DNA from: an uncultured Bacteroidota bacterium
Lineage (GTDB): Bacteria > Bacteroidota > Bacteroidia > Chitinophagales > Saprospiraceae
Reading direction: 5' to 3'
NCBI GenBank assembly: GCA_937861115.1
Contig: CALMBD010000037.1
Span: forward strand, 1 to 43,353
DNA length: 43,353 nucleotides
How positions within the stretch are numbered: the stretch's first letter is position 1; each line of letters opens with the position of its first letter. Of this stretch, positions 1 to 43,353 are shown piece after piece. The notes below the pieces were generated by a model. The model had not been told where the DNA came from. It searched no databases and was given only the letters and a program-made list of their open reading frames with translations. A program made the translations under genes and the position numbers.

Positions 1-46
1 CTAATGGCAACAAAGCCAGCGATTTGAGAAATGTTTTTCTATCCAT
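1..46 (-). CDS. 5' end of an unidentified gene, cut by the window edge
   Basis: Reading leftward from an ATG at 46-44 gives 15 in-frame codons (MDRKTFLKSLALLPL) before the window ends. A short basic start followed by a hydrophobic run looks like the beginning of a signal peptide. Bacteroidota genes that begin this way include LigB-type (4,5-DOPA) dioxygenases and sugar-phosphate isomerases, but 15 residues cannot decide between them. The gene is divergent from the repressor gene at 445, and the roughly 400 bases between them hold the inverted repeat and the operators. Confidence 0.55.
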   Translation of the reverse strand, partial: MDRKTFLKSLALLPL

Positions 47-192
47 GATTTGCGAGCATCAATTTGATGTTGAAAATTTAAAGATTAAAACATTTAAAAA
101 TTGTAAAAGTTTCTGACGTGAAAGGGAAGGGTGCATCACGAGTTGCATAGCGCTTTGTTCATCCATATGAAATTTGAGTAACGATCTTGCCA

Positions 193-264
193 AGTGGTGG
201 CACACGGGTAATAACTGCCGGTTTTCCTCAGAAAACCGGCAGTTATTACCCGTGTGCCACCACT
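193..264. repeat. perfect 34-bp inverted repeat, 4-nt loop
   Basis: Bases 193-226 and 231-264 are exact reverse complements (34 of 34), separated by the loop CTCA (227-230). The left arm starts AGTGGTGGCACACGGG and the right arm ends GTGTGCCACCACT. The element lies between two divergent genes, so it is not an ordinary terminator between convergent genes, and no T-run follows either arm. It could be a small mobile or REP-like element, or a structured leader or cruciform site. No obvious target-site duplication flanks it. Confidence 0.9.
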
Positions 265-354
265 AAGCCTTATCTCCCCTGCAATAGTATTTGGAAAACA
301 GATCATGTTTATGACTTATGATACCCCGCTTAAAATATTAAATTTTTACACACC

Positions 355-400
355 TACGACAATTGTCGTAAATAAATTTGGAGATACGACAACTGTCGTA
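355..400. promoter_or_regulatory. pair of BlaI/MecI-type operator palindromes
   Basis: TACGACAATTGTCGTA at 355-370 is a perfect 16-bp palindrome. TACGACAACTGTCGTA at 385-400 matches it except for one of the two central bases. The copies start 30 bp apart, close to three helical turns, so two repressor dimers could bind the same DNA face. The motif has the TAC...GTA outer symmetry known for BlaI/MecI/CopY operators. It lies directly upstream of a gene of that repressor family, so autoregulation of the repressor-peptidase operon is inferred. Confidence 0.85.
373..380 (+). promoter_or_regulatory. -7 promoter box of the repressor-peptidase operon
   Basis: TAAATTTG is an exact match to the Bacteroidota -7 consensus TAnnTTTG. 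It sits between the two operator palindromes, so bound repressor would cover the promoter on both sides. No clear -33 TTTG is seen at the usual 19-bp distance. The predicted transcript start, near 386, falls in the second operator. Confidence 0.65.
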
Positions 401-444
401 GATATTTGTGCCATCAACGTATAAACAGGTTAGCAATTAAACCG

Positions 445-831
445 ATGGCAAAGAAACCGACATACCAGCCCACGGAGGCCGAACTCGAAATCCTCAAAGT
501 CATTTGGGAAAATGAGCCGGTTTCTGTCCGCGCCATACACGAACAGATATCTGCGGATAAAAACGTGGGTTACACCACTGTTTTGAAGCAGATACAGCGC
601 CTCACGGAAAAAGGCGTGCTCGATAAGGAGATCGTCGACGGGACGCACCTCTACCGGGCAGCCGTTGGCGAAACCGATGTAAAACAACAGTTGGTCGACA
701 AGGTGCTCCACGCCGCATTCGACGGCTCGGCATTGCAGATGATGATGCATGCCCTGGGTAACCAAAAGGCTACAGCCGAGGAACTTCAGGAACTCAAGAA
801 CTGGCTCGATAACCAAATTTCAAAAAAATGA
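445..831 (+). CDS. BlaI/MecI/CopY-family transcriptional repressor
   Basis: This 128-residue protein starts at ATG 445; an upstream TTG at 406 lies within the promoter region and is less likely. The N-terminal winged helix is clear: TEAELEILKVIWENEPVSVR followed by GYTTVLKQIQRLTEKGVL. The C-terminal half is the helical dimerisation arm usual for this roughly 120-residue family. The stop overlaps the start of the M56 peptidase gene (ATGA at 828-831), the classic repressor-sensor arrangement of blaI-blaR1. In that system the peptidase triggers loss of the repressor after a signal. The twin palindromes at 355-400 are its probable binding sites. The inducing signal is unknown; no beta-lactamase gene is nearby. 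Confidence 0.92.
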   Translation: MAKKPTYQPTEAELEILKVIWENEPVSVRAIHEQISADKNVGYTTVLKQIQRLTEKGVLDKEIVDGTHLYRAAVGETDVKQQLVDKVLHAAFDGSALQMMMHALGNQKATAEELQELKNWLDNQISKK

Positions 832-2639
832 TGCTGCCCGATTCTTTCTCACTGTTCAGTCAGGCGCTCGGCTGGGCGATCGTTCACTCGCTCTGGCAAG
901 TTACCCTGATCTGGCTCCTGTTCAAAGCCGTCACCTGGCGCCTGGAAGGCCATAATAACGCGGTTTACCTGCTTTCGCTGGCGGCAATGGCTGCCGGTAC
1001 GATTTGGATGGCCGCAACTTTCAACACCGAATACGAGCGCGTGCTGCAGCAGAACACCGTTGTGCAAGAGTCGGCTGCGCAGGTACAGAACAATACCACC
1101 GGTCTGCAAATAACCACCGGGCAGGCAGTTGTGCCGTCAAAACTGCAGTTCGTACAAACTGCGCAACTATGGCTCGAAGGCCATGCCCAACAGATCGGGT
1201 GGCTTTGGTTTCTGTGTGCCACCGTATTGTGGCTGCGACTGCTGGGTGGCTACTGGCTTGCCCGGCGCCTCCGGCATTGCGATACTTCCCCGGCCGATAC
1301 AAACATTCAAAATATCTGCGACGCGTGGGCCGAACGGCTGGGCATCGGGCAAAAAGTCACCCTAAAGGAATCGAAGCGCATCGCGGAACCCCTGACCATC
1401 GGCTTTTGGAAGCCGGTCATTCTCTTTCCCGTCGGCTTGTTTGCGGGGCTGACACCATCACAAACAGAGGCACTGTTGCTGCACGAACTGGCGCATATTC
1501 GCCGCTACGACTATCTGGTCAACCTGTTTCAACTGGGTCTCGAGGTCGTGTTCTTCTACCACCCCTTGTTCTGGCTGCTTTCGCGGGAAGCGCGCTCCCG
1601 CCGTGAGTTTTGCTGCGACGACGTGGTATTGCAGTACACTGCCGATCCATTGCTGTATGCCCGCACGCTCACCGACCTGCAATTATCATTCATTCACGCA
1701 CAAAACCAGTTTACCATGAATGCCACCGGAAAAAGTAATTTCACAGAAAGAATACTGCGCATCGCAGGTATAACGCCAAACAGATCAATGCGCTCCAACT
1801 GGGTAATGCTCCTGTTGTTGCCCCTCCTTGTCGGATTGAGTTCATGGTGGCCCGCCGCACATGCAAAGGCAGACACCGGCACATCCCGGTCCGTTGTTTC
1901 CGACGACAACAGGGCTGCCTCCGACCTCATCCGTACAGATTCGGTATCACCCAGACGAAACCGCCCGGAAAGCAGCGTCACCGTTCCGGCCGCCCCGGGC
2001 CCTGTCACCCCGGCGACCTCGGGTGTCGAGCCGCCCGCTGCCACGTCGGGACTGGTCGCCGTTCAGGCTGAAAAGATGAACGTGTTGTACATCGGTGTGG
2101 AAAACCCTGTCTGCATTGGCGCCGACGGAGTCCCTGTAGAAGACCTTTCACTGCGTTTGGTGGGCAATGGTACGGTTAAGGGAGGTATGGGTAAATACTC
2201 CATCAGCGTAACAACGCCCGGCGAAGTGACCATCCAGGTCTATCGCAGCCTTAACGGCAAGGAAAGCCTGTTCAATGAGGTGAAGTACAGGGTAAAGCGT
2301 ATCCCCGACCCGACGCCTTATATGGCCGGTAAAAAAAGCCAGGCTATCACCAAAGAAGTGTTGCTCCAGGCTACAGGTGTCGACGCCATACTGGAAAACT
2401 TCGATTTCGATGCCTACTGCGAGGTTATGGGGTATGAGGTGACCGTTGTGCCGGCAAAAGGCGATCCGGTATCTTATAATGTGACCGGCAGCCAGTTTTC
2501 CGATGCGGTACGGAACCTGTTCGGACAAGTAGAAAATGGCAGCGGCATTTACATCGATGAGATCAGGGTAAAATGCCCGGGTGATGCTGCAGCCCGTCAT
2601 ATTGGCGGGATCGCATTCAAGATCAAGGCTGCGGAGTAA
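828..2639 (+). CDS. M56 (BlaR1/MecR1-type) membrane peptidase with GldM-like C-terminal region
   Basis: The protein has 603 residues. Hydrophobic segments near 13-37, 45-65 and 122-147, together with the zinc-protease segment, form the M56 membrane domain. The zinc motif HELAH is at 219-223 and the downstream ligand Glu260 lies in REFCCDD. A further membrane segment follows near 325-345 (VMLLLLPLLVGLSSWW). After a Pro/Ala/Ser-rich linker (about 350-415), residues from 417 (MNVLYIGVENPV) to the end resemble the last two domains of GldM, the periplasmic shaft of the gliding/type IX machinery, including the later AGKKSQAI segment. BlaR1 normally carries a penicillin-binding domain there. The peptidase probably cleaves the co-transcribed repressor after sensing something with its periplasmic part. 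Confidence 0.85.
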   Translation: MMLPDSFSLFSQALGWAIVHSLWQVTLIWLLFKAVTWRLEGHNNAVYLLSLAAMAAGTIWMAATFNTEYERVLQQNTVVQESAAQVQNNTTGLQITTGQAVVPSKLQFVQTAQLWLEGHAQQIGWLWFLCATVLWLRLLGGYWLARRLRHCDTSPADTNIQNICDAWAERLGIGQKVTLKESKRIAEPLTIGFWKPVILFPVGLFAGLTPSQTEALLLHELAHIRRYDYLVNLFQLGLEVVFFYHPLFWLLSREARSRREFCCDDVVLQYTADPLLYARTLTDLQLSFIHAQNQFTMNATGKSNFTERILRIAGITPNRSMRSNWVMLLLLPLLVGLSSWWPAAHAKADTGTSRSVVSDDNRAASDLIRTDSVSPRRNRPESSVTVPAAPGPVTPATSGVEPPAATSGLVAVQAEKMNVLYIGVENPVCIGADGVPVEDLSLRLVGNGTVKGGMGKYSISVTTPGEVTIQVYRSLNGKESLFNEVKYRVKRIPDPTPYMAGKKSQAITKEVLLQATGVDAILENFDFDAYCEVMGYEVTVVPAKGDPVSYNVTGSQFSDAVRNLFGQVENGSGIYIDEIRVKCPGDAAARHIGGIAFKIKAAE

Positions 2640-2655
2640 CGCCCCTTACGTTTCT

Positions 2656-3675
2656 TCAGGTTAGTTGGCCAAGGTATCTTTTTAACAGTGCCCGATAGGT
2701 TTGCGCCGTTTCCTCCAACGCCGTCGACCGGTGTTGCGCTGATTCCAGCAGCGCAACCTTCAGGCGCACATTGGCCCGGTACGCTTTAAAATACAGGAAC
2801 AACAACGCATCTTCCGGACCCTCGATGCAGGGCCACTCACGCAGGTAAGTCGTCATAAACGCTTCGGCGAGTTCGTGGTGACCGCCGGCGTCGAGATCCA
2901 TGCACAAAAAAGCCAGTTCATTCAGGATATCTCCCTGCCGGAAGTGTTCGCTGAACTCGATACAATCGAACGCCAGCGGGCCTTCCGGCAGGAGAAATAT
3001 GTTGCGGGCGTGCAGGTCGCCGTGCCCGTCTACCCAAAATCCCGCCTGTGCGCGTTGTTGCATCCGTTCGCGGTGTTTATCCAGAAAGGTACCGACCTGT
3101 TGTTGCCAGGCGTCGAATTGCGCTCCGGCGCTTTCACCCAAAAGCCGTTCCGCTGCTTTTTTCAGCGTGAACAAATCGTTGAAATCGTCGCGGTTGCTCG
3201 CGGTAGTGTCTGACACTGCATTTCCCGGCAAGACAACCGAAAGGTGGAATCGAACGAGCATTTTTGCCAGCGCCTCGATATCTTCGGTGGTCACGCCGTT
3301 CCGGCGCAGCAGTTTGTCCATCTGGCGTTCATTGTCCATCCGTTTCATGACGACGGCAAAGTCGACCGCTGTTTCCCCGTTGGCGGCAGGGCGTATTTCA
3401 GGTTGCCCGTCTTTTGTCAGGCATACCGGCAAGACATCCAGGTACATATCAGGCGCCAGCCGGCGATTGAGTCGCAGTTCTTCACCGCAATAAAACGCCC
3501 GTTTTTCCAGCGTGCTGAAGTCCAGAAAAGCCAATTGAAGGGGTTTTTTGATTTTAAAAGCGAAGGCCGGCGTCAGGATCACCCAGGAGATATGTGTTTC
3601 GATCAGGGTTGCCCGGGCCTTGGGCCCGGGGAATCTGTTCCCCGTGATGATCGATTGTATTTGGTCGGCGGTCAT
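2656..3675 (-). CDS. APH-fold kinase of the COG2187 type
   Basis: This protein has 339 residues from ATG 3675; a TTG three codons upstream is also open. It shows a choline/aminoglycoside-kinase fold: an N-terminal lobe with AFKIKKP as the likely ATP-binding lysine strand, the catalytic loop GHGDLHARN (His218, Asp220, Asn225), and the metal-binding aspartate in AFDCIEFSEHFR. The DCIEF form is typical of the COG2187 group. In many bacteria that domain is fused to a P-loop kinase in one protein of about 500 residues. Here the P-loop part is a separate gene (4181-4678) in the same direction, with a broken gene between them. The substrate is unknown. The 3' end is convergent with the M56 gene, 16 bases away. 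Confidence 0.85.
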   Translation of the reverse strand: MTADQIQSIITGNRFPGPKARATLIETHISWVILTPAFAFKIKKPLQLAFLDFSTLEKRAFYCGEELRLNRRLAPDMYLDVLPVCLTKDGQPEIRPAANGETAVDFAVVMKRMDNERQMDKLLRRNGVTTEDIEALAKMLVRFHLSVVLPGNAVSDTTASNRDDFNDLFTLKKAAERLLGESAGAQFDAWQQQVGTFLDKHRERMQQRAQAGFWVDGHGDLHARNIFLLPEGPLAFDCIEFSEHFRQGDILNELAFLCMDLDAGGHHELAEAFMTTYLREWPCIEGPEDALLFLYFKAYRANVRLKVALLESAQHRSTALEETAQTYRALLKRYLGQLT

Positions 3676-3686
3676 GACATGCAATT

Positions 3687-4140
3687 TTACATCAAATCTT
3701 CCAGCGTCAGTTCATACCCTCTTTCCAAAACCTTTTTTTCCTGTGCCTGGCGGATGGTCTCCCGTTGCCCCGGGCTGCCGGCCGCCAGCAGGTCGAGCGC
3801 CACACGCCATACATCGGCGCGCCAGCCTGCGATGAGTTGGGAGAGCAGCCACTCGTCCATGCGCCCCATCAGCCGGTCCACAACGGCCATAAACGGCGCA
3901 CGGGGTTCAATGACCGTATCCTGCACGCTGTCGATGGTTTCGGCAATAATTTTGTTGACCGTGAAGCATCAATTCATTTACCCATCGGGCATCTGTAAAA
4001 CGGCCGTTTTCAATCGCGGCAGCCATGTTGCTGCTCATCATGCCGTAGCAGCGCTGGAAAATATACCGCTGGTCGCCGTTTTTTTCCCAGACATCTGCCT
4101 GGGAGAACATGCGGGTTAATAAATGATCGGCCGTGTGCAT
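3687..4140 (-). pseudogene. remnant of a DUF5995-family gene with internal deletion
   Basis: Two overlapping reading frames together look like the ends of one DUF5995 protein. The frame from ATG 4140 gives the family N-terminus (RYIFQRCYGMMSSNM, then GRFTDARWVNELMLH). It shifts frame near 3958-3964, after which the other frame continues VNKIIAETIDSVQD and RLMGRMDEWLLSQLIAGWR to a stop at 3687. From memory of the family, about 80 residues belong between these halves, including the conserved Gln-His and Asn-Ala-His-Ile-Asn core. That makes this a deletion plus frameshift rather than a sequencing slip. Only 11 bases separate its stop from the start of the kinase at 3675, so the region is probably still co-transcribed. 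Confidence 0.65.
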
Positions 4141-4180
4141 GGATGCATTAAGTTATGGTGCGAATACCTGCAAAGATCAG

Positions 4181-4678
4181 TCAACCTGACTGGTTTACAT
4201 AGGCCTGAATGGCTGCTGTCATTTCGTCGAGGCTTGACTGATCCGACCACAGGACGAGATGTGGCTCCGGGATTGGTTCGTATTCATCCCGGATTTTTTC
4301 ATAGACGCCGAAATCGGCCTCACTGTCGGGACGCGGCTTTTGCAGCCGTTCGTGTATGGTACGTTCCTGTGCCCGTATCTCCACCCAGTACAGCGCTGCG
4401 TTACATTCGGCAGCCAGCCGGCGGAACGGTTCGCGGAGGGATTCCCGGTAGAACGTGCTGTCGACCACGACGTTGCGGCCTTCCAGCAGCGCCGCGCGCG
4501 TGCGCTCCTGCAAGGCTGCATACACTTTTTTTTTGTCTTCCGGACGGTAGTGGCCCATCAGGTCCATCTCGCGACGGAGCACATCGCTGTTGAGGTGCAG
4601 GGCGCCGGCGTGTGCCGCCCAGGCTTTGGCCAGCGTTGTTTTCCCGGAGCCGGGCAGCCCGGTAATGAGCGTCAGCAT
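4181..4678 (-). CDS. P-loop kinase (AAA-type, COG0645-like)
   Basis: The product has 165 residues. Its N-terminus carries a textbook Walker A motif, GLPGSGKTT at residues 7-15. A nucleotide-kinase-like LNSDVLRREMD follows near 29-40, then NVVVDSTFYRESLREPFRRL and an Arg-rich lid (RTIHERLQKPRP). This is the zeta-toxin/COG0645 style of small-molecule kinase. The same domain is commonly fused to the COG2187 APH-like kinase found two genes downstream, so a joint function is likely, but the substrate is not known. The start ATG at 4678 directly precedes the P-loop strand, so no residues are missing. It is the first gene of a three-gene minus-strand group. Confidence 0.85.
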   Translation of the reverse strand: MLTLITGLPGSGKTTLAKAWAAHAGALHLNSDVLRREMDLMGHYRPEDKKKVYAALQERTRAALLEGRNVVVDSTFYRESLREPFRRLAAECNAALYWVEIRAQERTIHERLQKPRPDSEADFGVYEKIRDEYEPIPEPHLVLWSDQSSLDEMTAAIQAYVNQSG

Positions 4679-4882
4679 GATTGTTCCGTTTGTTTCAGCA
4701 GGCGCAATATGGTAAAAGCGGTGGAGTATTTTGCTGCCTTTCCGTAGAAAAATTACGACCTGACGAGGCCGGCGGCGGCTTTACAGCCCATACTGCCTGA
4801 AAACCTGAATACTGGTCGGCTTGACACCCGGATGACTTTTAAGACACTGTCGTTCAACAGGCTTTAGGCGGTTTAAAGGATG
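4679..4882. other. intergenic region without recognised features
   Basis: Between the divergent P-loop kinase and the direct repeats in front of the DUF2975 gene I see no coding potential on either strand and no strong hairpin. It presumably carries the promoter of the kinase group, but no -7 box is clear enough to mark. Confidence 0.5.
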
Positions 4883-4923
4883 TTTTCAATAAAAAATTAT
4901 TGTTTTTCAATAAAAAATATTTG
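4883..4923 (+). repeat. two direct repeats upstream of the DUF2975/XRE operon
   Basis: TTTTCAATAAAAAAT occurs at 4883-4897 and again at 4904-4918, exactly 21 bp (two helical turns) apart. The 20-base units (4883-4902 and 4904-4923) differ only near their ends. The second unit ends in the TTTG that serves as the -33 element of the promoter. Being A/T-rich, they may act as an UP-like or bent-DNA element, or as an operator for the XRE protein encoded by the second gene. Neither role is shown. Confidence 0.75.
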
Positions 4924-4950
4924 CAAAACAAAAAAAGTCCTGCATATTTG
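4920..4950 (+). promoter_or_regulatory. promoter of the DUF2975/XRE operon
   Basis: TTTG (4920-4923), a 19-bp spacer, then CATATTTG (4943-4950) match the Bacteroidota TTTG-N19-TAnnTTTG layout with one mismatch. Transcription would start near 4956, leaving a leader of about 27 bases before the ATG at 4983. Confidence 0.65.
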
Positions 4951-4982
4951 TCCCATCGTTCCACAAACAAAACAGTCTTGTT

Positions 4983-5624
4983 ATGCAAACAACAAAAAAT
5001 ATCGCCCTGCCAAGAATACTGCACTACCTGTTTCTGAGCCTGACGTGCTTTGGGGCCATATGGTGGCTGCTCAACCTTTCGGCCTATTTCAAGACCGGTG
5101 ATGAGGGGCCGGCTATCCGTGGCTGGGTAACCACAGTAGGGGATTATCAACACACGGTGGTCCCGCATCCGGACGGCAGCGGTGATCTGAAAATGTACAA
5201 CTGGGGTGAACGGAAGTTTGTCATGCTTGAGTTCTCCGAAATGCAGGGCATACTGAAGTGGCGTTACCTGGGCTATATTTTGCTGGAGAACCTGAAATAC
5301 ATACTGGTCGTTTTCGGCCTGTATCAGATGTACCGCATATTTCGGAACCTCGACCGGAACCTGATGTTCCGCGATGAGAACATCCGGCGTATCCGGCTGA
5401 TCGCCGTAGCGGTGATGATCTTCCCGATAGCAAGCCAGGTGGCCTCGCGCATCATTGCCGGGGTGACTTACGAGGCAGAGGGACATCTGATCAAAACTGC
5501 CATACCACCGCTCCTGTCCGAGCAACTGGTGCTGGGAGGACTGCTGGCCCTCATACTGTTCGCGCTGGCTGAAGTTTTCCGCAACGGAGCCATCCTTCAA
5601 CAAGAACAAGACCTAACCATCTGA
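4983..5624 (+). CDS. DUF2975-family membrane protein
   Basis: A 213-residue integral membrane protein with four hydrophobic segments: about 10-32, 97-117, 137-158 and 177-200. A hydrophilic loop, probably extracytoplasmic, lies between the first two. This layout, and above all the small XRE regulator four bases downstream, is the standard DUF2975-plus-Cro/C1 (YozG-like) pair found in many bacteria. The cytoplasmic loop near 118-135 (YRIFRNLDRNLMFRDENIRRIR) has the spacing usual for the family. The function of the pair is not established; a membrane sensor or modulator of the regulator is a reasonable guess. Confidence 0.85.
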   Translation: MQTTKNIALPRILHYLFLSLTCFGAIWWLLNLSAYFKTGDEGPAIRGWVTTVGDYQHTVVPHPDGSGDLKMYNWGERKFVMLEFSEMQGILKWRYLGYILLENLKYILVVFGLYQMYRIFRNLDRNLMFRDENIRRIRLIAVAVMIFPIASQVASRIIAGVTYEAEGHLIKTAIPPLLSEQLVLGGLLALILFALAEVFRNGAILQQEQDLTI

Positions 5625-5627
5625 GCC

Positions 5628-5867
5628 ATGCCAATTATCGTAAATGTTGACGTGATGATGGCCCGGCGCAAAATGTCGCTGACCGAACTGGCCGCCAAAG
5701 TAGACATCACACTTGCCAACCTTTCCATCCTGAAAACGGGCAAGGCCAAGGCCATCCGTTTCAGTACACTCGAAGCCATTTGCCAGGCGCTGGATTGTCA
5801 GCCGGGTGATGTGCTGGAGTATGTCCCGGGTACTGAAGACGTCCGGGCAGAGGAGACGCCGCGTTGA
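5628..5867 (+). CDS. small XRE/Cro-C1 helix-turn-helix regulator
   Basis: This 79-residue protein is almost entirely one HTH domain: MSLTELAAKVDITLANLSIL is the helix-turn-helix, followed by KAIRFSTLEAICQALDCQPGD and a YVPG segment. This is the YozG type. The ATG at 5628 lies three bases after the DUF2975 stop, so the two are translated from one message. Proteins of this group usually regulate their own operon. The 21-bp-spaced direct repeats upstream of 4983 are candidate sites, though direct repeats are not the usual symmetric operator of a dimer. Confidence 0.92.
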   Translation: MPIIVNVDVMMARRKMSLTELAAKVDITLANLSILKTGKAKAIRFSTLEAICQALDCQPGDVLEYVPGTEDVRAEETPR

Positions 5868-5983
5868 TTATCAATCGGGGATAATCGGCCATAAACCGGA
5901 AAATGCACTGAATAACGATGCTGAGCGCGTGTATCGTAAGTCGTTTTGCTCTTTGCCGATTCAAAATAGTCTGGAAAACAAAA

Positions 5984-6016
5984 TGCCGGGTGGTGACCAT
6001 GTGCCACCACCCGGCA
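5984..6016. terminator. hairpin between convergent genes
   Basis: TGCCGGGTGGTG (5984-5995) pairs perfectly with CACCACCCGGCA (6005-6016) around a 9-nt loop. It lies between the XRE gene and the convergent secreted-protein gene, as expected for a bidirectional terminator, although no long T-run follows. Its right side contains TGTGCCACCAC (6000-6010), also present in the right arm of the inverted repeat at 253-263. Confidence 0.65.
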
Positions 6017-6118
6017 AATCAGATAAACCTGTAAATCTTGTAATCGTTGTCTGAATAATGGAGCAGACCACATGGCGGACCTGCGCCCGCCCGCCGCTCC
6101 AGTGTTCAAAAGGATTTC

Positions 6119-7069
6119 TTATCCCCCTCTTTTCCTGCCTCCCCGGGTTCGGGTGGTTGTTTTCGTACGCGTCGCGTCGCCTTTCCGAACCGATTTGGTC
6201 GTGGTTGTTTTTTCCGCTTTTACCCGACCGTTTTTGCCTCTGACCGTAGTGGTTGTCGTGCTCTTTTTAACCCCGGCCTTTCCGTTGCGGGTGTTGACCT
6301 TCGTCGTAACAGTGCGGGTATGCACTACGGTAGAATGGGTACGCCGCGGTGCGTAAACACGATGTGCGCGGACAACCCGGTGTGTGGTTACGACATGGTA
6401 GTGCACGCGATAGGGACGTGCGCGAACGTGGAAAAAGCCCCACGGGTGCGGGCGCCACGGGCGCCACCAGGTGGGGTACACCCGCCAGCGCCAGGGCGAT
6501 ACATACACCGTGTAGGCCGGCCGGTACATATAGCGCACGCAGGGCCAGCCCCATACATTGACGACAACGGCCACCCGCGCTGCCGGGCCGGAGGGGCCGC
6601 CGCGCCCGTCGGATTTGACGGCTTCCTCTTCAAAAGGCTCGGCGATCGTCTGATCGCCATAAATATCTTCATCGCCTATGATCTGTAATATGGCGTTCTC
6701 GGCGCCTGTTTTTTCGAGTTCGATCACGGCGATATCCTGTGATTCCGTTTCGCTGACGGGAACCTGAAGCACGATCGCGTGTACGTCGCCGTCCATGTTA
6801 TCGACAACACGGATGTAGTCCGTCTCGCCGTCTTCATTCAGGTCCAGGTTGTTGACAGAATTGTCTTCGCTGTTCAGGGCCTTTTCAAAGGCCTCGGGCG
6901 ACTCTGCCATTTTGAACAATTCGAGGGCGCCTTCCAGACTGAAGTGATCGCCGGGCAGTCCGGTGCTGTCGGCCTCGGTAGCGGTCTGCTCATCCTGAGC
7001 AGCGAGAGGGAGCGTGAGCGACACCAGCAGCAGTGCGCTCAGAAAAAATGAGGTGCGGTGGATTTTCAT
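6119..7069 (-). CDS. secreted protein with Trp/His/Arg-rich middle and highly basic tail
   Basis: The protein has 316 residues from ATG 7069; ATG 7078 adds three residues but leaves a poorer signal peptide. A signal peptide ends at about LPLAAQ. An acidic N-terminal domain follows (about 35-150), with NLDLNEDGETDYIRVVD, a Ca-loop-like motif seen in Bacteroidota secreted proteins of unknown function. Residues about 160-250 are rich in Trp, Pro, His, Tyr and Arg (for example YPTWWRPWRPHPWG). The last roughly 80 residues are a Lys/Arg/Thr tail with TTTTT and KTTTR runs. The acidic head and basic tail could bind each other, nucleic acid or surface polysaccharide. I do not recognise a named family. 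Confidence 0.75.
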   Translation of the reverse strand: MKIHRTSFFLSALLLVSLTLPLAAQDEQTATEADSTGLPGDHFSLEGALELFKMAESPEAFEKALNSEDNSVNNLDLNEDGETDYIRVVDNMDGDVHAIVLQVPVSETESQDIAVIELEKTGAENAILQIIGDEDIYGDQTIAEPFEEEAVKSDGRGGPSGPAARVAVVVNVWGWPCVRYMYRPAYTVYVSPWRWRVYPTWWRPWRPHPWGFFHVRARPYRVHYHVVTTHRVVRAHRVYAPRRTHSTVVHTRTVTTKVNTRNGKAGVKKSTTTTTVRGKNGRVKAEKTTTTKSVRKGDATRTKTTTRTRGGRKRGG

Positions 7070-7107
7070 TGATAACATTTTTGAATAAAACTGATTTTGG
7101 AATAGGA

Positions 7108-7134
7108 TGCCGGAAGGTCCGGCAGTGTTTTTTT
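7108..7134 (+). other. short hairpin followed by a T-run
   Basis: TGCCGGA (7108-7114) pairs with TCCGGCA (7118-7124) and is followed on the plus strand by GTGTTTTTTT. It looks like a small intrinsic terminator in plus orientation, yet both flanking genes read on the minus strand. It may lower antisense transcription or be a chance structure in the leader of the 6119-7069 gene. Confidence 0.4.
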
Positions 7135-7192
7135 GACCTGCATTGTTTGCGGTAGTTTAATCGGCAGTCTCTTAAAGATATCTTAAAGGGTC

Positions 7193-8041
7193 TTAAAACG
7201 CGCGTTTCAGCCATTTTTTGAAACGCTGGATGGGGTCTTCCTTGCGGGGTTTGAGTTTGCCGTCGTGCGTCATATTGTTGTCGAAGTGGTACTGGAGTTC
7301 TACGGCATAGTTTCTTTCCGCCTCGCCGCTCTGCATCAACTGCGCGATAAATGGTGTGACATTGCCGTTCAGCACGCCGTTGACGGAGATCGTCTGGTAT
7401 TCGCTGCGTCCGATAGGGTTCCGGTTCCGGTTGATCTCGGCCTTGCCGTTTTCGGCAAAATAGTCGGCGTGGAAAATGGCGGGATTTTGTTTTTTCAACC
7501 GCTTGGTGCCGCGCCGTTCGTTGCGCCAGGGATGTTCGTTTTTGGGCAACTGGCCGGCCAGAAAAGTCCTTTTCCAGAGGGTTACCTGGTGCGACATGAG
7601 AAAACCCGAAGCGGCGTTGTCGAGCCGGGCCAGGTTAAAGCCTTCGATAAAATGCGGCTCAGGCACGGTCCTGTACACTTCCGAGCTGTGCAATTTCACC
7701 ATGTCCCAGTCGTTTTGGGCTGCCATGTCAAAGAGTTGGCTGAAAAAGGCTGCGTTTACATCTTTGTTGAGCCACATATCCTCCTGAAAATAGAGCACGT
7801 AATCCTCTTCGATTTTTTCCGTCAGCAGATGCCTGAGCCGGTCCGACCATTCGCCTGTTCCCGATTTGATGTTCCGGAAACCGGCGATGTCCACATCTTT
7901 TTCCTCAGTGGCGAAGTAGCAGTTGCAGGGGATATCGCGGTCCCAGTGCTTCGCGAAGAAATATGCAAAACCGCGGTACAGGAACTCGTACCGGTCGCAA
8001 CTGTGCACCAGCAGTGCTACTTTGTTTTGTTTGCCGCTCAT
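7193..8041 (-). CDS. glycosyltransferase-like protein (GT-A type fold suspected)
   Basis: A soluble 282-residue protein with no signal peptide. The N-terminus KVALLVHSCDRYEFL resembles the first strand of GT-A nucleotide-sugar transferases. The segment DYVLYFQEDMW (about residues 80-90) could supply the acidic metal-binding motif, here Glu-Asp rather than Asp-x-Asp. Later come a conserved-looking GFNLARLDNAASGFLMSHQ and a Lys/Arg-rich C-terminus (RFKKWLKRAF) that may contact the membrane. Proteins with this layout occur in bacterial surface-polysaccharide loci, but no other such genes are next to it. Donor and acceptor are unknown, and the assignment rests on fold-level resemblance only. Confidence 0.6.
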   Translation of the reverse strand: MSGKQNKVALLVHSCDRYEFLYRGFAYFFAKHWDRDIPCNCYFATEEKDVDIAGFRNIKSGTGEWSDRLRHLLTEKIEEDYVLYFQEDMWLNKDVNAAFFSQLFDMAAQNDWDMVKLHSSEVYRTVPEPHFIEGFNLARLDNAASGFLMSHQVTLWKRTFLAGQLPKNEHPWRNERRGTKRLKKQNPAIFHADYFAENGKAEINRNRNPIGRSEYQTISVNGVLNGNVTPFIAQLMQSGEAERNYAVELQYHFDNNMTHDGKLKPRKEDPIQRFKKWLKRAF

Positions 8042-8100
8042 GGAGTAACAGGTGAGATTTGGCCAAAAATGCAGTTTTTTGGAATAGCGGATGCGTAAAG

Positions 8101-10596
8101 TTAATCATTGCGTGGCTTTTGGGTACCCCGCGATGGCTGGAGTTTTCTTGTCCGTACCGCCTTCCATACCTCGAACCAGCCTACCGAGACCAATGCTGTT
8201 GCGAGACAAAGCCCCATATCTGCCGGGGTGATCGGACCAAGCCTGAAAAGTTCACGCAGTGTCGGGACGGTAAAAATAGCGGCGGCGATGGCCGTTGATA
8301 CCCCGATAATCCACCACAGCAGGTTATTCCGGTACAAAATGGTTGTCGCAACGGTGTACTCAAAGGAGCGGTTAGCGAGGGTGAGGAAAATATTGGCGGC
8401 CAGCATGGTGAAGAAAACAAATGAGCGTGTCGTCGGCTCGTCGTACCCACGGAATATGGCGAGGTGGTACATGGCAAAGATGCCGCCGGTGATCGCCATC
8501 CCCTGGACAAGACTGAGCGACAGCTCATGCCAGGAGAAAAGGTTGGAAGAGGTGTTTCTCGGCGGTTTCAGGAGCACATTCGGCTCGGCGGGCTCGTTTT
8601 CAAAAGCCACTGCACAGACGGGGTCCATGATCAGTTCTAGAAAAATGACGTGTATGGGCATCAACATGTGCAGGTAAGGCCAGCCGAAAAGGAGCGGCAG
8701 CAGTACCACCAGCACAATAGGCAGGTGTATGGAAATCACGTACCGGATGGCCTTGCGGAGGTTGTTGTAGATACGCCGGCCCGTTTTGATGGCTTTGATC
8801 ATATGCCCGAGGTCGTCGTCGAGCAGTACCATCGAGGCGGCCCCTTTTGCAATTTCGGTACCGCGGCGCCCCATCGCCACCCCTACCGGCGCCGCTTTTA
8901 AAGCCGGACCGTCGTTGACGCCATCGCCGGTCATGGCGACCACTTCGCCGTTTGCCTTGAGCGCTTCCACGATGCGGAGTTTGGCTGCCGGAAACATCCG
9001 TGCAAAAACCGTGGTTCGGGCGGCGGCCTCCTGAAGTTGATGGTCGGTCATTTGCATGACCGCTTCGCCTGCCACTGCCTCGCCCGATACCCTTATTCCG
9101 CTTTCGCGGGCAATATTCATCGCCGTTTCCGGGTAGTCGCCCGTGATCATTTTCACAGCAATGCCGGCATCATAAAACCCCGCCATTACCCTGGCAATAC
9201 CGGGTTTGGGCGGATCGTACAGCGCGACCATGCCCTCCATCTTCCAGGGGAAATCGTCCTGGTCGGCGGGCCAGGCGCCGTTGTCCCACCGGGCACTCGC
9301 CACACCCAGCACGCGAAACCCCTTGCCGGCCATGGTCATGGTTTGTCGTTCGACCTCTACTGCTTGTTCCTTGCTGAGCTTGCACACGCGTACAATGCGT
9401 TCCACGGCGCCTTTGGTAGCGACAATACGTTCTCCACCGGCATTTTCGTGCACATGGGTCATCATGGGCGGTATCCCGGAGAGCGGGTATTCGTGTACCA
9501 GGTCGAACGACTTGCGGCGATCTTCGGTCGTTTTTTGTTCATAAGCCTGGTGGATCGCCTTTTCCATGGCGTCGAAGGGCTGCGGCTCGCTGGCCCACAT
9601 CGCCCATTCCAGCACCATACCGGCGCCGGAGTAGTCGCTGACCTCGGCCACACTCATGCGGTTTTCGGTGATTGTCCCTGTTTTGTCGAGACAGATCACG
9701 GTAGCCGCGCCGAGACTTTCCACGGTTTTGGGCTGTTTTACCAGTACCTGCTGGCGTGTCATGCGGTAGGCGCCCAGTGCCATGAAAGTAGTAAACGCAA
9801 CGGGTATTTCCTCCGGGACCAGGGCCAGTGCGAAGGCCAGGGAGAACAACAGGGCGTTGAGGAACGAATCCGCATAGGCGTAATTGATGGCCAGTACGAT
9901 GAGAAAAGCCAGCAGGCCGGCTACCATCATCTGTTTTACAAAGCGGTCGATCTGGCGCTGGAGCGGCGTCGGCTCCGTCTCAATGGATTCGATGGATTTG
10001 CCGAGTTTGCCAAATTCCGTGCGTGCGCCCACTGCCGTTACCTCCACGATACCCATTCCGGAAGCCACAGTAGTGCCCTGGTAGAGGCGGTTCTGCCCTT
10101 CCGGGATATCCTTGGATACGGGAAGTGACTCCCCCGTCAGCACTGCTTCGTCGACGGTAAGATCGTTTTGTTGTATCAACCGGCCGTCGGCAGCGAGCAT
10201 TTCCCCCTCTTCAACGACGAGCAGGTCGTGCACCACGATCTCCTCTACCGGAATTTCCAGCCGTTCTCCGCTGCGGATCACCCGGGCGCGGGGCTGGGCA
10301 AAATCGCGCAACGCAGCGAGGGCCTTCTCACTCCTGAATTCCTGCACGATCTCGATCAGGATAACAAATACCACAGCGCCAACCATCAACCATGCCTCCG
10401 TTGTGTCGCCGATAATAAAGTACAGCCCGCAGGTCAGCAGGAGCAGCATGAAAATGGGCTCCGTGACTATCTCGGCGAGCATGCGGTACAGCGGACGCCT
10501 GGGGTGCAGGTAAAGCCGGTTGCTGCCCGACTGCTCGCGGCTGCGGAGCACCTCTTCCGGGGTAAGTCCGGTCAGTTTATCGTGTTCTCTGGTCAA
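8101..10596 (-). CDS. P2-type cation-translocating ATPase
   Basis: The 831-residue product has all core motifs of a P-type ATPase: LTGES in the actuator domain, the phosphorylated Asp304 in DKTGTITEN, and TGDGVNDGPALKAA in the hinge. It begins with a cation-ATPase N-domain (LTGLTPEEVLRSREQSGSNR). The fourth membrane helix has PEEIPVAFTTFMALG, with a Glu after the Pro-Glu pair as in Ca2+-pump-like P2 ATPases, and M6 carries ELIMDPVCAVAFENEP. About ten membrane helices are expected, the last six after residue 640. It probably exports Ca2+ or a related cation from the cytoplasm; Na+/K+ or Mn2+ transport cannot be excluded. It is transcribed divergently from the peroxiredoxin operon. Confidence 0.9.
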   Translation of the reverse strand: MTREHDKLTGLTPEEVLRSREQSGSNRLYLHPRRPLYRMLAEIVTEPIFMLLLLTCGLYFIIGDTTEAWLMVGAVVFVILIEIVQEFRSEKALAALRDFAQPRARVIRSGERLEIPVEEIVVHDLLVVEEGEMLAADGRLIQQNDLTVDEAVLTGESLPVSKDIPEGQNRLYQGTTVASGMGIVEVTAVGARTEFGKLGKSIESIETEPTPLQRQIDRFVKQMMVAGLLAFLIVLAINYAYADSFLNALLFSLAFALALVPEEIPVAFTTFMALGAYRMTRQQVLVKQPKTVESLGAATVICLDKTGTITENRMSVAEVSDYSGAGMVLEWAMWASEPQPFDAMEKAIHQAYEQKTTEDRRKSFDLVHEYPLSGIPPMMTHVHENAGGERIVATKGAVERIVRVCKLSKEQAVEVERQTMTMAGKGFRVLGVASARWDNGAWPADQDDFPWKMEGMVALYDPPKPGIARVMAGFYDAGIAVKMITGDYPETAMNIARESGIRVSGEAVAGEAVMQMTDHQLQEAAARTTVFARMFPAAKLRIVEALKANGEVVAMTGDGVNDGPALKAAPVGVAMGRRGTEIAKGAASMVLLDDDLGHMIKAIKTGRRIYNNLRKAIRYVISIHLPIVLVVLLPLLFGWPYLHMLMPIHVIFLELIMDPVCAVAFENEPAEPNVLLKPPRNTSSNLFSWHELSLSLVQGMAITGGIFAMYHLAIFRGYDEPTTRSFVFFTMLAANIFLTLANRSFEYTVATTILYRNNLLWWIIGVSTAIAAAIFTVPTLRELFRLGPITPADMGLCLATALVSVGWFEVWKAVRTRKLQPSRGTQKPRND

Positions 10597-10801
10597 GTTG
10601 TTTCTATTTAAGATCGGTACTCATATGCAAGAATAGGTCAAAATACGGGAAAAACCTGCTGATTCAGGGAAACATAATATCAGCACTGTATGTGATGGCA
10701 ATCATTATTTCTAATGACGGTATCGGCTTCTTTTGCATTACCGAATGGCAGGATTTGAATGGATGGTCCTGCATGCTCATCATTATAAATCAATACAATC
10801 A

Positions 10802-11449
10802 ATGGAACCACAAGTAAATTTTATACCGCGCATCGGCGATCATGCGCCCGATTTTGAAGCCGTTACCACACAAGGCAAACTGCGCTTCTCTGAATTTAAC
10901 AAAGGAAGCTGGGTCATCCTTTTTTCCCACCCGGCTGATTTTACCCCCGTTTGCACGACCGAACTGACCGGTTTTGCCCGGGAAAAGGAATTTTTTGCAG
11001 CCTTCAATACAAAATTGATAGGGCTCAGCATCGACAGCATTCACTCGCACGTAGCCTGGGTAAACAATGTGCGGGAAAAAATGGGTGTACTGATGGATTT
11101 CCCGATCATCGCCGATATCGATATGTCAGTTTCAAAACTGTACGGCATGCTGCAACCCGGTGAAAGCGAGACTGCCGCCGTACGCGCCGTGTTTTTTATC
11201 GATCCGACCGGAAAAATACGGCTGATCATGTACTACCCGCTTAATATCGGTAGAAACATGGAAGAGATCAAGCGGGTATTGACGGCGTTGCAAACTGCCG
11301 ATGAAAACAAGGTAGCCATGCCGTTGAACTGGAAAAAAGGCGAAAAAGTGATCGTGCCACCCCCCAAAACGCTCACGGAACTCGAAGAACGCCTGGCCAG
11401 TTCGTACGAAATGGTCGATTTCTACCTGGCTAAAAAAGAACTCGTTTGA
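10802..11449 (+). CDS. 1-Cys peroxiredoxin (Prx6 type)
   Basis: The protein has 215 residues starting at ATG 10802 (MEPQVNF); the open frame upstream of this is non-conserved-looking leader. The peroxidatic Cys51 lies in HPADFTPVCTTEL, the Prx6-type active site. It is the only cysteine in the protein, so this is a strict one-Cys enzyme needing an external thiol for recycling. The C-terminal extension (MPLNWKKGEKVIVPPP) is the dimer/arm domain typical of Prx6. It reduces H2O2 or alkyl hydroperoxides in the cytoplasm. Its stop codon lies two bases before the ATG of PEP synthase, so the two genes form an operon. Confidence 0.93.
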   Translation: MEPQVNFIPRIGDHAPDFEAVTTQGKLRFSEFNKGSWVILFSHPADFTPVCTTELTGFAREKEFFAAFNTKLIGLSIDSIHSHVAWVNNVREKMGVLMDFPIIADIDMSVSKLYGMLQPGESETAAVRAVFFIDPTGKIRLIMYYPLNIGRNMEEIKRVLTALQTADENKVAMPLNWKKGEKVIVPPPKTLTELEERLASSYEMVDFYLAKKELV

Positions 11450-11451
11450 CA

Positions 11452-13830
11452 ATGGCGCGCTACATCCGCTTTTTCGGTGAACTGTCCATCGACGATATCC
11501 CCTCAGTGGGAGGGAAGAATGCGTCGCTGGGTGAAATGTACCGGCAACTTACGCCGGGAGGCATCCGTGTGCCGGATGGTTTTGCCGTTACGGCTGATGC
11601 ATTCCGCCATTTTCTGGAGGCCAATGGGCTGCACCGGCCGCTGACTGCGTTGATGGGACAACTCGATCGCAAGACTTTTTCCAACCTTCAGTCGACCGGT
11701 GCAAGCGCCCGGGCCCTCTTGCTGGATGCCGCCATGCCCGACGACCTGGCAGCGGATATCCGGCAGGCCTATCGCCAACTGGCGGGTGATGACAAGCAGG
11801 TGTCCTTCGCCGTGCGCAGCAGTGCCACGGCGGAGGATTTGCCTAATGCCAGTTTTGCCGGCCAGCACGAGACCTATCTCAATGTTCAGGGGGAGGAAGG
11901 TGTTGTTCAGGCCGTACAGCGTTGTTTTGCCTCTCTCTTTACCGACCGGGCCATCAAATACCGCGAAGACAACGGCTTTGCACACATGCAAGTGGCCTTG
12001 TCTGTCGGGGTACAGCGCATGGTCCGCTCCGACCTTGCCTGCGCCGGAATAGCCTTCACCATCGAACCGGATTCCGGTTTCCGCGATATTATCCTGATCT
12101 CGGGCGTGTACGGTTTGGGGGAGAATATTGTGCAGGGCGCTGTCACACCCGATGAATTTTATGTGTTCAAGCCAACCCTTCGCGCGGGGAAAAACCCGGT
12201 GGTGATGAAAAAACGGGGCGAAAAGGCCAAAACCATGATCTATGCCCCTGCAGGAAGCGCGGAAAGCACGCTCAACCTCGAAACCCCTGCAGAAAGACGC
12301 AGGCAGTTCGTCCTCACGGACGATGAGATCCGAACGCTGGCCGACTGGTCGCTCCGCATCGAGGAGCACTACGACAAGCCCATGGATATCGAATGGGCTA
12401 AAGATGGCCTCAGCGGCGAACTGTTTATCGTTCAGGCACGACCGGAAACGGTGGTCAGCCGCAGAAACCCCTACCGGATGACCGAGTACAAACTCCTCGG
12501 TAAAAGCAAGGTGCTGGCCAAAGGCCAGGCCGTGGGCAACAGGATCAGTTCCGGTACGGCGCGGGTGCTGAATTCGCCCGCCGATTCGGACAAACTCCAG
12601 CCCGGCGACATCCTGGTGACCGACATAACCAGTCCCGACTGGGACCCCATCCTCAAAAAGGCCGGCGCGATCGTGACCAACAAGGGCGGTCGCACAAGCC
12701 ATGCCTCTATCGTCGCCCGCGAACTGGGTGTGGTGGCCATTGTGGGCACAGGCAATGCCACGGAGGCCATCCGCGACGGACAGACTGTGACTGCCTCCTG
12801 CGCCGAAAGCGAGATGGGGAAGGTGTACGACGGCGCCCTGCAGTGGACCGAAAAGGAACTGGACCTTTCGGGCATTCACATGCCGCGAACGGCTCCCATG
12901 CTGATCGTGGCCGATCCGGATAAGGCATACAAGTTGTCGTTCTATCCCAATCAGGGTGTCGGTCTGATGCGGCTCGAATTTGTCATCAACAACGCCATCC
13001 GCGTGCACCCTATGGCGCTGGCGCATTTTGACACCCTGGAGGACGAAGCGACCCGGACGGAGATCGAGAAAATTACCGCCGGTTACCCCGATAAAAAGAC
13101 ATTTTTTGTCGAAAGGCTTGCCGAGGCGGTGGCCAACATCGCCTGCGCTTTTTATCCCAGGGATGTTATCGTGCGCATGAGCGATTTTAAAACGAATGAA
13201 TACGCACACCTCGTCGGTGGACAGTCTTTTGAACCGCTGGAAGAAAACCCCATGCTCGGTTTCAGGGGCGCTTCGCGTTACTACAACGACCGCTACCGCG
13301 ACGGTTTCCTGCTCGAATGTGCCGCCATGAAAAAGGTGCGCGAAGAGATGGGCCTGACCAACGTCAAACTGATGATTCCTTTTTGCCGGACAGTGGAGGA
13401 AGGTGAAAAGGTGGTGGCGCTGATGGCTGAAAACGGACTGAAACGCGGCGAAAACGGGTTGGAGATATACGTTATGGTTGAAATACCGAGCAATGTGATC
13501 CTCGCCGAAGCCTTTGCCAAAGTCTTTGACGGATTCTCCATCGGCTCCAACGACCTTACACAACTTACCCTCGGTGTCGACCGCGACTCCGACCTGATCC
13601 GCGACCTGTTCGATGAAAACAACGCTGCGGTGAAGACCATGATCGCGACGGCCATTGAAAAGGCCAGGGCTGCCGGGATAAAGATCGGGTTGTGCGGGCA
13701 GGCGCCCAGCGATTACCCGGCTTTTGCGCAGTTCCTGGTCAACGAAGGCATTAACAGCATTTCCTTTAACCCCGACGCCTTGTTGCATGGTATTGAAAAT
13801 ATCAATATTGCCGAGGCCGTAAAGACATAA
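11452..13830 (+). CDS. ppsA: phosphoenolpyruvate synthase
   Basis: This 792-residue enzyme converts pyruvate and ATP to PEP, AMP and phosphate, a first step of gluconeogenesis. The N-terminal ATP/pyruvate-binding domain begins SIDDIPSVGGKNASLGEM and contains SFAVRSSATAEDLPNASFAG. The phosphohistidine domain has the catalytic His417 in GGRTSHASIVARELG. The C-terminal PEP-binding barrel has the signature GSNDLTQLTLGVDRDS and the active-site Cys segment IGLCGQAPSDYP. Length and domain order are normal. I chose ATG 11452; a TTG at 11446 overlaps the peroxiredoxin stop. An SDR gene follows 37 bases later in the same direction. Confidence 0.96.
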   Translation: MARYIRFFGELSIDDIPSVGGKNASLGEMYRQLTPGGIRVPDGFAVTADAFRHFLEANGLHRPLTALMGQLDRKTFSNLQSTGASARALLLDAAMPDDLAADIRQAYRQLAGDDKQVSFAVRSSATAEDLPNASFAGQHETYLNVQGEEGVVQAVQRCFASLFTDRAIKYREDNGFAHMQVALSVGVQRMVRSDLACAGIAFTIEPDSGFRDIILISGVYGLGENIVQGAVTPDEFYVFKPTLRAGKNPVVMKKRGEKAKTMIYAPAGSAESTLNLETPAERRRQFVLTDDEIRTLADWSLRIEEHYDKPMDIEWAKDGLSGELFIVQARPETVVSRRNPYRMTEYKLLGKSKVLAKGQAVGNRISSGTARVLNSPADSDKLQPGDILVTDITSPDWDPILKKAGAIVTNKGGRTSHASIVARELGVVAIVGTGNATEAIRDGQTVTASCAESEMGKVYDGALQWTEKELDLSGIHMPRTAPMLIVADPDKAYKLSFYPNQGVGLMRLEFVINNAIRVHPMALAHFDTLEDEATRTEIEKITAGYPDKKTFFVERLAEAVANIACAFYPRDVIVRMSDFKTNEYAHLVGGQSFEPLEENPMLGFRGASRYYNDRYRDGFLLECAAMKKVREEMGLTNVKLMIPFCRTVEEGEKVVALMAENGLKRGENGLEIYVMVEIPSNVILAEAFAKVFDGFSIGSNDLTQLTLGVDRDSDLIRDLFDENNAAVKTMIATAIEKARAAGIKIGLCGQAPSDYPAFAQFLVNEGINSISFNPDALLHGIENINIAEAVKT

Positions 13831-13867
13831 GTGAATCGTTTTCCAAGTCAAACCGCATCGATATACT

Positions 13868-14635
13868 ATGAACCATACCAACCGATTACAAAACAAAGTA
13901 GCCATCGTCACCGGTGCTGCAGGAGGCATGGGCGAAGCCACAGCGCGCCTGTTTGCCCAATCCGGCGCAAAAGTGCTGGCTACGGATATCCAGTTTGAAA
14001 AAATGGATGCCTGGGTGCAGGCCGCCCAAAAAGAAGGCTTGCCCATTGCGTGTGTCCTGCACGATGTCACCTCGGAGTCTGACTGGCAGACAGTGGTGTC
14101 CAAAGCCGTTCATTTGTACGGCGGCATTGATATTCTGGTCAATAATGCCGGCGTTTACCGGCCCCTGGAAACAACCGAAGCGACCAGTCTGGAGCGCTGG
14201 AACCAGGTTCTGGCGATCAACCTGAGCAGTGCCTTTTTGGGTGCAAAAACCGCATTGCCGTACCTGAAAAAGAGCGGCAGGGGCGCTATCGTTAATATTT
14301 CCTCCATTGCGGGACTGGTCGGTGGCAACGGCGCGGCGTATTCGGCCTCAAAGGCCGGTATGCTGCTGCTGACCAAGGATCAGGCCGTTGAGTTCGCGCC
14401 CTTCAACATTCGCGTCAATTCCATACATCCCGGCGGGGTTTTGACCCCCATGACGGAAGCGCTTATCCCCGCCGATCCGGCACAAAAGGCGCAAATGATG
14501 CAGATGATGTGCCCGCTGGGGCGTATTGGAGAGGCTATCGAGATCGCCTGGGGGGCATTGTTCCTGGCCTCCGACGAATCCTCCTACATGACCGGCGCCG
14601 AACTGGTGATAGATGGCGGGTTGACGGCAAGGTAA
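13868..14635 (+). CDS. short-chain dehydrogenase/reductase (classical SDR)
   Basis: A 255-residue classical SDR. The cofactor motif TGAAGGMG is near residues 16-23, an Asp (LATDIQF) at the end of the second strand suggests NAD(H), NNAG is near 93, a Ser of INISSIAG is near 143, and the catalytic YSASK lies near 158. The C-terminus (MTGAELVIDGGL) is the usual ending. It resembles cyclopentanol/hydroxysteroid-type and FabG-like dehydrogenases; the substrate cannot be read from the sequence. It follows ppsA after 37 bases and may be in the same operon. Confidence 0.9.
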   Translation: MNHTNRLQNKVAIVTGAAGGMGEATARLFAQSGAKVLATDIQFEKMDAWVQAAQKEGLPIACVLHDVTSESDWQTVVSKAVHLYGGIDILVNNAGVYRPLETTEATSLERWNQVLAINLSSAFLGAKTALPYLKKSGRGAIVNISSIAGLVGGNGAAYSASKAGMLLLTKDQAVEFAPFNIRVNSIHPGGVLTPMTEALIPADPAQKAQMMQMMCPLGRIGEAIEIAWGALFLASDESSYMTGAELVIDGGLTAR

Positions 14636-14665
14636 AATGGCGTTTTCCTCAACCGAGCGACTCTT

Positions 14666-15655
14666 TCAACGCACAAACAACACCGAGTTCACATTGCCCT
14701 TCAGGTCGGTCTCGACGCGTGGACTGGCCGGGTCAGTCATCCACTGGCCGTCGACAATGAACTTGTACAGGTGTTTGCCTCCGGTAAGCGGCACCTCGGT
14801 CGCCCAGCCGGATTCGGTTCGGTGCATTTTTACCTTCTTTTTGTCCCAGTTGTTGAAACTGCCCGTGAGGATCACCTCCTGCGCTGTTTCAAAGCCCTCC
14901 AGTTCGAAGCGTACTGGTTTGGTGACACGCAGCACGGAGTTGAATGTGTTGAACTGGTTGACCCTTTTTTCCGGGTTATCCGGGTCTTCCATCCATTGGC
15001 CGTCTGCAATAAACTTGTATTCATAAATGCCGGGAGGCAGTATCAGTTGCAGTTCCCAGCCGTCGCCTGTCCGCTTCATGGCCAGGGCCTCTTCATCCCA
15101 ATTGTTGAAAGTACCCGCCAGGATCACCCTTTGGCTTTCAGCAAATCCCCGGAGCCGGAACAATACATTGCCGGAATCGACAGGTACCGGCGCGGGTACA
15201 TTCGGGTTTTTGATGTTGTTCCAACCCAGAATACCTCCTTTTTTCAGATCTGCGGACTTGGGCGACGTCCATTGTTCGCCGTTGATGACGAATTTGAACT
15301 GCCAGTTCGGCGCGTCGCTGAAGTCTTTGAGGTTTTTGCGCAGCCTGTATAGCCATTCGTTTACGCGCTGCATATGCCATCCTTCCCCCGACCAGTCGTT
15401 GAAATTGCCGGAAACCGCCACATCAACAATGTCGAGATCGGAGAAGTCGACCCGGACACTGTCGCGGCCATGGACGGCTTTTTCGTAGATGCGCAGGTCG
15501 AACTCGAAAACCACATCGTTGCCATCAAAATAATAGGTGCCGAACTGGTTTTTAGAGGTGTCTGCCTGCGCCATAACCCGGCAGGACATACATACCAGCA
15601 GCAGCAGTACTGCTGCAAACCTGATGTGCTTTTCCAAAGTCATGATGCAGCCCAT
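14666..15655 (-). CDS. secreted protein with three AMPK/CBM48-type glycogen-binding-like modules
   Basis: The protein has 329 residues. A signal peptide ends near residue 30 (CRVMAQ), possibly with cysteines at the hydrophobic end. Three related E-set modules follow: about 55-130 (VAVSGNFNDW), 163-245 (VILAGTFNNWDEEA, then YEYKFIADGQWMEDP) and 248-329 (VILTGSFNNWDKKK, then YKFIVDGQWMTDP). Each has the FN(N/D)W and YKF(I/V)DGQW signatures of AMPK-type glycogen-binding domains, with the first the most divergent. There is no catalytic domain. It may be an extracytoplasmic starch/glycogen-binding protein. It is 56 bases downstream of the aspartic-protease-like gene and may share its transcript. 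Confidence 0.88.
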   Translation of the reverse strand: MGCIMTLEKHIRFAAVLLLLVCMSCRVMAQADTSKNQFGTYYFDGNDVVFEFDLRIYEKAVHGRDSVRVDFSDLDIVDVAVSGNFNDWSGEGWHMQRVNEWLYRLRKNLKDFSDAPNWQFKFVINGEQWTSPKSADLKKGGILGWNNIKNPNVPAPVPVDSGNVLFRLRGFAESQRVILAGTFNNWDEEALAMKRTGDGWELQLILPPGIYEYKFIADGQWMEDPDNPEKRVNQFNTFNSVLRVTKPVRFELEGFETAQEVILTGSFNNWDKKKVKMHRTESGWATEVPLTGGKHLYKFIVDGQWMTDPASPRVETDLKGNVNSVLFVR

Positions 15656-15711
15656 TTCAATAATTTGAACTTCATAATATAGGTGTGCCGGCCGGTAAAT
15701 TCCTCTTCATT

Positions 15712-16683
15712 TTAAGGTCTGACAGCCCGGTAGAAAGTTAGACGCCGTTTTTTGTAATTGATACTTACCGGGCACTGGGATAAAAACTCATAACCCAGAA
15801 TGCCGTCCAGTTGTGTTTCATAGGCAGCGTTTATTTCCCTGAGATTGGTCAGCAGCGTCGCCATCGGCTTTAGAGCGATGGTATCGACGCGGGCGTTTTG
15901 CAGCAACCCACTCAAGACTTCGATGCTTTCCTGCCCCATTCCCCTCAGTTTTACCCGGCGGCGGATTTCAAAATTGTTTTTCAGGAATCGTTTGCCGGAA
16001 CCGGTACTAAGCAGGTTTTGTTCCGCCCCGGAATCCAGACCGAACCATTTGCCTTGCTTTGACCCGAATCCCAGCCAGACCATGGCGATGTGCCCCGACA
16101 CCTTTATGGCAGCGCCGCCGGTGGGTTTGTACTCCCAATCCGGAACAGGGTCGATGGGGTTTCCCGCGGCATCGGTGCGCACCAGCATCAATACCGAAGT
16201 GCCGTAGTCGAACAACACTTCGAAATCGCGGAACACCGAATAACCGATCAGGCCGACAAGGTCTGTTTTTTTTGCTCTTTCGATATGAGACAGATCGATC
16301 AATTCGGCCGTAATGCCGGTAGACAAGTGGTTGTCGAGCACAAAAGTATCCGTTCTGGTCGAACCCATTACCCTGACTTTGCCGGTTACCCCGCCGCCGT
16401 CTGCCGCCGACAGTTCGCCTGGCTGCCCGAAATGCCGGTAGTTGAGCAACAGCCCAGATGCCCCGGTATCGAAGAAAAAATTGCCTTCCACGCTGTCCAC
16501 ACGTGCCCGGACGGTGATCAGCGTCCCCGTCAGGGTGAACGGCACCCTGATGATGTTGGGGGTGATCCACCCTCCTTCTGTCAGGATGAATTCCCGTTGT
16601 GGCTCGACCCGGCCGGGAAAGCCGGCATAGAAGAAAAATATGGGTAGCAGCCCATAACTGCAGTAATACAGGATTGCTTTCAT
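15712..16683 (-). CDS. secreted retropepsin/pepsin-like aspartic protease homologue
   Basis: The protein has 323 residues with an N-terminal hydrophobic segment (about 3-22). Two aspartic-protease motifs sit in one chain: FFDTGASG with Asp72 and FGLDSGAEQNL with Asp217. Each is followed by a hydrophobic strand and a later Gly pair (LIGYSVF, ILGYEFLS), as in clan AA proteases. A single chain carrying both aspartates resembles an internal pepsin-like pseudo-dimer, while Bacteroidota proteins of this kind are usually grouped with retropepsin-like proteases. It likely acts in the periplasm or at the cell surface; substrate unknown. Divergent from the gene at 16860. Confidence 0.8.
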   Translation of the reverse strand: MKAILYYCSYGLLPIFFFYAGFPGRVEPQREFILTEGGWITPNIIRVPFTLTGTLITVRARVDSVEGNFFFDTGASGLLLNYRHFGQPGELSAADGGGVTGKVRVMGSTRTDTFVLDNHLSTGITAELIDLSHIERAKKTDLVGLIGYSVFRDFEVLFDYGTSVLMLVRTDAAGNPIDPVPDWEYKPTGGAAIKVSGHIAMVWLGFGSKQGKWFGLDSGAEQNLLSTGSGKRFLKNNFEIRRRVKLRGMGQESIEVLSGLLQNARVDTIALKPMATLLTNLREINAAYETQLDGILGYEFLSQCPVSINYKKRRLTFYRAVRP

Positions 16684-16832
16684 AGATGCGTGTCATGCAG
16701 GACTTCCTGCCCTGGCAAAGACACCTGGAATGTGGCGCCGGATGCTTCCCGGCACGATGATATCTCCTTTTCTGCTACGGGAATTACTGCGACGGCTGAC
16801 CTGCATCATGGGAACATTCCGGCCGGCACGGC

Positions 16833-16840
16833 CAGATTTG
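16833..16840 (+). promoter_or_regulatory. candidate -7 box
   Basis: CAGATTTG matches TAnnTTTG with one mismatch, 19 bases before the ATG at 16860. The predicted start near 16846 gives a short leader. No -33 element is evident. Confidence 0.4.
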
Positions 16841-16859
16841 TAGTACAATTATTCCAACC

Positions 16860-17462
16860 ATGACAAAGCTACTTAATGCACTCGTTTTTCTTATCCCCCT
16901 GTCGCTGGCTGCACAGGAAGAGGTTGTTTTCAAAAAAGTTACCGTACATGGCGGCTTTGGCGGTCCGTTCGTGGAGTTGACCAGCATTGAAAACCAGTCG
17001 GGTTTTCTTGCCGGCGGCGGCGGCGGCGTTATCCTGAACAGTTTTTTTGTCGGCGGTTTCGGCCAGGGCGGCAATTTTGCCATGCACAGCGTCAATGGAA
17101 ATGAATATCCGATCGATTTTGGTTTCGGCGGACTTTGGCTGGGCTTTACGGCGCCTACGCTGAAATCGGTTCACTTTTACAGCAGCCTGAAAATTGGCGG
17201 CGGCACCATTTCGCTCACCCCGAAAGGCGGCAACAGCGAAAACCCCTTTTACGACGACGGGGTATTTGTGGTTCAGCCTGAAGCAGGAGTAGAGGTTAAT
17301 TTTTTCAAGTGGTTCCGTCTGGCGCTGACGGCCAATTACAGGCTCGTCACTGGCGTCACGCCCAATAATGCGGGAATGCTGCACAACCGCGACTTCAATG
17401 CCGCCGGCATGGGACTGACCTTCCGGTTCGGCAAGTTTTACCGAGGCGAAGCAAAACAGTAG
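16860..17462 (+). CDS. small secreted, probable outer-membrane beta-barrel-like protein
   Basis: The protein has 200 residues with a clear signal peptide (MTKLLNALVFLIPLSLAAQ). The mature part is glycine-rich and alternates hydrophobic strands with turns (VHGGFGGPFVEL, FGFGGLWLGF, LRITY-free strands such as FRLALTANYRLVTGV), and ends with GMGLTFRFGKFYR, a barrel-like terminal strand. This pattern resembles small 8- to 10-strand outer-membrane barrels. A run of five glycines occurs near residue 53. I do not recognise a named family. It is convergent with the DUF6544 gene, 19 bases away. Confidence 0.7.
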   Translation: MTKLLNALVFLIPLSLAAQEEVVFKKVTVHGGFGGPFVELTSIENQSGFLAGGGGGVILNSFFVGGFGQGGNFAMHSVNGNEYPIDFGFGGLWLGFTAPTLKSVHFYSSLKIGGGTISLTPKGGNSENPFYDDGVFVVQPEAGVEVNFFKWFRLALTANYRLVTGVTPNNAGMLHNRDFNAAGMGLTFRFGKFYRGEAKQ

Positions 17463-17481
17463 GGTAGAGCGCGTTATGCGG

Positions 17482-18585
17482 TTACTCCGGCCGGTAGGGT
17501 TCGTTATACCGGATATCGGTAATTTCCAGTTTGTACCAGGTGAAATCGCCGTCTTTCAACCGCCAGGCCACACTTGAAATCGCCGGAATGCGCAGGCCTT
17601 CGAACACGCGGTAGCCGTCCGGGTCGATGGAGATATGCCATTTTTCCAGCGTAGGACCGCCTTTGTGGTCGTAATACCGCATGGCCTCGATGCTTTTCAT
17701 ATCGCCCTCGGGCGTGAAGGTAAATACGGCAGATGCCTCAATCCCGCCGTATCGCATGGTTGCTTTGGCCGAAGTGCTATCCACCTGCTCCCACGTGATA
17801 TACGTACTCAAGGCTGCCGAGGGCAACCAGCAAATCTCTGCCAGGTAACGAACCATGGCGCCCTGATCGGTTTCCGGCCCTTTGGCGTCGGCTACGGGAA
17901 ACAGGGACAACAGTTTGATCGTCATATACCCTTTGCCGTTCTCGTATTTATCCCTGGCGATCATGGATACCATCGGCGCTGCCTGTACATCGGCGGTCCA
18001 GAAAAATCCGGGTTTATCCACGGTAATAAATTGCCGGGACTCGACGGGCATCCATTTGCCGTCGGGCGTGGTGCGCATTTCTCCCTTCTGATACAGGTGA
18101 GCCGTTTTTACGAGGGGGTTCCCAATGGCATTGGAGCGTTCCAGCCATTGCTGCACAACGGGCGGAAGGCTGGCGGCCATCTCGCGGGTCAGCACTGGCG
18201 CCGGTTCGACCGTTCGGGGCATAAAAACGGCCAACTCCTGTTGAATCATGCTGTTAAAACGCCATTGTCCAAAGGCGGGAATCAGGACCAATAGCGCGAT
18301 GATATTGGCGATCGTCCCGAATTTTGCGTCGTTCCACTGCGTGAAAATAAGTATTTGCGACAGCACAACGGCAGCGGCAGCCGGCATCCACCACCCGTCA
18401 TTTTTCAATAGAAACGCGGCAACGGCGGCGATGAACAACAGAGCGGCGACCAGCCACATCAGTCCTGCCGGTTTGGAGAAATGGCCCGATAACTGGCTCA
18501 CTTCGCCCAGTTTAAATGCCTTGACAAAGCCCATGAGGTGTATCAGGCCGTGGATGAGCAGGATAAAGGCAAAGAGGTAGCGCAT
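17482..18585 (-). CDS. DUF6544-family membrane-anchored protein
   Basis: The protein has 367 residues. The first 120 hold four hydrophobic segments (about 3-22, 41-60, 67-85 and 89-106). The rest is a soluble domain with features of DUF6544: PVVQQWLERSNAIG, an FITVDKPGFFWTADV strand, then MVRYLAEICWLPSAAL and GIEASAVFTFTPEGDMKS. The function of the family is unknown. It is the last of three genes in one direction (19838 to 17482), all with membrane segments, and 7 bases follow the previous stop, which suggests an operon. Confidence 0.8.
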   Translation of the reverse strand: MRYLFAFILLIHGLIHLMGFVKAFKLGEVSQLSGHFSKPAGLMWLVAALLFIAAVAAFLLKNDGWWMPAAAAVVLSQILIFTQWNDAKFGTIANIIALLVLIPAFGQWRFNSMIQQELAVFMPRTVEPAPVLTREMAASLPPVVQQWLERSNAIGNPLVKTAHLYQKGEMRTTPDGKWMPVESRQFITVDKPGFFWTADVQAAPMVSMIARDKYENGKGYMTIKLLSLFPVADAKGPETDQGAMVRYLAEICWLPSAALSTYITWEQVDSTSAKATMRYGGIEASAVFTFTPEGDMKSIEAMRYYDHKGGPTLEKWHISIDPDGYRVFEGLRIPAISSVAWRLKDGDFTWYKLEITDIRYNEPYRPE

Positions 18586-18592
18586 ATTGGAA

Positions 18593-19396
18593 TCAATTTT
18601 TGGATGAATGGCTTGATATGCTTTTCAGGAAAACCGTCAGACTGAGGAGCCCGCCAACGGTAACGAATGTATAAAACGGCATCAGCGGATCCCAAGGCCC
18701 AAGGCCTTTCACGGCAATAAGGGTCGTGCTGGTCATCAGTACCAATCCGTAAAGCGAAGCCTTGACCAGCATCAGGGCGCTTAACAGGAACCCCCAGTTG
18801 CGGCGCTGCCACAACAGAATGCCCGCCAGGGCTGAATTGGGCACTACAACGGAAAGGTCGAGCACCATGATCAGGTGGGGGATTTCCGGCAATGTTCCGG
18901 AAAATATAAATCGAACGTATTGGCCGCCTTCCACAACTGCCAGGGGAATGGAAATGCAAAACAGGTACAGGCTGATCCATCTTACCGGGGTCGTTTTGCT
19001 GAAATGCCCGCTGATATCCCTGATATGCATATTGGAAATACCCGACACCAGTGCGTAAAGCGAAAGGGCAAACAAGGCCACATAAAGCGGGAAAAACTTG
19101 TTAAAAGCCGCACCAAACAGGTAAAATGCGTAGTTGTACAGCAGGTAGGTCATAGTGCCCATCCACAGCAGTTTTGCCCGCTGCGAACCTTTTTGGGCAT
19201 AATACAGTGCAGCGACCAGTACCGGAACCGCTACGGCCAGGGTAATGATATCGTTGCCGAGCCATGCTGTTGTATAGAAGGCGTTGTCGCGGTACAGGCC
19301 GGGCAGCAGCAGTCCGCCTGCCGAAGCCGCGGCGGCCAGTGCCGCTGCGACGACCGACAGGGCATGGGCTGTGTTCTGTTTACGCGGTGCCTTCAT
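18593..19396 (-). CDS. polytopic membrane protein of unknown function
   Basis: A 267-residue protein with about seven or eight hydrophobic helices and short loops, no recognised catalytic motif and a short polar tail (SISSHSSKN). An aromatic pattern, MTYLLYNYAFYLFGAAFNKFFPLYV, runs through the third and fourth helices. The gene overlaps the preceding one by 17 bases and precedes the DUF6544 gene by 7, so the three are co-transcribed and probably act together in the cytoplasmic membrane. I do not recognise a named family. Confidence 0.8.
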   Translation of the reverse strand: MKAPRKQNTAHALSVVAAALAAAASAGGLLLPGLYRDNAFYTTAWLGNDIITLAVAVPVLVAALYYAQKGSQRAKLLWMGTMTYLLYNYAFYLFGAAFNKFFPLYVALFALSLYALVSGISNMHIRDISGHFSKTTPVRWISLYLFCISIPLAVVEGGQYVRFIFSGTLPEIPHLIMVLDLSVVVPNSALAGILLWQRRNWGFLLSALMLVKASLYGLVLMTSTTLIAVKGLGPWDPLMPFYTFVTVGGLLSLTVFLKSISSHSSKN

Positions 19397-19838
19397 GCTG
19401 AACGAGATAATACTTCATGACCGCCGGTAGCAGGGTCAGCACAAGTATAAGCAAGCCAATTGAAATATAAAACGGTTGAAGCCATGATCCCGGCAGCATT
19501 GTCAGTTGCACGGTAATCCAGATGATCACGATCAGGCCGGTGAACAGCGAATACGTCCAGGCCCAGTGCCTTTCGGGATAAATATTGAACACACCTGCCC
19601 TGGTTCCGGCAGGCCGGCGCAGCAATCCCCAGCAAACCAGCAGCGGGAATACCCCCATCAGCAGGAACAGAAACAGGCCCGGGATGAAATAACTGCCGAA
19701 AGGTGTGCCTTCCAGCCACGCCGGGTCTGCCCCGAAAATGCCGGGATCAGTCATCAGTACCCAGCCGCCGTACAGGGCGCTGGCGCCAAGCAGAAAATGC
19801 AGCAGCAACAAGGGATACAAGGCAAAAGGTGTTTTCAC
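19380..19838 (-). CDS. four-helix membrane protein of unknown function
   Basis: The 152-residue product has four hydrophobic stretches at about 8-27, 49-71, 92-113 and 121-142. It starts MKTPFALYPLLLLHFLLGAS and ends in a short charged tail (YLVQHEGTA). It is the first gene of the three-gene membrane operon and overlaps the second by 17 bases, which points to translational coupling. No enzyme motif is visible and no family is recognised. Confidence 0.78.
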   Translation of the reverse strand: MKTPFALYPLLLLHFLLGASALYGGWVLMTDPGIFGADPAWLEGTPFGSYFIPGLFLFLLMGVFPLLVCWGLLRRPAGTRAGVFNIYPERHWAWTYSLFTGLIVIIWITVQLTMLPGSWLQPFYISIGLLILVLTLLPAVMKYYLVQHEGTA

Positions 19839-19898
19839 GGACTACATGCTGTGTTGAAGGTGGAAGCAATGCGCAAGGTTGTTTGCAAAAAAGTATGA

Positions 19899-20480
19899 TC
19901 ACTGTCCGGATGTAAAACTCAGTCCCGGCACCGGTTCTCCCGGAAACTTGCCGAAAATCAATCGCACCGCCTCTTCAATCCGGGCATCGGCCTGCTCAGG
20001 GTTCAAATGTTCCAGCACGCCAACTGCCGCCCCGCGCCACACCTGTTCCCCCGTGCGGGCGTCCAGGAAGTCGATGATAAGGGTGCCTTCCCGGTAATTG
20101 GTCGGACGGATGCGGTGGCAGCGGCCGTATTTTCCGCCGATTTCCTCATCGCACCACCAGTCGCGGATAAAAAACACCTCGTTCTTGATCACCACGTGGT
20201 AGTGCAGGATCAGGTCGGGTTTTTCGGTGCAGGGGGTGATCGCATAGCGCCGCAACTGGTCCTCCACCGCGCTCCGGATCTTCTTTTCCGCACGCTGGTT
20301 CAGCCACTCCGGGCCATTGTTGCCCTGGCTCACCGTCATGTTGTCGAGCCATTGAAAGGTGTGGTATTTGTACAGGTTGACCCCCGGCTCCTCTTCCGAA
20401 TAGACCTTGGTGATCGGGGAGCAGGCCTGAACGGAAAGCAGGCACACAACAGCCGCCAGCGTATGCAACAGGTATTTCAT
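19899..20480 (-). CDS. DUF4136-family lipoprotein
   Basis: The 193-residue precursor has a signal peptide with a lipobox ending VQAC (Cys20). The mature part has the DUF4136 plan: YKYHTFQWLDN near the start, then EKKIRSAVEDQLRRYAITPC, DLILHYHVVI, and EGTLIIDFLDARTGEQVWRGAAVG, ending with RIEEAVRLIFGKFP. The family is common in Bacteroidota and Proteobacteria, and its function is unknown. Its four mature-region cysteines other than Cys20 could form disulfides. A likely -7 box lies at 20509-20516. Confidence 0.9.
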   Translation of the reverse strand: MKYLLHTLAAVVCLLSVQACSPITKVYSEEEPGVNLYKYHTFQWLDNMTVSQGNNGPEWLNQRAEKKIRSAVEDQLRRYAITPCTEKPDLILHYHVVIKNEVFFIRDWWCDEEIGGKYGRCHRIRPTNYREGTLIIDFLDARTGEQVWRGAAVGVLEHLNPEQADARIEEAVRLIFGKFPGEPVPGLSFTSGQ

Positions 20481-20508
20481 GATAACCGGTATTTATTTGA
20501 GTATGCCG

Positions 20509-20516
20509 CAAAAGTC
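20509..20516 (-). promoter_or_regulatory. candidate -7 box of the DUF4136 gene
   Basis: On the minus strand the sequence is GACTTTTG, matching TAnnTTTG with one mismatch. It is 28 bases upstream of the start codon at 20480, giving a leader of about 22 bases. Confidence 0.4.
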
Positions 20517-20705
20517 TCCGTTTAGGTCAGGAGAAACGATGATCCGTATCACTCTGCCGGTTGATCGTGCATGAGCCGCTGCCTTAATGTTTCTTTAACA
20601 ACGACACGCCATGATGCCACGCAACCCCCCCCGGCTGTTTGCCGTATTGGCGGGTACTGACGTCAGATCATTTTTCATTGTTTCAAGTTTTAAAACATTC
20701 CAATT

Positions 20706-21419
20706 ATGCGCAACAATATCTTCGGGGCGTTCCTGCTCCTTTTGGCAGCGGTCGGTACTTTCGTCGCCTGCCATAAAAACGACACGGCACAAACCGCAGA
20801 AGATTACCTTGACCAGGTCCTGTATTCCGTTCAGAAACGCGGCGGCCTGGGCAAGTACGGTTGTTATGAACTGGTTTTCCCGGTTACGGTCAATTTTCCC
20901 GACAGCACCTCGCTTGCGGTGAACTCCTATGATGAAATGAAGGATGCTATCCGCGCATGGTTCGAGGCAAACGGCAATCCGTCGGACCCCGGACACCACC
21001 ACCACCATGGCGGTGCGGACAGTCTTGGACACCCAACGCTCGCTTTCCCCTTCATGGTTATCTCCCAGGATGGCGAACTCATTACGGTGAACAACGAGAC
21101 CGAACTGCACGATCTGAAAGTCGCTTGTGGCGGCGGTACGTTTGGGCATCACGACCACCACGGCCACGGACAGCACGGCCTGGCCTGTTTCGAGATACAG
21201 TTTCCCATAACGATTGCGTTCCCCGACGGCACCACGGCGGATGCCGCCGACCAGCAGGCACTGCACACGCTGCTGCACGACTGGAAACACAATCATCCCG
21301 ACCAGAACGGACATCCGGAGATCGTTTTTCCGATACAGGTGATCATGAAAGACGACGGTACGGTGGTGACGGTAAACAGCAAGGCTGAACTGCACGACCT
21401 GAAGGAAAACTGCGATTAA
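20706..21419 (+). CDS. lipoprotein with a duplicated domain and His-rich linkers
   Basis: The protein has 237 residues with a lipoprotein signal (Cys22 in FVAC). Two copies of one domain follow. The first starts CYELVFPVTVNFPDSTSL, continues LAFPFMVISQDGELITVN and ends TELHDLKVAC. The second starts CFEIQFPITIAFPDGTTA, continues IVFPIQVIMKDDGTVVTVN and ends AELHDLKENC. Each copy is bounded by a cysteine pair. His-rich runs GHHHHHGG and GHHDHHGHGQHG lie within the first copy and between the copies. The His clusters suggest metal binding (Zn, Ni or Cu) at the cell envelope. I do not know a named family. A terminator follows at 21452. Confidence 0.82.
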   Translation: MRNNIFGAFLLLLAAVGTFVACHKNDTAQTAEDYLDQVLYSVQKRGGLGKYGCYELVFPVTVNFPDSTSLAVNSYDEMKDAIRAWFEANGNPSDPGHHHHHGGADSLGHPTLAFPFMVISQDGELITVNNETELHDLKVACGGGTFGHHDHHGHGQHGLACFEIQFPITIAFPDGTTADAADQQALHTLLHDWKHNHPDQNGHPEIVFPIQVIMKDDGTVVTVNSKAELHDLKENCD

Positions 21420-21451
21420 GAGGCGGAGGCAATAATCTGAATTGATATTTG

Positions 21452-21492
21452 CCCCCGGAGACGGCCTTGCCGTTCTTCGGGGGTGTTTTTTT
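21452..21492 (+). terminator. intrinsic terminator after the His-rich lipoprotein gene
   Basis: CCCCCG (from 21452) pairs with CGGGGG (to about 21483), with an inner stem ACGGC/GCCGT, followed by TGTTTTTTT. This is a textbook rho-independent terminator about 30 bases after the stop codon at 21419. Confidence 0.85.
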
Positions 21493-21578
21493 GCGCTATT
21501 GCAGTTGGTGAAATTCGGAGATTTCAACAGGAGATTCCAGACATTTGCTGTTGCGTTGACCCGCTAAAATAATCAACT

Positions 21579-24503
21579 ATGCTCGATCAATTACAAGCCC
21601 TGCAATCCCGACTCGACGGCGAACTCTTCTTCGACGAACTCATGCGTCACCTCTACGCCACGGATGCCTCCATCTTTCGGGAGTTGCCGCTGGCGGTGGC
21701 ATACCCCAAACACAAGGAGGATATCCGGAAACTCGTACACTTCGCCCGGGAGCACGGCACATCCCTCATCCCCCGCTCTGCGGGTACTTCGCTGGCAGGG
21801 CAGTGCGTGGGCACTGGCATCGTCGTGGATATTTCCAAATACATGACCAAAGTGCTGGAAATCAATACAGAAGAAGGATGGGTGCGCCTGCAGCCCGGCG
21901 TAATCCGCGATGAACTGAACGCCATGTTGCGGCCCCTGGGCTTCTTTTTCAGTCCCAATACCTCCACGGCCAACCGCTGCATGCTGGGCGGCATGGTGGG
22001 CAACAACTCCTGCGGCACAACCTCCATCGTGTACGGATCCACCCGCGACCACGTACTGGCGCTCGATGTGGTGCTCAGCGACGGTTCGGATGCGCGCTTT
22101 TCGGCATTGTCGAAAGCGGAATTCGAGGAAAAAAGAAAAGGCGCCGGGCTGGAGGCGCAATTATATAATCAGGCATACGAGACGCTTTCCCAACCTGCCG
22201 TGCAGGCGGAGATACGGGAACAATACCCCAAACCGGCCATCCACCGGCGCAACACAGGTTATGCTATCGATATCCTGCTGGAGTCCGAAATCTTCACCCC
22301 CGGCGGCGAAGCCTTCAATTTTTGCAAACTGCTGTCCGGCTCGGAAGGCACGCTGGCCTTTACCACCGAAATCACCCTGCACATCGATCCCCTGCCCGCG
22401 CCGCACGACGTGGTGGTGTGCGTGCATTTTGCCGACCTCATGGAATGTATGCGCGCGGTGGTCGCTTCCATGGAACACCAGCCCACTGCCTGCGAACTGA
22501 TGGACAAACTGGTGCTCGACTGCACCAAGGCCAATCGCGAGCAATCGAAAAACCGCTTTTTTATCGAGGGCGACCCGGCAGCGGTGCTCATGATTGAATT
22601 CCGCGGCGATACCAGGGCAGAGGCAGAGGAAAAGGCCAACACCATGATCGCCGACCTGAAGCAGCGCCATTTCGGTTATGCGTACCCGATCGTCGCGGCG
22701 CCGCAATCCAAAAGAGTATGGGACCTGCGCAGCGCGGGGCTCGGCGTGTTGTCCAACATGCCCGGCGAGGCCAAAGGCGTCGCCTGTATCGAAGACACCG
22801 CCGTGGAACTGGCCGATTTGCCTGCCTATATCCAGGAGTTCGACGACATGATGGCCGGGTTCGGACAGAAATCCGTGTACTACGCCCACGCCGGCGCAGG
22901 CGAACTGCACGTGCGCCCCATCCTCAACCTGAAAAAGGAAAGCGACCGGGAAATGCTGCACACGATCGGCGAGTCGATGGCTCGTCTGGTCAAAAAATAC
23001 AAAGGTTCGCTCAGCGGCGAACACGGCGACGGCCGCGTGCGCGCCGAATTTATCCCGCTGATGATCGGTGAAAAAAACTACCGGCTGTTGCGCGAACTCA
23101 AAAACACCTGGGACCCACACGGTATTTTCAACCCCGGCAAGATTGTGGATGCGCCGCCCATGAATACCTCGCTGCGTTACGAAGCCGGACAGCAGGACAA
23201 ACACTTCGATACCGTGCTGGAATTCAACGACGGCATCCTCCGCGCCGCGGAAAAGTGCAACGGCTCGGGCGACTGCCGCCGCCTCGATTTTGCCGGGGGC
23301 ACCATGTGCCCGAGTTACCGCGCTACGCGCAACGAAAAAGACAGCACCCGCGCCCGCGCCAACGCGCTGCGCGAGTTCCTCACCCACAGCGACAAAGCCA
23401 ATCCGTTCGACCGGGAGGAATTGTACGAGGTGATGGAACTCTGTATTTCCTGCAAGGGCTGCACCTCGGAATGTCCCTCCAATGTCGACATGTCGGGCAT
23501 GAAAGCCGAATTCCTGCACCAGTACCATAAAAGTCACGGTGTGCCTTTCCGTTCGCAGGTCTTTGCCAACATTGCCCAACTCAACCGTTTCGGCGCGCGT
23601 ATTTCCGGCCTGAGCAACTTTTTCATGCGCAACAGCGTGACCGGCAGCCTGCTCAAAAGCGTGCTCGGCGTGGCGCCCCAACGCAGTCTCCCGCCGATCC
23701 ACGGCACTGGCCTGCGCAACTGGTTCGCCAAAAACCGGGACCGCCTGACGCCTGCCGCGCCGGAAAAAGGCAAGGTGTACCTGTTCTGCGACGAGTTTAC
23801 CGACTTTAACGACACCCCCATCGGTATCAAGGCCATTGAACTGCTGACCCGGCTGGGCTACCGCGTGGAAATGCCCGAACACCCCGAAAGCGGCAGGGCG
23901 GCCATATCGAAAGGCGTGCTGCTCAAAGCCCGCGACCTGGCCATCCGGAATGTGGCGATCTTTAAGGACCTTGTGACCGACGATACCCCCCTGGTGGGCA
24001 TCGAGCCTTCCGCCATCCTCAGTTTCCGCGACGAATACCCGCGCATGGTACCCGAGCAGGACAAAGAAACGGCCCGCGCGCTGGGCGGGAATGCCCTGCT
24101 GATCGATGAATTTCTCGCCAGGGAAATCCAGCAGGGCCGGATTACTGCCGATGCGTTCACCAAAGCGAAAAAGAAAGTACTGCTGCACGGCCACTGCCAC
24201 CAGAAAGCGCTGTCGAGCGTCGATCCTTCGGCCTGGCTGCTGGGTCTGCCGGAAAATTATTCCGTAGAGGTGATCCCCTCCGGCTGCTGCGGCATGGCCG
24301 GCTCCTTTGGTTATGAAAAGGAACACTACGAGGTTAGTATGAACATCGGCGAACTCGTGCTCTTCCCCGCCGTGCGCCAGGCCGACGACGACGTGATCGT
24401 GGCTGCACCGGGCACCAGCTGCCGGCACCAGATACTGGACGGGACCGGGCGGAAGGCGAAGCACCCGGTGGAGGTGTTATGGGAGGCGATGGAGCGGGGA
24501 TAG
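21579..24503 (+). CDS. FAD- and Fe-S-containing D-2-hydroxyacid dehydrogenase (YdiJ/GlcD-GlcF type)
   Basis: The 974-residue product has the YdiJ plan. An N-terminal FAD-binding (PCMH) domain shows SAGTSLAGQC and GMVGNNSCGTTS, and a FAD-oxidase C-terminal cap contains HAGAGELHVRPI and SGEHGDGRVRAEF. The Fe-S region has Cys560 and Cys566 (CNGSGDC), then TMCPSYRAT, then CISCKGCTSECP (Cys622, 625, 628, 632). The C-terminal part has two CCG-type modules, the second with HGHCHQKAL and PSGCCGMAGSFG. Such enzymes oxidise D-lactate, glycolate or D-2-hydroxyglutarate and feed electrons to the respiratory chain; the exact substrate cannot be read. The length matches E. coli YdiJ (about 1,000). Confidence 0.93.
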   Translation: MLDQLQALQSRLDGELFFDELMRHLYATDASIFRELPLAVAYPKHKEDIRKLVHFAREHGTSLIPRSAGTSLAGQCVGTGIVVDISKYMTKVLEINTEEGWVRLQPGVIRDELNAMLRPLGFFFSPNTSTANRCMLGGMVGNNSCGTTSIVYGSTRDHVLALDVVLSDGSDARFSALSKAEFEEKRKGAGLEAQLYNQAYETLSQPAVQAEIREQYPKPAIHRRNTGYAIDILLESEIFTPGGEAFNFCKLLSGSEGTLAFTTEITLHIDPLPAPHDVVVCVHFADLMECMRAVVASMEHQPTACELMDKLVLDCTKANREQSKNRFFIEGDPAAVLMIEFRGDTRAEAEEKANTMIADLKQRHFGYAYPIVAAPQSKRVWDLRSAGLGVLSNMPGEAKGVACIEDTAVELADLPAYIQEFDDMMAGFGQKSVYYAHAGAGELHVRPILNLKKESDREMLHTIGESMARLVKKYKGSLSGEHGDGRVRAEFIPLMIGEKNYRLLRELKNTWDPHGIFNPGKIVDAPPMNTSLRYEAGQQDKHFDTVLEFNDGILRAAEKCNGSGDCRRLDFAGGTMCPSYRATRNEKDSTRARANALREFLTHSDKANPFDREELYEVMELCISCKGCTSECPSNVDMSGMKAEFLHQYHKSHGVPFRSQVFANIAQLNRFGARISGLSNFFMRNSVTGSLLKSVLGVAPQRSLPPIHGTGLRNWFAKNRDRLTPAAPEKGKVYLFCDEFTDFNDTPIGIKAIELLTRLGYRVEMPEHPESGRAAISKGVLLKARDLAIRNVAIFKDLVTDDTPLVGIEPSAILSFRDEYPRMVPEQDKETARALGGNALLIDEFLAREIQQGRITADAFTKAKKKVLLHGHCHQKALSSVDPSAWLLGLPENYSVEVIPSGCCGMAGSFGYEKEHYEVSMNIGELVLFPAVRQADDDVIVAAPGTSCRHQILDGTGRKAKHPVEVLWEAMERG

Positions 24504-24580
24504 CCTGCAAAGGGGGCGCAGTATTCGCGCGCTCACTGCCTCACTGAACAAGAAAATATGAGTCGTCGATACTAAGTTTT

Positions 24581-25411
24581 ATGGTCCGTTATATTTTGCA
24601 TATCATCCTGTCTTTTAGCGCTTTGCTGCTTGTATCAGCCTGCGCATCGCGTAAGCCCGCCGCTCCCGGTCAGCACAACATGCAGTTGGTCTGGTCCGAC
24701 GAATTCAACTATTCCGGACTTCCCGACACCGCCAAATGGGGCTACGATACCGGCGACGGTTGCCCGAACCTGTGCGGCTGGGGCAACAATGAACTCCAGC
24801 ATTACCACGCTGGACATACTGAAAATGCCCGGGTGGAAAACGGATGCCTGGTGATCGAGGCGCGCCGGGAGAAAACGGGTACGCGGGAATATTCCTCCGC
24901 CCGCATGGTGAGCAGGCACAAGGGCGACTGGACCTACGGCCGCATCGTCGTAAGGGCAAAATTGCCGCAGGGGCTGGGCGTCTGGCCGGCCATCTGGATG
25001 TTGCCTACCGACTGGTCGTACGGCGGCTGGCCGGAAAGCGGTGAAATTGATATTATGGAGTACGTGGGGCACATGCCCGACAGCATTTTCGGTTCCATCC
25101 ACACCAAAAGGTTCAACCATGTGCAACGAACACAGGTGACCAAAGGCGTGTTCAACACGACGCTGAGCTCGGCATTTCACGATTACAGCATCGAATGGGA
25201 TGCTGAAAAGATCGACTTCTTTTTCGACGGACAGCAATACCAGACGTTTCAAAACAGACACGAAGGTCCGGATGCCTGGCCATTCGACCGCGATTTTCAC
25301 CTGATCCTCAATATTGCCGTCGGTGGAAACTGGGGCGGACAAAAGGGCGTCGATACCTCCATCTGGCCGCAACGCATGCTCATCGATTATGTCAGGGTGT
25401 ACCGGAAGTAA
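24581..25411 (+). CDS. GH16 beta-glucanase-like lipoprotein (laminarinase type)
   Basis: The 276-residue precursor has a lipobox VSAC (Cys21). The mature protein is a single GH16 domain: LVWSDEFNYSGLPDTAKW at the start, WPAIWMLP, and the catalytic EIDIME with Glu155 (nucleophile), Asp157 and Glu160 (acid/base), then the late strand FHLILNIAVGGNWGG. The order and length fit beta-1,3-glucanases (laminarinases), and the extra Met in E-x-D-x-x-E is the bulged form typical of them. It probably sits at the outer membrane and cleaves algal or fungal beta-glucans. It is convergent with the APH-fold gene. Confidence 0.93.
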   Translation: MVRYILHIILSFSALLLVSACASRKPAAPGQHNMQLVWSDEFNYSGLPDTAKWGYDTGDGCPNLCGWGNNELQHYHAGHTENARVENGCLVIEARREKTGTREYSSARMVSRHKGDWTYGRIVVRAKLPQGLGVWPAIWMLPTDWSYGGWPESGEIDIMEYVGHMPDSIFGSIHTKRFNHVQRTQVTKGVFNTTLSSAFHDYSIEWDAEKIDFFFDGQQYQTFQNRHEGPDAWPFDRDFHLILNIAVGGNWGGQKGVDTSIWPQRMLIDYVRVYRK

Positions 25412-25417
25412 TGCCGG

Positions 25418-26365
25418 CTAAACCGGGAAAACCAACCGCTCCAGTGCTTCCAGGCTGGTCACTTGCTCCTGCCAGCCCGGAATGCGTACCTGTGCATTCA
25501 GGTTGCTGTACCGGTGCAGGATCAGGAGGAGCATCAGCCGCCTGCCGAGGGCCGGGTCATTTTGTTTGTATCCATACCCGCGCAGCAGCGCGCGCAGTAA
25601 ATCGGGATTGCCGGCACACAAAAAGGTGCAGGGCCCCAGCAGGTCGTATTCCCGAAATCCGGTCATGGCATCGCCGAAATCGATCATGCCGGATATGTGC
25701 CAACTGCCGTTCTCCGTTTGGTCTGCCAACAGGTTGAACGGCGTGTATTCGCCCGTAAGGATGACTGCTTCGGGGTCGGGAGGTAGCAGGGGCAATGCGC
25801 TGCTGACATAAGGGTCCAAATCCCGCAACAACCAATCCGGCATGCCGTAACGCCGATGCCGGGCCGGGTACTCCTCGCATTGCCGCCGGATAAAATCCTG
25901 CCACCGGGGCTCCAAATCGGCGAGCCCGCCGACCGGCAGGCGATGTACTTCAGCCATGATCTGTCCGGTTTGATGCAGCATGTCTGTTTTCTCCTGTATC
26001 GTACACCCTTCCCATACCTTTTCCAGCATAATGCCGCTCAATTTGCTGATGATGACGTAAGTCCAGCCATCCCGTTCGCCCCGGGCGATCAGGTCCGGTA
26101 TCGGAATGTTCGTTTTTCCTGCCAGGTGTTGCAGCGTCCGGTATTCGCTTTCCCATTGGTGCCGGTGAAAGGGCGGGAATATCTTGACGATATACCGGTC
26201 GTCGACCGATGCCACGAGGTTCGAGCCATCGGTAACAGGTTCTATAACGTCGACGGAAAGCCCGTGGTCCAGACAGATATCGAGGGCTACCCCCAGCCAG
26301 TTGTCGGGCTTTTGGCGGAAGCTTTGATAAAAGTTTTCGGAGGTAATGTCGGCTGGTAGGCGCAT
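25418..26365 (-). CDS. APH-fold phosphotransferase with altered catalytic loop
   Basis: The protein has 315 residues. The N-lobe has SVDDRYIVKIFPP, with the ATP-site lysine. The catalytic loop, normally HGDxxxxN, reads TGEYTPFN: Thr replaces His, and Glu206 stands where the catalytic Asp is expected, while Asn211 is kept. The metal-binding motif MIDFGDAM is intact. Similar Glu variants exist among APH-like proteins annotated as hygromycin-kinase relatives, so the protein may still be active. It is probably cytoplasmic with an unknown small-molecule substrate. Resistance to any drug cannot be claimed from this sequence. Confidence 0.82.
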   Translation of the reverse strand: MRLPADITSENFYQSFRQKPDNWLGVALDICLDHGLSVDVIEPVTDGSNLVASVDDRYIVKIFPPFHRHQWESEYRTLQHLAGKTNIPIPDLIARGERDGWTYVIISKLSGIMLEKVWEGCTIQEKTDMLHQTGQIMAEVHRLPVGGLADLEPRWQDFIRRQCEEYPARHRRYGMPDWLLRDLDPYVSSALPLLPPDPEAVILTGEYTPFNLLADQTENGSWHISGMIDFGDAMTGFREYDLLGPCTFLCAGNPDLLRALLRGYGYKQNDPALGRRLMLLLILHRYSNLNAQVRIPGWQEQVTSLEALERLVFPV

Positions 26366-26437
26366 AGGTAAAGGCTAATGAGCAACGATATAATCATGGA
26401 AGGGTTATGAACAATCTCCGGCAAAACCACCACTCCG

Positions 26438-28879
26438 CTACTGCCCACTGCCCACGGCCACTGCCTTCACCCCCACACGATCCCCGGAATCCACCCGTAT
26501 CCAGTACACCCCGGCCGGCAGATATTCCGGCAGGGCAACGGCCACCTGTGGCGCGGCACTGAACCCTGCGTTGCTGTGGAGCGATTGAAGGGGCCGACCG
26601 GCCATATCCAGCAGTGCAACGGAAATTGTCGTGTCCGGCGCCGTGTCCAGATCAAGCGTGAGCATTGCGCCCGGCGCAGCGGGATTAGGCCAGGCCCTGA
26701 AGGCGATATCCCGGGCCGGCTCTGAAACGGCCACCGGCTGCGGGTCGATGAAGAAGGCCACATCCCAGGTGATCTCCGGCAGGTTTAGATTTAATACTCC
26801 CCCCATAATACTGACCGGCTCCGTCGATAACAGTGCTCCGGTCAGACAGTGGTAAAAACGTACGAGGTAATCGCCGTTTTGCACATTCTGCACGTGGAGT
26901 ACCGCGCCGGTTGCGGCAGGGGGAAGTCCACCGGCGTTTGCCGAGGCATGGTTGTAGCGGTTATTCAGCGCCCAGCCGGCAATTTTGTCGAGTTCCGGCG
27001 ATTTCAGTACATAGGCATCCACTGCCGAGCCAAGCCCGGTCAGGGTGTAACTGGAAATGGAGATCCAGTCGCTTCCGGTATTGTCCACGGCTATTACATG
27101 TTGTCCGGCGGGTACATCGATCTGGTAGGTTTGGTTGACCTGTGCGTTTTGCTCCAGTACTTTCACGCCGTCGAGCCAAATGGCGATTTTGGGCAGCACC
27201 CCGGCCTGTGCGCCGGTTTTTACCCGGAATTGTCCGGACATGGCCTGTGCGATATGGAATACCGGCGGTCTGCGGTATTGTGTGTTGAATAGCGATCCGT
27301 AGAGGTACTGACTCAGGTTTGCGCCCACCGGAGTGACCACGCCGCTGCCGTCGATAGTGAAAAAGGTATCGGCCAGGGCCGACCAGCCGAGTGTAGGCGT
27401 CAGCACCAGGTCGGCAGGCACGCCCGTTACCGTGGACTGTGCCGGCGACAGGTTGCCCGAGCGGAAGGGTATGGCAGGGGCTACAGCCGCCAGCGGTCCG
27501 AAATGATGGTACAGGTTTTTTGGTTCAACATAGTTGTCCCACCACCAGGTAGCGCCTGCTCCCATGCCCCCGCCGAACAGCGAACCCCACAGGCAGTTGT
27601 GCATGTGTATGCCGTCGGGGTCGAGGGCAGCGAGCCCTGTTCCGGAGGTGGTCAGGCCGAACTCCCCGTTCATGGTCGGTTTTCCATAATTGTCGAGGTA
27701 ATTGCGGATACCGTTTACCAGTACACGTTCCAGGTTGGGCGTTTCGACGTAGTAATGCGTTTGGGTGAAGTTGATGCCGGGCTGGTCCCACACAAGGAAA
27801 TCGTATTGATCCTGTGCAAAACTGCTGGTCACGAGGTGGTGGTTGGGGTCTTTGTCAACCAGATAGGCGGCCATTTCAGCGTGCCAATCGGCCACCGCGC
27901 CTTTTTTATTGGCGAAATCGTCGGTCCAGTCTACCTCGTTGAACAGTTCCCAGGCCATCACATTGCGCGAATACCCCCAACGGGCTGCGATGTAGCGCAG
28001 GCGGTTTTTTGTATGGTTTTTCGATGCAGTATTGGTAAAGAAATCCCAGGTATTGGCGCAGGGGCCGCCGTTTGCGGAATTATACGGGCTTTCATCCCAG
28101 TTGGGGTTTACATCAGACGAGACCTGGCCGTGGTGTTGAAGGCAAAGCATCATGTACAGGCCGTTTTCGGCACTGAAATCAAGCAGCCAGTCGGTGTAAA
28201 ACGCGGAACTCTGCTTGTACTTCCGCAACCCGGTAAAACCGGCGACGTTGTTTTTCCATTCCAGTCCAAGCCCCCAATGGCACTGCCATACCCGGAAGAA
28301 ATTGCCGCCTTCAGCCGCCAGTTTGCCCAGCCAGTTCTTATAATCCGTGTAGGCGTTTCCGCCATACCAGCATATATTTTCCCCGAGCGGGATATACTGC
28401 TCGTTGTTGTCGAAAAAAAGGTAATTGGTCTGGTCGCCGCGCACAAAGCCTTTATTAGGGCCTGCCGGAGCACTTGCGGTGAAGGTCTGCTCGGGGAAAG
28501 TGCCCGTGCCTGCATTGTTGGTACAGGAAAGCGCGTATTTCCAGGCGCCCGTCTGATCAGGAGAAAAGCGCACCCTGAACTGCCCGCTTCCCACCGGGCT
28601 GATCGTACCCGTCTGTTCGTTGGTGACGGTATATGGCTGCATGAAAAAACCGTCCACACTTTTGGTCTGGCCGTCGGGCGCGGTGAAGGTGCAGGCTACC
28701 CGGATCTCGTCGTAATTGTAGGGATTGGTCCAGTTGGCGTTGATGTCCAGCAGGATTTCGAATTTGCCCCATTGTTCGACGGTGGTAACCACGGGTGTTG
28801 CGGAAACGATAACGGGCGCCTGCGCCCGGGCATTCTTGATGGCCATACAGCAGGATAAAAGGAGGAAGATGTTTTTCAT
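26438..28879 (-). CDS. secreted GH5-like glycoside hydrolase with DUF5060 and T9SS sorting tail
   Basis: The 813-residue precursor has a signal peptide, then a DUF5060-type Ig-like domain (EQWGKFEILLDINANWTNPY, then VRFSPDQTGAWKY). A (beta/alpha)8 catalytic domain of GH5/apiosidase-like type follows from about 150 to 450. It has the acid/base Glu315 in WELFNEVDWTD and the probable nucleophile Glu406 in NGEFGL. Next come beta domains (about 470-700). The last roughly 85 residues (AFRAWPNPAAPG and GVYWIRVDSGDRVG) are a type IX secretion sorting domain, so the enzyme is exported and attached to the surface or released. Substrate unknown; a plant or algal polysaccharide is plausible. Divergent from the sulfatase-like gene. 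Confidence 0.88.
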   Translation of the reverse strand: MKNIFLLLSCCMAIKNARAQAPVIVSATPVVTTVEQWGKFEILLDINANWTNPYNYDEIRVACTFTAPDGQTKSVDGFFMQPYTVTNEQTGTISPVGSGQFRVRFSPDQTGAWKYALSCTNNAGTGTFPEQTFTASAPAGPNKGFVRGDQTNYLFFDNNEQYIPLGENICWYGGNAYTDYKNWLGKLAAEGGNFFRVWQCHWGLGLEWKNNVAGFTGLRKYKQSSAFYTDWLLDFSAENGLYMMLCLQHHGQVSSDVNPNWDESPYNSANGGPCANTWDFFTNTASKNHTKNRLRYIAARWGYSRNVMAWELFNEVDWTDDFANKKGAVADWHAEMAAYLVDKDPNHHLVTSSFAQDQYDFLVWDQPGINFTQTHYYVETPNLERVLVNGIRNYLDNYGKPTMNGEFGLTTSGTGLAALDPDGIHMHNCLWGSLFGGGMGAGATWWWDNYVEPKNLYHHFGPLAAVAPAIPFRSGNLSPAQSTVTGVPADLVLTPTLGWSALADTFFTIDGSGVVTPVGANLSQYLYGSLFNTQYRRPPVFHIAQAMSGQFRVKTGAQAGVLPKIAIWLDGVKVLEQNAQVNQTYQIDVPAGQHVIAVDNTGSDWISISSYTLTGLGSAVDAYVLKSPELDKIAGWALNNRYNHASANAGGLPPAATGAVLHVQNVQNGDYLVRFYHCLTGALLSTEPVSIMGGVLNLNLPEITWDVAFFIDPQPVAVSEPARDIAFRAWPNPAAPGAMLTLDLDTAPDTTISVALLDMAGRPLQSLHSNAGFSAAPQVAVALPEYLPAGVYWIRVDSGDRVGVKAVAVGSGQ

Positions 28880-28916
28880 AGGAATCGGAATTTGAGTGAA
28901 AAGTAAAAAGAAAGCG

Positions 28917-28928
28917 CAAATATCTTTG
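28917..28928. promoter_or_regulatory. overlapping divergent -7 boxes (GH5-like and sulfatase-like genes)
   Basis: On the plus strand TATCTTTG (28921-28928) is an exact TAnnTTTG match in front of the sulfatase-like gene. On the minus strand 28924-28917 reads GATATTTG (one mismatch) in front of the GH5-like gene. The boxes share four bases, so the two promoters cannot be occupied at once. Confidence 0.6.
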
Positions 28929-28959
28929 CCCGCCGGTCAAAAATCCGGTACCCTTGAAG

Positions 28960-30735
28960 ATGATACCTGTGTTTCGTTTTGGAATATTATTGGCAATTCA
29001 AGCCCTCTTTTCCATTGCATTTCCCGCTTCGGCAATTGCCCAGGGGCAGGCCAATGTTTTGTTGATACTTGCCGACGATATGGGCTGGGGCGACCTCGGG
29101 TGCCACGGCAATGATTCTGTTTCTACTCCAAACCTCGACCTGCTGGCGCCGGCAAGCGTGGAATTCGACCGTTTCTACACCAATCCCCTCGGCGCGGCCA
29201 GCCGGGCTAGCCTGCTCACCGGCCGCTATGCGCTGCGCACCGGCGTTTCGGGTGTGGCCGGGCGTACTTCGGTCCTGCGCGCCGGGGAGGTGACGATGGC
29301 CGAGGTGTTCCGGTCGGCGGGTTACCGCACCGCGCTATTCGGCAAGTGGGCCAACGGACAACAGTACCCCAATACGCCTGCCGGACAGGGTTTCGACACT
29401 TTTTTGGGGTTCTATGGAGAGTCTGTAAGTGATTATGTTGACCCGCAACTGGTGCACGACGGCGTCACCGTTCAGCCCAAAGGGTTTATCACGGATATCC
29501 TGACCGATAGCGCCGTTCAATTTCTGGCCGGAAACAGGGAACGCCCGTTCTTTTGCTTTATGTCGTTCAACGCGCCCCACAGCCCGCTTCAATGTCCGGA
29601 TATGTATTTTGACAAGTACAAGTCGGCGGGACTGTCGGACCGGAACGCCGCCATTTACGGGCTGATCGAGAACCTCGACGCCAATGTGGGGCGGCTCCTG
29701 CACGCGCTCGACAGCCTGGGCCTCCGCGACGATACCTATGTGGTGTTTCTGAGCGACAACGGCCCGGAAGGCAACCGGTTCAACGGCGGCATGCGGGGTG
29801 AAAAGGCATCCGTGTACGAAGGCGGGATTCGGGTGCCTTGCTTCATTCATCGACGCAACTACCTGTCGCCCAGGCACATGGCCGCACCGGCTGCCCATAT
29901 CGACCTGCTGCCTACCCTGACCGGTTTGTGCGACCTGTCGCTCCCCGGAACACTTCAACCCGACGGAGTGAACCTGTCGCGTATCATGCAGGGGGCGCCC
30001 GATCTGCCGGGCAACCGGATGCTGTTCTTCCACCATGCCAATGCCGGCGAAGTCAACGGCCGACGCGATACCCCGTACCCGGGTGTGGTGCGCGCCGGTC
30101 GGTTTGCCCTGGTGCTCGACGAGGCGGGCAGTCCGGAACTCTTCAACCTGAAAACCGACCCGGGACAAACAACCGATCTGTATGAAAGCCAGGAAAAGAT
30201 TGCGATACAACTCGGCGAGCAATATCTGAACTGGTTTATCGGCGTCACCCGCTCTGGTACGACTCCGCCACCGGTTCCCGTGGGCTGGCCGGAAAGTCCC
30301 GAAACCGGGTTGCCGGCAAATGAAGCGCAACCCGGCGGGTCCGTCCATTTTCACAAGGGCGGACAGTCGAACGACTGGCTTGAAGGCTGGGTGGATAAGC
30401 GCGACACCGCAACCTGGACCATCGATGTGCACACCGCCGGTACATACGCCGTGGCGATTCGCTACAACTGCGACAGCACATTTGCGGGCAGCCGGATGCG
30501 CCTTGTCAGCAGTACCGGTGAAATGCTCGATTTCAACCTCGACGAAGCGTCGCTCAGCGAAGAACAACACGGACCCGACCGGACGCCGCGCCGCGAACCC
30601 GGTACCAAACGGTGGAAAACAATCGAGGTCGGGAATATCCGCCTGGGCAATGGGCCGCAAACACTCCTCCTGTTGCCGTACAAGCCCAAAGGGGGTATGC
30701 TGGAGGTAAAGGCGCTGCTGCTGAAAAAGACCTGA
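28960..30735 (+). CDS. sulfatase-family protein lacking the formylglycine site
   Basis: The 591-residue precursor starts at ATG 28960 (a TTG at 28954 is also open), with a signal peptide ending SAIAQ. The alkaline-phosphatase/sulfatase fold is clear: LLILADDMGWGDLGCHG, SFNAPHSP, FLSDNGPEGN and RGEKASVYEGGIRVP. The maturation site Cys/Ser-x-(Pro/Ala)-x-Arg reads GAASR: Gly78 replaces the residue that becomes formylglycine, and Arg82 is kept. The usual GKWH reads GKWA (Lys129, Ala131), so a second catalytic residue is lost. The last roughly 120 residues form a beta-sandwich, probably carbohydrate-binding. It is likely a non-catalytic, glycan-binding paralogue, or uses another chemistry. Confidence 0.9.
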   Translation: MIPVFRFGILLAIQALFSIAFPASAIAQGQANVLLILADDMGWGDLGCHGNDSVSTPNLDLLAPASVEFDRFYTNPLGAASRASLLTGRYALRTGVSGVAGRTSVLRAGEVTMAEVFRSAGYRTALFGKWANGQQYPNTPAGQGFDTFLGFYGESVSDYVDPQLVHDGVTVQPKGFITDILTDSAVQFLAGNRERPFFCFMSFNAPHSPLQCPDMYFDKYKSAGLSDRNAAIYGLIENLDANVGRLLHALDSLGLRDDTYVVFLSDNGPEGNRFNGGMRGEKASVYEGGIRVPCFIHRRNYLSPRHMAAPAAHIDLLPTLTGLCDLSLPGTLQPDGVNLSRIMQGAPDLPGNRMLFFHHANAGEVNGRRDTPYPGVVRAGRFALVLDEAGSPELFNLKTDPGQTTDLYESQEKIAIQLGEQYLNWFIGVTRSGTTPPPVPVGWPESPETGLPANEAQPGGSVHFHKGGQSNDWLEGWVDKRDTATWTIDVHTAGTYAVAIRYNCDSTFAGSRMRLVSSTGEMLDFNLDEASLSEEQHGPDRTPRREPGTKRWKTIEVGNIRLGNGPQTLLLLPYKPKGGMLEVKALLLKKT

Positions 30736-30956
30736 TGGCCGCATCGGGAATTTCTACCAATACCTGAAGTCGTGGCGCGGGTGTTGAAAATGGCGCAATA
30801 AACAGCGTATTTATGGGGTGTTTTGACGAAAAAGACGCTGATTTTCCGCTCACCGTCCCGAATTGGTCGAAAACGCCGTCCTCCTGCCGGTCAGCCGAAT
30901 TTTAAAGCGTTCCCGGCATTGCCTGCCGTTCTTGCGGTAAACAATCGAGACCGCCC

Positions 30957-33425
30957 ATGCGACACCATTGCATTTCCATTATTCAGAATTATCACTGGCT
31001 ATCCTGTTTTTTGCTGACAGGGCTTTTCCTTTTTACCCGTACCGCAAACGCCCAGATGATCACTATTTCGGGAACCATCACTGACGAAAGCGACCGGCCG
31101 CTGGAAGCCGCCACAGTCAGTTTGCTGGCTGTGGCCGACAGCGCACTGCTGAAAGCGGAGTTGTCGGGCTCCGATGGCCGGTTCGAGTTTTCGGAAGTTA
31201 AACCCGGCGACTACCGCCTGGGTGTGGTCCTGCTGGGCTTTGAAAGGTATGTCGGCGACCCGGTTAATGCCGGAAGCACCATGCTGTTGCCCACCGTCCG
31301 GCTCCGGGAAAACGCTGCGGCGCTCCGGGAGGTAAGCGTTGTGGCCCAGAAACCCTTTATAGAAAGGCGCTCCGATCGCCTGATCGTCAATGTGGAAAAT
31401 AGCATACTGGCTGCCGGCAACAGCGCCATGGACGTGCTGGAGCGCTCTCCGGGCGTCATCGTCGGTCAAAACGACGCGATCACCATTCGCGGGAGGTCGG
31501 GCGTGATCGTCATGATCGATGGAAAACCCACCCCGATGTCGGGTCAGGAACTGGCCAATTACCTGCGCGCCATGCCCTCCGGCAGCATCGAACGCATCGA
31601 GATCATCACCAACCCCGGCGCCAGGTACGACGCTGCGGGCAATGCAGGTATCATAGATATTCGCCTGAAAAAGGAGAAAAATCTGGGCACAAACGGCTCG
31701 CTGTCTGCCAATTACGGGCAGGGCGTATATCCCAAGGCGGGCGCCGGGGTCTCCCTCAACCACCGGACAAAGCAGTTGAACGTTTTCGGCAGCTACAATT
31801 ACGCTTTCCGAAAGGGCATGAACGACCTCCGGCTGAATCGCGCTTTTTTTGAAGACGGCGTGCGTACCGGGGCGTATGTGCAGCGCAATTACCTGGTTGT
31901 GCCCTATCATTTTCACACAACCAGGGTTGGCGCCGATTTCTATCCCGGCAAAAAGACCGTGCTGGGTGTGGTCGCTTCCGCGTCGGTCAACCGGTTCAAA
32001 CCCCGCGGGGAAAACGTATCGGATGTGGAAAACGGCACCGGCGAGAAAATTTCGGCATTCGGCACGACCAACCAAAGCCGTGATCTTTGGCCGAGTTATG
32101 CCTTCAACGGCAACCTGAAGCACAGCCTCGACGATAAAGGCCGCGAACTGACGGTTGACCTGGACTATGCCCGGTTCTGGAATGCAACAGAACAACTGTT
32201 CACCACACGCTACTATGGCCTCGATGGACTGGAAAACCGGCTGCCATACCTTTTGTCGGGCGATCTGGACGGTAACCTCGCCATCCGCTCGGCAAAGGCC
32301 GACTATACCCATCCTTTCGGTGAAAAGACCAAACTGGAGACGGGCGTAAAGAGCAGTGTCGTGGATGCCGACAATGAACTGGGTTTTTTTGACGAAAGCG
32401 ACGCGGAACATCCCCTGTACGACAGCACGATCAGCAACCATTTCATTTATCGCGAAAATATCAATGCGGCCTACCTTAACTTCAGCACGGCATGGGTAAA
32501 ATTCAGCCTCCAGGCGGGTCTGCGTATGGAAAACACCGTCAGCGACGGCAAACAACTGGTCAATGGAGAGTCGTTTAGGCGCAACTATGTCAATTGGTTT
32601 CCCAGCGTTTTTCTGAATTACAAGTTCTCCGACCGGTACGAGATGGGCCTGAACATGAGCCGCCGGCTGGACCGGCCTTCATACCAGCAACTCAACCCTT
32701 TCAAGTTCTTTCTCGACCCCAGTACCTACCGGGAGGGCAATCCCTTCCTGAACCCGCAGTTTACCTGGTCGTTCGAATGGAACCACACCCTGTTCCAACG
32801 CTTCAACGCGACCTTGTCATACGCCCTGACGACCGACAATATCACGCAGGTCATCGGCCCGGTAGAGGGTGTGGACCGCGTGACGGTGCAGACCGACCGC
32901 AACCTGGCGCGTTTTGAGTACTACTCCATGAGTGGCAGCGCACCGGTCAATATTACCAAATGGTGGAACACGGTAAACAATATCAATGTCTGGCTCGGTC
33001 GCTACCGCGGCGATTTTGCCAACACCAGTCTGGACGACGGCAATGTGGTGCTGCATGTGGTTACCAATCAGTCGTTTATGTTTAACCGTGACTGGTCCGC
33101 CGAACTGAATTTCTCCTATCAAACCCGCCATGTTTACGGGTTCATGGACCTCGATCCGATGTGGGGGTTGGGTGCCGGGGTACAAAAGCACCTGTTTAAC
33201 AAACGCGCCACGGTAAAAATCGCCGTTTCGGATATTTTCTGGACCAATCTTCCCGCAGCCGTTATTCGCTATCGCGAATATGTGGAGCGATTCGATGTGT
33301 ACCGGGAAACGCGACAGGCGACGGTCTCGCTCTCGTACCGTTTCGGAAACAACCAGGTCGCGCCGTCGCGCCGCCGTACCGGTGGGGCAGAGGATGAAAA
33401 GCGCCGCGCCGGCGGACAAGGGTAG
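30957..33425 (+). CDS. TonB-dependent receptor-like outer-membrane protein
   Basis: The 822-residue precursor has a signal peptide (LLTGLFLFTRTANAQ). A carboxypeptidase-regulatory-like domain follows (ISGTITDESDRPLEAATVSL), then a plug domain (VIVGQNDAITIRGRSGVIVM and IERIEIITNPGARYDAAG), then a large beta-barrel of the outer-membrane-barrel-3 type ending RQATVSLSYRFGNN. Such proteins take up ligands or act as signalling receptors in Bacteroidota. The C-terminus extends past the last strand by about 25 basic residues. No SusD partner is adjacent, so it is not a standard Sus pair. It follows the sulfatase-like gene by 221 bases. Confidence 0.9.
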   Translation: MRHHCISIIQNYHWLSCFLLTGLFLFTRTANAQMITISGTITDESDRPLEAATVSLLAVADSALLKAELSGSDGRFEFSEVKPGDYRLGVVLLGFERYVGDPVNAGSTMLLPTVRLRENAAALREVSVVAQKPFIERRSDRLIVNVENSILAAGNSAMDVLERSPGVIVGQNDAITIRGRSGVIVMIDGKPTPMSGQELANYLRAMPSGSIERIEIITNPGARYDAAGNAGIIDIRLKKEKNLGTNGSLSANYGQGVYPKAGAGVSLNHRTKQLNVFGSYNYAFRKGMNDLRLNRAFFEDGVRTGAYVQRNYLVVPYHFHTTRVGADFYPGKKTVLGVVASASVNRFKPRGENVSDVENGTGEKISAFGTTNQSRDLWPSYAFNGNLKHSLDDKGRELTVDLDYARFWNATEQLFTTRYYGLDGLENRLPYLLSGDLDGNLAIRSAKADYTHPFGEKTKLETGVKSSVVDADNELGFFDESDAEHPLYDSTISNHFIYRENINAAYLNFSTAWVKFSLQAGLRMENTVSDGKQLVNGESFRRNYVNWFPSVFLNYKFSDRYEMGLNMSRRLDRPSYQQLNPFKFFLDPSTYREGNPFLNPQFTWSFEWNHTLFQRFNATLSYALTTDNITQVIGPVEGVDRVTVQTDRNLARFEYYSMSGSAPVNITKWWNTVNNINVWLGRYRGDFANTSLDDGNVVLHVVTNQSFMFNRDWSAELNFSYQTRHVYGFMDLDPMWGLGAGVQKHLFNKRATVKIAVSDIFWTNLPAAVIRYREYVERFDVYRETRQATVSLSYRFGNNQVAPSRRRTGGAEDEKRRAGGQG

Positions 33426-33435
33426 GGGAGCCTGT

Positions 33436-33813
33436 TTAATCTTTCGTTACCTGCTTCACCCAGGTTTTATCGCCCATTTTGACCCTGAAGGTATAGGCGC
33501 CATCCGGGAAGCCGGCCAGATCGACCTGAACCCGGACAGACCCGGCAGGTATCTCCCTGTTGACGAGTACCTCTGACGTGGGCGTCAAAACCTGGAGTGT
33601 CACATCGTTGTACAGGCCCTTTTTGAAACGCACCGTCGCCTTGCTATTGACCGTATTGGAGCCTAAGGCAATGAGCGGTTCCGAAGCGGTCGTATTGTCG
33701 GGGGGAAGGCTGGAATAGAATGGCTGCACCTTGTCGAGTGCGGCAAGTTCATTTTGAGCAGTCACAGGTTGCAGCGTGGTCGCCACGAGCAGCAGAAGCA
33801 GGAATGTTTTCAT
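33436..33813 (-). CDS. small secreted protein resembling a lone sorting-type beta domain
   Basis: The protein has 125 residues with a signal peptide ending VTAQ. The mature part of about 105 residues has one beta domain: VNSKATVRFKKGLYNDVTLQ, then TSEVLVNREIPAGSVRVQVD, then FPDGAYTFRVKMGDKTWVKQ. The order of strands, with a G(A/V)Y(T/W)FRV segment and a final KQVTKD, is like the C-terminal sorting domains of T9SS cargo or DUF3244 proteins, but here without any cargo. It is convergent with the TonB-type receptor gene, whose stop is 10 bases away. Function unknown. Confidence 0.7.
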   Translation of the reverse strand: MKTFLLLLLVATTLQPVTAQNELAALDKVQPFYSSLPPDNTTASEPLIALGSNTVNSKATVRFKKGLYNDVTLQVLTPTSEVLVNREIPAGSVRVQVDLAGFPDGAYTFRVKMGDKTWVKQVTKD

Positions 33814-33993
33814 AGCCGTTATTTTTTACAGTAAGTGGATGATTATATGGGATAAGAAACACTTCCTGATAAAAGGTTGCAGGCGGCCTGTATCCTTAAC
33901 ACGTTATACCGACGAACGATCGTTTTTACCGGTCGAGTGCATGGAACATTACGTTGGGCTTCGCCCTATCTTGGCCCTTCAAAACGTTTGATT

Positions 33994-35646
33994 ATGAAAC
34001 ATCGCAGTCTCCTGTTTGCCGTTTTTCAACTTTTTTACCTGAATGTTGTAACTGCCCAGGCGCCCGTTTTTACCAGAGACGATACCCTGCGCGGCAGCAT
34101 CACGCCCGAGCGCGCCTGGTGGGACCTGACTTTTTACAACCTGAAGGTCAGCGTGAACCCGGCAGCAAAAAGCCTGAGCGGCAGCAATGAAATCCATTAC
34201 AGGGTACTGAAACCCAATACGGTATTACAGGTCGACCTGCAACCGCCGCTCCTGATCGAGCGGGTGGAACAGGACGGGCAGGCGCTGACGTTCAATCGGG
34301 TGGGGCGCAATGCCTGGTATGTGACATTGAGTAAAGAACAGCGACCCGGAGCACGGGAGCATATTACCGTCTGGTACAGTGGGAAACCGCTGGCGGCCAG
34401 GAATGCACCGTGGGACGGCGGCTTCAGTTGGGCAAAAGACGGTGCGGGACAGCCGTTCGTGGCCACTTCCTGCCAGGGACTCGGGGCCAGCGTGTGGTGG
34501 CCCTGCAAGGATCACATGTACGACGAACCGGATTCGCAGGCAATCGCCGTTACCGTTCCCGAACCGCTGATGGATGTCTCGAATGGCCGCCTTCGGCGCA
34601 CGACCGATAACGGCGACGGTACACGCACCTTCGAATGGTTTGTGTCAAGCCCTGTCAATAATTACGGTATCAATGTCAATATTGCCGCCTATGCCCATTT
34701 TTCCGACACGTTTCAGGGCGAAAAAGGCCCGCTGAGCCTCGATTATTATGTTTTGCCCGAAAACCTGGAAAAAGCCAAAACCCAGTTTCAACAGGTCAAA
34801 GGCATGCTGGAGGCTTTCGAGTACTGGTTTGGTCCCTACCCGTTTTATGAAGACGGTTACAAACTGGTGGAGGTGCCCTATCTCGGCATGGAACACCAGA
34901 GTTCCGTTACTTACGGGAACGGCTACCGCAACGGCTACCGGGGCACCGACCTGTCCAAAACCGGCTGGGGCCTGAAATGGGATTTTATCATCATTCACGA
35001 ATCGGGGCACGAGTGGTTTGCCAACAACATCACCTACCGCGACATTGCGGACATGTGGGTACACGAGAGCTTCACCAATTACAGCGAGGGGCTGTATACC
35101 GAGTATCATTTCGGGAAAAAAGCGGGCGCCGAGTATATCCGGGGTTGCCGGGGCAATATTGAGAACAGGTCGCCGGTGACGGGTGTTTACGGCGTCAATG
35201 CGGAAGGCTCCATAGATATGTATTACAAGGGCGGTAACATGCTGCACACCATCCGGCAGGTGGTAGACGACGACGAAAAGTGGCGCGCCATTTTGCGTGG
35301 ACTGAACCGCGATTTTTACCACCAAACCGTGGATGGCGCTCAGGTAGAGGCCTATATTATTCAGAAATCGGGAAAAAACCTGCAAAAGGTGTTCGACCAG
35401 TACCTGCGGGATACGGCTGTTCCAACGCTGGAATACCGGGTAAAAAAAGGCAGGGTGGAATACCGCTGGACTACCTGTGTCGAAGGGTTCGACATGCCGG
35501 TAAAGGTGACCTTGTCGAAGGGCAAGTACGACTTCATCTATCCGACTACCCAATGGAAAAGCAGTCCCTGTAAATTGTCCAGAAACGGCTCCTTTGAGGT
35601 CGCTGAAGACTTTTACGTATACTCAAAAAACGTAGACGCAAAGTGA
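33994..35646 (+). CDS. secreted M1-family aminopeptidase
   Basis: The 550-residue protein starts at ATG 33994 (MKHRSLLFAVFQLFYL) with a signal peptide ending VTAQ; the open frame further upstream is not protein-like. The M1 zinc site is complete: HESGH (His335, Glu336, His339) and the third ligand Glu358 in VHESFTNY, giving the family HEXXH-X18-E. The exopeptidase motif, usually GxMEN, reads GMEHQ, a variant seen in Bacteroidota M1 enzymes. The N-terminal beta domain carries WWPCKDHMYDEPDSQ. It lacks the long C-terminal helical domain of PepN-type enzymes. Probably periplasmic or surface-located. Confidence 0.93.
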   Translation: MKHRSLLFAVFQLFYLNVVTAQAPVFTRDDTLRGSITPERAWWDLTFYNLKVSVNPAAKSLSGSNEIHYRVLKPNTVLQVDLQPPLLIERVEQDGQALTFNRVGRNAWYVTLSKEQRPGAREHITVWYSGKPLAARNAPWDGGFSWAKDGAGQPFVATSCQGLGASVWWPCKDHMYDEPDSQAIAVTVPEPLMDVSNGRLRRTTDNGDGTRTFEWFVSSPVNNYGINVNIAAYAHFSDTFQGEKGPLSLDYYVLPENLEKAKTQFQQVKGMLEAFEYWFGPYPFYEDGYKLVEVPYLGMEHQSSVTYGNGYRNGYRGTDLSKTGWGLKWDFIIIHESGHEWFANNITYRDIADMWVHESFTNYSEGLYTEYHFGKKAGAEYIRGCRGNIENRSPVTGVYGVNAEGSIDMYYKGGNMLHTIRQVVDDDEKWRAILRGLNRDFYHQTVDGAQVEAYIIQKSGKNLQKVFDQYLRDTAVPTLEYRVKKGRVEYRWTTCVEGFDMPVKVTLSKGKYDFIYPTTQWKSSPCKLSRNGSFEVAEDFYVYSKNVDAK

Positions 35647-35691
35647 TGTACGACACGCATGCGGTCGAAGGTATCGCGATGATTAACAGCA

Positions 35692-35724
35692 AGACCTGTA
35701 AGGTTTTCAAAACCTTACAGGTCT
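35692..35724. repeat. perfect 33-base palindrome (16-bp arms)
   Basis: AGACCTGTAAGGTTTT (35692-35707) and AAAACCTTACAGGTCT (35709-35724) are exact reverse complements around a single C. It lies between the convergent M1 and YeeE genes. I recall the same AGACCTGTAAGG...CCTTACAGGTCT sequence as a dispersed palindrome in many Bacteroidota genomes, where it sits in intergenic spaces. It may act as a terminator or as a REP-like element. There is no T-run. Confidence 0.85.
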
Positions 35725-35768
35725 AAAGCGCTGTATGAATTTATCGACGCCCAATCAGTTCCCCTGTC

Positions 35769-36296
35769 TCAACTCGGCAGGCGCTCCCGGAAATAACCGT
35801 ACACCCACGTGCCGGCGATAGCGCTCAACAGGGTAACGATGATCACCGAGGCGCCGGTCCCGATCTGGGCGAACAACGGCCCCGGACACGCGCCTGTCAT
35901 CGCCCAGCCCAGTCCGAAAATCAAACCGCCGATCACATTGCCCTTATTGAAGGTTTTAGGTTGAAAATCAATGGTTTCTCCGTATATCGTCTTGATCCGG
36001 AACCGCTTGATGAGCCATACCGATATCATGCCGACGACAACCGCCGTCCCGATAATGCCGTACATATGGAACGACTGCAGGCGGAACATCTCCTGGATGC
36101 GAAACCACGAAATAACCTCGGCTTTTACCAGCACGAATCCGAAAAGTATACCGGCAGCGGCATATTTCAGGTTGAACCACCAGGGTTGTTCCAATTCGGA
36201 ATCGTTGATACAGATGGCGTCCAGTGAGCGAACCTCAAAGTCCGTATTTTTTTCCACGACCTCTGCCGGGGCCGGTATTTGATATGTTTTTTCCAT
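35769..36296 (-). CDS. YeeE/YedE-type thiosulfate/sulfur transporter, second half
   Basis: The protein has 175 residues. About 40 cytosolic residues (EKNTDFEVRSLDAICINDSE) precede four membrane helices. The conserved Cys loop GLGWAMTGACPGPLFAQIG (about residues 132-150) is the signature of YeeE/YedE (TsuA-like) proteins, which bring thiosulfate or related sulfur into the cell. In the single-chain protein two such halves are fused; here this half pairs with the GGCTSGH-containing half at 36358. The two genes are 61 bases apart in the same direction and probably form one transporter. It is the last gene of the sulfur group. Confidence 0.88.
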   Translation of the reverse strand: MEKTYQIPAPAEVVEKNTDFEVRSLDAICINDSELEQPWWFNLKYAAAGILFGFVLVKAEVISWFRIQEMFRLQSFHMYGIIGTAVVVGMISVWLIKRFRIKTIYGETIDFQPKTFNKGNVIGGLIFGLGWAMTGACPGPLFAQIGTGASVIIVTLLSAIAGTWVYGYFRERLPS

Positions 36297-36357
36297 TATT
36301 GTAATGACTTGAAAGTAAAAGGTAAATCAGGCATATCCCCTTGTCGTTGCCTGCTGC

Positions 36358-36921
36358 TTACAGGGCGAGGATATAGGGCAGGATCAAATTGGCCATGATA
36401 AATCCGCCTGCCATGAAAGACATGGTGGCGATGAGCGATGGCAACTGAAGGTTGGACAATCCCATGATGGCGTGCCCGGAGGTGCAACCGCCCGCATACC
36501 GGGTGCCGAAGCCAACCAGAAAACCGCCCAATACCATCAATACCAACCCGCGGGCGGTGGCCAGGTCTGCCCAGTTGAACAGGTCGGCTGGTACCAGTCC
36601 GTCGTAATGCGTGATGCCGTATCCCGACAGTTCAGAGGCCAGTTGAGGGGCTACCTGTACCGGTTCCGGGCTGGCAAACCAGGTGCCGGCAATGAGCGCT
36701 CCGACAAAAATGCCGCCCACGAAAAATAGATTCCAGACCTCCCGTTTCCAGTTGTATTTGAAAAATTTGATGTTGGCAGGAATGCAGGCCGCACACACGT
36801 GGCGCAGACTGGATGAAATACCGAAGTGTTTGTTCCCGAGGATCAAAAGCAGGGGAACGGTAAGCCCGATGAACACCCCGGCAACATACCAGGGCCAGGG
36901 CTGGCTGATCATTTCAAGCAT
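36358..36921 (-). CDS. YeeE/YedE-type thiosulfate/sulfur transporter, first half
   Basis: The 187-residue protein has five or six hydrophobic helices. The conserved segment [18 protein letters not shown] (about residues 130-147) carries the cysteine that lines the pore in YeeE/TsuA-type transporters. It is about half the size of the single-chain family and the complement of the next gene, which has the other cysteine motif (GACPG). Split YeeE/YedE pairs are common in Bacteroidota and are often linked to rhodaneses and MBL-fold enzymes, as here. Confidence 0.9.
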
Positions 36922-36966
36922 AATTTGAAGAGATTTTTGTTTTTCGCTGACTAGTGTTTTTCGAGT

Positions 36967-37341
36967 TTACCATTCGCCGATGCCGCCCGTGAGGTTGCGC
37001 ACGTCGAAGCCCGCCTTGTGCATGATTTTGCAGGCTTGTCCGCTTCGGTTGCCGCTACGGCAAAAAACGAAGTAGGTTTTGGATTTGTCCATCTGCGCGA
37101 TATTGCGCTGGAATGCCGGCGACATGATGTCCAGGTTGACGGCGCCGCGGATGGTGCCCGATTTGAATTCTGCCGAAGTGCGTACGTCCAGCAGGACTGC
37201 ACCCGGTGTGGATTCAAATTCCTTGCGGAACTGACGTCCGGACAGGTGTTCAAAACGCGGCCCGTTGCCGCCGGAAGGGGTGTTTTCAGCAGATTCCGTT
37301 TCACTGCTGAAGATATTTTTTAAAAAAGAGGTAAGTGCCAT
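36967..37341 (-). CDS. single-domain rhodanese (sulfurtransferase)
   Basis: The protein has 124 residues from ATG 37341 (MALTSFLKNIF); the longer frame upstream is not conserved-looking. It is one rhodanese domain: FRKEFESTPGAVLLDVRTSA, then GAVNLDIMSPAF, and the active-site loop FCRSGNRSGQA with the persulfide-forming cysteine. The loop CRSGNR is typical of thiosulfate- or polysulfide-binding single-domain rhodaneses of the GlpE/PspE kind. It lies between the MBL-rhodanese enzyme and the transporter halves, so it likely passes sulfane sulfur between them in the cytoplasm. Confidence 0.92.
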   Translation of the reverse strand: MALTSFLKNIFSSETESAENTPSGGNGPRFEHLSGRQFRKEFESTPGAVLLDVRTSAEFKSGTIRGAVNLDIMSPAFQRNIAQMDKSKTYFVFCRSGNRSGQACKIMHKAGFDVRNLTGGIGEW

Positions 37342-37442
37342 GATAGGTGTTGGTTGGGGATGAAAGGTATTTTCATCCCGGTTGATGTAGAAAAAAAATC
37401 GTCGGTAATGCACTGTCCTTACGAGACACCCGCTCAGGTGTA

Positions 37443-38861
37443 TTATTTTAGCGTTGTCGGGCAGACGTAATCCGTTACCTCGAACTTGCCACTATCCTTG
37501 ATCGCTTTAAAGCCGCCTTTGATTTCTACCAGGTTGTCGTAGCCGCGTGCGCGCAGCACCGAAGTGAAAATCATGGAACGGTACCCGCCTGCACAGTGCA
37601 CGAAAGCCTGTTCATCCTTGGGTATGGCCAGCATGGATTCGTTGATGAAATCCAGTGGCGTATTTACCGCGTTGGCAATGTGCTCGGATGCGTATTCGCT
37701 GTTCTTTCGTACGTCGAACACCTTGGCTTTCGGGTTTTTTTGTACGATGGAAGCCAGTTCGTTGGCGTCGATTGACTGGATGGTATCTACCTCCATGCCT
37801 GCATTTTTCCAGGCTTCGAAACCACCGGCGAGGTAGCCCAGGCAATTATCATAACCCACGCGGGCAAGTCGGGTCACTACTTCCGCTTCGCGGCCGGGAT
37901 CGGCAACGATCAACAGTTCCTGCTTTACGTCGGGGATCAGTGCGCCCACCCAAGGGGCAAAACTGCCGTCGATACCGATGTTGATCGAGTTGGGCACAAA
38001 CCCTCTGGCGAAGGTCTGGGCCTCACGGGTGTCGAGCACCAGGGCGCCGGTTTCATTGGCTGCCACCTCGAACTCACGGGGAGGCAGGGCGTGTGTGCCG
38101 CGTTTCAACACGTCATCGATGCTGTCGTAGCCTTCCTTGTTGAGGGCAACGTTCAGGGGGAAATATGCGGGCGGCGGCAGCAGACCGGTCGTCACTTCTT
38201 TTACAAACTCCGCCTTGGTCATGTTGGCGCGCAGGGCGTAGTTGGTCTGTTTCTGGTGGCCGAGGGTGTCAAAAGTTTCTTTCGACATGTTCTTGCCGCA
38301 TGCGGAACCTGCTCCGTGCGCGGGGTATACGATCACATCGTCGGGCAGTACCATGACTTTGTTGCGCAGCGAGTCGAAAAGCGTTTCGGCAAGTTGTTCC
38401 TGGGTCATGTGCGCCGCTTTCTGGGCCAGATCGGGTCGACCCACATCGCCGATGAACAGGGTGTCGCCGGAAAACAGGGCGTACGGCTTGTCATTTTCGT
38501 CGATCAGCAGGTAGCAGGTGCTCTCCATGGTATGACCCGGCGTATGCAGCACGCGGAAAGTCAGTTTGCCAACCTTGAATTCTTCTCCGTCTTTGGCGAT
38601 ATGCGCTTCGAAGGAGGGGTTTGCGTTCGGACCGTACACGATCGGTGCGCCGGTTTTTTTACTCAGGTCCAGGTGCCCGCTCACAAAATCGGCATGGAAG
38701 TGCGTCTCGAAAACATATTTGATCCTGGCGCCGCTTTTGCCGGCGCGCTCGAGATATGGCGATACCTCGCGCAGCGGATCGATGACGACTGCTTCACCTT
38801 CACTTTCGATATAGTATGCTCCCTGTGCCAGGCAGCCGGTATAGATTTGTTCGACTTTCAT
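37443..38861 (-). CDS. MBL-fold persulfide dioxygenase-like enzyme fused to two rhodanese domains
   Basis: The protein has 472 residues from ATG 38861 (MKVEQIYTG). The N-terminal metallo-beta-lactamase domain has the metal motif HFHADFVSGH (His54, His56, Asp58, His63), HTPGHTMES, and FSGDTLFIGDVGRPDL, as in ETHE1/CstB-type persulfide dioxygenases. Two rhodanese domains follow. The first (about 270-360) lacks the catalytic cysteine, its loop reading LLIVADPGRE. The second (about 370-465) has FVHCAGGYRSM with the cysteine present. The CstB-type plan suggests oxidation of glutathione or protein persulfides to sulfite plus sulfur transfer. A Crp/Fnr-type box lies 69 bases upstream. Confidence 0.92.
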   Translation of the reverse strand: MKVEQIYTGCLAQGAYYIESEGEAVVIDPLREVSPYLERAGKSGARIKYVFETHFHADFVSGHLDLSKKTGAPIVYGPNANPSFEAHIAKDGEEFKVGKLTFRVLHTPGHTMESTCYLLIDENDKPYALFSGDTLFIGDVGRPDLAQKAAHMTQEQLAETLFDSLRNKVMVLPDDVIVYPAHGAGSACGKNMSKETFDTLGHQKQTNYALRANMTKAEFVKEVTTGLLPPPAYFPLNVALNKEGYDSIDDVLKRGTHALPPREFEVAANETGALVLDTREAQTFARGFVPNSINIGIDGSFAPWVGALIPDVKQELLIVADPGREAEVVTRLARVGYDNCLGYLAGGFEAWKNAGMEVDTIQSIDANELASIVQKNPKAKVFDVRKNSEYASEHIANAVNTPLDFINESMLAIPKDEQAFVHCAGGYRSMIFTSVLRARGYDNLVEIKGGFKAIKDSGKFEVTDYVCPTTLK

Positions 38862-38898
38862 TGGTGTTGAATTTTTAACGTTGTTTTTTATAACGGTG

Positions 38899-38906
38899 CA
38901 AAGGTC
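38899..38906 (-). promoter_or_regulatory. candidate -7 box of the MBL-rhodanese operon
   Basis: On the minus strand this reads GACCTTTG, TAnnTTTG with one mismatch. It is 34 bp centre to centre from the palindrome at 38930-38943. No -33 TTTG exists at the usual place. Predicted leader about 32 bases. Confidence 0.55.
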
Positions 38907-38929
38907 GGGACAAGCACCCTTCCGGCACG

Positions 38930-38943
38930 GTGACAAGTGTTAC
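38930..38943 (-). promoter_or_regulatory. Crp/Fnr-type binding site (site A)
   Basis: On the minus strand it reads GTAACACTTGTCAC, an inverted repeat with 4-base centre and one mismatch. It sits upstream of the MBL-rhodanese gene and matches sites B (39814-39827) and C (41935-41948). Centred about 42 bp before the predicted transcript start, it fits a class II activator site. Confidence 0.7.
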
Positions 38944-38955
38944 AAAGAAAATATA

Positions 38956-39753
38956 TTATTGGAAAAAAATCTCCTTGGCAATGATATAAACGCCCATCAC
39001 CAGCACAAACCAGCCGAATGCCGGTTTCAGTTTCTCGCCGCTGATGCGCTTGGCAAGCGCCGAGCCGACAAAAATACCGGCGACGGCAAAGGATGAAAAG
39101 ATCGCCAGAAAGCCCCACTCGATCTCCTGATGGCCTATGTCGCCCAAAAAGCCCAGCAGCGACTTGGCGGCAATGATGAGCAGCGAGGTGCCGACTGCTT
39201 CTTTCATGGGCAGCCCCGCGAGCAGCACAAGAGCCGGAATGATCAGGAAGCCACCGCCGGCGCCCACCAGCCCGGTGAGGAGTCCCACTACGATGCCTTC
39301 CGCAAAGATCAACGGGTAGTTATATTTCTTTTCCCGGGATTTACCCTCGTCGCCGTTGCGTTTGTCGCGAATCATGGAAATCGACGCCGCCACCATCAGC
39401 ACGGCAAACAACAGCATGATGAATAAGTTTTTCCCCACCTCAAAAGAACCGAGGTGGAACACCGGGTCGGGTATGGCGGGTACCAGGAATTTTCGGGTGG
39501 CATAAACGGTGATGATGCTCGGTATGCCAAAGATCAACGCTGTTTTGTAGTCCAGCAGGCCTTTTCTGCCGTAATTGACAGAGCCCACCAGGGCGGTCAG
39601 TCCGACGATAAACAAAGAGTATGCTGTGGAGAGAACAGGACTGACGCCCATGACGTAAACGAGTACCGGTACGGTAAGAATTGAACCTCCCCCACCAATC
39701 AATCCGAGCGAAACGCCGATTATCACAGACAGGAGGTAGCCTAGAATTTCCAT
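38956..39753 (-). CDS. TauE/SafE-family sulfite/anion exporter
   Basis: The protein has 265 residues with about eight hydrophobic segments and an internal repeat: LGLIGGGGSILTVPVLVYV near residues 17-35 and GLVGAGGGFLIIPALVLLAG near 155-175. These Gly-rich helices are the signature of TauE/SafE. Members next to persulfide-oxidation genes (as in the cst operons) are thought to export sulfite or other sulfur oxyanions made by the dioxygenase. A central polar loop (about 115-140, with DKRNGDEGKSREKK) joins the halves. It has its own Crp/Fnr-type site upstream (39814-39827). Confidence 0.93.
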   Translation of the reverse strand: MEILGYLLSVIIGVSLGLIGGGGSILTVPVLVYVMGVSPVLSTAYSLFIVGLTALVGSVNYGRKGLLDYKTALIFGIPSIITVYATRKFLVPAIPDPVFHLGSFEVGKNLFIMLLFAVLMVAASISMIRDKRNGDEGKSREKKYNYPLIFAEGIVVGLLTGLVGAGGGFLIIPALVLLAGLPMKEAVGTSLLIIAAKSLLGFLGDIGHQEIEWGFLAIFSSFAVAGIFVGSALAKRISGEKLKPAFGWFVLVMGVYIIAKEIFFQ

Positions 39754-39782
39754 TTATTTTGTTGTTTCAGTTAAATTAAGGG

Positions 39783-39790
39783 CAAAGGTG
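39783..39790 (-). promoter_or_regulatory. candidate -7 box of the TauE/SafE gene
   Basis: On the minus strand this reads CACCTTTG, TAnnTTTG with one mismatch, 34 bp centre to centre from the palindrome at 39814-39827. There is no -33 element. Predicted leader about 24 bases before the start at 39753. Confidence 0.55.
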
Positions 39791-39813
39791 CACCCTTCCC
39801 GGACCGGCAGTCT

Positions 39814-39827
39814 GTAACACATGCTAC
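39814..39827 (-). promoter_or_regulatory. Crp/Fnr-type binding site (site B)
   Basis: The plus-strand sequence is GTAACACATGCTAC, an inverted repeat with one mismatch; flanked T and A extend it to TGTAAC...GCTACA. It is placed identically to site A relative to its -7 box. Confidence 0.72.
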
Positions 39828-39868
39828 ACAAGGCGAAAATATATTTCCCCAAACGTTCATGTCCTTCT

Positions 39869-40465
39869 TCAAACCAATTCAATCTTTCCGCGGCCCAGCC
39901 TGACCGCGCCTTCGCGTTCGAGTTTTTTCAGCACCCTGGAAATGGCTTCACGCGGACTGCCGATCTCGCCGGCGATTTCCTGGTGCGTTACCGTGAGGGT
40001 ACGTGTACCGAAAAGGCGCGCTTTTTCTTCCAGAAGATCCATGATCCGGTCGTCCAGTTTCTTGAAATTGACGTTTGTCACGGCTTGCAGCAACTCCTCA
40101 AAACGCGCCTGGTAAAGCCGGAAAATGTATTCAGCCCATCCGGGATGCTCCCTGATCAGTGCCGCCGCCCGTTCCGGACGGATGAACATGATCTCCGTCT
40201 CATCGACGGTAACGGCCTTGATTTTTGAAGAAGTACCGTTCATGGCGCCCAGAATCGACATCACGCAACTGTCGCCGGGCTTCAGGTAGTACAGCAGGAT
40301 TTCGTTGCCTTCATCGTCTTCGCCCACCACTTTTACATGGCCGCGCACGACAACGGGTATATTGCGAATATAGTGGTGAAAATCAACCAGCACCTGCCCC
40401 GGAGGCAGCACCTTGGTTTCGTTTTCTGCAGCAAGTCGGCGCAACAGAGCGTTTTCTCCTGTCAT
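39869..40465 (-). CDS. Crp/Fnr-family transcription regulator
   Basis: The protein has 198 residues from ATG 40465 (MTGENALLRRLAAENE). The N-terminal cyclic-nucleotide-like barrel has VLPPGQVLVDFHH and EGNEILLYYLKPGDSCVMS. A dimerisation helix (RLYQARFEELLQAVTNVNF) and a winged HTH (TVTHQEIAGEIGSPREAISR) follow. In the recognition helix PREAISR has the Glu-x-x-Ser-Arg order found in FNR-type DNA readers. Only one cysteine is present, so an FNR-type [4Fe-4S] sensor is unlikely; the signal could be a thiol or persulfide at that cysteine, or a small ligand. It is four bases downstream of the porin gene, sharing its site-C promoter, and likely activates the three sulfur transcripts. Confidence 0.9.
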   Translation of the reverse strand: MTGENALLRRLAAENETKVLPPGQVLVDFHHYIRNIPVVVRGHVKVVGEDDEGNEILLYYLKPGDSCVMSILGAMNGTSSKIKAVTVDETEIMFIRPERAAALIREHPGWAEYIFRLYQARFEELLQAVTNVNFKKLDDRIMDLLEEKARLFGTRTLTVTHQEIAGEIGSPREAISRVLKKLEREGAVRLGRGKIELV

Positions 40466-40469
40466 AGGT

Positions 40470-41885
40470 CTAAAACCGATAGTTAAATACAAGGTTGTAG
40501 TTGATCATGTCTACCTTGTTGATGCGGTAACGCTCGTTGTTGTACAGGTCTCCGGCATTCTTTTTCCAGGCGATCAATACCTGGCTTTCCAAACCTTCCA
40601 GCCGGCCGCCGAACCTGTACTTCAGGTCCATGTTCAACTGATTGTACGAAGGTAATCCATATTTGTTGAGCCGGTAGTTTTTTACATCGGGCAGGCGATA
40701 GTGTCCCATCCCGATCTGTCCCGAAAATGGACTGTTATGCGGGCGCCAACTGAGTTGTCCGGAAAAAGCCCATACATCGCCCAGCCCCTCGTTCCGTTCC
40801 CTTGGCAGGAAGGTGAAAAGCGGGTCGCGGCCCCATTCGCGCGGAAACAGAAACCGCCCGTCGGCTGTGATGCGCGTCGTGTTCAATTGAAAGCGGACCG
40901 CTTCTTGTGACCATGCCGCATAACTGCTGAATACCCAACTTTTGGACCCCGGCGCCACATAGGTTTTTGATGGATCGGTGTTGCCGCCTGATGCTACGGC
41001 GTCCTGGCGTATGGCCATCAGGCCGGCATGCAGGGCCGACGCGCCGGCGGCCCGGGTCAGCCCGAATGACTTTTCCCATTGAAAAAATGCGGTGTGGAGT
41101 ACGTTCTCTATGTAGTAGTCCCAAAAGGCCATCTTCCCAAGCACCGGAGTGGTGTAGCCCAGGTTGACTACGAACAACCCGGCGCTGCCGATATTGCCGT
41201 GATAATCGCTTTTCAGGCCCTGCTCGGTCAGGCCTTGCGGATAGATACCCATACTTTCCGCCGTTCCCAGCCACTGGCTGGTCGATCGCGGTGCGGCATT
41301 CCACAGCCAGCCGCCTTCGAGGTGGATCTTTCCGGAAGGTTCGAAATAGCCGTACAGACCGTCGAACATGGAAGGGTTCATCCTGCCGTCCTGCGGGTTG
41401 GCGAGCGGCGTTTTCAGGATTTGTTTGCCGAGGATCAGCCTGTTGCGTTTCCATCGGTACTGGAGATGCAGTTCCTCAAGCCGGGGCAGAAACCCCTTGT
41501 TGTCGAGTTCGCGCAACTCGTACAACCCGGCGTCGTATCGGTCCAGTGCACCGGTGACCGGATCGGGCCGGGTGAAATCGCTTGAAGCGATATCTTTCAC
41601 AAAACCGCCGCCCATGACCATCTGCAAGCCCTTCCAGGGCCTGGTTTCATACCGCATGGATGCCCCGGCCGCCACGGCAAAATAATCCGTCAGCCCAGGC
41701 GCATTGTCGGTGAACATGTTGAACTGCCGGATATTTCCGCTCAGTTTCCCATCCCTGAATATCCGCTGAAGTGAAAAACTGTCTGTTTCGGAAGGCGTGT
41801 TTCGGGGTTGTGCAAGTAGTCCCTGAGGGACCGTTAAAAGCAAGGAAATAGTGAAAAAAAGACTGATTTTATCGATCACGCGCAT
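40470..41885 (-). CDS. OprD-like outer-membrane porin
   Basis: The 471-residue precursor has a signal peptide (FFTISLLLTVPQGLLAQ). The mature part begins IFRDGKLSGNIRQFNMFTDN, typical of OprD-family porins, and consists of many amphipathic beta strands ending INYNLVFNYRF, a barrel-closing C-terminal strand with terminal Phe. RNRLILGKQILKTPLANPQD is a strand-loop element also seen in OprD proteins. Such porins admit specific small anions or organic acids. In this setting the likely cargo is thiosulfate or another sulfur compound, which is an inference from the neighbours. It is followed four bases later by the Crp/Fnr gene and preceded by site C. Confidence 0.82.
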   Translation of the reverse strand: MRVIDKISLFFTISLLLTVPQGLLAQPRNTPSETDSFSLQRIFRDGKLSGNIRQFNMFTDNAPGLTDYFAVAAGASMRYETRPWKGLQMVMGGGFVKDIASSDFTRPDPVTGALDRYDAGLYELRELDNKGFLPRLEELHLQYRWKRNRLILGKQILKTPLANPQDGRMNPSMFDGLYGYFEPSGKIHLEGGWLWNAAPRSTSQWLGTAESMGIYPQGLTEQGLKSDYHGNIGSAGLFVVNLGYTTPVLGKMAFWDYYIENVLHTAFFQWEKSFGLTRAAGASALHAGLMAIRQDAVASGGNTDPSKTYVAPGSKSWVFSSYAAWSQEAVRFQLNTTRITADGRFLFPREWGRDPLFTFLPRERNEGLGDVWAFSGQLSWRPHNSPFSGQIGMGHYRLPDVKNYRLNKYGLPSYNQLNMDLKYRFGGRLEGLESQVLIAWKKNAGDLYNNERYRINKVDMINYNLVFNYRF

Positions 41886-41904
41886 TGTTTGAGTTGTTTC
41901 GCCG

Positions 41905-41912
41905 CAAAATTG
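41905..41912 (-). promoter_or_regulatory. candidate -7 box of the porin-regulator operon
   Basis: On the minus strand this reads CAATTTTG, one mismatch to TAnnTTTG, and lies 33 bp centre to centre from the palindrome at 41935-41948. No -33 element is present. Leader about 14 bases. Confidence 0.5.
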
Positions 41913-41934
41913 AGGGAAACTTTCGGAGGGGATG

Positions 41935-41948
41935 GTAACGCTTGTTAC
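41935..41948 (-). promoter_or_regulatory. Crp/Fnr-type binding site (site C)
   Basis: GTAACGCTTGTTAC is a perfect 5-bp inverted repeat with a 4-base centre, upstream of the porin-regulator operon. It is the best of the three sites and implies that the regulator controls its own gene. Confidence 0.72.
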
Positions 41949-41967
41949 ACAACTGCAAAGTAGACCA

Positions 41968-43353
41968 TTACCTGAAAGTATACGGCACGCCGCTAACCTG
42001 GGTCAGGAGGGTTTGCGGGGCGTCGAGCACTTTGGCATAGCCATGTGGAACAGGCGTCACCGGTGAATTGGCGGCAAGGTAATCGCGCATGACCTGGTGC
42101 AGGGTAAAGGCGGTATTTTTCCCGTCTATCACATTGGGTATCCGGCAAAGCATATCGACCGGATCGCCTTCGCGCTCGCAGGCGCAAATGGAATAAATGC
42201 GGTCCGGTTGGAGCGGCTGTCCGCCTATCGTCACCTTTTTGAGTCGCTCCCCCTGCTCACCAAAGGCGTTGAACTCGATCTCCATCCCTTTGAACTTGAC
42301 CACCCAGCCTCCGAAGCGCTTGGAAGCGTCTTTGGCAAACACATTGTTCAACTCTTTTTCCAGCCAGTCGTACAGTTGCTTTCCGCTCGCTTTGGCGGTG
42401 CGCACCGTGGAGTCGACCGGCAGCATATCGAAGATATAGCCTTCCGTGATGGCGACCCTTCCGTCGGGTCCGAGGTTGCGCGGCGGGCAGAACCTGAACC
42501 CGTTGGACAGCACGATCTCGGTGCCGATTCGCCACCATAAGGCATCCAGTATGAGGGTGTCCATCGTATTTTCCACGACGAAATAGCGGTACAGCGGAAC
42601 GGTGCTGTACCCGTGCACCTTGTTGATGGCATCGGTAAACGGCGCTTCAATCTGGTCGATCAGTTGTTGTACCTCGGGTTGCGGCGTATAGGCGTCGGCA
42701 TCCACCTCAAGCAGTTCATACCGCTCACCCGTGATCTTGCCGTCGGTTATCTCCAGGTCGAGGCGGCCGACAAAAGAACCGAATGCGCCGGGCTCCACCA
42801 CCTTGGCGTACTGACATATGATCGGCTCGCGTACGCGTTCATGCGTGTCGCCGCCGAAAATGTAGTCCACGCCTTCGCAGGCGGGCTGGTTGGCGAGGTG
42901 TATCTGCTGCGAGAGCCCGAGGTGGGCGAGTATGATGATAAAGTCGCACTGTTCCTGTTCGCGCAGCACCTGTACCCAGGGCGCCAGACTTTCTTCCGGT
43001 TTGGTGTAAATAATGCCTTTGGAGTAATTCGGCGACTGCCGTTTTGGTACCAGGTGGTCGGTCATGCCGATAAAACCGATTTTTACGCCGAGCCGCGACC
43101 ATGTGTAGTAGGGCGGGAAGATCAGATCGCCGCGCTGGCCGTCTCCAAGATCGTGGTACATATTAGCGCATACCTTTGGCGCATGGAGCGCACCGAGCAG
43201 GGTCTGCATTGCTTTTTTGTAGTAGACCACCTCCCAGTTGCCGGGCAGATAAAGGTCGTAACTCAAGGCGTTCAGGATAGGTACTATAGCCTTTCCTGTT
43301 GTTTTTACCGACAGTTCGCTGCCCTGAAACATATCGCCGGTGTCGACGATAAA
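41968..43353 (-). CDS. SoxB-like 5'-nucleotidase-family hydrolase, 5' end outside the window
   Basis: The visible 461 codons read from the right edge to the stop at 41968. The N-terminal metallophosphatase part shows IVDTGDMFQGSELSVKT, then LYLPGNWEVVYYKK, IIILAHLGLSQQ and YIFGGDTHERVREP. The C-terminal 5'-nucleotidase domain follows (VLSNGFRFCP, TEGYIFDMLPVDSTV). Ordinary 5'-nucleotidases have GNHEFD, while SoxB, the sulfate-thiol hydrolase of the Sox thiosulfate-oxidation system, has a Trp there (GHWEF). GNWEV here is the SoxB-like form. Together with the sulfur genes downstream, SoxB-type function is the best reading, but a plain nucleotidase/phosphatase cannot be excluded. No soxAX/YZ/CD genes are in view. 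Confidence 0.75.
   Translation of the reverse strand, partial: FIVDTGDMFQGSELSVKTTGKAIVPILNALSYDLYLPGNWEVVYYKKAMQTLLGALHAPKVCANMYHDLGDGQRGDLIFPPYYTWSRLGVKIGFIGMTDHLVPKRQSPNYSKGIIYTKPEESLAPWVQVLREQEQCDFIIILAHLGLSQQIHLANQPACEGVDYIFGGDTHERVREPIICQYAKVVEPGAFGSFVGRLDLEITDGKITGERYELLEVDADAYTPQPEVQQLIDQIEAPFTDAINKVHGYSTVPLYRYFVVENTMDTLILDALWWRIGTEIVLSNGFRFCPPRNLGPDGRVAITEGYIFDMLPVDSTVRTAKASGKQLYDWLEKELNNVFAKDASKRFGGWVVKFKGMEIEFNAFGEQGERLKKVTIGGQPLQPDRIYSICACEREGDPVDMLCRIPNVIDGKNTAFTLHQVMRDYLAANSPVTPVPHGYAKVLDAPQTLLTQVSGVPYTFR

Follow-up and report, generated by a model that had tools for sequence, protein, structure and literature searches.

In Escherichia coli, CRP and FNR exert class II activation from a site centred near -41.5, and sulfane sulfur is the signal of regulators such as SqrR, BigR, CstR and FisR. 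None of the titles and abstract openings found in a search of the open-access literature names a Crp/Fnr regulator of sulfide, persulfide or thiosulfate genes. NtcA binds GTAN8TAC, also near -41.5, according to the available part of PMC3898017, and the HcpR2 motif predicted for Bacteroides and others is given as GTAACnnnnGTTAC in the corresponding part of PMC1274295 (Rodionov 2005). Here, we describe a sulfur gene cluster with its own Crp/Fnr-family gene in the window, a 43,353-nucleotide stretch (contig CALMBD010000037.1) from an uncultured Bacteroidota bacterium of the Saprospiraceae. Palindromic boxes stand there at one distance from promoter boxes, an arrangement that recurs in many related bacteria, and the palindromes are very probably landing sites for the neighbouring Crp/Fnr-type protein. 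Judged from sequence, we put at roughly 0.85 the probability that this regulator uses the three sites A, B and C as class II operators.

The gene cluster and its three sites

The features considered are listed in Table 1. The SoxB-like ORF lies near the contig end and is probably cut. No Pfam or NCBIfam match was found for the porin-like ORF, a 40% homologue of which is present at locus L002. The regulator gene starts 4 nt past the end of this ORF, and the two are therefore probably on one transcript. The rhodanese gene and the two YeeE/DUF6691-type genes are, from their adjacency, probably part of the MBL-rhodanese transcript. The MBL-rhodanese protein scores 61.6 bits against NF040641 (Blh), far under the cut-off of 625.

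Table 1. Features of the cluster, with distances (bp) from operator centre to -7 box centre
Feature	Coordinates	Strand	Remarks
SoxB-like ORF	41968..43332	minus	TIGR04486 200 bits, below cut-off 550; match from profile position 145
Operator C GTAACAAGCGTTAC	41935..41948	minus	between soxB-like gene and porin-like ORF
-7-type box, promoter C CAATTTTG	41905..41912	minus	centre distance 33
Porin-like ORF	40470..41885	minus	CDS start 41885; name from the preliminary description; first gene of probable porin-regulator transcript
Crp/Fnr-family regulator, 198 aa	39869..40465	minus	Pfam HTH_Crp_2, Crp, cNMP_binding
Operator B GTAGCATGTGTTAC	39814..39827	minus	between regulator and tauE
-7-type box, promoter B CACCTTTG	39783..39790	minus	centre distance 34
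TauE/SafE-family exporter	38956..39753	minus	PF01925 E 4e-46; CDS start 39753
Operator A GTAACACTTGTCAC	38930..38943	minus	before MBL-rhodanese gene
-7-type box, promoter A GACCTTTG	38899..38906	minus	centre distance 34
MBL-fold + rhodanese protein, persulfide-dioxygenase-like	37443..38861	minus	Pfam Lactamase_B, Rhodanese; CDS start 38861
Rhodanese	36967..37374	minus	Pfam
Two YeeE/DUF6691-type sulfur-transport genes	35769..36921	minus	Pfam Sulf_transp in both, DUF6691 in one

A preliminary description of this DNA had reported three GTAAC-N4-GTTAC boxes at a fixed distance from -7 boxes, at promoters without a -33 element. When measured again, the boxes are where they had been placed and at the same distances from -7-type boxes of the Bacteroidota kind, and inspection by eye finds no TTG at the -33 position of any of the three promoters. 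The motif as originally written is exact only at site C, with sites A and B each one base off, and the -7 boxes of all three promoters lack the first T of the consensus. There are four matches to GTAAC-N4-GTTAC with at most one mismatch in the window, the fourth at 2636-2649; shuffled sequences gave a mean of 0.75, and 1 of 100 shuffles reached four. By itself, this motif count is only mildly unusual.

Conservation of the operator-to-promoter distance

The case for operators rests on spacing rather than on motif count. Genome-wide, the oriented pattern GTRRCN4GTYAC occurs 45 times and the same pattern read backwards 158 times, making the motif rarer, not over-represented. The genome scan for motifs near -7 boxes that had been suggested as a check found TTTG at 33 or 34 bp for 6 of these 45 sites, with one further case at 32, where simple arithmetic, taking the four letters as random, predicts 0.35; without A, B and C, 3 of 42 remain (0.33 expected by the same arithmetic). 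Sulfur-linked genes lie downstream of all six, namely of A, B, C and of three further sites. One of these precedes another MBL-rhodanese gene, one the gene of an AraC-type regulator adjoining an SQR-like gene, and one a gene whose product is homologous to a protein from the sulfur clusters of relatives. The sole Pfam match of the C11 protein is a type IX sorting domain. With the alternative Crp-type pattern TGTRAYN4RTYAC, a box was found for 4 of 25 oriented sites in this genome, all four among those already counted. No clear operator was found ahead of the SQR-like gene (C315) itself; the best candidate by eye, GTAAAGCGCACTAC at distance 32, is a poor match and was rejected.

The preliminary description had tied its claim to the presence of the sites in orthologous clusters. 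Orthologues of the regulator number 55 and form one clade relative to 18 other Crp/Fnr rows (support 100/99), with a warning from the tree program that long branches meet between the orthologue and paralogue sides. G383 (L185, E 1.3e-63) was excluded from this number because it scored with the paralogues, and orthologues without any operator by later patterns stay counted. An operator lies in the 600 nt that follow the regulator gene in 42 of the 55 (window included), and in 40 of these 42 a -7- or -10-type box comes at 33 (33 cases) or 34 bp (7 cases), no other distance having more than 6 cases. By the patterns used, no operator was found in this region for the other 13, two of which (L102, L211) have less than 140 nt there. 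Across 38 regulator loci, 14 site-to-box distances are 33 and 6 are 34, each remaining distance between 11 and 76 occurs at most once, and the reversed sequences of these loci give none at 33 or 34; these are 38 of 46 loci, after removal of near-copies (L007-L012, L016) and of the window itself (L017). The class II geometry proposed initially is thus found again, at its fixed distance, both at other sites of this genome and across orthologues.

The right half-site is degenerate in the 42 operators (GTAGC 10, GTAAC 9, GTCAC 8, GTTAC 8, others 7). Of 31 site-box pairs at 37 loci, a set that takes in window sites A and B, L006 and one reading in reverse, 19 have a -7 box without its first T, and the spacing register is retained where TTTG is lost and a TANNNT box stays. 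Sites with imperfect -7 boxes at L127, L130 and L147, and the site at L014, were recognised by reading the sequences. In 27 of the 42, the stop codon of the regulator gene lies inside the operator (as TG-TAA-C, TG-TGA-C or TG-TAG-C); in a test of single origin, this overlap needs 12 changes on the tree, a number as low as which was obtained in 10 of 500 shuffles. In L001 and L002, mbl is preceded by a site with spacing 34, and the YeeE gene of L002 has its own site. A small ORF of ~70 aa separates the post-regulator operator from tauE in both loci and tauE is therefore not always the first gene.

The regulator and its predicted mode of action

The regulator passes the Pfam cut-offs for PF00027, PF13545 and PF00325, and so combines the cNMP-binding fold and Crp-type HTH of the Crp/Fnr superfamily. 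Foldseek matches to its structure model (mean pLDDT 82.5, pTM 0.56), which was built from a 10-row alignment and bears on the fold alone, are CRP-type structures. From an alignment by eye, we take the recognition residues R172, E173 and R177 to be counterparts of CRP R180, E181 and R185; what we presume to be the places of the CRP ligand residues E72 and R82 do not hold these residues. R172, S176, R177 and the single cysteine, C67, are each present in 55 of 55 orthologues, with residue 173 being E in 18, V in 36 and A in 1, and C67 is the sole cysteine in 41. Cys67 sits just before the short helix found at the position of the phosphate-binding cassette of CRP. It is also present in paralogues, including one near ccoG, and is therefore not specific to sulfur regulators; that the signal might be sensed through this residue is possible but doubtful.

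Given the spacing in the genome (6 of 45) and in the orthologues (40 of 42), class II activation of a sulfur regulon is a well-supported prediction, with activation as the direction of effect suggested by operator position. The -7 box of F. psychrophilum spans -12 to -5, as given in the available part of PMC9723704, and with start sites assigned on this basis a distance of 33 or 34 bp to the -7 centre would place the dyads at about -41.5 or -42.5. A regulator dimer at this position would contact RNA polymerase from upstream, compensating for the absent -33 contact, and in the presence of reduced or reactive sulfur would turn on TauE (sulfite/sulfur export), MBL-rhodanese (persulfide oxidation), YeeE (sulfur transport) and the porin-regulator transcript.

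The preliminary description had the regulator turning on the whole cluster, including itself. This is supported for the MBL and TauE transcripts and, by adjacency, probably extends to the genes for rhodanese and YeeE, ahead of which the window showed no separate site. Self-activation has fared less well: site C and read-through hint weakly at it here, and as a general feature it was rejected, since the 600 nt ahead of the regulator gene contain no operator in any of the 55 orthologues. Up to 6 kb from the regulator, operators with a box number 2 upstream (one being site C) versus 57 downstream; 17 of 48 loci checked have less than 6 kb of upstream sequence, none less than 600 nt. The operator-porin-regulator order of site C was not seen in any relative examined, and at L002 the porin homologue sits elsewhere, with no site found ahead of it by the scan.

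That the boxes are chance palindromes lying near AT-rich promoter words gains some plausibility from the shuffle expectation per window and the lack of genome-wide over-representation, but is contradicted by the spacing statistics and the conserved spacing; although motif count alone would not suffice to reject it, on spacing it is hardly credible. An unlikely alternative, more substantial than chance, is that the boxes serve another Crp/Fnr paralogue, with the cluster answering to oxygen or electron-acceptor status. The paralogue near ccoG (C192) is 42% identical to the regulator and retains C67 and R172, and two loci whose regulators group with the paralogues (L006, L014) have the same geometry ahead of tauE, which means that the regulator cannot be told from geometry alone. 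This assignment is opposed by the position of the operators, which mostly lie no more than 600 nt past the orthologue genes and often contain their stop codons, and by the half-sites: TGTGAT or ATCAC halves occur in 6 of the 7 downstream operators found at 18 paralogue loci, versus 4 TGTGAT and 3 ATCAC in the 42 orthologue operators, and sites with such halves in the present genome never show the -7 spacing.

Repression, with a dimer at -41.5 blocking polymerase until sulfur relieves it, would parallel sulfane-sulfur repressors elsewhere; the literature, to judge from the parts available, describes sHdrR/SoxR (ArsR type), proteins of MarR type and YrkD as repressors. We consider it very improbable here, as the operator sits where activators classically bind and the core promoters seem weak, with the first T commonly missing and A, B and C devoid of a -33 element. 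Activation by the adjoining regulator is the reading we retain.

Comparison with described regulators

Features new here are the stop codon within the operator, the register kept despite loss of TTTG, and the invariant C67. Tentatively, and with somewhat less than even confidence, the single-cysteine subfamily may be an old, phylum-wide Bacteroidota activator of reactive-sulfur disposal. Regulator and operator would then travel as one cassette, since the gene often ends in its own target operator, and the class II register would have been kept while the core promoter switched between -10-like TANNNT and -7 TAnnTTTG. The locus provides a testable candidate activator of sulfide, persulfide and thiosulfate genes in Bacteroidota, and the operator-in-stop-codon arrangement a simple route to inheriting a regulator together with its target site. 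The spacing rule, 33-34 bp between operator and -7 centres, could predict Crp/Fnr regulons in Bacteroidota, where the usual -35/-10 elements are absent.

As in E. coli CRP and FNR, a Crp-type fold with HTH is combined with a dyad at about -41.5/-42.5 from the inferred start; unlike there, the promoters are of the Bacteroidota TAnnTTTG type rather than TATAAT. The regulator was rejected as an E. coli-type, cAMP-dependent CRP (PRK11753, 55.3 bits versus a cut-off of 266) and as an oxygen-sensing 4Fe-4S FNR, which needs four cluster-ligating cysteines where this protein has one. Site C fits the NtcA pattern as available, at the same position, whereas the regulator scores 27.9 bits against the NtcA profile (TIGR03697, cut-off 244.95) and is not assigned to it. 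The HcpR2 motif, in the form available, is identical to site C; HcpR2 itself, as described there, has Pro at the 181 position and hcp targets, whereas here all 55 orthologues have E, V or A at the equivalent residue 173 and sulfur genes adjoin the operators, with no hcp gene noted among those neighbours that were read; on the residue, this identity was likewise rejected. Like the sulfane-sulfur regulators sHdrR/SoxR and those of MarR type, which in the accounts available control sulfide, persulfide or thiosulfate oxidation genes, the present regulator is associated with such functions; those proteins are termed repressors, whereas here a Crp/Fnr protein would act from an activator position.

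Probable operators in the sulfur-related gene cluster

On the minus strand the order is SoxB-like ORF, site C, porin-like ORF, Crp/Fnr regulator, site B, TauE and site A, followed by MBL-rhodanese, rhodanese and two YeeE/DUF6691-type genes, apparently a cluster for reduced-sulfur handling. The regulator begins 4 nt past the porin-like ORF, for which a protein family search returned no match. The SoxB-like ORF matches TIGR04486 with 200 bits (cut-off 550) and, as it is probably cut at the contig end, any operator before it is not visible in the window. The preliminary description placed three GTAAC-N4-GTTAC boxes here; their places are correct, but only site C has the exact motif, A and B having one mismatch each. 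The distances to the -7 box centres (34, 34 and 33 bp) were borne out by measurement.

The exact palindrome occurs at three places in the 5.7-Mb, 348-contig assembly. The motif count is weak evidence, since shuffling yields on average 0.75 matches with at most one mismatch per window, versus four present, and GTRRCN4GTYAC, with 45 oriented matches genome-wide, is rarer than its backward-read control (158). The case for A-C is carried by spacing, not by motif count. Inspection of the flanks of all 45 oriented matches, the scan for the motif near -7 boxes suggested earlier, gave the following: TTTG is present at 33 or 34 in six, with one further site at 32, versus 0.35 expected if the four letters were random (3 of 42 versus 0.33 with A-C excluded). 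As the assembly is 96% complete, sites may be missing from this set. The six are A, B, C and one site each on contigs C64, C315 and C11 of the same genome. For the last two, the sulfur link is by neighbourhood; the SQR-like gene at C315 scores 236 bits with NF049943, under the cut-off of 525, and the C11 secreted protein is 50% identical to its homologue in the Saprospiraceae relative L002. The AraC-type regulator at C315 is a possible second regulatory layer. Four of 25 oriented TGTRAYN4RTYAC sites have the box, all already among the six, and none of those with T or A beside the spacer has one. In the relative L001, a second MBL-rhodanese gene sits between the regulator and a gene that we label peroxiredoxin-like.

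Positions of operators and associated features
Feature	Sequence	Position	Strand	Remark
Site A	window	38930-38943	minus	box GACCTTTG at 34 bp, centre to centre
Site B	window	39814-39827	minus	box CACCTTTG at 34 bp, centre to centre
Site C	window	41935-41948	minus	box CAATTTTG at 33 bp, centre to centre
Fourth GTAACN4GTTAC-like match	window	2636-2649		GTAACGCCCCTTAC
SoxB-like ORF	window	41968-43353	minus	contig end; profile match begins at position 145
Spaced site	C64	6884		before second MBL-rhodanese gene
Spaced site	C315	1028		before AraC-type regulator adjoining type III SQR-like gene
Spaced site	C11	7312		before secreted protein; homologue in relatives' sulfur cluster
Second MBL-rhodanese gene	L001	4357-5769
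Second MBL-rhodanese gene	L094 (C64)	1911-3323
SQR-like gene, then AraC-type regulator	L097 (C315)	65-2396		regulator with own same-spacing operator
Second Crp/Fnr regulator	L095 (C192)	2811-3470		near ccoG
Small hydrophobic ORF	L001	6788-7000		~70 aa
Small hydrophobic ORF	L002	6783-7001		~70 aa
Stop-codon overlap	L001	6594-6607		left half-site; also in 25 more orthologues
Stop-codon overlap	L002	6594-6607		left half-site
Stop-codon overlap	L003 (paralogue)	5055-5068		left half-site

Conservation of the spacing in orthologous loci

L001 and L002, loci of Saprospiraceae MAGs, encode regulators 82% identical to that of the window, and both have a site downstream of the regulator and one before mbl, with spacing 34; L002 has extra sites before soxB (33) and yeeE (34). 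Both also have the small ORF between the post-regulator site and tauE; by eye, it resembles the ORF after the operator in L144, there preceding thioredoxin and OsmC. In 38 of the 46 loci of the first set, site-to-box distances were 33 in 14 cases and 34 in 6, with at most one elsewhere.

A 7-row profile of sulfur-type regulators identified 48 further matches in 395 phylum genomes (E <= 1.3e-73), beyond which the score drops to 1.3e-63; all 48 loci were included and, together with the window, L001, L002 and the four family members L099-L102, make up a set of 55 orthologues. These form one clade versus 18 other Crp/Fnr rows from the same locus set (support 100/99), with a warning from the tree program that long branches meet between the two groups. 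Operators are kept in the orthologous clusters: in 42 of the 55, one lies no more than 600 nt past the regulator gene. In 40 of these, a box of the NAnnTTTG or TANNNT type is positioned at 33 (33 operators) or 34 (7), with other distances occurring at most six times; NAnnTTTG alone occurs 17 times at 33, three times at 34 and once each at 12 and 20. At exactly 33, the remaining two show GAATTTTA (L193) and GACCTTAG (L196). No operator was recognised with these patterns within 600 nt downstream of the regulator in 13 orthologues; L102 and L211 have <140 nt there, and L166, L199 and L201 have an operator with a box 1.1 to 2.6 kb downstream.

In 19 of the 48 phylum loci (17 of family f24, 2 of f43), the regulator has thioredoxin- and OsmC-type genes as near neighbours on its own strand; L188 is a twentieth such locus and also has tauE. 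TANNNT, a loose pattern that TAnnTTTG also fits, follows the operator in all 19, at 22 nt in 17 and 23 nt in two, with full TAnnTTTG in only two (L176 and L205). We read these sequences as possibly retaining the class II register with a promoter that is -10-like or degenerate. TANNNT without TTTG, 22 nt past the operator and with thioredoxin and OsmC genes nearby, is seen in L168, L172, L209 and similar loci.

Among the 42 orthologues with such an operator, 27 have it beginning two bases upstream of the regulator stop codon, so that gene end and half-site coincide, as TG-TAA-C (19), TG-TGA-C (6) or TG-TAG-C (2), a few TGA cases ending in T instead of C. Of 18 paralogue loci examined, seven have a downstream operator and two of these (L003 and L006) the overlap. 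The window lacks it, site B beginning ~40 nt past the stop. The tree requires at least 12 state changes, a number as low being reached in 10 of 500 shuffles, so the overlap has often been lost or gained. Nothing alike is present among the literature matches listed, a thin check.

Proposed activation, self-control and a possible sensor residue

According to PMC9723704, the F. psychrophilum -7 box spans -12 to -5, which would place operator centres near -41.5 (spacing 33) and -42.5 (spacing 34). A, B and C all have a base other than T at the first position of the -7 box, as do 19 of 31 site-box pairs drawn from 37 loci, a set that includes A and B of the window, L006 and, once, the same site read in reverse. 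By eye, there is no TTG in the -33 zone of A-C, consistent with the absence of a -33 element noted previously. Weak core promoters combined with an operator in the class II position would point to activation. The class II geometry originally proposed agrees with the 33/34 spacing kept in the genome and in the orthologues, and the arrangement is real and conserved and, to judge from sequence, most likely marks a class II Crp/Fnr sulfur regulon.

The proposal that the regulator also turns on itself is weakly supported: all 55 orthologues lack an operator in the 600 nt before the regulator gene, and self-activation in the window would require transcription from site C to continue through the porin-like ORF into the regulator. 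Within up to 6 kb, two operators with a box are upstream (one is site C) versus 57 downstream, a count in which upstream sequence is <6 kb in 17 of 48 phylum loci and <600 nt in none, and whose pattern an L002 site 5.5 kb upstream escaped.

C67 is invariant in all 55 orthologues and the sole cysteine in 41. The structure model predicts it just before helix 68-76 (mean pLDDT 82.5, pTM 0.56), which we take, from alignment by eye with CRP, to be the place of the phosphate-binding cassette of CRP. As C67 is also present in paralogues, a sulfur-specific role is a guess. The same genome encodes a second, 42% identical regulator (contig C192) near ccoG, which probably belongs to a cbb3-oxidase cluster.

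Relation to known Crp/Fnr systems

Among the literature matches listed, none describes a Crp/Fnr protein controlling sulfide, persulfide or thiosulfate genes in Bacteroidota, and the literature open to search gave no account of this regulon, of the -7 spacing rule or of an operator overlapping the stop codon. The available portion of PMC8510549 interprets Crp/Fnr homologues of three MAGs, one of them from Saprospiraceae, as likely MalR and mentions no sulfur regulon for them; PMC13370916 deals with HcpR together with an RNA in Bacteroides. The HcpR2 motif given in PMC1274295 is identical in sequence to site C, so the box itself is a known Crp/Fnr motif, and the promoter logic is of a known kind.
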